Assembly (NCBI GenBank): GCA_947647735.1
Contig: CANSLJ010000029.1
Location: forward strand, 1-46,626
Source: an uncultured bacterium
Lineage (GTDB): Bacteria; Bacillota; Clostridia; Lachnospirales; Lachnospiraceae
DNA: 46,626 nt
Direction of reading: 5' to 3'
In this document: positions 1 to 46,626 of the stretch, piece by piece
How the letters are laid out: every line of letters begins with the position of its first letter
Numbering within the stretch: the stretch's first letter is position 1
Made by a program: the position numbers and the translations under genes
The notes under the pieces: generated by a model
Seen by the model: the letters and a program-made list of their open reading frames with translations, nothing else
Told to the model about the DNA's origin: nothing
Database searches by the model: none

Positions 1-1
1 C

Positions 2-55
2 AGCGTAAGGCGTAAGAAAAAATCCGAAGCAGCAAGAAAACGGAAATACAACTAA
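2..55 (+). CDS. 3' end of a truncated upstream gene (basic C-terminal tail)
   Basis: An open frame enters from the left edge and ends at a TAA at 53-55. The last residues are very basic (SVRRKKKSEAARKRKYN). It is followed 12 nt later by a good terminator, which supports it being the true end of a plus-strand gene. Too little remains to name the protein; a lysine/arginine-rich tail would suit a nucleic-acid-binding protein, but that is a guess. Confidence 0.4.
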   Translation, partial: SVRRKKKSEAARKRKYN

Positions 56-66
56 TCAAAACATTA

Positions 67-105
67 AACTGTCGCAGATGATATCTTCATTTGCGACAGT
101 TTTTT
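67..105 (+). terminator. Rho-independent terminator
   Basis: Perfect 10-bp stem (AACTGTCGCA at 67-76 with TGCGACAGTT at 92-101) followed by a run of T on the plus strand. It closes the truncated gene ending at 55. The minus-strand side is also moderately T-rich, so it may also serve the DUF624 gene at 205-873. Confidence 0.85.
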
Positions 106-204
106 ATCACTTTCAATCTTCTGCTCTTCCTGGCTTGTCTCAGCCATCTGCTGTTCTCTGATCTCCTGTCTCTTCCCAAACTTCTATCGCTTCCTTGTTT
201 CCTC

Positions 205-873
205 TCATTCTCCCGCCGCTTCCTGCTCCCCTGACTCCTCCAGTTTCCGGAATATACTTCTCAAAAGAAAGGAATTCAACCACGCTACCAGCGCCACACC
301 CGCAAAAAGCCACACCGTAAATCCGATCACAAGCGTCTGTACCGTCAAAAATGTCGCCAATACCGGAGCGATCGTAATAATAATGATCAATACCGTATAC
401 GGCAGTTTTGCAAACACCAGAATTAAAGCATTCTTCAATGTATTTTTTACCGTATTCTCAAATCTTGCCTGAAGCGCAAAGGCGTATACCGACGCTGCAA
501 CGATCAGTGCCCCCATAAACAGAAATAATATCTGCAACGCTGCAGCCGCCTTGTCCGGCATCAGTTTAAGCGACATAAAATCTACGATAAATACGATTCC
601 CATCACAAGAAAAACAAGCCACATTACCGTGCTCTGTTTAAAATTCTCCTTAAACGCCTTCAAAAATCCCTTTGCGATATAACCTTCCTCATTTTTTACC
701 AACTTCAGCATCACTGTATAAAGCGCCGTGGTGGAGGCTCCTATGGTGATAACCGGTATGGAGCATATCACCCACAGCACGTTCAACACAATAAAATCCG
801 CAAGCCTGCCGATTCCCCTCATGATCGGATTATCAAACCAATTAAAACTCATACTTATCTTCTGCCTTTCCAT
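205..873 (-). CDS. DUF624 (YesL-family) integral membrane protein
   Basis: A 222-residue protein with the features of the DUF624/YesL family: a short N-terminal stretch FNWFDNPIMRGIGRLAD, a first membrane segment around residues 27-47 containing the family-like SIPVITIGASTTALYTV, then four further hydrophobic segments and a charged C-terminus. In Firmicutes, YesL-like proteins usually sit near carbohydrate ABC transporters or glycoside utilisation genes; their biochemical role is unknown. Membrane location is clear from the sequence. The start is uncertain: no good ribosome binding site precedes 873, and an internal ATG at 852 (MSFNWF...) matches the usual family start better. No carbohydrate transporter is visible on this side; the gene stands alone, read away from the RNHCP gene's terminator. 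Confidence 0.85.
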   Translation of the reverse strand: MERQKISMSFNWFDNPIMRGIGRLADFIVLNVLWVICSIPVITIGASTTALYTVMLKLVKNEEGYIAKGFLKAFKENFKQSTVMWLVFLVMGIVFIVDFMSLKLMPDKAAAALQILFLFMGALIVAASVYAFALQARFENTVKNTLKNALILVFAKLPYTVLIIIITIAPVLATFLTVQTLVIGFTVWLFAGVALVAWLNSFLLRSIFRKLEESGEQEAAGE

Positions 874-961
874 TACAATATACAGGCGATGCGCCTGACA
901 ACCCGTCAGGATATTATCTTCCTGTTATTTATCAATACTCTATTCTATCACACTTCCTCTA

Positions 962-1000
962 TAAAAGAAAAGCCTCCTTTCCAAATTCAGAAAAGAGGCT
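962..1000 (-). terminator. Rho-independent terminator after the RNHCP gene
   Basis: On the minus strand an 11-bp stem (AGCCTCTTTTC with GAAAGGAGGCT, one G-T pair) at 971-1000 is followed by a T-rich tract. It lies 20 nt downstream of the stop of the gene at 1020-1445. Confidence 0.85.
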
Positions 1001-1019
1001 CCTTTCATTTCATACATTT

Positions 1020-1445
1020 CTATCTCATGCTGCCCGCACCGCCCATCAGCAAAGTCATTTCCTCAATACGCTCCACCGGGAACGGCGGCCTCGCCAGAGG
1101 CTTCATCGCGATCGACATCAGCTTCATCGGATTATCATCTGCCGCAATCCTGTTTGCTGAAATCTTCCCGCACTGCCTGCACCTGTGGACTACCGCCCAC
1201 TCGCCGTTTTTCTTTACCCACACTGCGATCGGCTCCATATGTCCGCCGCAGTCTGATGACCGATCCCCCGGACTATCGTCCACGTGAAGACTTGTCAGAC
1301 AATTGGGACAGTGATTTCTGTGATCGCTCCCCGCCCCTGCCGGGACAACTTCACGCCCGCACGCCTTACAGATAAAAGTTTCGTTACATGCATGATTTTT
1401 ATAATAATTCTTTTCAAATGTCTTTCTCTTGTTCTCTCTGTTCAT
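1020..1445 (-). CDS. RNHCP domain zinc-binding protein
   Basis: A 141-residue protein carrying the hallmark RNHCPNCL (about residues 43-50) of the RNHCP domain family, preceded by CKAC and followed by a conserved SLHVDDSPGDRSSDCGG block and a second HRCRQCG cluster. The paired CxxC motifs make zinc binding very likely. The function of RNHCP proteins is not established. They are small, soluble and widespread in Firmicutes and Actinobacteria. The C-terminal 35 residues after NRIAADDNP extend past the core domain and end in a Gly/Met-rich tail. The start is supported by AAAGGAGGG five nt upstream of the ATG. It is a single gene with its own terminator. Confidence 0.88.
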   Translation of the reverse strand: MNRENKRKTFEKNYYKNHACNETFICKACGREVVPAGAGSDHRNHCPNCLTSLHVDDSPGDRSSDCGGHMEPIAVWVKKNGEWAVVHRCRQCGKISANRIAADDNPMKLMSIAMKPLARPPFPVERIEEMTLLMGGAGSMR

Positions 1446-1466
1446 TTTACCCTCCTTTAACTGTTT

Positions 1467-1748
1467 CTACGTTATTTCAGAGGGTTTGGAATCTCTGATG
1501 ATCCGCTGTATGCTTTTTTCGGAAAGATAATATTTCTCTGCCAGCATATGCACACTGCCGCCACGGTGATATTCTCCGCATATCCGTGCATTCCGCTCTT
1601 TCAGATACTCCTTCATTCCGCTGACAGAACCCCATGTACTGCGCTCAGCATTCTTTTTCGGAACATAAAGCATCCCGCCGTCAACAAACTCCTGCACCAG
1701 AGTGAGAACTTCAGATGGTAAGACATCTTCCGCTCTGATATAGCCCAT
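1467..1748 (-). CDS. CD3324-like small DNA-binding protein (Mor-type helix-turn-helix)
   Basis: A 93-residue protein beginning MGYIRAEDVLPSEVL. The C-terminal half (MLAEKYYLSEKSIQRII, about residues 68-85) reads as a helix-turn-helix like that of Mor/CD3324-type proteins, and the centre carries the typical LYVPKK and W-x-S-V-S-G-M. Small proteins of this kind are common in Clostridia and probably act as transcription regulators, but targets are unknown. A strong AGGAGGG lies 6 nt before the ATG. A TATAAT box lies at 1791-1796 on the minus strand, with only a weak -35. Read away from the glycine-rich cassette, it ends 21 nt before the RNHCP gene and may be co-transcribed with it. Confidence 0.75.
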   Translation of the reverse strand: MGYIRAEDVLPSEVLTLVQEFVDGGMLYVPKKNAERSTWGSVSGMKEYLKERNARICGEYHRGGSVHMLAEKYYLSEKSIQRIIRDSKPSEIT

Positions 1749-2080
1749 GATCGCCCTCCTGTAATGATCGTTGTCAAGAAAGCGGCGGCTATTATAATTC
1801 GATCCGGATTACATAGCCATCGCTATATGAAATACGGACTCCTTCCTAGTCATAAATTTCTCTCCTATCTTTTCATATTTGCAGATTTCTGCATCTGCAT
1901 TTTATTCTAGCAGGATGCAGAATCACTGGCAACCTTAAAAATGATTTTAACTGTTTTTGTTCTGGACTTAAGTTATAATATTTACTACATTATTCTTAAT
2001 TTCATTGGCTTTCTCCATAAGCAACACCCTTGTCTTTACATCAGACATTTTAATAATCAGTATAGGCTTATCAGTGTTAA
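1749..2080. other. Intergenic region with a hairpin and a possible 14-codon leader ORF
   Basis: Non-coding gap. A perfect 7-bp inverted repeat (TGCAGAT, 6-nt loop, ATCTGCA) lies at 1880-1899 and is followed on the plus strand by TTTTATT, so it could be a weak terminator. On the minus strand a short frame at 1809-1853 (14 codons, starts MTRKESVF) has a plausible GGAG upstream and precedes the CD3324-like gene. It may be a leader peptide or chance. The part next to the glycine-rich gene (1920-2080) is AT-rich, with nothing I can name. Confidence 0.35.
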
Positions 2081-3190
2081 TCAAGTACCATTAGAAACAT
2101 ACTTATAATTCAATGCCTCCAGCACAGCATCAACAATATCAATACCAAATTCTTTTTTAGAAACATTTACCAACCTCAACATTTTCTTATTTTTTCTCAA
2201 TGATTTCCATAACAGTTTCTTATCTCTGTCATCCAGATCAATTTTATATAAAAAGTTAGCCAGCGATACTATCAATATCTTATGCTTTTTACAGATTTCA
2301 GAGTCTGCCTTTTTATCCCTCCACAAAACAAAACGATCAAAATCCTCTTCAACATATTTTGGTTTCAATCCTTTTATCGGATTAATCAAAAGCTGTGTAG
2401 ATGATAGCATCAAGTTCACATATATTCCTAATGTATACTGATGTTCTTCCGTCATCTTCTTGTAATCAAACCCATATGACTGAATTTTATCTATAGCATC
2501 TTCCAGTTTTCCACTTTCGTCAATAATACGCTCTATACGCTCATTCAGCTCCACAATAGCCAAACTATAGGACTTAACATCTCTTTCACTAATTGCTGTG
2601 AAAACATCCTCTATATGCTTCTGGTCACCTTTAGTTTTCCAGAATAAAATACCGCTCGTGACTAAAGCGACTCCGGCTATAGTCCATCCTCCGGGTCCTG
2701 CCAAAGCCAAAAATGCTTCTCCTGCTACCATTCCGCCGCCACCAGCCACAAGAGCACCACCACCGAGCCATGCCAACGCAGCATTCGTTGCTGCTGCACC
2801 ACTCAAAGTAGAAATAGCTGTTCCAGTAGAGGCTACTCCGAAAGTTGTTGCGACCCCCATTGCAACAGTCGGTCCCATAGTAACAACTGCTACTCCAACT
2901 CCAACCCCTGCCACTCCTGCTCCAGCATCCTTTACCACCGCATCCTTATAATCCTTTTCGATTTTCTCTGCCTGCTGTCTCCAGCTCAATCTTATCTGCT
3001 TCAATTTTTCATATTGAAGTTTCTTCTCAGTAGGAACATTCCGTATCTTGTCAAAAATCCCCTGGATGGAAGTCAGTGCCTCGTACAGATTCCTAGTATG
3101 TACTCCTAGCACTTCTATTCTTTCATTTGTTTTATTTATAGTCTCTTGTGCTTTTTCCTGCGCCAATTGGAGTTTACTTTTTTTCCTCAT
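2081..3190 (-). CDS. Unrecognised protein with glycine/alanine-rich membrane hairpin
   Basis: A protein of about 369 residues, not recognised. Visible architecture: residues 1-90 are charged, helical and probably coiled-coil; residues about 90-185 are an unusually glycine/alanine-rich hydrophobic stretch (GAGVAGVGVGVAVVTMGP, then LGGGALVAGGGGMVAGEA, then GPGGWTIAGVALVTSGILFW), which looks like two or three glycine-zipper membrane segments; the C-terminal half is soluble, helical and Lys/Asp-rich. Such glycine-rich hairpins occur in many uncharacterised membrane-inserting proteins. It overlaps the stop of the upstream gene as TGATG, and GGAGG lies 9 nt before the ATG, so the two are translationally coupled. 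A TTG one codon earlier (3193) is an alternative start. Base composition is AT-richer than the neighbours, suggesting transfer. A membrane-acting effector is inference only. Confidence 0.7.
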   Translation of the reverse strand: MRKKSKLQLAQEKAQETINKTNERIEVLGVHTRNLYEALTSIQGIFDKIRNVPTEKKLQYEKLKQIRLSWRQQAEKIEKDYKDAVVKDAGAGVAGVGVGVAVVTMGPTVAMGVATTFGVASTGTAISTLSGAAATNAALAWLGGGALVAGGGGMVAGEAFLALAGPGGWTIAGVALVTSGILFWKTKGDQKHIEDVFTAISERDVKSYSLAIVELNERIERIIDESGKLEDAIDKIQSYGFDYKKMTEEHQYTLGIYVNLMLSSTQLLINPIKGLKPKYVEEDFDRFVLWRDKKADSEICKKHKILIVSLANFLYKIDLDDRDKKLLWKSLRKNKKMLRLVNVSKKEFGIDIVDAVLEALNYKYVSNGT

Positions 3191-4671
3191 CAAACGTTTC
3201 CTCCTATAAAATAAGAATCTATATCAGCTTTAGTTCTTAATATCTTATCCTCAGGAACGCTTCGTTTTTCAGCTAATATAATCGTTTTTTCAAACGCCTG
3301 TTTATACAGTTCGCTATTCTTTAAGTCATTCACAAATGTCAACAAATCTCTATCATCATATATTTCAGATATAATCTTCAAGCCATCAATATACTCATTT
3401 AAGGCTATCTTTTCACGCATCAGGAAATATGCTTCTTCTTTCGCCTTATTCTTCTTATTTCCCTTCTTAACCTCGCCGTAAAGGGAAATGGCAAATCTTC
3501 CGACACCTATTATGTTCAATCTCATAAAAAACTCTGCAATATTAAAGCAGCTTCCACCAGCAATAAACCCTCGTGCAACGGCATCGCCGGCATCTATCAG
3601 ACAAAATGTACCATGTGCTACAATCAGCATTCTCTTTACTGTCGCATCAGAAAACGGCTCACATGTTTTCCATAAGAGATCAAATGAACGATCTTCCTTA
3701 TTTACATTAGAAAAGTATTGCAACAATCGGCGAATAGAATAAATTGTCCTTACCAGTAATTCATTGATGATTACAGGTATGGCTTGTGCCGTCTGAAATC
3801 TTGTGTCATAACTTTCTTTATATATCCGCAGAGCCAAGTCATTGATTCCTTTATCAAACTCTGACACTGAAATATTCAGTTTTCTTTTAATTGCGATAAC
3901 ATCATTAGTCCAACTCCATAAGGGTGAAGGGATTCCCATCCCTCGACCTTTGCTGCTTGAAGATCCTGACATATCTGATACCAGATGTCCAAGCCAATTC
4001 ACAAATCCACAAAACAACTTACTCAGTGTACTACTACCACGAAGGTCAAAATTACTATCTGCCTCTTGAAGAGATATCATTTTTTCCTCAGAAACAAAGT
4101 GGGATGTATTATTAAACTGATCCAATATGGAAAAGAACAGTCCAAGTAAAGTCGGATTATGCCCAAGTGACTTGAAATGATGGCTCCTTGGATTAAGGTC
4201 AAAAATCCCACTTGCAGCGTCACCTGCTCCACGCTGGTCATAAGGTATCTTAAATTTCTTTTCAAGGTACTTAACTGCTGATGAGAAACATGGATTATCT
4301 TTCCCATCCCAGCCACACAACTTAGCAAAATCCATTGTGCGGTTTTCAAACCACTTATCAGTAATTTCCCCTACAGGAGATTCTCTTGGCTTTCCAACAA
4401 GAAAAATATCAATCACACCACAAATAGCACCACTCGTTGCCGCCAAAATATAATCTATCTTATCACACTCAGGCGTGAGTCTTTTAACCGTTTCAATGCT
4501 TTCGGCGATATGTTCTTCAACATCTTTCAATTCTAAGTCTGCTGCGGACATTGCTGACTCGATATTAGACACAAAATCAAACCCAGCCACTGCAACTCCA
4601 AATTCTGCCACTATTCTTTTATCATTTATACAATCATCCAATGTATCCACTCTTCTCCAATCTAAATACAA
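3190..4671 (-). CDS. Unrecognised soluble protein, partner of the glycine-rich membrane protein
   Basis: About 493 residues with no motif I can name. Features visible: an N-terminal helical region (SAADLELKDVEEHIAESIE), a hydrophobic patch ILAATSGAICGVIDIFLVGK, a polar centre with FDLNPRSHHFKSLGHNP and a Ser/Gly stretch SGSSSSKGRGMG, and a helical C-terminal third ending in SYFIGGNV. It has no signal peptide and at most one short hydrophobic segment. Coding is supported by length and by tight coupling to the downstream gene. The annotated start is a TTG with no good ribosome binding site, just after an in-frame stop. A strong site further upstream (4775-4783) precedes an ATG in another frame, so the N-terminus may be wrong or frameshifted. 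Like its partner it is AT-rich. A role as sensor or regulator of the membrane protein is speculation from the pairing. Confidence 0.65.
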   Translation of the reverse strand: MYLDWRRVDTLDDCINDKRIVAEFGVAVAGFDFVSNIESAMSAADLELKDVEEHIAESIETVKRLTPECDKIDYILAATSGAICGVIDIFLVGKPRESPVGEITDKWFENRTMDFAKLCGWDGKDNPCFSSAVKYLEKKFKIPYDQRGAGDAASGIFDLNPRSHHFKSLGHNPTLLGLFFSILDQFNNTSHFVSEEKMISLQEADSNFDLRGSSTLSKLFCGFVNWLGHLVSDMSGSSSSKGRGMGIPSPLWSWTNDVIAIKRKLNISVSEFDKGINDLALRIYKESYDTRFQTAQAIPVIINELLVRTIYSIRRLLQYFSNVNKEDRSFDLLWKTCEPFSDATVKRMLIVAHGTFCLIDAGDAVARGFIAGGSCFNIAEFFMRLNIIGVGRFAISLYGEVKKGNKKNKAKEEAYFLMREKIALNEYIDGLKIISEIYDDRDLLTFVNDLKNSELYKQAFEKTIILAEKRSVPEDKILRTKADIDSYFIGGNV

Positions 4672-4907
4672 TTTTTACTCTGGTAATAAAACTCCCTTTC
4701 CTAAATATTTGCTCTATGACCAAATCGTCCTTTCCAACCTCATCTGTTACAAACCCACATTTATTTCATTATAACCTCCTTTTATTTTGTTGGCTATTTC
4801 ATTCAAAAAGGAAAAAATTATATACTGCCTTACAACATTACGCCTTTATTTCTATTTTTTTATATTCCATTCTATAATACTCTATCTACAAAAAAGAAAA
4901 AATTCCA
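4672..4907 (-). other. Leader of the two-gene cassette with a strong RBS before a two-codon ORF
   Basis: On the minus strand AAAAGGAGG (4775-4783) sits 5 nt before an ATG at 4767-4769, but that frame reads only Met-Lys-stop and then another ATG opens a 6-codon frame. The +1 frame is open for 43 codons (4634-4765, beginning NKCGFVTDEVGKDD) and ends inside the beginning of the 3190-4671 gene. Either two small frameshifts have separated the true start from the gene, or this is a leader with minimal upstream ORFs. The rest of the gap is AT-rich, with no further feature. Confidence 0.45.
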
Positions 4908-4953
4908 TCCATAAAATTACGGCCGTCCTAAAGCAATACTTTAGAACAGCCGT
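4908..4953 (-). terminator. Terminator of the lipoprotein-glyS-alaS operon
   Basis: A 15-nt inverted repeat (4919-4933 with 4939-4953, about two mispairs or G-T pairs, 5-nt loop) lies 13 nt beyond the alaS stop. On the minus strand it is followed by AATTTTAT. The stem is strong; the T-tract is only moderate. Confidence 0.75.
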
Positions 4954-4966
4954 ACACCATCCATCT

Positions 4967-7603
4967 CTATTTTATCTGCCCGTCCAGCACCTTCGCCGCC
5001 TTCACGATCGCCGCTGGGATGCCGTCTGGATTCTTGCCGCCGGCCTGCGCCATATTTGGACGTCCGCCGCCGCCTCCGCCGACAAGCCCCGCGATGCCCT
5101 TGATCAGATTTCCGGCATGAGCGCCTTTCTTTAATGCTTCATCCGTTGCCATCGCCACAAGGTTGACTTTACCGTCCTTGGAAGATGCAAGCACTACAAC
5201 GCCCTCTCCCAGCTTCTCCTTCAGCTGGTCGCCCAGATCGCGCAGCCCGTTCATATCCACATCCGCCACGCTGACTGCCAGAAGTTTCACACCCTTCACT
5301 TCCGTCACATTATCCATGACATCGCCCAGCGCTTCCTTCGCCGCCTTGCTCTTCAAAGACTCGTTTTCACTCTGCAGCGCCTTCATATCTGCCATCACAT
5401 GCTGGCACTTCTCCACGATGCCCGCAGGCGTAGTCTTCAATACCTTTGCCGCCTGATTCAGACGCTCTTCTATCTCCGCATAGTAAGCAAGCACGTTGCT
5501 TCCGGTAAGCGCCTCGATCCTGCGGACGCCCGCCGCCACGCCGTTCTCGGAAACGATCTTAAAGGCGAAGATCACACCGGTATCTTTTACATGGGTACCG
5601 CCGCAGAATTCCTTGGACTCTCCCATCTCCACAACCCGGACTGTCTCGCCGTATTTTTCTCCAAACAGTGCCATCGCGCCGGTCTTCTTCGCCTCTTCCA
5701 CTGTCATAACCTTTGTCACAACCGGAAGATTTGCCCCGATCTGTGCATTGACAAGGACCTCCACCTTCGCGATCTCCTCCGCTGTCATGGCAGAAAAATG
5801 ACTGAAGTCAAAACGCAGCCTGTCGGGATCATTATAGGAACCTGCCTGCTCGACATGCTCGCCCAGCACTTCCCTCAGTGCTTTCTGCAATAGATGGGTT
5901 GCGCTGTGGTTCTTACAGGTGCTCATCCGGCGCGCCTCGTCTACATGGAGCACTGCCTGATCGCCTGTTTTCAGCATGCCTTTTGTCACCCTGCCGATAT
6001 GCCCTACCTTGCCGCCTAACAGTTTTACGGTATCTTCTACTTTAAATTCTCCTTCCGCAGTGGTGATCACGCCGTGATCCCCCGCCTGACCGCCCATGGT
6101 GGCATAGAAGGGCGTCTCCTTCACAAAGATCGTACCCACTTCGCCGTCCGTCAGGGCGTCCGCGATCTCTGTCTCCGTTGTCATCACCGTAATCTCGGAA
6201 TCGTAAACCAGATTGTCATATCCCACAAACTCTGTTGTGATGGAAGGATCGATGGACTCATACACCGTAGCGTCAGCGCCCATATAGTTTGTCACTTTGC
6301 GGGCTGCTCTTGCTTTCTCCTTCTGCTCCTTCATACAGCTCTGGAAACCCTCTTCATCCACCGTAAAGCCTTTCTCCTCCAGAATCTCCTTTGTCAGATC
6401 CAGCGGGAAGCCAAAGGTATCATAAAGCCGGAACGCCTCCTCCCCGGCAAGCTCTTTTTTCTCTTCTTTCTGCAGCGCATCCATCATCTCGTTTAAAATT
6501 GTCAGACCCTGATCGATGGTGCTGTTAAATTTATTCTCTTCCTGTGTCAGAACATTCAGGATAAATGCCTTCTTCTCCTCCAGCTCCGGATAACCGTCCT
6601 TGGAACCTGCGATCACCGCCTCGGAAAGCCCCGCAAGGAAGGTTCCCTGAACGCCCAGCTTCCTGCCCTGACGCGCAGCACGCCTGATGATCCGGCGCAG
6701 CACATAGCCTCTGCCCTCGTTGGACGGCATGATACCGTCGGAGATCATAAAGGTAGCAGAACGGATATGATCCGTGATGATCCTGATGGAGACGTCCGTA
6801 TCCTCATTCTCATGATAGGAAACACCGGCGATCTCACAGACTTTGTTGCGGAGCGCCTGGATCGTATCCACATCAAAAATGGAATCCACATCCTGCACCA
6901 CCACTGCAAGACGCTCAAGGCCCATGCCGGTATCAATATTTTTCTGTTCCAGCTCAGAATAGTGTCCTTTTCCGTCGTTATCAAACTGAGTAAACACATC
7001 ATTCCAGACTTCCATATAACGGTCGCAGTCGCAGCCTACCGTACAGCCGGGCTTGCCGCAGCCGTATTTCTCGCCTCTGTCATAATATACCTCGGAACAG
7101 GGACCGCAGGGGCCTGAACCGTGCTCCCAGAAATTATCCGCCTTGCCAAACCGGAAGATCCTCTCCGGCGCAATGCCGATCTCCTTATTCCAGATCTCAA
7201 AAGCCTCCTCGTCCTCCTCATAGATGGACGGATACAGCCTGTCCGCCGGAAGCCCTACCACCTCCGTCAAAAACTCCCAGGTCCATGTGATGGCTTCCCT
7301 CTTAAAATAATCCCCGAAGGAAAAGTTTCCCAGCATCTCAAAGAAAGTGCCGTGGCGCGCCGTCTTGCCCACATTCTCCAGATCCCCGGTACGGATGCAC
7401 TTCTGACAGGTCGTCACGCGTCTCCTCGGCGGGATCTCCTGCCCGGTAAAGTAAGGCTTTAACGGTGCCATACCGGAGTTGATCAGCAGAAGACTGTTGT
7501 CATTGTGGGGCACCAGAGAAAAGCTTTTCATCTTCAGGTGTTCCTTGCTCTCAAAAAAATCCAAAAACATTTTACGCAGTTCATTTACGCCGTATGCTTT
7601 CAT
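4967..7603 (-). CDS. alaS: Alanyl-tRNA synthetase
   Basis: Charges tRNA-Ala with alanine in the cytoplasm. The 878-residue length matches bacterial AlaRS. Domains in order: class II catalytic core (TTCQKCIRTGDLENVGKTAR, later FFEMLGNFSFGDYFK), tRNA-recognition helices, the editing domain with HSATH near residue 565 and CGGTHVKDTG near 665, both zinc-site motifs that remove mischarged Ser/Gly, and the C-Ala domain with the GGGGGGRPNMAQAGG stretch. The frame is open 28 codons further upstream, but that part lies inside glyS and is unlike AlaRS. The start at 7603 (MKAYGVNELRK) has AAGGGGG five nt upstream and fits the family. It follows glyS by 10 nt and is last in the operon. Confidence 0.98.
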   Translation of the reverse strand: MKAYGVNELRKMFLDFFESKEHLKMKSFSLVPHNDNSLLLINSGMAPLKPYFTGQEIPPRRRVTTCQKCIRTGDLENVGKTARHGTFFEMLGNFSFGDYFKREAITWTWEFLTEVVGLPADRLYPSIYEEDEEAFEIWNKEIGIAPERIFRFGKADNFWEHGSGPCGPCSEVYYDRGEKYGCGKPGCTVGCDCDRYMEVWNDVFTQFDNDGKGHYSELEQKNIDTGMGLERLAVVVQDVDSIFDVDTIQALRNKVCEIAGVSYHENEDTDVSIRIITDHIRSATFMISDGIMPSNEGRGYVLRRIIRRAARQGRKLGVQGTFLAGLSEAVIAGSKDGYPELEEKKAFILNVLTQEENKFNSTIDQGLTILNEMMDALQKEEKKELAGEEAFRLYDTFGFPLDLTKEILEEKGFTVDEEGFQSCMKEQKEKARAARKVTNYMGADATVYESIDPSITTEFVGYDNLVYDSEITVMTTETEIADALTDGEVGTIFVKETPFYATMGGQAGDHGVITTAEGEFKVEDTVKLLGGKVGHIGRVTKGMLKTGDQAVLHVDEARRMSTCKNHSATHLLQKALREVLGEHVEQAGSYNDPDRLRFDFSHFSAMTAEEIAKVEVLVNAQIGANLPVVTKVMTVEEAKKTGAMALFGEKYGETVRVVEMGESKEFCGGTHVKDTGVIFAFKIVSENGVAAGVRRIEALTGSNVLAYYAEIEERLNQAAKVLKTTPAGIVEKCQHVMADMKALQSENESLKSKAAKEALGDVMDNVTEVKGVKLLAVSVADVDMNGLRDLGDQLKEKLGEGVVVLASSKDGKVNLVAMATDEALKKGAHAGNLIKGIAGLVGGGGGGRPNMAQAGGKNPDGIPAAIVKAAKVLDGQIK

Positions 7604-7613
7604 ATTGACCCCC

Positions 7614-9002
7614 TTAAAACTCAAATTTATCCGCAAAGTACGCACCCAGTTCATCGATTGCAACACGCTCCTGCTCCATGGAGTCACGGAAACGTACTGT
7701 CACCTTGCCGTCTGTCTCGGAATCAAAATCATAGGTCACACAGAACGGCGTGCCGATCTCATCCTGTCTGCGGTATCTCTTACCGATATTTCCTCTGTCA
7801 TCAAACTCACAATTATATTTCTTGCTCAGGCTCGCATAGATCTTCTCCGCACCCTCGTTCAACTTCTTGGACAGCGGCAGCACACCGATCTTCACCGGTG
7901 CAAGAGCCGGATGGAAACGCAGAACAGTTCTCATATCACCGCCCTCCAGCTCCTCCTCGTCATAAGCCGCACAGAGGAATGCCAGAACCACACGGTCAGC
8001 GCCGAGGGACGGCTCGATAACATAGGGCACATATTTCTCGCCCTTGCTGTCATCAAAATAGCTCATATCCTCACCGGATACCTTCTGATGCTGTGTCAGG
8101 TCATAGTCTGTTCTGTCTGCGATGCCCCACAGTTCGCCCCAGCCGAAGGGGAATAAGAACTCGATGTCCGTAGTGCCCTTGGAATAGAAGCAGAGCTCCT
8201 CCTGGGCATGATCGCGGAGCCTCATCTCCTCCTCCTTCATGCCGAGAGACAGAAGCCAGTCACGGCAGAACCCTCTCCAGTACTGGAACCATTCCATATC
8301 TGTGCCGGGCTCACAGAAAAACTCCAACTCCATCTGTTCAAATTCTCTTGTACGGAACGTAAAGTTACCCGGTGTGATCTCGTTTCGGAAGGACTTACCG
8401 ATCTGGCCGATGCCGAAGGGCAGTTTTTTCCGGGAAGTTCTCTGTACATTTTTAAAGTTTACAAAAATACCCTGCGCTGTCTCGGGACGTAAGTAAACCG
8501 TGTTCTTCGCATCCTCGGTAACACCCTGGAATGTCTTGAACATCAGGTTAAACTGACGGATATCCGTGAAATTATGTTTGCCGCAGGACGGACAGGGTAC
8601 ATTGTGCTCCTCCACAAAATTCTTCATCTCTTCCTGAGAATAAGCGTCAATGGGTTTTTCCAGTTCAATGCCGTTTTCCTGCGCGTAATCCTCGATCAGC
8701 TTATCCGCACGGAAACGCTCCTTACATTCTTTACAGTCCATCAGAGGATCTGAGAAACCGCCCAGATGCCCGGAGGCAACCCATGTCTGGGGATTCATCA
8801 GGATAGCGCAGTCCACACCCACATTATAGGGATTTTCCGTGATGAACTTCTGCCACCATGCTTTTTTCACGTTATTTTTCAGTTCCACGCCCAGATTGCC
8901 GTAGTCCCATGTGTTGGCAAGCCCCCCATAAATTTCGGAACCGGGATATACAAACCCTCTTGCCTTGGCAAGCGCCACGATCTTTTCCATTGTTTTTTCC
9001 AT
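7614..9002 (-). CDS. glyS: Glycyl-tRNA synthetase, single-chain homodimeric type
   Basis: Charges tRNA-Gly. The 462-residue protein is the one-chain (eukaryote/archaea-like) class II GlyRS found in many Gram-positives, not the two-subunit GlyQ/GlyS form. Visible: N-terminal [20 protein letters not shown], the family signature [14 protein letters not shown], a CxxC...CPSCG zinc-like insertion, motif 2 ([11 protein letters not shown] followed by [14 protein letters not shown]), motif 3 region ([14 protein letters not shown]), and the C-terminal anticodon-binding domain ([13 protein letters not shown]). GGAG precedes the ATG. It sits between a lipoprotein gene (20 nt upstream) and alaS. No T-box leader is visible in front of the operon, so control by glycine or alanine starvation is not evident. 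Confidence 0.98.
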
Positions 9003-9022
9003 AACTATCTCCTCTCTTTTCT

Positions 9023-9658
9023 TTACCCTTCCAGTAAAATATACGCCAGTTTATCTGTTTCTGAAATCTCCAAAAGACTTTTTCCCGCCACTGTCACATT
9101 ATCGGAAATATAAAGCGGCTTCTCCTGTGTGCTGATCTGTACCGGAGCACCCAGATTCATCTCGTTATCATAAATGATGATCTTATTTTTCCCTAGGGAC
9201 AGAAGATCATTTTTCCCCTGCAGTCCCTCTCCGTCTTCCGCGCTTGAGAGACTGATCTCCAGATCATATCCCTGCATATAGGCATCCTCCACGGTCCCGT
9301 AGAAAAACGGAGCCCGCAGAGCCGGATCCACTGCCACAACATCCATATTCATAAATCCGTCAAACGCAGCGGCATCCGGATAAGTCATCACAACCTTCAC
9401 CACACCGTCATCCGCTTCCACGCTGCTCACCGTGACACCGTCTCCACCGGCGTTACTGTTATTATACTCCGCAGCCTTTTCTATCATCATGCTCTGCAGT
9501 GTATCCACCGATTCCTCCCCGAAATCCTCTATCATCGTATGCTCGATCGTACCGTCCTTCTGAATCGCGATCGTCGTCATTTCCACAGTTGCCTTTCCGC
9601 AGCCGCCGAGCAGAAAAGCCACGAGCAAAAGAAGCGGTATCCCTTTCCATTTTTCCAT
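9023..9658 (-). CDS. Small secreted lipoprotein, first gene of the glyS-alaS operon
   Basis: A 211-residue protein with a type II signal peptide: charged start, hydrophobic core LLLLVAFLL and lipobox LGGC (Cys 20), so it should be lipid-anchored on the outer face of the membrane. The mature part begins [19 protein letters not shown] and is acidic. It has repeated beta-rich segments and no catalytic motif I can identify. DUF-type lipoproteins of this design are common in Lachnospiraceae; I do not recognise a named family with certainty. The start has GGAG 7 nt upstream. A strong promoter lies 42 nt in front, and glyS follows 20 nt after the stop, so it is probably co-transcribed with two essential tRNA synthetase genes. 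Confidence 0.8.
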
Positions 9659-9699
9659 AATTTTTCTCCATTTCCTGCTTTTTAGGGCATAACATATTT

Positions 9700-9728
9700 A
9701 TTATAATCGACCATACTTTATTTTTCAA
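9700..9728 (-). promoter_or_regulatory. Sigma-A promoter of the lipoprotein-glyS-alaS operon
   Basis: On the minus strand TTGAAA (9723-9728), a 17-nt spacer and TATAAT (9700-9705), close to the vegetative consensus. Predicted transcription start is about 35 nt before the lipoprotein ATG. The leader is too short to hold a T-box. Confidence 0.8.
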
Positions 9729-9730
9729 CA

Positions 9731-9771
9731 TGAAAATTCCCGAGTTTTGAACCCGAACACCCAAACTCAGG
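9731..9771 (-). terminator. Terminator of the 404-residue LysM protein gene
   Basis: Inverted repeat with 9-nt arms (CCTGAGTTT and AAACTCGGG, one mismatch) followed by AATTTT on the minus strand. It lies 14 nt after the LysM gene stop and directly before the next operon's promoter. Confidence 0.65.
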
Positions 9772-9784
9772 AACCGCTGTATTT

Positions 9785-10999
9785 TTATTCATTGTCTGAC
9801 GCAAACCTTGTATTCTCTTTACTCCCTGCCTCCGGCAAAAACAACCGCGTCCCCGGCAGGATCAGATCCTCATCCCTGCCGATCACATCCCAGTTCACAC
9901 GATAGAGCATCCCATACCATGCGCTGTCCCCGTAAAACCGCCGCGCAATATTCCAGAGACAATCTCCTTCCTTCACCACATACTTGTGGTCATCCACCGT
10001 ATCCTCCACATCCTCCGGCATCAGATACGCCTCCTGTCCCATATCTATGACCTCACCGTAGCGAAGTTCCCGCTCCACTTTTCCCTCCGCATCCACCTTT
10101 TTCAGCGCCGGATTGTTCCATACCGACTGAAAATATATAATGCTTCCATCCTCACATTCAAGCTCCCATTTCTCCCTGACGCGATAGGTATACACACCGA
10201 CCTTTTCCGCCGCCGCGTCATATTCATAGCAGAAAACCTGTATGTCATCCTCCGTGGTGACCACACTCAAAATACACTTTCCCTGTTCATCATACTGATA
10301 CAGCCGGTGTTCCCAGCTCCCCACCTCGTTCGTTCCCCAGTAATTGTAACATACCAGCTCCTCCGTAAGCCTGTCCTCGTCATACGCCGCCTGATAGCCG
10401 CGGTTGTAAAAAAGCTCCTCGCTGTAGCCGAACTGATCCGAGCCCACATCCCTGCTGTAATCAAGACGCGAAAGAAGTCTGCCATCCTCCCCGAACTGAT
10501 AATAGCAGACATCAAACATATACCGGTAAGGCACATAAAACCCCTGATCGCACAGACTGCTGTTCGCCTTATAATAAATATGCCTGCAGGTATGGTTCAC
10601 ATCATCCCATTCAAAAACCTGTTCCTCACAATAGCTGGATTCCCCCAGTATGCCCGCCGTATACCCCAGCATATAGCGCATACGGTTCTTTTCATCGAAA
10701 ACGGCATGGTCAAACTCTGCCATCTCCTCCTCGCTGTAGGGCTCCGCGATCCATGTATACTGATCGCACAGATAATTTACCGCCGGAGCTTCTTTGCTGT
10801 CATATGTATATTTTTTATACTCCACAAATTCCAGCCTGTCATCTTCCACATAAGGTCCCGACGACTCCGCTTCCCTCTCCGCTTTGGAACCCTCTTTCCA
10901 CGCCGCTTCGCTTATCGCTCCACGCATGACACTGCCAAAAAACAGCAAAGAGAGCCCCAAAACAAAGAATACGATACGGTTCCATACGTTCTTTCTCAT
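9785..10999 (-). CDS. Exported protein with C-terminal LysM domain
   Basis: A 404-residue protein with an N-terminal membrane/signal segment (IVFFVLGLSLLFFGSVM, residues about 9-26), a long acidic, Tyr-rich middle region (about 45-335) with no named fold, and a C-terminal LysM domain (YVVKEGDCLWNIARRFYG through LPGTRLFLPEAG, about 343-393) that binds peptidoglycan. It should therefore sit at the cell wall. The middle has tandem short motifs of the kind Y-x-Y-D/E (for example LYQYDEQGKCI and CYEYDAAAEKV), reminiscent of RHS/YD-like strands, but too irregular to call. The start is supported by GGGAG 8 nt upstream. It is monocistronic, with its own terminator and a repeat-bearing upstream region. 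Confidence 0.82.
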   Translation of the reverse strand: MRKNVWNRIVFFVLGLSLLFFGSVMRGAISEAAWKEGSKAEREAESSGPYVEDDRLEFVEYKKYTYDSKEAPAVNYLCDQYTWIAEPYSEEEMAEFDHAVFDEKNRMRYMLGYTAGILGESSYCEEQVFEWDDVNHTCRHIYYKANSSLCDQGFYVPYRYMFDVCYYQFGEDGRLLSRLDYSRDVGSDQFGYSEELFYNRGYQAAYDEDRLTEELVCYNYWGTNEVGSWEHRLYQYDEQGKCILSVVTTEDDIQVFCYEYDAAAEKVGVYTYRVREKWELECEDGSIIYFQSVWNNPALKKVDAEGKVERELRYGEVIDMGQEAYLMPEDVEDTVDDHKYVVKEGDCLWNIARRFYGDSAWYGMLYRVNWDVIGRDEDLILPGTRLFLPEAGSKENTRFASDNE

Positions 11000-11029
11000 T
11001 TTGTGCTCTCCCTGTTTTCCATAAAAAAT

Positions 11030-11106
11030 CTGTGACTGCTCTTTTTTCTCACAGTTTTCAGGCTGACCTGTTCTGCAGGCTAAAACAAATCCTGTCCTGC
11101 AGGCTA
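11030..11106. repeat. Hairpin plus direct repeat upstream of the LysM gene
   Basis: Between the GH13 stop and the LysM start there is a 6-bp hairpin (CTGTGA at 11030-11035, TCACAG at 11049-11054) followed by two 16-bp direct repeats differing at one base: CCTGTTCTGCAGGCTA (11067-11082) and CCTGTCCTGCAGGCTA (11091-11106), period 24. The first bases of a third partial copy (CAGGCTGA) are at 11059-11066. They could be regulator sites in the LysM leader; unassigned. Confidence 0.6.
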
Positions 11107-11141
11107 TATATTATCACATTTATTTTTTATATTTATCTTTC

Positions 11142-12992
11142 CTATACATCCATCTCACGATACAGCCAGCGATACCCGTATCCCTCGATCTCGCCGATCC
11201 CGCCGGAGAGTTTCTTTCCTGTCACCAGATCCACAAACCCCTTCCTGTCTCCAAGAATACTCTCATCCACTGCCGCCGGTGCATCACTGAAATTATAATA
11301 CGCCGCCATCTTCTTTCCGTCAAGTACCCTGCAGATACCGAGCACATGGCTGCTGCCGGCATCAAAAGTATGTGTCTGTGCCTCCATGCTGAAGATCTCA
11401 TGCTTCGCCCGGATCGTCTCCAGTTTTCTCAGCTCCCTGAAGATCCTCTGAGGCACTTTCTCCTTCACGATCTCCCACGGGAAACTGCCCCGGTGAAGAT
11501 AACGGCTGTCCGCCTGCTTATATGGATCCTCTTTATAAGAATAATCGTTTAACTGACCGATCTCATCCCCGCTGTAGAGCATCGGGATCCCGCTCTGGGA
11601 CAACAGATAGGCATGCAGCATCAAAATACATTTTACCGCCCTCTCCTTCTTCGCCTCATCCTTCTCATAGAGCGCTGCCTCCAGGCCGCTCAGGGAAGCC
11701 GTGGTGCCACAGAGCCTTGCATCCCCGAGCCTCGGATCATCATTGTAGAGCTCTCCCCTGGCATCGCTGCCCGTCCACTTTCCGGTCAGATAATCATTCA
11801 GATATTTTTTGTGCGCCACCTCGTCCGTGCCGAAGTTGTTCTTCAACCAGTCGTAATCCAATCCCCAGCCGATATCATCATGGCACCGCAAATAATTTAA
11901 AAATACATACTCTTTCGGCAGCGCAAATACCTGATCAAGCTGCCGCTTTAACAACGCCGTATCTTTCGTTGCCACCGTATGCCAAGTGCTCGCCATGGTC
12001 GTCACATTGTATAACATATGGCACTCCGGCTTCTCCACACTGCCAAAGTACGGCACCACCTTCGCCGGCTCCATCACCACCTCCCCCAGCAGCAACACAC
12101 CGGGACAGACGATCTCCCCGATCAGCCGCATCATCCGCACAAGGGTATGTACCTGGGGAAGGTTCCTGCAGTTTGTGCCCAGCGTCTTCCAGATATAGGG
12201 CACCGCATCCAGACGGATGATATCGATCCCGCAGTTGGCGAGAAACAGCATATTTCCCACCATATCGTTAAATACCACACAGTTCTCGTAGTTTAAGTCC
12301 CACTGATACGGATAAAAGGTCGTCATCACCGCCTGCTGACAGTCCTCCAGCCAGGTGAAATTCCCCGGCGCAGTGGTGGGGAACACCTGTGGCATGGTCT
12401 GTTCAAACTGTCCCGGAATATCCCAGTTGTCATAGAAATAATAACGTTTTCTTGCCTCCGGATCTCCCGCCCGCGCAGCTTTTGCCCAGGCATGCTCCTC
12501 GCTGGTATGGTTCATCACAAAATCCATACAGCAGCTGATCCCTTTTTCATGCATTTCTTTTGTCAGTGCCACCAGATCATCGATGGTGCCCAGCTCCGGC
12601 TGCACCCTGCGGAAATCCGAAACGGCATAGCCGCCGTCATCTTTCCCCTTGGGGCTCTCCAAAAGTGGCATCAGATGCACATAATTCACGCCGCAGGACT
12701 CGATATAGTCCAGTTTTTCCCTGACGCCCTGCAGTGTCTTCGCAAAAGCGCCCGTATAGAGCATCATCCCGAGCAGCTGATTGCTGTGATACCAGTTTTT
12801 ATCCTTCTCCCGGGTCCGGTCCAGTTTTTTCAGGCTCACATCCCGCTTCTCATAATAGTCATACATGGAATCACAGAGCCACTCGAACCCCTGCATATCA
12901 TTGTGGTATATCTCACAGTACAGCCATTTCAGTTCATCGATCCTCTCCTCAAACCGTTTTCTGTACTCCGCTTTCTGTGTTTTTGCACCCAT
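11142..12992 (-). CDS. GH13 amylosucrase-like glucosyltransferase/hydrolase
   Basis: A 616-residue alpha-amylase-superfamily enzyme. The N-terminal all-helical region (residues 1-70, ending KDKNWYHSNQLLGMMLYT) and the close match of catalytic motifs point to the amylosucrase/sucrose hydrolase branch (GH13_4). Catalytic residues are intact: nucleophile Asp262 in RLDAVPYIW, acid/base Glu304 in LLGEVVM and transition-state Asp372 in YLRCHDDIGW; DFVMNHTSEEH (157-167) is conserved region I. There is no signal peptide, so it acts on sucrose or a related glucoside in the cytoplasm, either building alpha-glucan or releasing glucose. Length is close to Neisseria amylosucrase (about 636). It lies downstream of a HAD phosphatase and a LacI-type regulator on the same strand. 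Specificity between transfer and hydrolysis cannot be read from sequence alone. Confidence 0.88.
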   Translation of the reverse strand: MGAKTQKAEYRKRFEERIDELKWLYCEIYHNDMQGFEWLCDSMYDYYEKRDVSLKKLDRTREKDKNWYHSNQLLGMMLYTGAFAKTLQGVREKLDYIESCGVNYVHLMPLLESPKGKDDGGYAVSDFRRVQPELGTIDDLVALTKEMHEKGISCCMDFVMNHTSEEHAWAKAARAGDPEARKRYYFYDNWDIPGQFEQTMPQVFPTTAPGNFTWLEDCQQAVMTTFYPYQWDLNYENCVVFNDMVGNMLFLANCGIDIIRLDAVPYIWKTLGTNCRNLPQVHTLVRMMRLIGEIVCPGVLLLGEVVMEPAKVVPYFGSVEKPECHMLYNVTTMASTWHTVATKDTALLKRQLDQVFALPKEYVFLNYLRCHDDIGWGLDYDWLKNNFGTDEVAHKKYLNDYLTGKWTGSDARGELYNDDPRLGDARLCGTTASLSGLEAALYEKDEAKKERAVKCILMLHAYLLSQSGIPMLYSGDEIGQLNDYSYKEDPYKQADSRYLHRGSFPWEIVKEKVPQRIFRELRKLETIRAKHEIFSMEAQTHTFDAGSSHVLGICRVLDGKKMAAYYNFSDAPAAVDESILGDRKGFVDLVTGKKLSGGIGEIEGYGYRWLYREMDV

Positions 12993-13081
12993 TTTCCGCT
13001 CTCCTTTATTCTGATTTTTCTGTTCCCATATCTGTCCGGTTTCTGTTCCTAAACATCTATTCTGTTTTACATCTCAACAGT

Positions 13082-13912
13082 TTATATCAACCCGTATTTC
13101 AAAAAAGACTGATAGATGCCGTCCTCCTTCACCGACGGACAGACATCATCCGCAAGCTCTTTCAGCTTTTCGCTTCCGTTTTCCATGCACACCGAAAGCC
13201 CCGTCGCCTCCATCATCTCCAGATCGTTCATGCTGTCCCCGTAGGCAACGGAATCCTCCACCGGCACGCCGTAATACCCGCATACTTTCTCCAGCGCGGT
13301 TCCCTTATTGTACTCCCTTTTGATCAGCTCCCCGTTTACAAAACCATACCTGTCATGCTCCTGAATACAAAAGGCAAAGGCGTCCCCCAGCACCTCTCTG
13401 GGCTCTGCGAGCTGCTTTTCTCTCTGCAGCATCATCACGATCTTATAGACAGGCTGCCCGCCATACTCCGCCATCGGACGGATGTTCAGCGACGCCTCGA
13501 TCTGTCTCCTCCACCGGAGCAGTTCGCTGTTGCCGCCCTCCCCCTCATTTTCCTCCAGGAACCGCTTGAATCCTTCATCCGTATAAGAACCATCCACACA
13601 TTCCACTGTCCGGTAGATACCGTTTTTCCGAAGCACCTCCATCGCCAGGTGCTTTTCCTCCTCCGTCATCGGGCAGTCGTAGATCACCTTGTCTCCGCAG
13701 AGGATATAGGCTCCCGAACTGGCGATCACACCGTCAAACCCATACCGCAAGAGGGGACGGAGCATATCATAATTTCTGCCTGTACACAGAAAAACAAGAT
13801 GTCCGTTCCGCTGCGCCCCTCTGATCGCTGTGAGAGCTGATTCCGGGGGCTCATTGCATCCCGGCTCCGTCAGTGTCCCGTCAATGTCAAGAAAAATAAT
13901 TCTTTTTCTCAT
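13082..13912 (-). CDS. Cof-type HAD-superfamily hydrolase
   Basis: A 276-residue haloacid-dehalogenase-like phosphatase of the Cof/YidA subclass (type IIB cap). Motif I is FLDIDGTLT with the nucleophile Asp9 and acid Asp11, motif II is the Thr in FLCTGRN, and motif IV is YGDSMNDLEM near residue 217 with the Mg-binding Asp pair; the cap lies between about 85 and 190. Such enzymes dephosphorylate sugar phosphates, nucleotides or FMN-like compounds; the substrate is unknown here. It is 89 nt upstream of the GH13 gene and probably co-transcribed, which would suit a sugar-phosphate substrate, but that is inference. AAAGGCGG precedes the ATG. A cre/LacI-like operator lies about 145 nt upstream. Confidence 0.9.
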   Translation of the reverse strand: MRKRIIFLDIDGTLTEPGCNEPPESALTAIRGAQRNGHLVFLCTGRNYDMLRPLLRYGFDGVIASSGAYILCGDKVIYDCPMTEEEKHLAMEVLRKNGIYRTVECVDGSYTDEGFKRFLEENEGEGGNSELLRWRRQIEASLNIRPMAEYGGQPVYKIVMMLQREKQLAEPREVLGDAFAFCIQEHDRYGFVNGELIKREYNKGTALEKVCGYYGVPVEDSVAYGDSMNDLEMMEATGLSVCMENGSEKLKELADDVCPSVKEDGIYQSFLKYGLI

Positions 13913-14056
13913 CTTTTCCGCCTTTCCGCTTTATATTGTATTATCCCCCGAATATATTGTTCATCTTCTGTCATTTTATAACATGATATTAAGATATTGA
14001 TTTCATTCATTTTTCTTTTAATTTAAATATTATTTTTCACATTTCATTCTTCACAT

Positions 14057-14072
14057 ATGAAATCGTTCTCAT
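14057..14072. promoter_or_regulatory. Candidate cre / LacI-family operator
   Basis: The 16-bp pseudo-palindrome ATGAAATCGTTCTCAT has the central CG typical of LacI/CcpA-family operators and fits the cre consensus WTGNAANCGNWWNCA with one mismatch. It lies in AT-rich DNA upstream of the HAD-GH13 genes and downstream of a LacI-type regulator gene. It could bind CcpA or the local regulator. Confidence 0.5.
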
Positions 14073-14185
14073 ATTTGCAAATATATTATATTAAATAAGC
14101 CATCATCTGACAATCGATATTATGCACAAATTTCATTCCTTATTTTTTCACATATTACACAAAGCGATAAATCCTGTTTCCCGCT

Positions 14186-14283
14186 CCGTAAATCCCTCTC
14201 TGCACCTGAGCTGCAGGGCTAATTAGCTTATCAGGTTCGCTGTTCGCCTGCCATAAATCCCTCTCTACACCTGACCTGCAAGC
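14186..14283. repeat. Imperfect 30-bp direct repeat in the lacI-HAD gap
   Basis: The 397-bp gap 13913-14309 is AT-rich between 13960 and 14160 and holds the operator candidate. Its right part has two copies of a 30-nt sequence (14186-14215 and 14251-14280, spaced 65 bp). Both contain TAAATCCCTCTCT, then ACCTGA and CTGCA, and differ at three or four positions. No ORF spans them. The function is unknown. Confidence 0.6.
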
Positions 14284-14309
14284 GCCTTGGCGGTTTCTCC
14301 CGAAGAATC

Positions 14310-15296
14310 TCACAGCCGCCCCGTCGATTCCTCCTCCACGATCTCATATCCCATCTGCAGTTCCCGGCATACCGTCTTTTTCCCGCTCAACTGCTCCAGC
14401 AATATCTTCGCCGCCTCCGCCCCGGTGGTCCGGTAATGGAAATGTACCGTGGTAAGCCTCGGGCGGATCAGCCTGTTGGTAGGGCGGTCCCCCATCCCGG
14501 CGAGCCGCACCTGCTCCGGCACCTTTTTTCCGTGATCCACAAGGCATGCCATCGCTCCCTGGGCAATACTGTCCGTCACACAGAACACCGCATCCGTATC
14601 CGGCACTTTCCGCAGCAGCTCCTCCATCTTCTGATAGCCGGATTCCATGGAAAAATCCGCCTCGGCAAACTGCTCCGGCAGGCAGTCGATCCTCCTCTCC
14701 GAAAGAACCTCCTCGTAGCCTGCCCTTCTGTTTTTCCCCACCGCTTCATCCTTTGAAGTGACGCCGATAAAACAGGGCTTCCCGCTCCCCGTCAGCAGGA
14801 TCTCCGCCAGCTCCTTCGCCGCCTGAAGATCATCCTGATAGACACAGGAATACCCTTTCAGCCTCTGACCCAGTATCACAACCGGCACCTTGCACTCACC
14901 GAGCAGTTTCTTATGCCTGCCAGTCAATATGGTTGCTATAAATAATATACCATCCACATAATTTTCTTTAAAAACTTTCAGATAGTTCAGCTCTTCTTCT
15001 ATTTTATTGTCCGTATTGGCAAGCAGCATCTGATAACCGCTGCCGGAGAGCACTTCGCTGATCCCCGCCACCATACGGCTTATGGAAGAAGAATTGATCT
15101 TCGGCAGGACAACACCGATCATCTTCGTCTTTTTCGTCCGCAGCATCTGCGCCTGGGAGGAAGGGCGGTATCCGGTCTCCTCAATCACCTTCTTGATCCG
15201 CTCCTTCTTCTCCTCACTCACATATCCGTTATTCAGATAGCGCGAAACCGCCGCCCGGGATACGCCCGCCAGCTCTGCAATTTCATTGATGTTCAT
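14310..15296 (-). CDS. LacI/GalR-family transcriptional regulator
   Basis: A 328-residue regulator. The N-terminal LacI helix-turn-helix is complete (MNINEIAELAGVSRAAVSRY, then LNNGYVSEEKKERI with the hinge helix around residues 48-58), followed by a periplasmic-binding-protein-like effector domain starting TKMIGVVLPKINSSSI. Such proteins sense a sugar or derivative and repress or activate carbohydrate genes. It starts 4 nt after the stop of the Fic gene with AAAGGG inside the end of fic, so the two are translationally linked. The HAD and GH13 genes lie downstream on the same strand after a 397-bp gap holding a LacI-type operator candidate, which makes them possible targets. The effector is not predictable. 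Confidence 0.92.
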   Translation of the reverse strand: MNINEIAELAGVSRAAVSRYLNNGYVSEEKKERIKKVIEETGYRPSSQAQMLRTKKTKMIGVVLPKINSSSISRMVAGISEVLSGSGYQMLLANTDNKIEEELNYLKVFKENYVDGILFIATILTGRHKKLLGECKVPVVILGQRLKGYSCVYQDDLQAAKELAEILLTGSGKPCFIGVTSKDEAVGKNRRAGYEEVLSERRIDCLPEQFAEADFSMESGYQKMEELLRKVPDTDAVFCVTDSIAQGAMACLVDHGKKVPEQVRLAGMGDRPTNRLIRPRLTTVHFHYRTTGAEAAKILLEQLSGKKTVCRELQMGYEIVEEESTGRL

Positions 15297-15300
15297 AAGC

Positions 15301-16356
15301 TTACCCTTTCAACCCCCGTTTTTTCATATATCTTGCATCCCGGTAACTTCCGATCTTTTCAATTTTCTCTTCTTTCAGCATTTTACTCAACACCAGTTCT
15401 ACTGTCTTTACACTGATATCCGGAACCTTTTCCATAATATCCGCCTTGGAAACCGGTACAATGGCACTCATCAATACCGCCTCCACCCTCTCCGACTTCT
15501 TCGCCTTTTTCAATGAAATATCCATAAAGGAATCATCCAGATCTTTAAAGCATCTGTACAGAAGCTGCAAAAAATTGATCATAAAAGGAATATAATCATT
15601 CTGATTCTCATGCCAGCCTTCCGACGCCTTCTCCAATGCATCATAGTATGCCTCCTTATATTTATTGATCTGTCCCTCCAGAGAGATGTACCTTCCGATA
15701 TCATAACCGGCAAAATACAACAGCAAAACCGTGAGCAGCCTTGATACTCTCCCGTTGCTGTCCAAAAAAGGATGTATACACAAAAAATCAACTATCACAC
15801 AGGGGATCAATAACAATTCAGGAATATCTGAATCCTGTCTGGCATCATAATATGCAAGCAGAAGCTGCTCCATGGCTTCTTTTGTCTCCCCCGCCCTGAC
15901 AGGCCTGAAACGGATCCTTCTGCTCCCGTCCGGAAGATACTCCATGATCAGATTATCTCTTGATTTATAATTTCCTGCCTCTCCCGGAGCAGTCTCCCGC
16001 TCGATCATTTGATGGAAAGTAAGAATGATCTCCTCCGTCAGATCCAAATTCTCATATTCCTTATGAATCAGATTTAATGCATCTTTATAACCCGAAATTT
16101 CCAGTTCATCATGGGTAAGCGGAGCCGCTCCCTCCACGATATCCCGTATCCGGTCATCCGTTGTCACGATCCCTTCAATCGCATTACTGCCTTTTACCGA
16201 TTCTACAACCGCCTTTTTCCTCAGTTTTTCAAAAGTGTCCTCATATTGCAGCTTTCTGAATTCCTCTTTCGATTTCAGATCGGCGATAATTCCTGATAGC
16301 TTTATAATATTAACCGGCACTTCCTCTTTCAAAAAACTGTAATCGAATCTTCTCAT
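15301..16356 (-). CDS. Class II Fic-domain protein (AMPylase-like) with winged-helix C-terminus
   Basis: A 351-residue Fic protein. The active-site loop is HPFLDSNGRVSR with His195 and Arg203; Ser200 replaces the first Gly of the usual HPFx(D/E)GNGR. An inhibitory motif SNAIEG (57-62), which fits (S/T)xxxE(G/N), lies N-terminal of the Fic core, so the protein is a class II Fic with Glu61 expected to block ATP gamma-phosphate binding. Residues about 290-348 (PVSKADIMEKVPDISVKTVE...) form a winged helix-turn-helix. Known members transfer AMP from ATP to protein targets and some control their own promoter. A perfect 14-bp inverted repeat sits on the promoter, which suggests autoregulation through the winged helix. 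GGGAG precedes the ATG. It is followed immediately by the LacI-type gene. Confidence 0.93.
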   Translation of the reverse strand: MRRFDYSFLKEEVPVNIIKLSGIIADLKSKEEFRKLQYEDTFEKLRKKAVVESVKGSNAIEGIVTTDDRIRDIVEGAAPLTHDELEISGYKDALNLIHKEYENLDLTEEIILTFHQMIERETAPGEAGNYKSRDNLIMEYLPDGSRRIRFRPVRAGETKEAMEQLLLAYYDARQDSDIPELLLIPCVIVDFLCIHPFLDSNGRVSRLLTVLLLYFAGYDIGRYISLEGQINKYKEAYYDALEKASEGWHENQNDYIPFMINFLQLLYRCFKDLDDSFMDISLKKAKKSERVEAVLMSAIVPVSKADIMEKVPDISVKTVELVLSKMLKEEKIEKIGSYRDARYMKKRGLKG

Positions 16357-16381
16357 AACAGTTTATCTCCCAAAAAAGAAA

Positions 16382-16422
16382 TTTACTACCTAAAATTTAT
16401 CATTTTTTAGGTAGTAAAGCAA
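16382..16422 (-). promoter_or_regulatory. fic promoter covered by a perfect 14-bp inverted repeat
   Basis: Arms TTTACTACCTAAAA (16382-16395) and its exact complement (16405-16418) are separated by 9 nt. On the minus strand a promoter TTGCTT (16417-16422), 17-nt spacer, TAAATT (16394-16399) fits exactly inside, so a protein bound to the repeat would block RNA polymerase. The site is about 40 nt upstream of the fic ATG. There is no T-tract, so it is not a terminator. Confidence 0.7.
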
Positions 16423-16451
16423 TATGAACCGTATAAAAATATTATCTTTTT

Positions 16452-17335
16452 CTATTCCTCCAGTTTTTCCGGCGATGCACTGTACTCCTCTCCCCACACA
16501 TACACCACATCATCAACTCCTGACGCATAAACCGTATGCTCAGTAAATCTGACGCTCTTTACCTCTTTCAACACAAGATACGGCTCCGAGACAACATCAT
16601 CCGAAACCGTCGGAAGACCGTTCCCCTTCCTTCCGTTCCCGATCTCCCCGAAAGAATTATCGCCCCAGATCCATAGATCGCCCGCACCGGCTTTGCCGTA
16701 CCGTCCCCGAGCTGTCCGTTCTGATTATCCCCCAGCATATACAGACCGCCGTCCTCCTTCAAAAACATCGTGGAACCCGCGCCCAGTTCCGCATATACCA
16801 CATCGTCCGCTATCAGAGAAGGCTCCGTAACGATACTGGTATAACCGCCGGACACGCTCTCATCCACCGGTGTTCCCAGCTGTCCGTACCAGCTTTCCCC
16901 AAATCCGTACAATTCCTTCTGTTCATTGATAAAGATCACGGTATCATTGAACGCATCCACATGCATCACATTCTCCGCGATCAAAACCGGCTCTGTGTAA
17001 CAGACCTCTCCCGCATCCGTCTTCCCGAGCCCAAGCTGTCCCTTTGTATTATATCCCCGACCATACAGATTTCCATCTGTTATCTCGTATTCGTTCTCTC
17101 CCGCCGATACCTTTTTCTGCATTTCATTACTGACTTTTGGAGCCTCATAAGCCTCCACCTTCACTTTCCCGGCTTCTTCCTGATCCTGCCCGCTCCCTTT
17201 CTCCATCCTGCCGCACCCAGACAGCAATACGACAGACAGTATGACAACCGGCAGATATATCCTGTATCTTTTCCCGGATCGTTCCTTCATAAACTGTCTT
17301 TCCCTAAGCTGTCTTTTCATAAGCAACCTCTTCAT
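16452..17335 (-). pseudogene. RCC1-repeat lipoprotein, frameshifted
   Basis: The start is sound: AAGGAGG before an ATG at 17335, then a signal peptide with lipobox LLSGC and three RCC1-like strands (GRGYNTKGQLGLG, GFGESWYGQLGTP, MLGDNQNGQLGDGT). After TAKPV, near 16680, the frame degenerates and stops at 16568. The -1 frame picks up another clear RCC1 strand (DLWIWGDNSFGEIGNG), later VVYVWGEEY, and ends at 16452. The joint is also too short: only a few residues separate GDGT from the next blade strand, where about 30 are normal. So a deletion that is not a multiple of three has probably removed part of one repeat. RCC1 repeats form beta-propellers for protein interaction; the product would be surface-anchored. 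An assembly error is possible. Confidence 0.75.
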
Positions 17336-17422
17336 ACTTCCTCCTTATAGATCGTCACCCTGCTTTTTGTACACAGCATCCTTATATTTCCACTCACACC
17401 GGCTTCTTTGGCTCTTTATCTC

Positions 17423-18277
17423 CTACCCGATAACCTTCATATAAAAACAATAATGCGCGATACCGCCATAACCGCTTTTTTCCGCGTCCCACTCTGCCGT
17501 GACTTCATAAATATATCCGCCCGGTTTCAGCTCTATCTCATACCCGTTGGCCACCACACTCTCTCCGACCGCCTCCGGATCTCCCCTCCGCTCCTCACTC
17601 CAGCACTGAACACCTAAGATTTCATCCGGATCTTCCTGAAAACGCAGAACGGCAGTATTTTCCGTTGTCTCAGAATCAAAATCATACTCTTTACGATCCA
17701 GCGGATGCGGACTGTCAGCCTCCATCTCCGTGGAAGTTCCGTCACCGTTTCTCCTCTGCCACGAATAAGTCCCCGTAAACGCCTCAAAAGCCGTCTCATC
17801 ACTCACCACAGTCAACACCGGCGGTTCCTCCAGTATCACACAGGCATCCTCATCATCCAGAAGCCTGTTCCCATAGCCATTCAGTGCCTCACAGGGCTCA
17901 TATTTCGTCTGATAACCGATGCCGTCGATCACAAGAAACGGACTAAATGCCATAACGCTTGTCTCTCTGCCGTCCGCCATGGTCAATGTAAACGTCACAC
18001 CCTGCCCGCAATACTCTGTATAAGAATCATCTTTCCTGTAAATGACCACATCTCTCAGACAGGACGCCAGCTCTTCTACATCTGTGATCTGAATGGTTTT
18101 ATCCGGCGGTGTCAGATGCACCCTGGCAGACATTATCTCTGATGCCTCCAGATCCGCAAAGGGTTTTGAATCTTTCACCCGCTTTCTAATGCCAATGAAT
18201 GCGGAAACGATTACGGCAATTCCCAGAAGCAATACGCCCGCTAAAACAATGACCGGTATTTTCCCTTTCCTTTTCAT
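17423..18277 (-). CDS. Membrane-anchored protein of unknown function
   Basis: About 284 residues from the ATG at 18277, which has AGAGGAAA about 8 nt upstream; the frame is open 14 codons further up without a ribosome binding site. One N-terminal membrane segment (IPVIVLAGVLLLGIAVIVSAF, about residues 6-26) is followed by a basic stop-transfer KRVK, so the bulk is outside the cell. Two regions can be distinguished: residues about 40-160 with ITDVEELASCLRDVV, and a C-terminal beta-rich domain ending EIELKPGGYIYEVTAEWD, a strand pattern seen in small Ig-like extracellular domains of Firmicutes. No enzyme motif is visible. It is next to the broken RCC1 lipoprotein gene, also a surface protein. 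Confidence 0.72.
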   Translation of the reverse strand: MKRKGKIPVIVLAGVLLLGIAVIVSAFIGIRKRVKDSKPFADLEASEIMSARVHLTPPDKTIQITDVEELASCLRDVVIYRKDDSYTEYCGQGVTFTLTMADGRETSVMAFSPFLVIDGIGYQTKYEPCEALNGYGNRLLDDEDACVILEEPPVLTVVSDETAFEAFTGTYSWQRRNGDGTSTEMEADSPHPLDRKEYDFDSETTENTAVLRFQEDPDEILGVQCWSEERRGDPEAVGESVVANGYEIELKPGGYIYEVTAEWDAEKSGYGGIAHYCFYMKVIG

Positions 18278-18416
18278 GTTACATTTCCTCTGTTTCGTAT
18301 GTATATGTAGAATTCTCATTCCTTGTACTATATTTAACCGCCCGCTTCTAAAGTATAAAACATATACTTTTCACTTCTTATTTCCACCGCAGCCTTGAAA
18401 ATATCCTATCCGCTTC

Positions 18417-19064
18417 TTACAGGCTTTCCAGCATCTCCAGACTCTTAAAATGATGCCCCCAGATCTTCTCCCGATATTCTGCCGCCACCTCACGCAGCTC
18501 CGAAAGTACGCTCTCCGTCACCATAAACGTGTAAAGTTTCTCCGCCGGCGTGGAAGCAATAAACTCTAATGTATAGACCGCCGACTCCGACAGCTCCCGG
18601 TCCCCCGGCACCCCCGGAAATTCACCGTTCACCGCCATCGCCTTGCACTCATAAACCGTTCTCACCAGACGGTTATCCAGACTTTTATGTAACAGCGCCC
18701 TGAGAGACTGGTATAATAATTTCAGCATATCCGCCTCATCATTGTTCTCTCTTGTGTAAAAATCCGCCACCTCCAGAAAATACATCCCGTAGCAGGCGCC
18801 CTCCAGATCCCCCCGCAGCTCCTCAAAATAATTGGCGATCTCCGCATCCGCTATGGTATAGGAATTCCTGCCCGCATAAAGCCTGAACTTTCCAAAACAA
18901 AAGGGACTGACCGCCGCCATAAAGCGATTGTTCTGCTTCCTCGCGTTTCTGGCAAAAGCTGATATCTTCCCCTTAGCCGTGGTCAGTATCGTCACCGCCC
19001 TGTCATATTCACCCACAGGAATCGACTTTAACACAATCCCCGTCACCTCTAAAAAATCCTGCAT
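18417..19064 (-). CDS. recO: DNA repair protein RecO
   Basis: RecO anneals single strands and helps RecR/RecF load RecA at gaps. The 215-residue protein opens with the family-typical OB-fold region (EVTGIVLKSIPVGEYDRAVTILT, then GKISAFARNARK), followed by the helical domain with YFLEVADFYTREN and LLYQSLRALL. It is somewhat shorter than usual (about 240-250), and the C-terminal zinc CxxC set seen in some RecO proteins is absent; a single Cys remains in YECKAMAVNGEFP. Position downstream of era and a YqzL-like gene is the conserved Firmicute order and confirms the identity. The start overlaps the end of the YqzL-like frame by 56 nt. Confidence 0.93.
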   Translation of the reverse strand: MQDFLEVTGIVLKSIPVGEYDRAVTILTTAKGKISAFARNARKQNNRFMAAVSPFCFGKFRLYAGRNSYTIADAEIANYFEELRGDLEGACYGMYFLEVADFYTRENNDEADMLKLLYQSLRALLHKSLDNRLVRTVYECKAMAVNGEFPGVPGDRELSESAVYTLEFIASTPAEKLYTFMVTESVLSELREVAAEYREKIWGHHFKSLEMLESL

Positions 19065-19191
19065 GGCCTATGCTGTCCTCTCTTATCTTCTCCTCCTGAC
19101 ACCCCTTATACCGGAGATAGTCCTCCACACTCCCGCTGCCCCAGAATCTGTCCCACTGTCTCATTTCCTCCTCATCCTGCCCGATCACCAT
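19009..19191 (-). CDS. YqzL-like small protein between era and recO
   Basis: About 60 residues, starting MVIGQDEEEMRQWDRFW with AGGAGGG 8 nt before the ATG. The segment WDRFWGSGSVEDYLRYKG resembles the short conserved core of YqzL-type proteins (Trp...Phe...Gly-Ser...YLxYK) found between era and recO in Bacillus and Clostridia. Function unknown. The frame is open further upstream to 19254, but that would run through a perfect terminator-like hairpin, so the internal start is preferred. It overlaps recO by 56 nt, more than usual. I rely on position and a weak motif, so it could be a chance frame. Confidence 0.5.
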   Translation of the reverse strand: MVIGQDEEEMRQWDRFWGSGSVEDYLRYKGCQEEKIREDSIGHAGFFRGDGDCVKVDSCG

Positions 19192-19213
19192 ACTGCAAGC
19201 CCTCCTCATCTGT

Positions 19214-19242
19214 CGAAAACATCCGAAGCAGCCTTCGGATGT
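19214..19242 (-). terminator. Hairpin terminator or attenuator between era and recO
   Basis: Perfect 10-bp stem (ACATCCGAAG, CTTCGGATGT, 4-nt loop) followed by TTTT on the minus strand. It lies about 100 nt after the era stop and could reduce read-through into recO. The T-tract is short. Confidence 0.65.
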
Positions 19243-19340
19243 CTCTTCCACCATTTATGAGATATAGGATTTGCAGTTTCCCCGCTTCTTATACTGACAC
19301 TATTTTCCTTTACTATTTCCTTCCGGTCGTCCGGCTCAAA

Positions 19341-20246
19341 CTACTTAACTTCTTTTTCATTATACCCAAAATTCTTCAGCAGAATATCACTGTCCCTCCA
19401 GTCCTTCCGCACCTTCACCCAGAGCTGCAGGTTCACCTTACACTCCAGCATCTTCTCAATATCCATCCGCGCGGATGCCCCGATCTTCTTCAGCATGCTG
19501 CCCTGTTTTCCGATAATGATCCCCTTGTGGGACTCCTTCTCACAGACGATGGTTGCCTCGATATCACAGATTTTTTTCCGATACTTCATACTTTCTATCG
19601 TCACCGCGATACCGTGAGGGATCTCCTCCTCCAGGAGCCTCAGCCCCTTCTCCCGGATCAATTCCGCCACGATCTGACGCTCCGGTTGGTCCGTCACCGT
19701 ATCCTCGTCATAAAAAGGCTCCCCGTAGGGCAGATATTTGAAGATCGTCTGCACAAGATCCTCCGTATTTTCCGCCTTTAGGGCGGAAACCGGTACGATC
19801 TCCGCCTCTGAAAGTTCCTTGTGATAACCGTCAATGACAGCCAGCAGCTCCTCCTTTTTCACCGCGTCGATCTTATTGATGACAATGATAACCGGCGTGT
19901 TTACTTTCCTTAGCTGTTCAATAATATGCTGTTCGCCCGCCCCGATAAAGGTCGTCGGCTCCACCAGCCAGAGCACCACATCCACATCTTTTAACGTGTG
20001 CTCCGCCGCCGCCACCATGTAATCCCCCAGCTTGTTTTTCGCCTTATGGATGCCCGGCGTATCCAGAAATACGATCTGCCCTCTCTCATCCGTGTAGACC
20101 GTCTGGATCCTGTTCCGGGTGGTCTGAGGCTTATGGGATGTGATGGCGATCTTCATGCCGATCAATGTATTCATTAAGGTGGACTTTCCCACATTCGGCC
20201 TGCCGATCAGGGCGGCAAAGCCTGCTTTATGATTTGCTGCTGTCAT
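19341..20246 (-). CDS. era: GTPase Era
   Basis: Essential GTPase that binds 16S rRNA and assists 30S ribosome assembly. The 301-residue protein has all G motifs: GRPNVGKS (15-22), the switch Thr in SHKPQTTRNRI, DTPG (62-65), NKID (124-127), and SALKAEN for G5. The C-terminal KH domain carries IIIGKQGSMLKKIG near residue 242 and ends WVKVRKDWRDSDILLKNFGY, as in other Era proteins. Length and motifs are canonical. It heads the era-yqzL-recO cluster. Only a distant purine-rich site (GAGGAAAAG, over 10 nt from the ATG) precedes it. Confidence 0.98.
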   Translation of the reverse strand: MTAANHKAGFAALIGRPNVGKSTLMNTLIGMKIAITSHKPQTTRNRIQTVYTDERGQIVFLDTPGIHKAKNKLGDYMVAAAEHTLKDVDVVLWLVEPTTFIGAGEQHIIEQLRKVNTPVIIVINKIDAVKKEELLAVIDGYHKELSEAEIVPVSALKAENTEDLVQTIFKYLPYGEPFYDEDTVTDQPERQIVAELIREKGLRLLEEEIPHGIAVTIESMKYRKKICDIEATIVCEKESHKGIIIGKQGSMLKKIGASARMDIEKMLECKVNLQLWVKVRKDWRDSDILLKNFGYNEKEVK

Positions 20247-20368
20247 TATTTTCTTCTTTTCCTCTACTCTTCCTTATTTTCTTTCTTTTTCTTTCTGTTT
20301 CTATTCTTCCTTATCTTTCTGTTTCTTCGATTCCGGATTCTCTTCTTCCGGCTTTTTTGTCTCCTGCC

Positions 20369-21634
20369 TTACTGCCTCTCTTTTTCCTTATTCTTCCATT
20401 CCTCGTACTCCCGCTTCTCTTCCTCCGACATCAGTATCGTATCATCCATTTCTTCCTCCATCTGACGTCTCTCTTCCTCACTCAGCGCTCTCTCAGCCGT
20501 CTGCGGGCCCGGATTCGGCATCGGCAGTTTTCCGCCTGCTCCCTGCACCGGATTCGGCACTGGCAGTTTTCCCTCCGCAGGGGCACCGCCCGGCATAACA
20601 GCCACCGGTCCTACCGGTACTTTCCTAAGCTCCCTCTTCGCCTTTTTCTTCTTCTCATGCTTTGCCAGCAAAAAGACGATCAAAAGCACCACCGCCAGTA
20701 TCACAAGCCAGATCACAATATAAGGTATATTGATAATGACACCGATCAGGAAATTCTCAATATCCTGTCCTGCCTCATACATATTCTCGGAAAAGCCGCT
20801 CCTGATCCTTCCCCAGGCGGTAGGCTCCTCCGCCGGCGTCAGCCTCTCCACCTCCTGAATGTCAAGATTGACTGTGCTGTAATTGATCTTATTGTCATAT
20901 GTACGGAGCTGGGACTCCATGCTCTCCAGCTCATATCTGACAGTCGCCAGCTTATCCTCCACCGTGATCAGATCCTCCACTGTCTCCGCCATCTCCATCA
21001 GCTCGAGAAGCCTCTCCTGTTCTGTCAGCAGTGCCTTTTTATGGCTCTCCAGATCCACATAGGCGAGCGTTACATCCTCCACACTCTGGGATTTGTGTGT
21101 GATATTGCTGCTCTCCTCCACCATCGAAACAAAACTTCCCAGTTTCTCCGCCGGTATCCTGATGGTCAGATAAGCACTCCTGCTTCCCATTCTGTTTCCA
21201 TATGCATCGACACCGCCGTTCCACTGATTGCTGCTCTCAATATAGCCGCCCAGCGCTGCGATCTGTCTCTCCAGATTCACCATCAGATCATCAAAATACT
21301 CCGTCTCCGCCGACACGTCCATGGTCGTGATCAGCTTCCGCCCCGCCCGAGGGTCCTCCGTTATCTCCTCCGCGGCCCCGTCTGTCACAGTGCCGTTCTC
21401 ACCTGCCGGCACTGCCTCCTCCGGCATGGCGTCCTCCACCTGCACAGCAGTTTCCTCCGCCGCATACTCGTACTCCCCGTAGCCCGCATCATAGAGATAA
21501 GCCTCCTGTGCCGCTGCGGGCGCGGCAGTATCCACCGCATATTCGTTCATCATACCCTTTGAGCTGCCGCAGCCCGCCAGTAAAGATGCCGTGAGCGCCG
21601 CCGTAAATAATAAACCTAAACTCTTCTTTTTCAT
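20369..21634 (-). CDS. DUF4349 lipoprotein
   Basis: A 421-residue surface protein. The N-terminus is a lipoprotein signal (LLFTAALTASLLAGC, Cys 22), followed by a Tyr/Glu/Ala-rich linker, the DUF4349 domain (RKLITTMDVSAETEYFDDL through ITHKSQSVEDVTLAYVDLES), a long coiled coil (HKKALLTEQERLLELMEMAE..., about 225-275), a C-terminal membrane helix (about 315-345) and a charged cytoplasmic tail rich in Arg/Lys/Glu. Being both lipidated and membrane-spanning is typical for the family; the function is unknown. The downstream 120 nt are purine-rich on this strand, and another frame there reads ETKKPEEENPESKKQ, so the tail may once have been longer. AGGAGG precedes the ATG. Two palindromic elements lie immediately upstream. 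Confidence 0.9.
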   Translation of the reverse strand: MKKKSLGLLFTAALTASLLAGCGSSKGMMNEYAVDTAAPAAAQEAYLYDAGYGEYEYAAEETAVQVEDAMPEEAVPAGENGTVTDGAAEEITEDPRAGRKLITTMDVSAETEYFDDLMVNLERQIAALGGYIESSNQWNGGVDAYGNRMGSRSAYLTIRIPAEKLGSFVSMVEESSNITHKSQSVEDVTLAYVDLESHKKALLTEQERLLELMEMAETVEDLITVEDKLATVRYELESMESQLRTYDNKINYSTVNLDIQEVERLTPAEEPTAWGRIRSGFSENMYEAGQDIENFLIGVIINIPYIVIWLVILAVVLLIVFLLAKHEKKKKAKRELRKVPVGPVAVMPGGAPAEGKLPVPNPVQGAGGKLPMPNPGPQTAERALSEEERRQMEEEMDDTILMSEEEKREYEEWKNKEKERQ

Positions 21635-21646
21635 AACAAACCTCCT

Positions 21647-21750
21647 ATTCCAGTTCCGTAAGTGTCCTGCCAGTACCGATTTCGGCAGAGAAATTTACGA
21701 CCGTTTCACGCTCATAAATTCTCTGGGCACTGTACGGACACTTACTGATT
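21647..21750 (-). repeat. Palindromic structured element, copy A
   Basis: About 104 bp that can fold into one long hairpin. The outer 10-bp helix pairs 21658-21667 (GTAAGTGTCC) with 21736-21745 (GGACACTTAC). A second helix pairs 21687-21697 with 21715-21724 (AGAGAAATTTA and TAAATTCTCT, one bulge). An intermediate CAGTGCC/GGTACTG helix pairs better in minus-strand RNA (G-U). Flanks ATTCCAGTTCCG and CTGATT are shared with copy B. It lies between the M16C peptidase stop and the DUF4349 gene start, so it would be in the leader of the latter. Confidence 0.7.
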
Positions 21751-21857
21751 CCAGTTCCGCATGAATCCTTCCAGCACACCTCAGCCGAAATTGATTTCCG
21801 GTCGTATATTCATACGTCCGTAACCCAATTTGTGCACTGTCCGGATTCATGCTGATT
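21748..21857 (-). repeat. Palindromic structured element, copy B
   Basis: The tandem neighbour of copy A, same layout with different stems. The outer helix pairs 21759-21768 (GCATGAATCC) with 21843-21852 (GGATTCATGC). The inner helix AAATTG (21788-21793) pairs with CAATTT (21826-21831). The 12-nt left flank is identical to copy A, and the right flank GCACTGTCCGG differs at one base. Because both arms differ from copy A while still pairing, the structure appears conserved. Copy B begins within the last bases of copy A. Confidence 0.7.
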
Positions 21858-21865
21858 TTTCCGGA

Positions 21866-24781
21866 TCAGCGGAACAACTGCTCCTTCCTCCCGAAGCCGT
21901 CCGCTTCCTTTATCTTATCCTCTCTGCCCAATACGCAGAGGCAGTCATCTGACAAAAAGGCTCTGATATGCTTTGCAAGGGCGCGTATGGATTCCACATC
22001 CACCGCCAATATCTCGTCGCGCTCCCTCTGCAGCTCCTCCTCCGTCTGTCCGGTGAGGTAGCCGCCCAGAGAAAAGTTTCCGATATCCTGAGGCGTCTTC
22101 GGCGTATCCAGCTCGCTGATCGCACCGATCAGATACTGTGTCAGTTCCTCCTCGTCTCCCTGCCAGTGCTCCACATAATCCGCCGCCGCCTCATAGACTG
22201 CCACGGTCTTTTCCAGATTGGGATCTCTGTAGGAGACAAAGTAACTCTCGCCGGTCTTTCCGAAGCTGCACATGCACCCGTAAGCGCCGCCCTTCACCCG
22301 CACATTGGTCCACAGATAATCATAGCCCATCATCACCCGCAAAACCCGCAGCGCACCGGTATAAGGAAGCCCCTTTGTGACAAAATTCCCCGCCCGGCAC
22401 ACATACTGCACCTGGGAAGCGGTCAAAAATCCCTCGTTCTTTTTCTCTGTCTGAGGACGATACTTCTCCTGCACGCCGTCGCACTCTCCGGTATACAGAT
22501 TTTCCTTCAGCTGTGCCACAAGCTCCGGCAGCTTCTCATACCCTTCCCTTGACGCCGTATAATCCACCAGCAGATTTTCCGGACGGAACAGGATCCTCAC
22601 AAGACGGTTCAGATTCACCGCCAGTTCCATCTTCCTCTCCTCAAAATGCTCCGCCAGATCCGCCACAAGCCGATACTGTGTCACACCGCCGATCTGCTCA
22701 TTGCAGGCAGCCGCATCGGAGATATAGGACAGGGCACGCATCGCTGAAACCGTATGCCCGCCGGACAACATTGCCGACTGCATCCTGGACTTGATCTCCT
22801 CCAGCAGTTCCTTCAGCCTCTTGTAATCCGCCCATTTCGTCTCCTTCATCATGATCAGGGCAAGCCTGAAAGCTTCCGGCAGCTTATCAAAAAGCACCTT
22901 CGCCTTCACATCAAACCGCCCCTTATAGTCCGACAGATCCGCCTTCGTATAGGTATTGGTCACACACGCCATACCGCCCGTCTCAATATGCACCTCATGG
23001 AACAGCTCGCCGTAGCTGTAACTGTCTGTATCGATCACGCCCATCATGTTCTTCAAAAGCCCCAGATAAGGGAACAGTTCCTCCGGCACGCGGGAGCAGT
23101 CAAAACTCAGTCTCAGATACCCGATCCCGTTGGTAAACAGCTCATGATATAAAACAGGAACCCCTGCCGCCTGATGCAGCTCGTTCACATACTTCTCCGC
23201 TTCCTTCCTGATATCCTTCCTTGTCAGATGCGGAATGCAGACAAGCGCCTCCGGCGTATCGCCCTCTTCCTGATACGCCTTTAACGCCTTCGTCTCCTCC
23301 ACGATACGCTCTATCTCTTCCTCTGAGAGCGTCTCCTTATAGGCCTGCAGCTTATCTGCGAGCGCTTTATCCCTTTTCGCTGTCAATCCCTTCTCCGGCA
23401 CCAGCGTCACAATACAGCCGTGTTCATTATCCAGAAGATATTTCCGGATCAGTTCCTCAAAATATCCCTCCTCGATCCTCCGCTTCAATACGGCAAAGGT
23501 TTCGTTCGCCTCCACATGGATAAACGGCTTTTTCTCATCGTAAAGCCAGGAATCCAGCATCTGCAGCCCGTACATAAGCCCCTTCGGATAGGAACCGAAA
23601 TCAGCCTCCCTGTGCTTGAACTCATAATAGTTCAGCCCCGCATACAAAGACTTCTTATCAATACCTTCCTTTGTCAGTTTTGTAAGTTCTCGTCTGTAAG
23701 TGTCCAGAAACTCCTGCTTTTGTTGCAGATCCGCATTTTTTGCGATCACGGAAAAATAAGTCTGCCGGATCCCCTCATCAAAAATGCTGTAGACCTCCGT
23801 TCCAATCCCCGCCTCGATCATCGCCTGCTTCAGCGGCGCCCCGGGCGTGGAACAAAGGGCGTAGTCCAGAATCTGGAACGCGATATAAAGCTCCGGATCA
23901 AGCGCGCTTCCCGCCACCTTGCTGATGGAAAGATAAGTGTTGCCCTCCTCCGATTCACCCTCGGAGATCGGATAGCTCTTCCGGATCTCCTTCACCTTCT
24001 CAAAAGGCTCCTGCCATCCGATCTCGGAATCCACTGCCAGAGGGTCAAATTTAGAAAGATACTCCCTGTCCAGAAACTCCAGCTTTTCCGTCATGTCCAT
24101 ATTGCCGTACAGATAAATATAGCTGTTGGAAGGATGATAATACCTTCTGTGGAAATCCAGGAATTTCTCATAAGTCAGCTCCGGGATCACCTCCGGATCC
24201 CCGCCGGACTCAAAACTGTAAGCCGTCTCCGGAAACAGAGAGTTCAAAATCTCCCGCTCCAGCACATCATCGGGAGAAGAAAACGCCCCCTTCATCTCAT
24301 TGTAGACCACGCCGTTCAACGTCAGCTCATCCTCCGGGGACTCCATCTCATAGTGCCAGCCCTCCTGCCTGAATATCTTCTCTTCCTTATAAATATTCGG
24401 ATAAAAAACCGCATCCAGATACACATGCATCAGATTCTGAAAATCCTTATCATTACAGCTCGCCACCGGATAAACCGTCTTATCCGGATAAGTCATCGCG
24501 TTCAAAAATGTATTCAGGCTCCCCTTCGCCAGCTCGATAAAGGGGTCCTTTACCGGAAACCGTTCCGAACCGCAGAGTACCGTATGCTCCACGATATGGG
24601 GTGAACCCGTGGAATCCACCGGTGGCGTCCGAAATCCGATATAAAACACCTTATTCTCCTCGTCATTCTCCATCAAAATGACGTGCGCCCCGGTCTTCTC
24701 ATGCCGCAGAACCGTCCCTCTGGAATTCAGCTCCGGAATATCCCTCACTTCAACTGTTTCATACCCGCTGTAATTTTTCAT
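21866..24781 (-). CDS. M16C zinc metallopeptidase (PreP/insulinase-like)
   Basis: A 971-residue peptidase of the presequence-protease branch of the insulinase family. The inverted zinc motif HIVEH lies at residues 62-66 (His62, Glu65, His66) inside the family block SPHIVEHTVLCGSERFPVKD, followed by LNTFLNAMTYPDKTVYPVAS, almost the pattern of mitochondrial PreP. Two M16 halves are linked by the M16C helical hairpin (around 480-540, Lys/Glu-rich), which closes the chamber. There is no signal peptide, so it probably degrades short peptides in the cytoplasm. Length fits the family (about 970-1000). GGAGG lies 8 nt before the ATG. It is monocistronic, with the two palindromic elements directly after its stop. 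Confidence 0.95.
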   Translation of the reverse strand: MKNYSGYETVEVRDIPELNSRGTVLRHEKTGAHVILMENDEENKVFYIGFRTPPVDSTGSPHIVEHTVLCGSERFPVKDPFIELAKGSLNTFLNAMTYPDKTVYPVASCNDKDFQNLMHVYLDAVFYPNIYKEEKIFRQEGWHYEMESPEDELTLNGVVYNEMKGAFSSPDDVLEREILNSLFPETAYSFESGGDPEVIPELTYEKFLDFHRRYYHPSNSYIYLYGNMDMTEKLEFLDREYLSKFDPLAVDSEIGWQEPFEKVKEIRKSYPISEGESEEGNTYLSISKVAGSALDPELYIAFQILDYALCSTPGAPLKQAMIEAGIGTEVYSIFDEGIRQTYFSVIAKNADLQQKQEFLDTYRRELTKLTKEGIDKKSLYAGLNYYEFKHREADFGSYPKGLMYGLQMLDSWLYDEKKPFIHVEANETFAVLKRRIEEGYFEELIRKYLLDNEHGCIVTLVPEKGLTAKRDKALADKLQAYKETLSEEEIERIVEETKALKAYQEEGDTPEALVCIPHLTRKDIRKEAEKYVNELHQAAGVPVLYHELFTNGIGYLRLSFDCSRVPEELFPYLGLLKNMMGVIDTDSYSYGELFHEVHIETGGMACVTNTYTKADLSDYKGRFDVKAKVLFDKLPEAFRLALIMMKETKWADYKRLKELLEEIKSRMQSAMLSGGHTVSAMRALSYISDAAACNEQIGGVTQYRLVADLAEHFEERKMELAVNLNRLVRILFRPENLLVDYTASREGYEKLPELVAQLKENLYTGECDGVQEKYRPQTEKKNEGFLTASQVQYVCRAGNFVTKGLPYTGALRVLRVMMGYDYLWTNVRVKGGAYGCMCSFGKTGESYFVSYRDPNLEKTVAVYEAAADYVEHWQGDEEELTQYLIGAISELDTPKTPQDIGNFSLGGYLTGQTEEELQRERDEILAVDVESIRALAKHIRAFLSDDCLCVLGREDKIKEADGFGRKEQLFR

Positions 24782-25013
24782 GCATATCCTCCATTTTCAA
24801 ATTAATAACCATGTCTTTTCCACAGCCTGCAGATTTTTTTGCATGTTCTTCATGCACTGCGCAGGCGCAGAACCGCAATATTCATCCTGAAATTCACTGT
24901 ACAGACTTCCTGCTGTCAGATCTCAAACCGCTATTTACTATCTTACCACAGTTTCCCGTATTTTAAAAATATATTTTCAGACTGTTTCCTGAATCAAAAA
25001 TAATGACAGGCAT

Positions 25014-25047
25014 ACATAAAAACACCGGACACATCTCTGTATCCGGT
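25014..25047 (-). terminator. Terminator of the AAA/PD-(D/E)XK gene
   Basis: Stem ACCGGATAC with GTGTCCGGT (one G-T pair, 6-nt loop) followed by GTTTTTATG on the minus strand, 26 nt after the gene's stop. Confidence 0.85.
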
Positions 25048-25073
25048 ATATCTCCTGTTTCTCTATCTTCCTT

Positions 25074-26810
25074 TTATTTTTCAACATCTTCCGCTGAACC
25101 GATCAGCACAGTCTTTCCCTGAAAAGCAAATCCATAGCTGCGAATACGTTCTGCCGGAATCCCCCGCGCAACAAGCCCTGCAGCATACTGTCTCTCCCTG
25201 ATCTGACGCAGAGCTGCCTCCACGGTATCCTCCAAAGACGCTTCTTTTCTGGGATTTCTCACTTTAAATTCAAGAATGATGGCATCATCATTCTTTATGA
25301 TCGCACTGTCCTTCCCCATACTTTTCGGTTCCAACACCACATCATACCGTCCAAAACCGCTTTCCCGATTCGATGTGATCAGATATTGCCCCTGCAGATC
25401 CACCATCAGTCCCAACACAAATCCATGATAGAATCGTTCCGGTTCCTCCCCGGATGGTTTCATCCCGGTATCAAAGTAACTAAATGTGTTAAGCGCCACA
25501 CGATTCATATATTCGTTCATAGCATCCAGATCACCAAGCAGCAGCGCCTTGATAAAATCATTATAATCCGCCCCGTTACCTTCAAACCATCCTCTCACCA
25601 GATTCTGAAACATACATTTCACTTCATAATTAGTGAGGTTCAGGTCATACATAACTTTTCCGCCATCTTCTATTTTCCCGATATCATCATAACTTATAAC
25701 TTTCAGGTAACCGCTGGCAAGCAGCAGGCTCCAGATTGCGGATTCACTCCGGTCTAACTGATCATAGACAATCTGTTCGTCAATAGGAACGCGGATCGTT
25801 CCTCCCCGAAGCAACACCTCAAACTGTTCCTTTATCCGCCCGCTTCCCTGCTGCAACAGCTTTCCCGCCAGAGAGTTGGAACTGGTATTAGCCCAGTAAG
25901 TGCCAAGTTTTCTTTTATCCAGATAATTTAAAATGGACCACGGGTTGTAAATATCCCTGTGCTGCCCGAATACAAATCCATCATACCAATGCTTCACCTG
26001 TTCTTTTTCCTCAGAAAGCCCACACTCTTCCAGTGCTGCAAATACCTCATCTTCCGTAAATCCAAAAGACTCTGCATATTTATCGGATGTAGCTGTCACC
26101 ACCTCTAGATTATTTAAATCAGAGAAAACAGACTCTTTACTGACTCGTGTGATCCCCGTCATGATCGCCCGTTCCAACCATGGATTTGTTTTAAAAGAGG
26201 AATTAAAAAGACTTCTCGTAAAACTTACCAACTCCTCCCAATAACCGGTTACGTAAGCCTCCTGCATCGGTGTATCATACTCATCTAACAGAACAATAAC
26301 TTTTCTGCCATAATAACGGTACAGATAGTCACACAACTTGTGAACCGCCATCGCAGCAACCACCTCCGACATTTCCGGACAGACAGAATCAAAGAATTTG
26401 CGGTCTGCCCCGGTCATACAGCCGCTATCTGCCAGAAAGTGATTCTGATTATATAAATCCGCAATGATCTGACACATCCTTATCTTAGTATTCTGATAAT
26501 CCCGCTCCTTCACATTGGCGAAGGACAGACTGATCACCGGATATGTCCCCTGCAGCTGTCTGTATTTCTCCTCTTTCCATATGGACAACCCCTCAAACAA
26601 ATCTCCGCGTCCCGCATATTTGACAGAGAAAAACTGTTCCATCATGCTCATATTCAGTGTCTTGCCAAAACGGCGCGGACGAGTAATCAATGTAACCTTA
26701 TCCTCACTCTCCCACCACTCTTTAATAAAGAAAGTCTTATCAATATAAAAACACCGCTTTGTAATGATCTCTTCAAAATCCTGTACTCCGATCGCAACTG
26801 TCCTTGCCAT
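25074..26810 (-). CDS. AAA-ATPase-like protein with C-terminal PD-(D/E)XK nuclease-like domain
   Basis: A 578-residue member of the large family annotated as AAA-ATPase plus DUF1703-type nuclease. The N-terminal block is typical: IGVQDFEEIITKRCFYIDKT, then Walker A variant TRPRRFGKTLN (43-53) and Walker B VIVLLDEYDTPM. The C-terminal part has a PD-(D/E)XK signature (GFGRYDVVLEP followed by AIILEFKV). These proteins are abundant and often multicopy in gut anaerobes. Their biological role is not established; a mobile or defence-related function has been suggested for them only by analogy. A good promoter (26853-26881), GGGGGCG ribosome binding site and terminator make it a complete single-gene unit. 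Confidence 0.9.
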   Translation of the reverse strand: MARTVAIGVQDFEEIITKRCFYIDKTFFIKEWWESEDKVTLITRPRRFGKTLNMSMMEQFFSVKYAGRGDLFEGLSIWKEEKYRQLQGTYPVISLSFANVKERDYQNTKIRMCQIIADLYNQNHFLADSGCMTGADRKFFDSVCPEMSEVVAAMAVHKLCDYLYRYYGRKVIVLLDEYDTPMQEAYVTGYWEELVSFTRSLFNSSFKTNPWLERAIMTGITRVSKESVFSDLNNLEVVTATSDKYAESFGFTEDEVFAALEECGLSEEKEQVKHWYDGFVFGQHRDIYNPWSILNYLDKRKLGTYWANTSSNSLAGKLLQQGSGRIKEQFEVLLRGGTIRVPIDEQIVYDQLDRSESAIWSLLLASGYLKVISYDDIGKIEDGGKVMYDLNLTNYEVKCMFQNLVRGWFEGNGADYNDFIKALLLGDLDAMNEYMNRVALNTFSYFDTGMKPSGEEPERFYHGFVLGLMVDLQGQYLITSNRESGFGRYDVVLEPKSMGKDSAIIKNDDAIILEFKVRNPRKEASLEDTVEAALRQIRERQYAAGLVARGIPAERIRSYGFAFQGKTVLIGSAEDVEK

Positions 26811-26852
26811 AAACGCCCCCGCAATATCCCATCGCTCTTAATTTCTGCCTTT

Positions 26853-26881
26853 AGTATAGCTGATTCATGGTATAATTACAA
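26853..26881 (-). promoter_or_regulatory. Sigma-A promoter of the AAA/PD-(D/E)XK gene
   Basis: On the minus strand TTGTAA (26876-26881), 17-nt spacer, TATACT (26853-26858). Predicted start about 35 nt upstream of the ATG. Confidence 0.7.
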
Positions 26882-26926
26882 TCAGGTTTTTTCTGTCATG
26901 TAAGGATTCCGCTTCCGATCTTCTCA

Positions 26927-27859
26927 TCATAAACTGCGCACGCCTTTCCTGTACCTTGCCAATTCTTCCTCACCGGCATTTTCTATGATCTCATCGAGAA
27001 GATACAGCAATTTTCCCTTATCCTCAGGCAGCCTTCCATAAAACTGATATGCATTGGAAGCTCCCATTGCCGCAACCACTGTGGGTATCCGCAGATTTTC
27101 AATGAGCGTCCGCACTTCCCTGTATTTTTCCAGTTCGCTCTCCTGCCGCCAGTTTCCACGCTGTATTTCGGCGTAAAGCTCCGAATCGGGATACACCGTA
27201 AGCATATTGATCCCGATCAGCGCAGGATGTAACTGATCGCAGACATCCGCCGTCAATTTTGCGCCGATCTCTCCGCGCCCTGCGCCTGAAATACCCGCCA
27301 GATAGAAAAAACTGTAATGGATACCTGCCCTGTCCAATCTCCGGCACTGCACCAGGATGTCAGAGGAAGTATATCCTTTATTCATAAACCGCAGAGCTTC
27401 ATCATCCCCTGTCTCAACCCCTATCGTCAGCCCATCATACCCGCAGGCGGACAGTGCCGCGAGTTCTTCATCCGTTTTAGGCGCAATATCCGTAATTCTT
27501 GCAAAAGAACCGATCGATCTCACAGAAGGAAAATAGCTGCGGATCAATTCCGCCATCTCCCTCAGCTTATCGAAAGACAGGACAAAGGGATTCGCCCCTG
27601 TCAGAAATACGCGGCAATATTTTTTGTCCTCACGCCCAAACAGCTTATCCGCCATTTTCCTCTGCGGTGCATGAAAAAACATCTGTGCTTCTCTCAGATC
27701 CGCCTCAACATCCTCCCTCGGGGACATTCTGAATTGAAACGGCAGATCATTGTACAGCGTACAAAACTTGCAGCCATGATGGGTACATCCCGCCGTCACC
27801 TCCAGCAAAAGTGACTCCGCCTCATAGGGCGGCCTCCAGATTGTTCCTGTGTAGTGCAT
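26927..27859 (-). CDS. Radical SAM protein (Elp3/oxidoreductase-like family)
   Basis: About 310 residues. The iron-sulfur motif is CTHHGCKFC (Cys25, Cys30, Cys33), spaced CX4CX2C rather than the usual CX3CX2C, as in a known subfamily with GCSHNKCTFC-type sequences. Other SAM-fold landmarks are FLTGANPFVL, IGSFARITDI and GLTIGVETGDDEAL. It should form a [4Fe-4S] cluster and cleave S-adenosylmethionine; the substrate is unknown. The start chosen is the ATG at 27859 with AAGGAGAG upstream; the frame stays open 53 codons more, but that part overlaps the promoter region. It is divergent from an HxlR regulator and probably controlled by it. Confidence 0.87.
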   Translation of the reverse strand: MHYTGTIWRPPYEAESLLLEVTAGCTHHGCKFCTLYNDLPFQFRMSPREDVEADLREAQMFFHAPQRKMADKLFGREDKKYCRVFLTGANPFVLSFDKLREMAELIRSYFPSVRSIGSFARITDIAPKTDEELAALSACGYDGLTIGVETGDDEALRFMNKGYTSSDILVQCRRLDRAGIHYSFFYLAGISGAGRGEIGAKLTADVCDQLHPALIGINMLTVYPDSELYAEIQRGNWRQESELEKYREVRTLIENLRIPTVVAAMGASNAYQFYGRLPEDKGKLLYLLDEIIENAGEEELARYRKGVRSL

Positions 27860-27949
27860 AAACTCTCTCCTTTCCTCATACCTGCCCGGACTTCTGTCTA
27901 TACGAGTATACCGGCAGGGTATTTTCCACTGTTCCTTCTGTTCCTGATA

Positions 27950-27988
27950 ATTATACTTATGTACATCATTTTTACAAGTACTGTACTT
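27950..27988 (-). promoter_or_regulatory. Radical SAM gene promoter with overlapping palindrome
   Basis: On the minus strand TTGTAA (27972-27977), 16-nt spacer, TATAAT (27950-27955). The palindrome AAGTACTGTACTT (27976-27988) overlaps the -35, and another GTAC half-site lies at 27995-27998. This is a likely repressor site for the divergently encoded HxlR protein. Confidence 0.6.
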
Positions 27989-28017
27989 TTTTGTAGTACC
28001 ATCTTTTTGTGTGTACA

Positions 28018-28046
28018 TTGATTTTTAACAGGAAACACATTATACT
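28018..28046 (+). promoter_or_regulatory. hxlR-type gene promoter
   Basis: TTGATT (28018-28023), 17-nt spacer, TATACT (28041-28046), with a predicted start about 25 nt before the ATG at 28077. Confidence 0.72.
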
Positions 28047-28076
28047 GATGCAAAAAGCAGACGAGGAGTGACTGAA

Positions 28077-28406
28077 ATGAAAAAGAGCACATTATCTGTG
28101 GAACGCTGCAAGACCGTTTCCACCATCCAAAAAATTTTAGGCGGCAAATGGAAGATTGAGATCATCTATTATATCGCTTTTCAGGACGTCCACCGTTTCG
28201 GACAACTCCGCAGACAGATTGGAGATATCACAGAGTCCAGTTTAACAAAACAACTCCGTGAATTAGAGGCAGACGGCTTCATCACCCGCCATGATTACAA
28301 GGAAGTCCCCCCACACGTAGAATATAATCTTACAGATCTGGGAAAAAGCTTCCTTCCCGTTTTTGAACATATGAAACAATGGGGAGATGAAAACCTGAGT
28401 GATTAA
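28077..28406 (+). CDS. HxlR-family transcriptional regulator
   Basis: A 109-residue winged-helix protein. The family core is clear: ILGGKWKIEIIYYIA (around 22-36), FGQLRRQIGDITESSLTKQL as recognition region, and PPHVEYNLTDLGKSFLPVF as the wing. Cys11 (SVERCKTV) is at the position of the conserved N-terminal Cys that makes several HxlR proteins (YodB, HypR) thiol/redox sensors. Redox or electrophile sensing is therefore possible but not shown. The ATG with GAGGAG 8 nt upstream is preferred over a GTG three codons earlier. Divergent arrangement and GTAC palindromes suggest it represses the radical SAM gene. Confidence 0.9.
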   Translation: MKKSTLSVERCKTVSTIQKILGGKWKIEIIYYIAFQDVHRFGQLRRQIGDITESSLTKQLRELEADGFITRHDYKEVPPHVEYNLTDLGKSFLPVFEHMKQWGDENLSD

Positions 28407-28455
28407 AAAACAGTCCGCCGCTTTATCATATCTTTCAGCCGTTCATCGCTCCGGA

Positions 28456-30027
28456 TCAGTTTTTCCCCTGCATCCTTTCATGCTCCCCTCTTCGGACCAA
28501 CGCCTCCGAAATGCCCAGCACGGCAAACAGCAGGGGCGTTGACGTCACCTGCTGAAAGCTCACCGTCCCATAGGCGCAATAGCCGCTTATCGCCATAAGT
28601 CCCAAAAGAGCTTCGGACTCCTTCCCACTGTGCCTCCACAGCCTGACAAACTGCGTGATAAAAATGCCGGCGTAGGCCGCCAGACCAAAAAGTCCCTGAT
28701 TTACCAACATATTCAACCACTCATTGTGGGCATTCGCATATACCGCATTCTCCCATTGTCCGGCGGTATTGACAACTGCATTAACGGGATCATATTTCAT
28801 GGCAGCATAGTAAAAGCAATCCGACCCTATTCCAAACAGCTTATTTACCGCGCTTCCCTTAAAAAAACAGTTGACTCCCAACCGCCAGATCTTCCCCCTG
28901 TCATTTCCCCATGTATCCGTTATGCGCAGAAATTCTTTTTCCCCAAGCCATTTCCAGACCTCCTCTGATACCTGGCACAGCACAAACACAAAAAACGCCG
29001 CTGCGACAATCATTCCGACAAGCGGTGCCATAAACTTTCTTACCCTTTTTTCCCGCAGGATATCTTTATATCCCTGTTTTTCCCTCCAGTACAAAAAAGA
29101 CGTCAGCGCCATGAGCAGCGACGCCACCGGCAGCCATCCTTTCCAGAAAAGAAGACCTCTCAACATGCCGTCCTCCACAAGCACAAGCCCCCTGAATCTG
29201 ATGCAATACTGTCCCAAAAGCCCCGCCAGAGGACAACAGATCGCAATAGAAAGGAAGGATATCAGTTTTTTTCTGTCCTCCAAGGACCATACGCCTAGAA
29301 CGAGCATTGCCGCAGTTACGATCAGATAACCGCCCTCGCTGCCCTGCGTCAGAATGGTCCAGAAAAAAAGAAAACAGCCCGCATATCCCGCCGCTCGGAA
29401 CCGCTTATCCTGATGATATCCAAAATAAAAACACACTGCCGATGCCGCGCTGACATACCCGCAGTACCAGTTCTTGTTTCCGATCGTGGACAAAAGATGC
29501 CCGTTGTTCCAGTTATCAAGCCCCTGAAACAGTGCAAGCGGATCAAAATTATAACAGTTTAAGATCCCCAGCGCCATCACGGCCACAGCCCCCGCCCAAT
29601 ATGCCCAGAGTACCCCCGGGGAACCGTCATACAGTCTGGAGACTGCAAAATAAATCCACACAAACATCAGCTGGCTCCAAAGCCCCATGTACCAGCCCGG
29701 AAATCCGTACCGCGCCGTATACGGATCAGGCGAAAGCAGGCAGGAAACCACTGCACCTGCCAAAAAACATACGGCCACCGCATCCGTCCCCGAGAAATTT
29801 GAAAAAAGGGACCTGTTTCTCTTCTCCCCCGTTTTCAGCACCATCCGCGCCGCGGAAAGCACCGTGAGCACGACCATAAAAAGCAGGGTTATATTATGAA
29901 AAAAGTGATACTTTGTATCACCGATCATCCCATATCCGTCCCGCATATATAACGGCAGTACAAGTGTAACTAATATCAAATACACCTTTACTGCCGTTTG
30001 GGAAGCTTCCGCTGTCTGAGAACGCAT
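28456..30027 (-). CDS. O-antigen ligase/polymerase-like membrane protein
   Basis: About 523 residues with roughly a dozen hydrophobic segments and a large extracellular loop between about residues 330 and 440, the layout of the Wzy/WaaL O-antigen ligase superfamily. The segment NKNWYCGYVSAASAVCFYFG and the later AHNEWLNMLVNQGLFGLAAY resemble the family's conserved NxNxxAGxL and HNxxLxxxxxxGxxG motifs. These enzymes join or polymerise lipid-linked glycans at the outside of the membrane. In a Gram-positive it could act on a capsule, teichoic acid or glycoprotein glycan. No other glycan genes are near, so substrate and partners are unknown. GGAG lies 9 nt before the ATG at 30027; ATGs at 30036 and 30042 lack one. 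It converges with the HxlR gene. Confidence 0.82.
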   Translation of the reverse strand: MRSQTAEASQTAVKVYLILVTLVLPLYMRDGYGMIGDTKYHFFHNITLLFMVVLTVLSAARMVLKTGEKRNRSLFSNFSGTDAVAVCFLAGAVVSCLLSPDPYTARYGFPGWYMGLWSQLMFVWIYFAVSRLYDGSPGVLWAYWAGAVAVMALGILNCYNFDPLALFQGLDNWNNGHLLSTIGNKNWYCGYVSAASAVCFYFGYHQDKRFRAAGYAGCFLFFWTILTQGSEGGYLIVTAAMLVLGVWSLEDRKKLISFLSIAICCPLAGLLGQYCIRFRGLVLVEDGMLRGLLFWKGWLPVASLLMALTSFLYWREKQGYKDILREKRVRKFMAPLVGMIVAAAFFVFVLCQVSEEVWKWLGEKEFLRITDTWGNDRGKIWRLGVNCFFKGSAVNKLFGIGSDCFYYAAMKYDPVNAVVNTAGQWENAVYANAHNEWLNMLVNQGLFGLAAYAGIFITQFVRLWRHSGKESEALLGLMAISGYCAYGTVSFQQVTSTPLLFAVLGISEALVRRGEHERMQGKN

Positions 30028-30048
30028 CTTCTTCATCTCCATTCATAA

Positions 30049-30083
30049 GTAACAGGCCGTTGTCAGGAAATCAACGACCTGTT
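30049..30083 (-). terminator. Hairpin after the small LysM gene
   Basis: Arms of 12 nt (30051-30062 and 30072-30083, one G-T pair) with a 9-nt loop, 16 nt after the LysM gene stop. The stem is strong but the T-tract is weak (TTACTTAT on the minus strand), so termination is likely but not certain. Confidence 0.65.
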
Positions 30084-30098
30084 GTCCGATCCGTTTAT

Positions 30099-30689
30099 TT
30101 AATTCTGGTATACATTGATCTCCTGACCAACCCTGATCCGGTTGACATTTGTGATCTGGGGGTTCAGCGCCATCAGCTGATCCATCGTCATGCCGTTTGC
30201 CGTGGCGATCCTGCTCAGAGTATCCCCTGATCTGACAACATAAACCGTCCCCGCAGGTACATTAACTGTCGGATTCAGGCCATTGCCGTAAAGGGAAGCC
30301 AGATACAGCGGTCCGTACCATTCCACGCCGGTATCGATAACTCCGCCCGCAGGGATCGTCACAACATAATCAACCCCTCCGTGTGTATACTCCAGAACCA
30401 CTGTTACATCGCCTTTTCTGGACAATTCTTTTATAAAGTCCCTGGACAATGTATCAACATCCTTCATGCGGACCGTCGATCCGCTTGGCGCGGAAGTCAC
30501 CTGATTAATAAGTCTGCTCACATATCTCTCCGTATGTGTACGCGACACACTGTTATTGGAAGTTGCACTTGCAACGATTCCCGTCAGCCGTCCGATCGAT
30601 GCACCGATTCCATTCTCCGATGACTGTCCGATTGGCGCAACAACCAGCGCTCCCACCAACAGTAATGCAGCAAAAACTTTTTTCTTCAT
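30099..30689 (-). CDS. Secreted LysM-domain protein
   Basis: A 196-residue exported protein. Signal peptide MKKKVFAALLLVGALVV with a likely cleavage region near residues 20-40; then a Ser/Thr/Asn-rich segment, a central domain (VSRLINQVTSAPSGSTVRM through DYVVTIPAGGVIDTG) of unknown fold, and a C-terminal LysM domain (VYVVRSGDTLSRIATANG... VGQEINVYQ) that binds peptidoglycan. The ATG at 30689 has AAGGAGG upstream; the frame is open 31 codons further, without a ribosome binding site. The promoter carries a run of seven C/G between -35 and -10, which could make expression switchable. It could be a cell-wall-bound adhesion or envelope protein; no enzyme motif is visible. Confidence 0.83.
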   Translation of the reverse strand: MKKKVFAALLLVGALVVAPIGQSSENGIGASIGRLTGIVASATSNNSVSRTHTERYVSRLINQVTSAPSGSTVRMKDVDTLSRDFIKELSRKGDVTVVLEYTHGGVDYVVTIPAGGVIDTGVEWYGPLYLASLYGNGLNPTVNVPAGTVYVVRSGDTLSRIATANGMTMDQLMALNPQITNVNRIRVGQEINVYQN

Positions 30690-30742
30690 TTGATTCTTCC
30701 TCCTTGGTATTGAAAATAGTGTTATAAATATTTCTGAATATA

Positions 30743-30769
30743 AGTATAACATACCCCCCCAAAAATCAA
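30743..30769 (-). promoter_or_regulatory. LysM gene promoter with G7 tract in the spacer
   Basis: On the minus strand TTGATT (30764-30769), a 15-nt spacer containing seven consecutive G, and TATACT (30743-30748) with TG one base upstream (extended -10). The spacer is two bases short of the 17-nt optimum, and the homopolymer makes its length prone to slippage. Confidence 0.6.
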
Positions 30770-30825
30770 GTTCTTTTTTCATATCCTGTCAGGCAATGAC
30801 AGCTCCGGAATGAGGAATTTCCTAT

Positions 30826-30864
30826 AAAGTAAAAGAACAGGCAGGGCATAACCCAAACCTGTTC
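30826..30864 (-). terminator. Terminator of the 159-residue protein gene
   Basis: GAACAGG (30835-30841) pairs with CCTGTTC (30858-30864), with an inner GGG/CCC. On the minus strand the stem is followed by TTTTACTTT. It lies 118 nt beyond the stop at 30982. Confidence 0.7.
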
Positions 30865-30981
30865 AGTGTAAAAGGGGAATTTTACCAAAATTTATAATCG
30901 CAGGATTCCAACTTTATCTCCTTTATCCTCCCGCTATCCATACAATACCAGATTTCTCGACAATTTTCAAGCCTTTTTCAC

Positions 30982-31461
30982 CTAAAGCACAAAAGAAACG
31001 AGCGCAAGTTTCGACAAAATCAGCTCTTGTACGACAATCCCGTCTATCTTTTTTTTCGCCAGCGGAATCGCTGCAAACTCCTGCATAGACAGGATCTTCT
31101 CCCGGTAAGCCCGCTCTTTCTTTCCCTTTTTTCCTTCTATATCCACAAGCATGCTGACCTTCAGCTTCACTTTCAACTGTTCATAAGTCCTGTAGGAAAA
31201 GCTCCCCGGCTCCATATAATAAAAATCGCTCTCCAGCGAAGTGTCAGGGTCTGTGTCTCTGAGCAGATAATGCTCGATCACCGACTTGAACTTAAACGCC
31301 ATCTCCGTATTCTGCATCAATTCCCGGTAAGTATACTTCGCCCCGATATAAATACGGCTCACATCCTGCAGCATATACTTAAAATCCTCATAGACCGCCA
31401 CAGAACCTCCCTCTCTTTTTTCCTTTATCCGGTTTTTCATCTTTGACAACTGAAACGGCAT
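30982..31461 (-). CDS. Conserved-looking hypothetical protein
   Basis: A 159-residue protein I cannot name with confidence; it reads like a lineage-specific Lachnospiraceae protein. It has a basic N-terminus (MKNRIKEKREGG), then an alpha/beta-looking domain with VYEDFKYMLQDVSRIYIGAK and FKFKSVIEHYLLRDTDPDTS, a beta-rich middle (FYYMEPGSFSYRTYEQLKVK), and a helical C-terminus ending in a hydrophobic LILSKLALVSFVL. No catalytic motif, signal peptide or membrane segment is evident, apart from the hydrophobic end. AAAGGA lies 6 nt before the ATG. It is 108 nt downstream of the sigma-like gene on the same strand and has its own terminator, so it could be the last gene of that cluster. Confidence 0.65.
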   Translation of the reverse strand: MPFQLSKMKNRIKEKREGGSVAVYEDFKYMLQDVSRIYIGAKYTYRELMQNTEMAFKFKSVIEHYLLRDTDPDTSLESDFYYMEPGSFSYRTYEQLKVKLKVSMLVDIEGKKGKKERAYREKILSMQEFAAIPLAKKKIDGIVVQELILSKLALVSFVL

Positions 31462-31569
31462 AGTTTATCCTTTGCTCCCTCTATTTCCGACTATTTCTTT
31501 CGCCAGACAACCTACTCACTACTATCCGACTTTCTCTCCTGCTGGACATCTGCCGACTGCTGTCCACCT

Positions 31570-32307
31570 CTACTTATCCTCCAGATCCTCGATCACATAC
31601 CCGCTGAGCCGGTACACATCCCTGATCTCCTCCTCCGCGATCCCGGTCTCCTCGGCAAGCTCCTTGATCGTCACCTTGCGCCGCATATCCTCCGCCAGAG
31701 CCTTCGCCTGCTCCGCGATATGGTTCACCTTATCTTCCAGCTTTTTGTCCGCATTTCTGTTTTCCGCGCCCTCCGCGATCAGCTTTTCCATGGAGTCCAT
31801 GATAAACCATGCCAGCATGCCCTCCGCATCCTGTGCATTCTCCGCCGCCCCAAGCACGGCAACCCCTTCGCTCAGCGCCATATTGCCCTGTCCGATCAGG
31901 TCCTCCAGATAGACGCCCTGTCCGGCATATATCCTCGCCATCTCCGGCACCTTCGGCAGAAAGACCTCCATCAGCCGTTTCTGCGCCGACAGATCTCCCG
32001 CCATGGAGGATAAAAAGAGCGCCTCTCGCTCCCCTTCCGAAATCTCCGGCATCCCCTGCAAAAGTTCCAGATACTCCTTTAAATAATCGGTCTCCTCCTC
32101 CGTCAGATCCGCCTCATAAGAAGCCTCCTGATCCACACCAATATGATGCTTTTCCAGATAATCATAGACCAGCGTCAACTGCTCTTCCGATAAAGAAAGT
32201 TCCGCAAAAGCCTCCCGCACCTGCTCCTTACTGATACGGTTTCCCTGCATCTTCCCCTGTTTTCTGACCTTCTCCAGCGTCTTCGCAAATAAAATCTCTC
32301 TGTCCAA
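31570..32307 (-). CDS. Degenerate sigma-70-like protein
   Basis: A 245-residue protein with sigma-factor-like parts. An N-terminal helical part (KEQVREAFAELSLSEEQLT) resembles region 1.1; LEDLIGQGNMALSEGVAVLG resembles region 2.2, which contacts the RNA polymerase clamp (family pattern DLIQEGNIGL); VTIKELAEETGIAEEEIRDV resembles region 3. The aromatic-rich region 2.3/2.4 used for promoter melting and the whole of region 4 (-35 binding) are missing. So it may bind RNA polymerase without acting as a normal sigma factor, or may have another role. The start is TTG with GGAG 5 nt upstream, 11 nt after the stop of the rhomboid-like gene, so the two are probably one operon. High Glu content. Confidence 0.7.
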   Translation of the reverse strand: MDREILFAKTLEKVRKQGKMQGNRISKEQVREAFAELSLSEEQLTLVYDYLEKHHIGVDQEASYEADLTEEETDYLKEYLELLQGMPEISEGEREALFLSSMAGDLSAQKRLMEVFLPKVPEMARIYAGQGVYLEDLIGQGNMALSEGVAVLGAAENAQDAEGMLAWFIMDSMEKLIAEGAENRNADKKLEDKVNHIAEQAKALAEDMRRKVTIKELAEETGIAEEEIRDVYRLSGYVIEDLEDK

Positions 32308-32318
32308 TTCTTCTCCTC

Positions 32319-33158
32319 TTACCTCACATGCTGATGAGTAAACAGATGCTCCTCACAATACTCATAATTCCCGTTGCATTTGGAACAGAACCGGAAAGAC
32401 AATTCCGGATTCGTCACCTCGTTCCTGCCGCAGATCGCGCACTGATGCTTTGTCACTCCCTGAGGGCGCATGGTCTGCCGCTTAAACTCCTTACGCCGCT
32501 TCACCTGCCTCGGACTGTACCTGTCAAGCCCTTTGTAGACATAGAAGAAGATCAGGAAATTCAGCATCGCCACAACGATCGCCACACAATAGGAATAATA
32601 TCCCGCCGCCAGATACTGGATCAGATCCGCTATCAGCAAGATAGCATCCAGCACCGCCAGCACCTTCGCCTTGATCGGAAATACAAAGTAGATCAAAAAC
32701 CGCTCCTCCGGAAACAGCACACAGAACGCAAAAAACATGGACTGATACAGATAATTCATGCCGCCATAGTAAACGCTCTGCCCGGTAGCCACAAACAGGA
32801 TAAGTTCCGCCAGCACCGTCAGTATGATGCCGCCGAAAAAGTACAGATTAAACCGGAAAGCCCCCCAGATATTCTCCAGCGAATGCCCGAACAGATAGTA
32901 AATATGCACCGTGATGATAAAGAACAAGATCCCGAAGAAACCGTCCAACGAAGCCGGCGCCAGAATAAATGTAAACAGCCTCCACACCTGCCCGTGCATG
33001 ATCTTCTCAAAATCCAGCGCCAGAAAACCATAATACAGCCCCGGCATAAACAGACTGATGATCGTGGACGCCACATAAAATATAATGAAGTAATTGATCA
33101 GATCCGGTATCGCATACCTGCCAAACTTCTTTTCCATGTTCTTTACAAATTTTTGCAT
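32319..33158 (-). CDS. Rhomboid-like membrane protein with C-terminal zinc-ribbon-like tail
   Basis: A 279-residue protein with about six membrane segments (residues 20-210) arranged as in rhomboid proteases: WRLFTFILAP after the first segment (rhomboid WR motif) and an amphipathic loop before TM2. The catalytic GxSG of active rhomboids is absent (GGMNYLYQSMFFAF at that place), so it is probably an inactive pseudoprotease. The tail has a Cys/His cluster CAICGRNEVTNP, then FCSKCNGNYEYCEEHLFTHQH, likely a zinc-binding unit. A TATAAT box at 33182-33187 (minus strand) may be the -10 of the operon with the sigma-like gene. Function unknown. Confidence 0.72.
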   Translation of the reverse strand: MQKFVKNMEKKFGRYAIPDLINYFIIFYVASTIISLFMPGLYYGFLALDFEKIMHGQVWRLFTFILAPASLDGFFGILFFIITVHIYYLFGHSLENIWGAFRFNLYFFGGIILTVLAELILFVATGQSVYYGGMNYLYQSMFFAFCVLFPEERFLIYFVFPIKAKVLAVLDAILLIADLIQYLAAGYYSYCVAIVVAMLNFLIFFYVYKGLDRYSPRQVKRRKEFKRQTMRPQGVTKHQCAICGRNEVTNPELSFRFCSKCNGNYEYCEEHLFTHQHVR

Positions 33159-33307
33159 CTCTGTTTTCCTCTTTTTTCTATATTATATTTCCGGAACTCG
33201 TCGCTTTAACTTAACAGAAAACATAATACCATTTTAGCCCAAAAAAGTAAACCGTGAAGCATCGTTTCTCCCTCAATTTAATATAATTTGCATATCTATT
33301 ATTCTTT

Positions 33308-33346
33308 TTTTAGAAAAAGATTTGATTTTATTCATTTTTTCTAAAA
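33308..33346. promoter_or_regulatory. Perfect 11-bp inverted repeat upstream of the activase gene promoter
   Basis: TTTTAGAAAAA (33308-33318) and its exact complement (33336-33346) are separated by 17 nt and end 9 nt before the -35. Likely a regulator site, but A/T-richness raises the chance of coincidence. The rest of the 33159-33514 gap holds the promoter and leader hairpin listed separately. Confidence 0.45.
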
Positions 33347-33355
33347 TTTAGTATG

Positions 33356-33384
33356 TTGAAATCTCAGAAAGAATGTCATATAAT
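33356..33384 (+). promoter_or_regulatory. Sigma-A promoter of the large activase-like gene
   Basis: TTGAAA (33356-33361), 17-nt spacer, TATAAT (33379-33384), near consensus. It gives a leader of about 124 nt before the ATG. Confidence 0.8.
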
Positions 33385-33442
33385 GTCTGGGAATGTCCAA
33401 AGCAGTACAGGACAACATAAAAAATAAAATTTTTCATAAATG

Positions 33443-33475
33443 GGACCTGTGTCTTTATATCCCTGACACAAGTCC
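33443..33475 (+). other. Leader hairpin before the activase-like gene
   Basis: GGACCTGTGTC (33443-33453) pairs with GACACAAGTCC (33465-33475) with one mismatch and an 11-nt loop, ending 40 nt before the ATG. No T-tract follows, so it is not a terminator. It may stabilise the mRNA or take part in leader control. Confidence 0.5.
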
Positions 33476-33514
33476 ATGGTGCACAAAAATCCATGTGCAA
33501 AAGAGAGGAAGTTT

Positions 33515-36500
33515 ATGACGGATCTTACATATACATTAGGTATCGATATTGGTTCCACCACGGTCAAGATCGCCGTGCTGGATGCCCGACACAAACTGTT
33601 ATTCGCCGATTACGAACGGCATTATGCCAATATCCAGGAAACCCTGAGCAGCCTTCTGGAAAAGGCAAAAAATACATTGGGCGAGCTCACCGTTCACCCG
33701 ATGATCACCGGTTCCGGCGGACTGACGCTGGCAAACCATCTGGGAGTTCCCTTTGTACAGGAAGTGATCGCCGTATCCACTTCCCTGCAGACCTTTGCTC
33801 CCAAAACAGATGTGGCAATTGAATTAGGCGGAGAGGATGCGAAGATCATCTATTTTGAAGGCGGTAACGTGGAGCAGAGAATGAACGGGATCTGCGCCGG
33901 CGGCACCGGCTCTTTTATCGACCAGATGGCATCCCTCCTGCAGACCGACGCATCCGGATTGAACGAATATGCAAAGCACTATCAATCCCTCTACACGATC
34001 GCGGCACGCTGCGGTGTATTCGCCAAGTCCGATATCCAGCCTCTGATCAATGAAGGTGCTACAAGAGAAGATCTCTCCGCCTCCATCTTTCAGGCGGTGG
34101 TAAACCAGACCATCTCAGGCCTTGCCTGCGGAAAGCCGATCCGGGGACATGTAGCTTTTCTGGGCGGTCCGCTCCACTTTTTGTCGGAACTCAAGACTGC
34201 TTTTGTCCGCACTTTAAAGCTGGATGAAGAACACACCATAACGCTGGATCACTCCCACCTCTTTGCGGCAATGGGCTCTGCCCTGAATGCTAAAGAGGAG
34301 ATTTCTGTCACACTATCTGATATGATAAAGAAATTATCCTCCGGCATAAAGATGGAATTCGAGGTGGCAAGGATGGAGCCGCTCTTCGCATCCGAGGAAG
34401 AATATGATGCCTTCCGTGCCCGCCACGAAAGAACAACCGTGAAAAAGGGTGATCTGTCCGCCTATCAGGGAAACTGTTATCTCGGCATCGACGCCGGGAG
34501 TACCACAACAAAGACTGCTCTTGTAGGTGAGGACGGACAACTCCTGTACTCCTTCTACAGCAACAATAACGGCAGTCCTCTGAAGACTGCGATCCGCTCT
34601 ATTCAGGAAATATACAGCCTGCTGCCGGCAGGTGCAAAAATTGTCCGCTCCTGCTCCACCGGTTACGGGGAAGCATTGCTGAAGGCAGCTTTCCTTCTGG
34701 ATGACGGGGAGGTGGAAACGGTGGCACATTACTATGCCGCCGCCTTTTTCGATCCTTCCGTGGACTGTATTCTGGATATCGGCGGCCAGGACATGAAATG
34801 TATCAAGATCAAAAACCAGACTGTGGATTCTGTACAGCTCAACGAAGCCTGTTCCTCGGGATGCGGTTCCTTTATTGAAACCTTTGCCAAATCCCTGAAT
34901 TACAGCGTGGAGGATTTTGCTGACGCGGCGCTGTTTGCGGAGCACCCTATCGATCTTGGTACCCGCTGTACCGTATTCATGAATTCCAAGGTAAAGCAGG
35001 CGCAGAAAGAAGGCGCTTCTGTCAACGATATCTCTGCCGGGCTTGCCTATTCTGTTATCAAAAATGCATTATTTAAAGTGATCAAAGTCTCTTCCGCGGA
35101 AGAACTGGGGAAGAATATCGTAGTACAGGGCGGTACTTTCTATAATGACGCGGTACTGCGGAGCTTTGAGAAGATCGCGGACTGTGAAGCCACCCGCCCG
35201 GATATCGCCGGGATCATGGGCGCCTTCGGCTGTGCCCTGATCGCAAGGGAACGGTTCGGCATGGAAGATCATTACGAGACTACCATGCTCAGCATCGAAA
35301 AGATCAATGAACTGCAGTTTACCACCACCATGGCAAAGTGCAAGGGCTGTACCAACAACTGCCGTCTGACCATCAACCGTTTTTCCGGCGGCCGTCAGTA
35401 CATCTCCGGCAACCGCTGTGAGCGGGGACTCGGAAAACAGAAAAACGAAAACAATATTCCAAACCTTTATGAATATAAGCTGGAGCGGCTTTTCCACCAT
35501 TATGAGCCCCTGCCTGCCGACGAAGCCGCCAGAGGGAAAGTCGGTATTCCCCGGGTGCTGAACATGTATGAGAACTATCCTTTCTGGTTCACCTTCTTTA
35601 CGAAGCTGGGCTACAGTGTGGTGCTCTCTCCCAGTTCCACCCATAAGATTTACGAACTTGGTATAGAATCCATACCAAGCGAATCAGAATGCTACCCGGC
35701 AAAGCTTGCCCATGGACACATTTCCTGGCTGATCAAACAGGGCCTGCAGTTCATTTTCTATCCTGCCCTGTTTTATGAGCGCAATGAATTTGAGGATGCC
35801 AATAACCACTATAACTGTCCTATTGTCACCTCCTATTCCGAAAATATCAAAAACAATGTGGATGAGATCTCGGCAGGAGAGATCACTTTCCGCAATCCTT
35901 TTATGAATTTTGAATCACCGGATACCGTCAAACAGGCGCTGATCCGTGAGTTCTCCGAACTGCCTGAGGAGGAGATCCGAAACGCTGTGGACGCGGCGTG
36001 GGCGGAACTTGACGCTGCCAGAGAGGATATCCGCCAAAAAGGTGAGGAAGTCCTGAAATGGATGGAGCAGAATCAGGCAAGGGGTATTGTCCTTGCAGGA
36101 CGCCCCTACCATATCGATCCTGAGATCAACCATGGTATTCCTGAACTCATCAACAGTTATAATATCGCTGTGCTTACCGAAGATTCCGTCTGCCATCTGG
36201 CATCGCCGGAACGCCCACTGATCGTCTCCGACCAGTGGATGTATCATTCCCGGCTCTATGCGGCGGCAAGCTTTGTAAAAACCAGAGAAGATCTGGATCT
36301 GATCCAGCTCAACTCTTTCGGCTGCGGACTGGATGCTGTCACCACGGATCAGGTGAACGATATCCTCTCCGGTTCCGATAAGATCTATACCTGTCTGAAA
36401 ATAGACGAGGTAAATAATCTGGGCGCGGCAAGGATCCGTATCCGTTCCCTTCTCTCCGCCCTCCGGGTGCGGGAAATGCGGGGTATGCAGCGGACCATCC

Positions 36501-37750
36501 GCCCTTCTTCCATCCAGAAGGTTTCCTTCACGGAAGAAATGCGGAAAAATTATACGATCCTCTGTCCCCAGATGTCCCCGATCCACTTTGACCTGCTACA
36601 GCCGGCTTTCAATGCCTGCGGCTACAATTTTGAAATACTTGGAAACGACAACAAACATGCTGTGGACATGGGCCTGAAATATGTGAACAATGACGCCTGC
36701 TATCCCTCGCTGATCGTGGTCGGCCAGATCATGGACGCGCTCCATTCCGGCAAGTATGATCTAAACCGCACCGCCGTTATCATGTCCCAGACAGGCGGAG
36801 GGTGCCGTGCCACAAACTATATAGGTTTTATCCGCCGGGCACTGGAAAAAGCAGGGATGGCGCAGATCCCGGTCATTTCCCTGAATCTTGGCGGCATCGA
36901 GACAAATCCGGGCTTCCATATCAATGCGGAGCTCCTGATCCATGCGGCCTTTGGTGTGACATTCGGGGATATTTTCATGCGTTGTCTGTATGCCACAAGG
37001 CCCTATGAAAAAGAGCCCGGCTCCGCTGATGCGCTGCATGAGAAATGGAAACAGAAATGCATCACTTTCCTGACCGGAAAGCATCTGAATTTCTTTAAAT
37101 TCCGTAAGATGTGCCGTCAGATCATCGAGGAGTTTGATGCGCTTCCTTTACTGGATGTGAAAAAGCCAAAAGTCGGTATCGTCGGTGAGATACTCGTGAA
37201 GTTCGCTCCAGTTGCCAACAATCACCTTGTAGAACTTCTGGAATCAGAAGGCGCTGAGGCAGTCTGCCCGGACCTGCTCGACTTTATGCTCTACTGCTTC
37301 TACAACCAGATTTATAAAGCGGACTATCTGGGCACGAGTAAGAAAGCTGCGCGGCTATGCCGTCTCGGTATCAACGCGCTGGAATTTTTACGCGGCAGCG
37401 CCACGAAAGCATTTGAAAAGAGCACTCATTTCCACCCCCCTGTCAGCATTTACAAGCTGGTGGACTATGCAGAACCTATCGTGAATATCGGAAACCAGAC
37501 CGGGGAAGGATGGTTTTTGACCGGGGAGATGATCGAACTGATCCAGGGCGGCACCAATAATATCGTCTGCTGCCAGCCCTTTGGATGCCTGCCGAACCAT
37601 GTAGTGGGTAAGGGGGTTATCAAGGAGATCCGTAAACGCTATCCGCTCTCCAATATCGTGGCTATCGATTATGATCCGGGGGCAAGTGAGGTGAATCAGC
37701 TTAATCGGATCAAACTGATGTTGTCTACGGCGTATAAAAATCTGGAGTAG
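33515..37750 (+). CDS. Large 2-hydroxyacyl-CoA dehydratase activase-like fusion protein
   Basis: A 1411-residue protein fusing two BadF/BcrA-type ASKHA ATPase domains and an HgdB-like region. ATPase 1: DIGSTT at 11-16, Cys127 in [11 protein letters not shown] and Cys166 in [11 protein letters not shown]. ATPase 2: DAGST at 326-330, Cys446 in ACSSGCGSF and Cys485 in TRCTVFMNS. These Cys positions match those holding a [4Fe-4S] cluster at the dimer interface of activases. A CKGCTNNC cluster follows at 609-616, then the DUF2229/2-hydroxyglutaryl-CoA dehydratase-like half. Activases use ATP to push an electron into 2-hydroxyacyl-CoA dehydratases; the substrate of this fused form is not established. 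The ATG at 33515 has GAGGAAG just upstream. It is a single gene with its own promoter. Expected to be oxygen-sensitive and cytoplasmic. Confidence 0.93.
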
Positions 37751-37763
37751 CGATTTTTAACTC

Positions 37764-37792
37764 TTGCTTATTTAAGAAATTAGTGTTAATAT
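37764..37792 (+). promoter_or_regulatory. Promoter of the putative antitoxin RNA
   Basis: TTGCTT (37764-37769), 17-nt spacer, TAATAT (37787-37792). The same -10 hexamer and spacing occur in the convergent toxin promoter. Confidence 0.6.
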
Positions 37793-37798
37793 GACTTT

Positions 37799-37897
37799 AG
37801 AGGACATGGAGAAAGTAATCGCCCACAAAGTGGTTAGCCTCGGGATAAACTATAAGCCTATCTGACTGCCAAGTACAAGGTAGGCTTATTTATTTTC
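37799..37897 (+). ncRNA. Putative antitoxin RNA of a type I toxin-antitoxin locus
   Basis: About 98 nt from the predicted start after the promoter at 37764-37792 to the T-tract at 37897. No ORF with a ribosome binding site lies inside. It runs toward the holin-like toxin gene and ends in a hairpin (ATAAGCCTA at 37852-37860, TAGGCTTAT at 37881-37889) that the toxin transcript must also contain, so the two RNAs are complementary at their 3' ends. Its 5' part (37809-37841) is nearly the same sequence as the toxin mRNA's 5' end. The layout resembles Fst/RNAII loci. The existence of the RNA is inferred, not seen. Confidence 0.55.
37852..37897. terminator. Shared, probably bidirectional terminator of the toxin-antitoxin locus
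   Basis: Perfect 9-bp stem ATAAGCCTA/TAGGCTTAT with a 20-nt loop, followed on the plus strand by TTATTTT. The toxin stop codon directly abuts the right arm. On the minus strand the tail (AGTTTATCC) is weaker. Confidence 0.6.
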
Positions 37898-37985
37898 GCT
37901 TGTTGTTCCTATCTATGTAGGCAAGCAATGCAACGAGAAACGTTCCGAACAGTATTAACAACGTTAAAACTTCGTAAGTACTCAT
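37890..37985 (-). CDS. Holin-like small hydrophobic peptide (putative type I toxin)
   Basis: A 31-residue ORF: MSTYEVLTLLILFGTF, then LVALLAYIDRNNKRK. This is the pattern of the putative holin-like toxin family: short polar start, one membrane helix (about residues 7-23) and a charged Asp-Arg-Asn-Lys tail. Such peptides insert in the cell's own membrane and are toxic when over-produced; normal production is kept low by an RNA. GGGGAGG lies 8 nt before the ATG, and a CCTCCC (minus strand, 38017-38022) in the leader can pair with it and hide it. A promoter (38060-38088), a convergent antitoxin RNA candidate and a shared terminator complete the locus. Toxicity is inferred from family resemblance. 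Confidence 0.75.
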   Translation of the reverse strand: MSTYEVLTLLILFGTFLVALLAYIDRNNKRK

Positions 37986-38059
37986 ATGCACCACCTCCCC
38001 TCTTTCGTAAAAGTATGGGAGGCTTACCACCTTGTAACACGATTACTTTCTCACGTGCT

Positions 38060-38088
38060 ATATTATCACATGGTATTAATTTTTTCAA
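38060..38088 (-). promoter_or_regulatory. Promoter of the holin-like toxin gene
   Basis: On the minus strand TTGAAA (38083-38088), 17-nt spacer, TAATAT (38060-38065). The leader would be about 68 nt and starts with the inverted-repeat sequence. Confidence 0.7.
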
Positions 38089-38188
38089 TCATTTTATACA
38101 TTAATAAGTAACATTATCCATCCGATAGCATACAGATCCTTGACGCCTGCTTTATCGAGCAATTGTCTTATCAGAAAAATCGGCACCC

Positions 38189-38920
38189 TTAAACTTCCTT
38201 CCTCTCCATAATATAAGCCCCGATCACTGTAAATATGATCAAATACCAGACGCAGATAAACACAAACTGCGGATATCCGTCTGCTGTAAGCTGCGCTCTG
38301 CTATTGTTGGAGACCATGCCGTAAGCCATCAGGGAATAGGGGTAGACCTGCGCGTATCCTTTGGACATCATCAAAAGTCCCGACAGCCCGCCCACGAAAC
38401 AGATTCCTATGGGAAGGGCGAAGCTGTCGCAAAAAAGGGACAGGATAAGCTGCAGGGCTGCCATCACAAGCGCGCCGAGGGTGCCGAACAAACACCAGAC
38501 CAGCAGCTCTCCCACCGGCGGCTTTGCTTCCATGCCGATCAGTTTTCCGGAGATCAGAAACAGCACGCCGATCCACAGTTCTGTCAGCAGAAGAATCTTC
38601 CCTGCCGAGAGCAGTTTTGCCACAAACAGTTCCTTTCGGGAGATTGGCAGCGTCAGCAGTTTTGTCAGATTGTGATTGTTTTTTTCCAGCCGCATCAGAT
38701 AGCTGCAGTAGAGTCCCAGCAGAATGGGCAGGAAAAAATAGCTGGTAAACAACGTGTGCTGTGTCCAGAGACTGAACCACTCGGACTTCAGGATTTCCAG
38801 ATTGTTCAGATAATTTACCGTTCCCAGAAAAGCCGGTACCGCAGGCACCACGAGAAACATCAACCATATCGGGGAGCGCCTCAGCTTCATTCTTTCCGCT
38901 TTGTATAATTGTAATATCAT
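38189..38920 (-). CDS. ABC transporter permease (lantibiotic-immunity type)
   Basis: A 243-residue ABC-2 type permease with about six membrane segments, first helix PIWLMFLVVPAVPAFLGTV after the typical KAERMKLRRS start. Size and gene order (ATP-binding protein, then two permeases of about 250 residues) are those of LanFEG/CprABC-type transporters that expel lantibiotics and other cationic peptides from the membrane. AAAGGAAAA precedes the ATG. It is the last of three genes, 45 nt after the first permease gene. Specific peptide unknown. Confidence 0.87.
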   Translation of the reverse strand: MILQLYKAERMKLRRSPIWLMFLVVPAVPAFLGTVNYLNNLEILKSEWFSLWTQHTLFTSYFFLPILLGLYCSYLMRLEKNNHNLTKLLTLPISRKELFVAKLLSAGKILLLTELWIGVLFLISGKLIGMEAKPPVGELLVWCLFGTLGALVMAALQLILSLFCDSFALPIGICFVGGLSGLLMMSKGYAQVYPYSLMAYGMVSNNSRAQLTADGYPQFVFICVWYLIIFTVIGAYIMERKEV

Positions 38921-38965
38921 AGTTGTTTTCCTTTCTTCTTCTCATGCGGTTCTAATCTATCCGCT

Positions 38966-39718
38966 TTATATCTCTTTCCGGCAGAAGGCTACTCTGCCCG
39001 TTATATAGATCACGATCCCCATCACCGTGACGGCCGCGAAACCGCCCCAGTTGATATCCCGGTAAAAGTAAGTCGAGATTCTCGTCGCCCTGTCATATTC
39101 TGATCTTATCAGCATAAGCGCCCCATAATATCCCCAGGGTGTTCCATGGATCAGCCATACATAGGGCAAAAACATGGACAAAAGCCCGATAAATTCACCG
39201 ATGATCCCCACTGCATAGGGCACCGCAGGCTTGGCGCAGCACAGCGCCACTGCATGCTGCAGCGCATAGATCGTGAAGGTGGGTGCAATTGTAAACAGCA
39301 AAAGCAGCAGATACTCTTTCGGCAGAAAACTTCCGCCAAAATGGTGCCGGAACATCCCGTCCGCAATAATGCCGAGCCATTCCAGCAAAACGCCGATCAG
39401 TATCAGTCCCAGCCCGTAAAGCAGCTTTGCGTCATAAAATCTTCCCCTCTCTGTGATACAGCACAGATGCCGCAGCATCCCGTTCTTATGCTCCAGATCC
39501 CCCAGCCTTGCGGACACCAGCATCGCCATCATCGGCAATGCCAGTACATTGATGATCGGCATCTGATATAACAGCATGAACCACCCTTTCTCGACAGCGT
39601 CCTCGCTGAGTTTTCCATGCAGGGCCCATATCAGTATCATCGCCGTCATTCCCAGCACGAACAGCAACAGATAACGCCCTCTTGTTTTCCGGTATTCCGC
39701 TTTCCATAATGCGATCAT
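38966..39718 (-). CDS. ABC transporter permease (lantibiotic-immunity type)
   Basis: A 250-residue ABC-2 permease with six predicted membrane segments; starts MIALWKAEYRKTRGRYLLLF like other LanE/LanG-type subunits. The ATG overlaps the TGA of the ATP-binding protein gene (ATGA), so the two are translationally coupled. It should form a heteromeric channel with the other permease (38189-38920) and the ATPase, protecting the cell from membrane-active peptides. LanE and LanG cannot be told apart from sequence alone. Confidence 0.87.
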   Translation of the reverse strand: MIALWKAEYRKTRGRYLLLFVLGMTAMILIWALHGKLSEDAVEKGWFMLLYQMPIINVLALPMMAMLVSARLGDLEHKNGMLRHLCCITERGRFYDAKLLYGLGLILIGVLLEWLGIIADGMFRHHFGGSFLPKEYLLLLLFTIAPTFTIYALQHAVALCCAKPAVPYAVGIIGEFIGLLSMFLPYVWLIHGTPWGYYGALMLIRSEYDRATRISTYFYRDINWGGFAAVTVMGIVIYITGRVAFCRKEI

Positions 39719-40446
39719 AAACTCACCTCTTCCATAGTCATCGCCAGAAATATCTCCTCCAGCGTTTTTGTTTTGTCCTGCTCGTGAAGCCGGTCGAGAG
39801 AACCCTGATATTTCAGCTTTCCGTTTGCGATGATGCCGATATCGTCCACGATCTGATCTATCTCCGACAACAGATGGCTTGATATGATCACCGTCATACC
39901 GTATTTTTCCGGCAGGGAACGGATCAGTTCCCTCATCTCCTGAATGCCCGCCGGGTCAAGGCCGTTGGTGGGCTCATCCAGGATCAGCAGTTTCGGAAAG
40001 TTCAGGAGCGCCGCCGCCAGCCCCAGCCTCTGCTTCATGCCAAGGGAATAAGCCGATACCTTTTTCTTGCCCTGTCCGTCCAGCCGCACGATCTTCAATA
40101 CTTTTTCCACATTTCTCTTCGGCACATTCAAAAGCCCCTGCAGGATCTCCAGATTTTCCCTTCCCGTCAAATGTCCGTAGTAGGAAGGGCTTTCTATCAG
40201 AGAACCTGTCTGACGCAGAATCTCCATCCTGTTTTTTGCCGTCATCTTTTTATCAAATAAACTGATCTCACCCTCCGTCGGCCTTGTCAGCCCCAGCAAC
40301 ATTTTCAGCGTCGTGGACTTTCCCGCGCCGTTCGGCCCGCAAAAGCCGTAGATCGTCCCTTCCATCACAGAGAGATTGATTCCCTTTACGATCAGGGCAT
40401 CCCCGTATCTTTTGGAAAGGTTCTGTGTCCTTATGATCTCTTTCAT
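39715..40446 (-). CDS. ABC transporter ATP-binding protein (lantibiotic/bacitracin-immunity type)
   Basis: A 243-residue ATPase with all motifs: Walker A GPNGAGKST (37-45), Q-loop near RQTGSLIESPSYY, signature YSLGMKQ (133-139) and Walker B LLILDEP (153-159), then the H-loop HLLSEI. Closest in style to the MutF/NisF/CprA-type ATPases (YGFCGPNGAGKSTTLKMLLGL). It powers the two coupled permeases. GGAGG lies about 9 nt before the ATG. Divergent from a two-component system on the plus strand, which probably senses the peptide and induces the transporter, as CprRK does for CprABC in Clostridioides difficile. Confidence 0.95.
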   Translation of the reverse strand: MKEIIRTQNLSKRYGDALIVKGINLSVMEGTIYGFCGPNGAGKSTTLKMLLGLTRPTEGEISLFDKKMTAKNRMEILRQTGSLIESPSYYGHLTGRENLEILQGLLNVPKRNVEKVLKIVRLDGQGKKKVSAYSLGMKQRLGLAAALLNFPKLLILDEPTNGLDPAGIQEMRELIRSLPEKYGMTVIISSHLLSEIDQIVDDIGIIANGKLKYQGSLDRLHEQDKTKTLEEIFLAMTMEEVSL

Positions 40447-40526
40447 TATCGTTAACCTCCGTTGTTCTGCTTTTTTTCGAGTTCATCCATACTCTAACAT
40501 CCGATCCTTACTCCAAACTTAAATAC

Positions 40527-40598
40527 GCCTTACGGGAACCTTAAATTTGAGGATTCCGATCCGTAAGGCTTAAAAACAAACGTTTGTTGTGATATACT
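40527..40598. promoter_or_regulatory. Divergent control region of the ABC operon and two-component system
   Basis: Three elements are visible: a 9-bp inverted repeat GCCTTACGG (40527-40535) and CCGTAAGGC (40561-40569); a perfect 14-bp palindrome AACAAACGTTTGTT (40575-40588); and a plus-strand promoter TTAAAA, 17 nt, TATACT (40570-40575, 40593-40598) whose spacer contains the palindrome. The -35 is poor, as expected for an activated promoter. These are likely regulator sites. Confidence 0.55.
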
Positions 40599-40633
40599 TT
40601 GAAGATAGAAACAACGATAAGCGAGGACGAAAC

Positions 40634-41371
40634 ATGCCGGAAAAATCTACAGACACTCCTGAATTGAAAAATAAAAAACTCCTGCTGGTAGACGATGAGC
40701 CCCAGCTTTTATCCATGCTGGAGCAGATCCTCTACTCCAACGGCTTCTTTCAGCTCTACACCGCAAAAAGCTGCCGGGAAGCCCTCGATATCATGGAAAA
40801 ACAGTCCATCTCCCTCTGCATACTTGATGTAAACCTGCCCGACGGCGACGGTTTTTACCTGTTTCGGGAAATCCGGAAATTTTCGCAGGTACCGGTCATC
40901 TTTCTGACCGCAAGAGGAGAATCCGAGGACCGGATAGAGGGGCTTACGCTGGGAGCAGACGATTATATCGTAAAGCCTTTTCTGCCAAAGGAATTTCTGC
41001 TCCGGGTCACCGCCCTGCTTCGACGTACTTATGGCAATATCATACCGGAAAACGGCTTTTCCCTGCCGGATTCCGTCTGTGGGGAACGCAGGATCAGGTT
41101 TGATACCGCCGTCGTACAGAGAGGAAACGAGGAAATCCCCCTGACGCCGAAGGAACTGATCCTGTTAAAAGTGCTGTACGGGCAGAAAAACCGCATTGTC
41201 ACAAGCGATGCCCTGACCATGGCGGCATGGGGCGATACCAGCTACGGTTACGAAAATACGCTGATGGTGCATATCCGAAGGCTGCGCCAGAAGATCGAAG
41301 AGGTGCCCTCTTCCCCGAAGCATCTGCTGACGGTGAAGGGACTCGGGTATAAACTTGTCATAAAATCATGA
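40634..41371 (+). CDS. OmpR-family response regulator
   Basis: A 245-residue regulator. The receiver domain has the acidic pair Asp20/Asp21 (LLLVDDEP), phosphoacceptor Asp65 (LCILDVNLPDG), Thr92 and Lys114 (DYIVKPF). The C-terminal winged helix of OmpR type includes IPLTPKELILLKVLYGQKN and NTLMVHIRRLRQKIEE. It should be phosphorylated by the kinase encoded next and control the divergent ABC transporter. The ATG at 40634 is preceded by GAGG; an upstream in-frame start at 40589 overlaps the promoter and is rejected. 131 nt of structured sequence separate it from the kinase gene. Confidence 0.95.
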   Translation: MPEKSTDTPELKNKKLLLVDDEPQLLSMLEQILYSNGFFQLYTAKSCREALDIMEKQSISLCILDVNLPDGDGFYLFREIRKFSQVPVIFLTARGESEDRIEGLTLGADDYIVKPFLPKEFLLRVTALLRRTYGNIIPENGFSLPDSVCGERRIRFDTAVVQRGNEEIPLTPKELILLKVLYGQKNRIVTSDALTMAAWGDTSYGYENTLMVHIRRLRQKIEEVPSSPKHLLTVKGLGYKLVIKS

Positions 41372-41384
41372 GATTCATTTATCA

Positions 41385-41476
41385 GCACAGTTTTTTATAG
41401 ACAATTCTTATAAAACAGTGCGCAAAACCCGCATTGCGAAATTCGCTTCGCGAACCTGAAAATCTGTTAAACAGGA
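41385..41476 (+). other. Structured gap between response regulator and kinase genes
   Basis: A 131-nt gap with several inverted repeats. One at 41385-41421 (GCAC...GTGC with AGTTTTTTATA against TTATAAAACA), a TTCGC/GCGAA pair around 41440-41453, and CCTG/CAGG at 41455-41475 followed by a run of T. The last resembles a weak intercistronic terminator. It may tune kinase expression relative to the regulator. Confidence 0.45.
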
Positions 41477-41502
41477 CTTTTTAAACCGGAAAGGCGATTG
41501 TC

Positions 41503-42888
41503 ATGAAAAAGAAACTCTCTTCCCTGGATCTCACCATCTTTAAAATATTGCTGTCGATCGCGCTGATCTCCGCCATTGTAGCTACGATCATCTGTGCCAT
41601 CGCGTTCATCGGCACAGGTGTTATCGTCAGCAATGGCGGCGATGTCTTTCCCAACAATCCCAGAGGCGTTTTAGAGCGGATCAGTGGAAACTTCTCTGTC
41701 TCCATAGATGAAACAGGCGAAGTATCAGGCGCTGTCCTTCTGGACGAAACGCTTCTTCCGGAAGATAACTGGTGTATTCTGCTGAACGATAACGGCGATA
41801 TCATATGGTCCCTGCACAAACCGGAAGACATTCCGGAACATTATACCCTGAATGATATTGCCCGGCTGACAAGATGGTTTTTGTGCGATTATCCTGTCTA
41901 TGTGAGAATCGAAGATTATGGTCTTTTTATTCTGGGGCTTCCCAAAGATGCGGTTGGAAAATATTCTATAGAATACACGATGGAATGGTTTGAGACGCTT
42001 CCTCTGCGCGTGCTGCGTGTACTTGTTTTGAATTTTTTTATTGCGCTGGCGCTCTCTTCCATCATCGGCTCCTTTTTGTATAAAAATATACGCCTTCTGA
42101 CAAAAGGGCTTGACAAACTGCGCCATGAAGAGATCGTCGCCCTGCCTGCTAAAGGCATCTTCAAGGAGCCCTTTTCCAATATCAATAAAACTTCTCAGGC
42201 ACTTGCCCGGAAAAACGCTTCCCTCGCCACCCGTGACAGGGCCCGCTCCAACTGGATCTCCGGCATCTCCCATGATATCCGCACCCCTCTTTCCATGGTG
42301 GTTGGATATGGAGAACAGCTTGCCGAAAATCCGGAACTTTCCGAAGAAAATAAAAAATGTGCCGAAATCATCACAGCTCAGGGGCTGAAGATCAAGAAAC
42401 TGATCGAAGACCTGAACCTGATCTCCTCGCTGGAATATGAGATGCAGCCCCTTCGGAAAAAAACGCTGCATATCTGTGTTTTACTGCGAAGTGTGGTCAG
42501 CGATGTCTTAAATCAGGATCTGTCTGATAATTATGAGATCTCTCTGGAACTGAGCTGTGAAAAGGCTGTTGTTTCAGGGGATGAAGCGCTTCTTGCAAGG
42601 GCTTTTTATAACCTCCTGCAAAACAGCATCTCACACAACGAAAACGGCTGCCGGATCACCATCTCCGGCAGCCTGCAGGCTGAATCTGTATCGATCATCT
42701 TTGCTGATAACGGACAGGGTGTACCGGAAAATGTGCTGAAAAATCTGGACACTCTGCCAAATACCGCCCATGGCTTCGGACTGCCCATGGCGTACCGGAT
42801 CATCCGTTCCCACGGGGGACGCTTTGAAGTGGAGAATAAGGACGGATTTACGGTGACGGTGACGCTGCCGAGGGGAAGGGATCAATGA
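41503..42888 (+). CDS. Sensor histidine kinase
   Basis: A 461-residue membrane kinase. Two membrane helices (about 12-42 and 168-192) flank an extracellular domain of about 125 residues. Then a HAMP-like linker, the H-box SHDIRTPLSMVVGYGEQL with phospho-His257, N-box FYNLLQNSISHNE (368-380), G1 DNGQG (402-406) and G2 GFGLP (424-428). Domain layout and gene context match CprK-type kinases that detect lantibiotics. The ATG is supported by GGAAAGG 8 nt upstream. It converges with the phosphatase gene on the minus strand, with a small GC hairpin (42896-42909) between them. Confidence 0.93.
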   Translation: MKKKLSSLDLTIFKILLSIALISAIVATIICAIAFIGTGVIVSNGGDVFPNNPRGVLERISGNFSVSIDETGEVSGAVLLDETLLPEDNWCILLNDNGDIIWSLHKPEDIPEHYTLNDIARLTRWFLCDYPVYVRIEDYGLFILGLPKDAVGKYSIEYTMEWFETLPLRVLRVLVLNFFIALALSSIIGSFLYKNIRLLTKGLDKLRHEEIVALPAKGIFKEPFSNINKTSQALARKNASLATRDRARSNWISGISHDIRTPLSMVVGYGEQLAENPELSEENKKCAEIITAQGLKIKKLIEDLNLISSLEYEMQPLRKKTLHICVLLRSVVSDVLNQDLSDNYEISLELSCEKAVVSGDEALLARAFYNLLQNSISHNENGCRITISGSLQAESVSIIFADNGQGVPENVLKNLDTLPNTAHGFGLPMAYRIIRSHGGRFEVENKDGFTVTVTLPRGRDQ

Positions 42889-42911
42889 ATGATCACGGGA
42901 GCGTTCCCGGT

Positions 42912-43364
42912 TCACTCCACCACTTCCTCGAAAAATCCTTCCAGCCCCTCCACGATCTCATCATAAGTCGTATCAAAGTCTCCGGTATACCAGGGGTCGT
43001 CAATATCCCCGCCGCTACCGGCAAAATCCAGGAGTTTATATACTTTCTTCTCCGGATCGCTGCCGATGATCCGCATCAGGTTGCGGATATTGTACTGTTC
43101 CATCACGATCAGATAGTCATAGTAGTCATAATCTGCCTTCGTGACCTGTCTTGAACGATGTCCGTCACAGGAAATGCCCATGCTGTTTAATTTTCTTCTT
43201 GCAGGCGGATAGACGCCGTTGCCGATCTCTTCGCGGCTTGTGGCAGCGGATGCAATCTCCAGTTCTGCTGATACGCCACGCTCGGCGGCCATTTTTTTAC
43301 AGATGTACTCGGCCATGGGGCTGCGGCAGATATTGCCGTGGCAGATGAATAATATTTTTATCAT
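42912..43364 (-). CDS. Low-molecular-weight protein-tyrosine phosphatase
   Basis: A 150-residue phosphatase. The P-loop is ICHGNICRSPM with nucleophile Cys8 and Arg14; the acid loop is DDPWYTGDF with Asp123 as likely general acid. Length and fold match LMW-PTP. These enzymes remove phosphate from tyrosine (or arginine in some Firmicutes) and often act on BY-kinases or stress regulators; no kinase is nearby. GGAGG lies 9 nt before the ATG. A mobile element has inserted just upstream, so its original promoter may be separated or supplied by the element's end. Confidence 0.95.
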   Translation of the reverse strand: MIKILFICHGNICRSPMAEYICKKMAAERGVSAELEIASAATSREEIGNGVYPPARRKLNSMGISCDGHRSRQVTKADYDYYDYLIVMEQYNIRNLMRIIGSDPEKKVYKLLDFAGSGGDIDDPWYTGDFDTTYDEIVEGLEGFFEEVVE

Positions 43365-43464
43365 AACGCTAAAACCTCCGTAAATGCTTGATTTTGCTGT
43401 ATTTCCGGCACTTTCAACAGCTTTGTAATATTTTTATGACAGTGTGGTTGTTCATATTTTCAGC

Positions 43465-43540
43465 ATAACTTTGAATAACTTTACATAACTTTTTCTTCGT
43501 TTGGGCTAAATTTTGGGCTAAATTGAAAACTTTTAGCCCA
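43465..43540. repeat. Short direct repeats at the end of the mobile element (candidate integrase arm sites)
   Basis: Three ATAACTTT copies at exact 10-bp spacing (43465, 43475, 43485), then two perfect tandem 12-bp copies of TTGGGCTAAATT (43501-43524), then an inverted TTTTAGCCCA (43531-43540) next to the int stop. Repeats phased with the helical turn beside an integrase gene are typical arm-type binding sites. The inverted copy can also form a hairpin as a terminator for int. The att core itself could not be placed within 43365-43464. Confidence 0.6.
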
Positions 43541-44737
43541 CTACTCATTACAGACTTTTTTCATTTCTTCCTTGGCATCATCAAATTGTAAGTGTGTATA
43601 AGTATTAAGTGTTACGCCAATATCAGAATGCCCCATAATATATTGTAGTGTTTTAGGATTCATACCCGATTTTGCCATGTTGCTACAGAATGTATGACGA
43701 CATACATGAGGAGTGATAACTGGCATTTGGACTTTGTAAATACTATTATACTTTTCTCTAATATGCTGAAAATATTTTTCCCAATGCAAAGCTACCATTG
43801 GCATATCATTCTTGTCAAGAAACAGAAATCCTGTTATACCGTCAATCATAGGTTCAATTTTAGGTTTTCCCCTGTTTTCAATGATACGCTTAAAACATTC
43901 TGCAACATCTTTATTCATCGGAATATATCTCACGCCTTTTTCTGTCTTAGGCGTTTCAATCACATATTCCATATTTCTTTTTCTCTGTAATTGATGATCA
44001 ATCTTGATTCTTTCTTTGTCAAATTCAATGTCTTCTTTTGTTAATCCACAAAATTCAGAGATACGTAGTCCCGTCTTGAATAAGATATAAATCCCATCGT
44101 AGTATTTGCAGAAATGTTTATCTTCTTTAATGAAACGTAAAAATTCACGTTCCTGCTTCCGTGTGATTGCTTCTCTGGTTACACTATCATTTACTATTAC
44201 TGTTGCTAACTGAAACTCAAACGGGTTTTTATGAATTAAATCATCATCAACTGCCATTTGAAAAGCTGGTCTAACTACACCTCGGATGCTGTGTATACTA
44301 CTATATCCTTTGCCATCGTCCTGCAACTTAATCAGCCATTCTTTTGCATCTGACAGCTTTACTTTGTCAATCCGTTTCGTTCCAAATGCTTCTTTCTTGA
44401 TGATATTGATAACAAAATTGTAATTGGCTTGCGTATTATGCTTTACGCCTCTTTTCTGGTTAATATACTTCTGCACCAATTCCAATACTGTCATATTTCC
44501 ACCATCAGGATTAATACCATCATCTAATTTTTTTTGAATGTTCTTTTCTTTTTCTCTCAAGGAAATATCTTTACGCTTGCCTTTTGGGTATGAATCTGAT
44601 TCTGTCAATCTCCAACTGTAGACAGATTTTCTATTGCCAAAAGCATCACTATATTTGTATCTATATCTCCCATCTTTATCCTGGCTCTCGCCTATCATTA
44701 ATCTACGACCTTTAATGTCTTTTCTGATTTCCGACAA
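43541..44737 (-). CDS. int: Tn916-type tyrosine recombinase (integrase)
   Basis: A 398-residue site-specific recombinase, close to Tn916 Int in length and sequence. It has an N-terminal arm-binding domain (SEIRKDIKGRRLMIGESQ, then REKEKNIQKKLDDGI), a SAM-like core-binding domain (about 82-175), and a catalytic domain with Arg225 (TGLRISE), Lys264, His344/Arg347 (TPHVCRHTF), His370 and nucleophile Tyr380. It cuts and joins att sites during integration and, with Xis, excision. The start is TTG at 44737: AAGGAG lies 8 nt upstream and the N-terminus aligns with the MSEKRRDNRGR start of Tn916 Int. The frame is open further up to 44800, where an ATG (44755) is less likely. Confidence 0.95.
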   Translation of the reverse strand: MSEIRKDIKGRRLMIGESQDKDGRYRYKYSDAFGNRKSVYSWRLTESDSYPKGKRKDISLREKEKNIQKKLDDGINPDGGNMTVLELVQKYINQKRGVKHNTQANYNFVINIIKKEAFGTKRIDKVKLSDAKEWLIKLQDDGKGYSSIHSIRGVVRPAFQMAVDDDLIHKNPFEFQLATVIVNDSVTREAITRKQEREFLRFIKEDKHFCKYYDGIYILFKTGLRISEFCGLTKEDIEFDKERIKIDHQLQRKRNMEYVIETPKTEKGVRYIPMNKDVAECFKRIIENRGKPKIEPMIDGITGFLFLDKNDMPMVALHWEKYFQHIREKYNSIYKVQMPVITPHVCRHTFCSNMAKSGMNPKTLQYIMGHSDIGVTLNTYTHLQFDDAKEEMKKVCNE

Positions 44738-44763
44738 ACTTCTCTCTCCTTTCATAATGCAGA

Positions 44764-44805
44764 GAGCCTCGGTATGATATATATAATATAACATACTCAA
44801 GGCTC
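44764..44805. promoter_or_regulatory. Inverted repeat between xis and int
   Basis: GAGCCTCGGTATG (44764-44776) and CATACTCAAGGCTC (44792-44805) pair imperfectly around an alternating AT core (44777-44790). It lies in the xis-int gap, 27 nt before the int start. It could be a regulator or Xis site or an attenuator of int expression. Confidence 0.45.
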
Positions 44806-44845
44806 AGAATCTATTGATAATTATTATAATTAAGCAAATAAATAG

Positions 44846-45052
44846 TTATATAGAATTTAATTTTTCATCAATAAACTGTTCAAATAGTTGTCTCTTGATG
44901 CGTGGTCTTGTTCCATTCCATAAAATAAAATTATCTGTCTCATGTTCATCAATAATTTTTCTGATTTTCTTATCACTAAATCCAAAATACTCGGCAGCTT
45001 CTTGAACCGATAATGTATATTTATGCCAACATGGTATTTCTATTTTCTCCAT
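44846..45052 (-). CDS. xis: Excisionase, Tn916 Xis family
   Basis: A 68-residue winged-helix DNA-bending protein. IPCWHKYTLSVQEAAEYFG, then FILWNGTRPRIKRQLFEQF align with the same blocks of Tn916 Xis (IPIWERYTLTIEEASKYF...NGNRIQIKRKQFE). It steers Int toward excision. AGGTGA lies 9 nt before the ATG. It is just upstream of int, in the same order as Tn916, with an AT-rich gap of about 108 nt between them. Confidence 0.93.
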   Translation of the reverse strand: MEKIEIPCWHKYTLSVQEAAEYFGFSDKKIRKIIDEHETDNFILWNGTRPRIKRQLFEQFIDEKLNSI

Positions 45053-45065
45053 ATATACTCATCAC

Positions 45066-45503
45066 CTACTTTCCTGTACTTCCAAATCCACTACCTCCAC
45101 GTTCTGTTTTATCAAGTTCCTCTACCTCATAAAAATCAGCATCAATATAAGGTAGAAATATCAACTGAGCAATTCGATCTCCTGCAGTTATAGCCTGTGG
45201 TTCATCTGTGTCATTATGTAATGCTACTATATATTCGCCCGTGTAATCTTCGTCAGCAATGCCCAAACAATTTGCGGGACGCAGACCACATCTAGTCGCT
45301 AATCCGCTTCTTGCTACTATTGCCCCAAAATATCCTTCTGGCGGTTGAATTGCTAACCCTGTACTTATTTTTTTTGTCTCATGTGGTCTAATCAATAATG
45401 CCTCTTTATCTAAACATGCATATAGATCAAATCCTGCTGCCTTTTCACTTCCTCTTGTTGGAATAATCGCATCATCTCTTAATTTCTTAATCTTTACTTG
45501 CAT
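45066..45503 (-). CDS. dut: dUTP diphosphatase
   Basis: A 145-residue trimeric-type dUTPase that hydrolyses dUTP to dUMP and pyrophosphate, keeping uracil out of the element's DNA. All five motifs are present: AGFDLYA (23-29), ARSGLA, GIADEDYTGE, GDRIAQL and the C-terminal RGGSGFGSTG. The ATG at 45503 has AAGGAG about 8 nt upstream; an in-frame start at 45551 is rejected, as it lacks a site and lies within the overlapping Cys-rich gene. It ends 13 nt before xis. In the element it probably supports replication. Confidence 0.96.
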   Translation of the reverse strand: MQVKIKKLRDDAIIPTRGSEKAAGFDLYACLDKEALLIRPHETKKISTGLAIQPPEGYFGAIVARSGLATRCGLRPANCLGIADEDYTGEYIVALHNDTDEPQAITAGDRIAQLIFLPYIDADFYEVEELDKTERGGSGFGSTGK

Positions 45504-45663
45504 TACTTTTTCTCCTTTTTGTCTTATTTTCACATGGAATACACTGTCCATAATAATATTCTCTATTTCTATCCTTACAGAACACTCTTATCTGAGCAGG
45601 ATCATCTTCTTTAATAATCCCATACTTACATTCTTCACATTCAGAAGTTAAAATCATATTCAT
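45487..45663 (-). CDS. Small cysteine-rich protein of the mobile element
   Basis: A 58-residue ORF, starting MNMILTSECEECKYG. Cys9, Cys12, Cys29, Cys41 and Cys44 (CEEC, FCK, CIPC) look like a zinc-ribbon or knuckle; the tail is basic (KTKRRKSNASKD). The ATG overlaps the TGA of the preceding gene (ATGA), and the end overlaps dut by 17 nt, including its ribosome binding site, so three genes are tightly coupled. A second in-frame ATG is two codons on (45657). Small zinc proteins of this sort are common in phages; no function assigned. Confidence 0.7.
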   Translation of the reverse strand: MNMILTSECEECKYGIIKEDDPAQIRVFCKDRNREYYYGQCIPCENKTKRRKSNASKD

Positions 45664-45986
45664 GCTTTTTCTATTCCTAACTCTTTTAACTTTTTATCTA
45701 TCTTTAAATCAATAGATTTTATAAATTTACAGTTACCATACTTACGATCGTAGTAAGAAGGATATAATTCCATTGTTCCAGCATTATACACATTCACATT
45801 TACAACTCCAGTCATTGTTGATACTGAGATTTCACACTCTATTGTGGTAATTTTTTTATAATTAACAACTGGAAATTTATATGTATATATATCATCTATA
45901 CATTCACTTAAGTGACTACAATATCGAAACTTATGTTTTTTCAAGAATTCTTTAGAATAATCTTTAATTTTATATACTACTCCCAT
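45660..45986 (-). CDS. Hypothetical protein of the mobile element
   Basis: A 108-residue protein not recognised. It is predicted soluble, with mixed alpha/beta character: basic N-terminus (KIKDYSKEFLKKHKF), a Cys pair (YCSHLSEC), a beta-rich centre (TTIECEISVSTMTGVVNVNV) and a Lys-rich helix at the end (DLKIDKKLKELGIEKA). The ribosome binding site AAGGAG is within the 3' end of nrdG, which it overlaps by 10 nt. Coding is supported by coupling on both sides. Confidence 0.7.
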   Translation of the reverse strand: MGVVYKIKDYSKEFLKKHKFRYCSHLSECIDDIYTYKFPVVNYKKITTIECEISVSTMTGVVNVNVYNAGTMELYPSYYDRKYGNCKFIKSIDLKIDKKLKELGIEKA

Positions 45987-46600
45987 AAAACAACTTCTCC
46001 TTTTTGTAGCGATCGTTTAACATCGATTACTCTTTGGTTTTCTGACCCACACCATTTTAGTGTAATATTACGTTGTGAATCTATGTATTGTCCATCTACT
46101 AATACATCACATTGGGAAATAATTGCTTGTCGCATAGCATCCACATTGATATTATTTATATAACTTGCGCTATATTCATATTTCATTAATTGTTCCCATG
46201 TATATCCCGTATAAAGCCAAATGGTTTTCTGAGGACATGAAAGACGAATTTCATCGGCATTTTCATTCAATATATTGTGGTCATTATTCGCTTTGCCAAC
46301 TATATGTTGTGGCATATTGTACCGTTTATTTACCTCGGTAACTAAATCAAATACGCCATCAAGATTTGATTCAAAGAGGGGATCACCACCGCTTAGTGTC
46401 AGCCCGGAAATATAATCCTTATCCAATTCTCTGAATAGTTCTTCTTTTGCTGATTCATCAAATAATATTCCACTATTTATATCCCATGTTTGAGGATTCT
46501 GGCACAAGCAGCACTTATGTGAACAGCCTGAGAGCCATAAAACAACTCTCAGACCTTCACCATTACATACATCTTCTTTATCAATTTTTAAATAATTCAT
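45977..46600 (-). CDS. nrdG: Anaerobic ribonucleotide reductase activating protein
   Basis: A 207-residue radical SAM activase. The cluster motif is CSHKCCLC (Cys26, Cys30, Cys33), preceded by EGLRVVLWLSG and followed by QNPQTWDINSG and LTLSGGDPLFE, typical NrdG blocks. It makes the glycyl radical on NrdD, the class III ribonucleotide reductase, under anaerobic conditions. AGGAG lies 5 nt before the ATG. nrdD is not in view and may lie beyond the right edge. With dut, the element seems to carry its own nucleotide supply genes. Slightly longer than host NrdG (usually 155-180). Confidence 0.94.
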   Translation of the reverse strand: MNYLKIDKEDVCNGEGLRVVLWLSGCSHKCCLCQNPQTWDINSGILFDESAKEELFRELDKDYISGLTLSGGDPLFESNLDGVFDLVTEVNKRYNMPQHIVGKANNDHNILNENADEIRLSCPQKTIWLYTGYTWEQLMKYEYSASYINNINVDAMRQAIISQCDVLVDGQYIDSQRNITLKWCGSENQRVIDVKRSLQKGEVVLWE

Positions 46601-46626
46601 GTGTTCTCCTAGAATTTTTGATGTTT

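Follow-up and report, generated by a model that had tools for sequence, protein, structure and literature searches.

Dispersed hairpin elements in sense orientation upstream of Shine-Dalgarno sequences in a Lachnospiraceae genome and its relatives

What are two neighbouring palindromes, alike in their flanks and different in the letters of their arms, doing between two genes of a gut bacterium? The question arises from a 46,626-nucleotide stretch of a Lachnospiraceae genome (hereafter the window), in which a sequence-only reading had pointed out two tandem copies, A and B, and had proposed that either structure is under selection or a palindromic mobile unit has been copied repeatedly. We followed the two copies through their own genome, their genus and their family, and weighed what kind of element they could be.

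Two tandem hairpins and the family they belong to

Both palindromes are present where they had been placed, and both are full-length members of one family. Copy A occupies 21646..21748 on the minus strand (covariance model R1, 105.9 bits, E 7.3e-26 in its own genome), and copy B, which has a longer apical stem, lies upstream of it in a head-to-tail tandem at 21747..21855, also on the minus strand (90.1 bits, E 2.2e-21). Read on that strand, sequence and folding place the outer stem of A between the 5' arm GTAAGTGTCC (21736..21745) and the 3' arm GGACACTTAC (21658..21667), and that of B between GCATGAATCC (21843..21852) and GGATTCATGC (21759..21768). As had been claimed, the outer arms differ between the copies and are perfectly complementary over 10 bp in each, and the inner helices differ yet still pair. 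The common flanks are likewise real: on the plus strand both copies carry (T/G)ATTCCAGTTCC on one side and CTGATT on the other. The 12-nt sequence described as a left flank is indeed common to the copies; its place is better given as the 3' tail GGAACTGGAATA/C on the minus strand, conserved and unpaired, which reads GGAACTGGAATA in A (21646..21657; columns 104-115 of alignment A1) and GGAACTGGAATC in B (21747..21758; alignment A1).

Directly 3' of the tail of A, sequence reading finds a Shine-Dalgarno (SD) motif, GGAGG (21641..21645, minus strand), followed by the DUF4349 gene (20369..21634, minus strand; PF14257, E 2.7e-64), whose ATG lies 11 nt past the tail. On the other side, the stop codon of an M16C (PreP-type) peptidase gene (21866..24781, minus strand; PF08367, PF22516 and PF05193) is 10 nt ahead of copy B. 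The pair thus lies in the minus-strand leader of the DUF4349 gene, as had been noted, and this leader is moreover an intercistronic gap between two minus-strand genes; the sequence-only reading had not seen that the copies are in sense, that they dock at the SD or that the site is intercistronic. Further along the window (25074-26810, minus strand) lies an AAA-ATPase_like and PDDEXK_9 protein (PF09820, PF08011), and at another locus (L013) sequence reading shows a protein with a similar-looking start 3' of an element copy.

The long nested hairpins also stand up to shuffling. Folded on the minus strand, A reaches -47.1 kcal/mol (z -8.0) and B -42.0 kcal/mol (z -6.3), and on the plus strand the z values are -4.4 and -5.5; none of 200 shuffles folded as well as either native copy, on either strand. 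The functional strand is the minus strand, which is the coding strand of the DUF4349 gene. Judging by similarity, A and B are probably not sister duplicates: they are outside the 30 closest of 946 pairs of copies in their own genome, and a copy on another contig matches the inner part of A at 86% identity.

The own genome (4.1 Mb in 63 contigs) holds 51 blastn matches to the A/B pair. R1, which was built from 28 of its copies (alignment A1), finds 85 matches there at E<=1, of which 45 are full length at 76 bits or more and the remainder lower-scoring, shortened or antisense. The element is about 105 nt long, and the genomes of some gut bacteria carry dozens of copies; an early count of 67 elements includes one doubtful element (L069, in genome G035). 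In 5' to 3' order on the coding strand come, after what is usually AA, [A/T]CAG and the first arm of an outer stem of 9-10 bp. The inner part consists of a helix around ACAGYGC and an apical hairpin around TTTACAGACG..CGGCTGGAAA, and past the second arm lie the tail GGAACTGGAATA and then the SD. Each of the 28 aligned copies begins its outer stem with GCA or GTA; the remaining letters of the stem are free. The 5' flank is rich in A, with A at position -2 in 80 of 84 copies and at -1 in 77 of 84. The closest pair of copies on different contigs, ahead of genes that we take to be kdgK and serA, is identical at 99 of 105 positions inside the element and at 8 of 20 positions in each flank, and two of its six differences together form one compensated stem change. 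The element is a dispersed, discrete unit with sharp ends.

Membership of a known RNA family was examined with 4227 Rfam families, none of which matched anywhere in the window above its gathering threshold; ten loci with copies from six genomes gave no match either. The sole match in the A/B region at a permissive threshold was the snoRNA GlsR10, at chance level (13.6 bits against a required 75). No description of it was found in the literature, including the available text of PMC3733652, PMC2267715 and PMC3446304, and the family is apparently undescribed so far.

Conserved pairing, sense orientation and docking at the Shine-Dalgarno sequence

Among the 28 copies of A1, 94.7% of 867 pair cells pair, and 98.9% of those in the outer helix. 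Cells in which both partners have changed number 178, compared with 63.6 in shuffles, and four of five measures exceed all 500 shuffles, the fifth (further pair types) being reached by 15 of the 500. The same architecture was found in 26 copies from another genus (genome G021), which were picked by R1 and then aligned and folded anew: 97.4% of 701 cells pair, double changes number 68 compared with 14.3, and all five measures lie above all shuffles. Both sets of pair counts were taken on the same alignments that yielded the structures; slid partners, used as a control, pair in 28 to 53% of cells. Pairing is hence conserved among relatives in both genera with many double changes, and the proposal of selection for structure is supported.

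The copies are also remarkably uniform in where they sit. We assembled 156 distinct copies, comprising 44 from the own genome, 35 from G021 and 77 from congeners after removal of duplicates. These sets, which also served for the outer stem and SD analyses, come from the best 86 of 112 and the best 90 of 112 model matches, those dropped being mostly shortened, partial or antisense. By plain count, what follows the tail within 45 nt is a start codon in sense or another copy in 152 of the 156. In a first pass such a start codon was seen in 41 of 44 copies of the own genome, 28 of 35 of G021 and 56 of 77 of congeners; 1, 7 and 12 others, respectively, had another copy directly behind them. When the remaining 11 were re-read, five had a start within 16 nt that had been hidden by a short stretch or the end of a locus, two preceded another copy, and two had starts at 11 and 13 nt that open short reading frames (45 and 33 codons). 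Of the two copies then left, L021 has a start at 68 nt, behind a second tail, and L324, with a similar flank, has none in 90 nt.

An SD-like motif stands within 25 nt of the tail in 37 of 40 own, 26 of 27 G021 and 60 of 62 congener non-tandem copies. Upstream, a co-directional ORF ends within 60 nt in 34 of 44 own and 15 of 35 G021 copies; for congeners, many of whose copies lie in short stretches, the figure is 31 of 77. The upstream ORF ends inside the element in 3, 1 and 3 copies, respectively. The downstream genes are presumably purM, asd, nusA, argB, kdgK, serA, rplF, rpsN, purA and others, as named by sequence reading, and look unrelated; copies in other genera precede what we take, on the same basis, to be rplF, rpsN, purA, galE and purM. 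The copies lie in sense orientation and dock at the SD of the next gene.

What the hairpin does to that SD was modelled by folding the leaders of those copies that have an SD-like motif and flanks of sufficient length. In 35 own leaders the mean unpaired probability of the SD is 0.695 with the native hairpin, 0.695 with the hairpin removed and 0.614 with it shuffled (p 0.002, native versus shuffled). These predictions suggest that the hairpin seals itself and costs the SD nothing, an effect that is modest in size, and we take this as one reason why copies persist between genes.

The explanation that we consider, on balance, probable is that A and B are non-autonomous, dispersed mobile hairpins in co-directional gene gaps, tolerated because as RNA they fold on themselves and leave the SD open. 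Units of about 105 nt would spread, in sense, into gaps between co-directional genes, where they would lie immediately 5' of the SD; as part of the mRNA, each would fold into one closed long hairpin. With an outer stem that is mostly free in sequence but must pair, the insert would be sealed off and the SD as open as at an uninserted site, and tolerance of the sealed insert would let copies persist in operons. The tail GGAACTGGAA on both sides would allow tandem duplication and hairpin loss, leaving tails and shrunken hairpins behind. An insulating role of the hairpin may be inferred from the modelled folding, and the copies presumably arise by transposition and are co-transcribed. Against this explanation, the result for the SD is weak in the second genus, where 27 G021 leaders gave 0.587 native, 0.551 with the hairpin removed and 0.545 shuffled (p 0.06).

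Turnover at orthologous sites and what acts on the stems

If copies move, orthologous sites should differ in whether they hold one, and they do. The comparison took 12 genes that carry a copy in the own genome; of 83 DNA matches reported, 70, in 8 congeners, were used as orthologous leaders and scored by the covariance model at E<=1 (two further query genes, one without a match and one with a single weak match, are outside the 70). A full copy (at least 50 bits) is present in 11 leaders and a shortened or degenerate one (18 to 38 bits) in 7; the other 52 are without a match, and some of these show a bare tail by eye. A degenerate tail motif had been tried as a site classifier and was rejected in favour of covariance scoring, since it made many false tail calls inside upstream genes. 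Scattered intergenic copies and empty orthologous sites are both found, and the proposal of a repeatedly copied palindromic mobile unit is supported as well. At the DUF4349 site itself, one locus (L087) has a single copy with arms GTAAGTATCC/GGATACTTAC, which differ from those of A by a compensated change, and another (L088) has two copies with poorly matched arms; a degraded copy remains in L089, only a tail in L090 and no copy in L092. In L091 a copy lies between direct repeats TGCGGAACTGGAA, and one such unit makes the difference between this leader and that of L090. In two related genomes (G005 and G008), 9 of 13 G005 loci that were read have the same site, with a match, in G008, and one such shared pair (L371/L368) differs by loss of the inner hairpin.

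Other inserts occur at these sites too. In the DUF4349 leader of L092 (about 8590-8675 of JAETSN010000043.1) the element is replaced by an unrelated insert, CCGGACCATCGCGC..CGCACGAGAATAGGAGG, which also ends at the SD and has no convincing Rfam match. In G303 (L386, L387 and perhaps L384) a second, smaller hairpin, for example AAGCCCAGCAGAGCTGGGCTC, adjoins the element in or near a GGAACT/GGAATT tail, as if a second short palindrome shared the sites of the element there. Upstream of apgM in G003 (L225), a long inverted repeat of another kind, GGGAGGAAAATCAAATCCTC .. GAGGATTTGATTTTCCTCCC, lies in the same intercistronic region.

Turnover need not be recent. Inner identity reaches 90% in only 4 of the 946 own pairs (two pairs in tandem, a third separated by 1.3 kb and the fourth split between contigs), and this lack of a burst of near-identical copies suggests that transposition is slow or old. 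It also counts against the mobile-hairpin explanation, to which the filling of sites in an ancestor, followed by losses, is an alternative.

The distribution is narrow. Within the genus, matches are strong in 7 of 9 genomes, with one weak match in G004 and none in G002. Across the family, 10 of 397 genomes, in 9 of 334 genera, have a match, two of them a single weak one; ten candidates were scored per genome in this survey, so that its copy numbers are lower bounds. In the class, the own genome was the only match among 391 genomes under the stricter filters used for large sets, and 74 era-region loci from more distant relatives (L093-L166, 1.34 Mb) gave no match at E<=0.01. In copies from other genera the GGAACT core of the tail is mostly kept, and the remainder varies (CAAA, TAAA, AAAA).

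These observations bear on a rival reading, in which the element is a cis-regulatory RNA: its inner hairpin would be bound by a host factor, such as a protein, through which the downstream cistron is controlled in its translation or its stability, and the copies would form a mobile regulon over dozens of operons. Sense orientation and a place 5' of the SD would suit such a role, as would a conserved structure with compensatory changes. The inner core is itself conserved: one pair is G.U in 24 of 28 own copies, one position is a purine-purine mismatch in 28 of 28 own and 25 of 26 G021 copies, and an apical motif resembling ATTTACAGACGC..GCGGCTGGAAAT is common to the two genera despite a differing middle stem. 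Such apical conservation asks for more than passive folding and in this respect speaks against the explanation that we prefer. The downstream genes, however, look unrelated as judged by reading, the gene sets differ between species, with 52 of 70 orthologous leaders lacking a match, and G002, of the same genus, has no copy at all. We regard the regulatory reading as possible but rather doubtful. The GGA motifs of the tail prompted a look at CsrA in particular. Of 15 genomes, 14 have a match to it, G002 and G004 among them; as it is present in genomes with no copy or one weak copy, its occurrence speaks neither for nor against CsrA control.

A different reading dispenses with selection altogether: template switching in a DNA hairpin at replication (quasi-palindrome correction) would keep the arms complementary, and the covariation would be a mutational artefact. 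It draws on the outer stem, whose nine pairs in the 156 distinct, related copies give 1404 cells, of which 1285 are Watson-Crick, 35 G.U, 7 A.C and 77 other; the arm finder chose the tail length that gave most pairs and so favours pairing. The first three positions are nearly fixed, and each of positions 4 to 9 shows at least three Watson-Crick pair types. This fast change with little G.U, and left arms that are nearly random (5.6 of 9 positions matching on average, in 80 own pairs whose inner parts are 80-90% identical), are what correction could produce. On the sense strand, though, G.U exceeds A.C five to one. An A.C on that strand is a G.T on the other, so the excess points to the sense strand, whereas correction in DNA should be strand-blind. 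The fixed mismatch also survives inside the stem, and the inner hairpin holds many wobble pairs. Correction of the arms at the DNA level is rejected as the whole explanation on the strand bias and the persistent mismatch, and we hold the purely mutational reading to be distinctly improbable, although arm correction may act together with selection on the outer arms. Pairing is kept, with a wobble bias towards the sense strand, and from these patterns the element looks to have been selected as a sense RNA.

Possible means of movement and comparison with known repeats

Short palindromes that are intergenic, numerous and partly in tandem recall REP-type elements moved on single-stranded DNA by an IS200/IS605-like Y1 (RAYT) transposase. 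The presence of Y1 genes does not track the copies: there are no matches in G001, G005 and G021, all rich in copies, a single 33.8-bit fragment in the own genome (G000), and Y1 does match in six genomes where the element does not (G011, G013, G020, G023, G032 and G036). The foot of the hairpin is CAGCA or CAGTA in the 28 aligned copies and never CAGTAG, so that a GTAG foot is found in 0 of 28, and orientation follows the gene. An origin as a REP element is thus very unlikely. The last reading, an intrinsic terminator or attenuator, possibly of antisense transcripts, could appeal to the plus strand of B, where a hairpin precedes TGATTTTT, and to the A-rich 5' flank, which is T-rich on the antisense strand, yet it is scarcely credible, since a scan of either strand of A and B gave no site (with loops of 3-8 only, so that a long hairpin could be missed), the sense strand has no T run behind the hairpin, and A-rich sequence past a stop codon is ordinary.

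Reverse transcriptase was rejected as the mover, having no match in the carriers G001, G008, G021 and G205, so that no mobilising enzyme was found among the two kinds searched, Y1 transposase and reverse transcriptase. Insertion has left no general trace either. Of 33 clean cases, 10 have the last four bases of the element again in the 12-nt left flank, near the 7.7 (sd 2.2) expected from shuffling, and a target duplication AATA was rejected accordingly. The serA site is an exception: in G007 (L233 and L079), 25 nt of the end of the upstream gene, with an SD-like GAGGAGGAG, are repeated beyond two tandem copies, and a diverged version of this repeat is present in the own genome. The repeat may give serA its SD back in G007.

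How does the element compare with repeats already described? The repeats bcr1-bcr18 of the Bacillus cereus group are, according to the available text of PMC3446304, dispersed and confined to one group; about half turn up in transcripts, either within UTRs or between the genes of operons, and bcr10 and bcr18 have conserved structure in 5' UTRs. The element resembles them in dispersal, in restriction to one bacterial group and in its operon and UTR location, and differs in SD docking and fixed sense orientation, which that text does not describe for bcr repeats; the comparison is by description. RUP, NEMIS and ERIC are among the bacterial MITEs treated in the available part of PMC3733652, and share with the element a short, non-coding nature and a frequent place beside coding sequences. 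The element is non-coding and dispersed and has empty orthologous sites, as MITEs do, but it has no conserved terminal inverted repeat, its ends pairing within a copy and differing between copies, and target site duplication was not found overall, the serA site excepted. BOX is a further bacterial MITE. With GTAG/CGTC REPs the element shares palindromy, an intergenic place and G-T pairs in the stems, as far as these are set out in the accessible text of PMC3733652; at about 105 nt it is longer than the 20-40 bp given there for REPs, and it lacks both the GTAG foot and the association with Y1 genes. Like riboswitch and protein-binding leaders in Rfam, it is a structured RNA that immediately precedes the SD and some of whose unpaired and inner positions are conserved, but it has no Rfam match, no common downstream pathway that we could see, and high turnover. 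The element works like a MITE-type or bcr-type repeat living in mRNA, and it fails the tested features of MITEs (fixed inverted ends, target duplication) and REPs (tag, RAYT).

A bolder possibility, which we rate as unlikely, is that of an RNA-level mobile element or regulon: a unit of about 105 nt that inserts only in sense at the SD end of gaps, without a dedicated genomic transposase or target duplication, and then serves before dozens of housekeeping genes either as a self-sealing, nearly sequence-free insulator or as a translation switch read by a protein. If that were true, orientation and target would follow from the mRNA and not from the DNA.

Dispersed repeats in bacteria are in many cases linked to a transposase and sited where harm is small. 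This element keeps one orientation and sits between genes at the start signal of the following gene, a sensitive place, with stem letters that change while staying paired. It offers a natural test of how an insert between translated genes is tolerated or used, and of spread without a recognised mobiliser. It would be a new RNA family for Rfam, and with dozens of copies per genome its structure and evolution could be resolved in detail.
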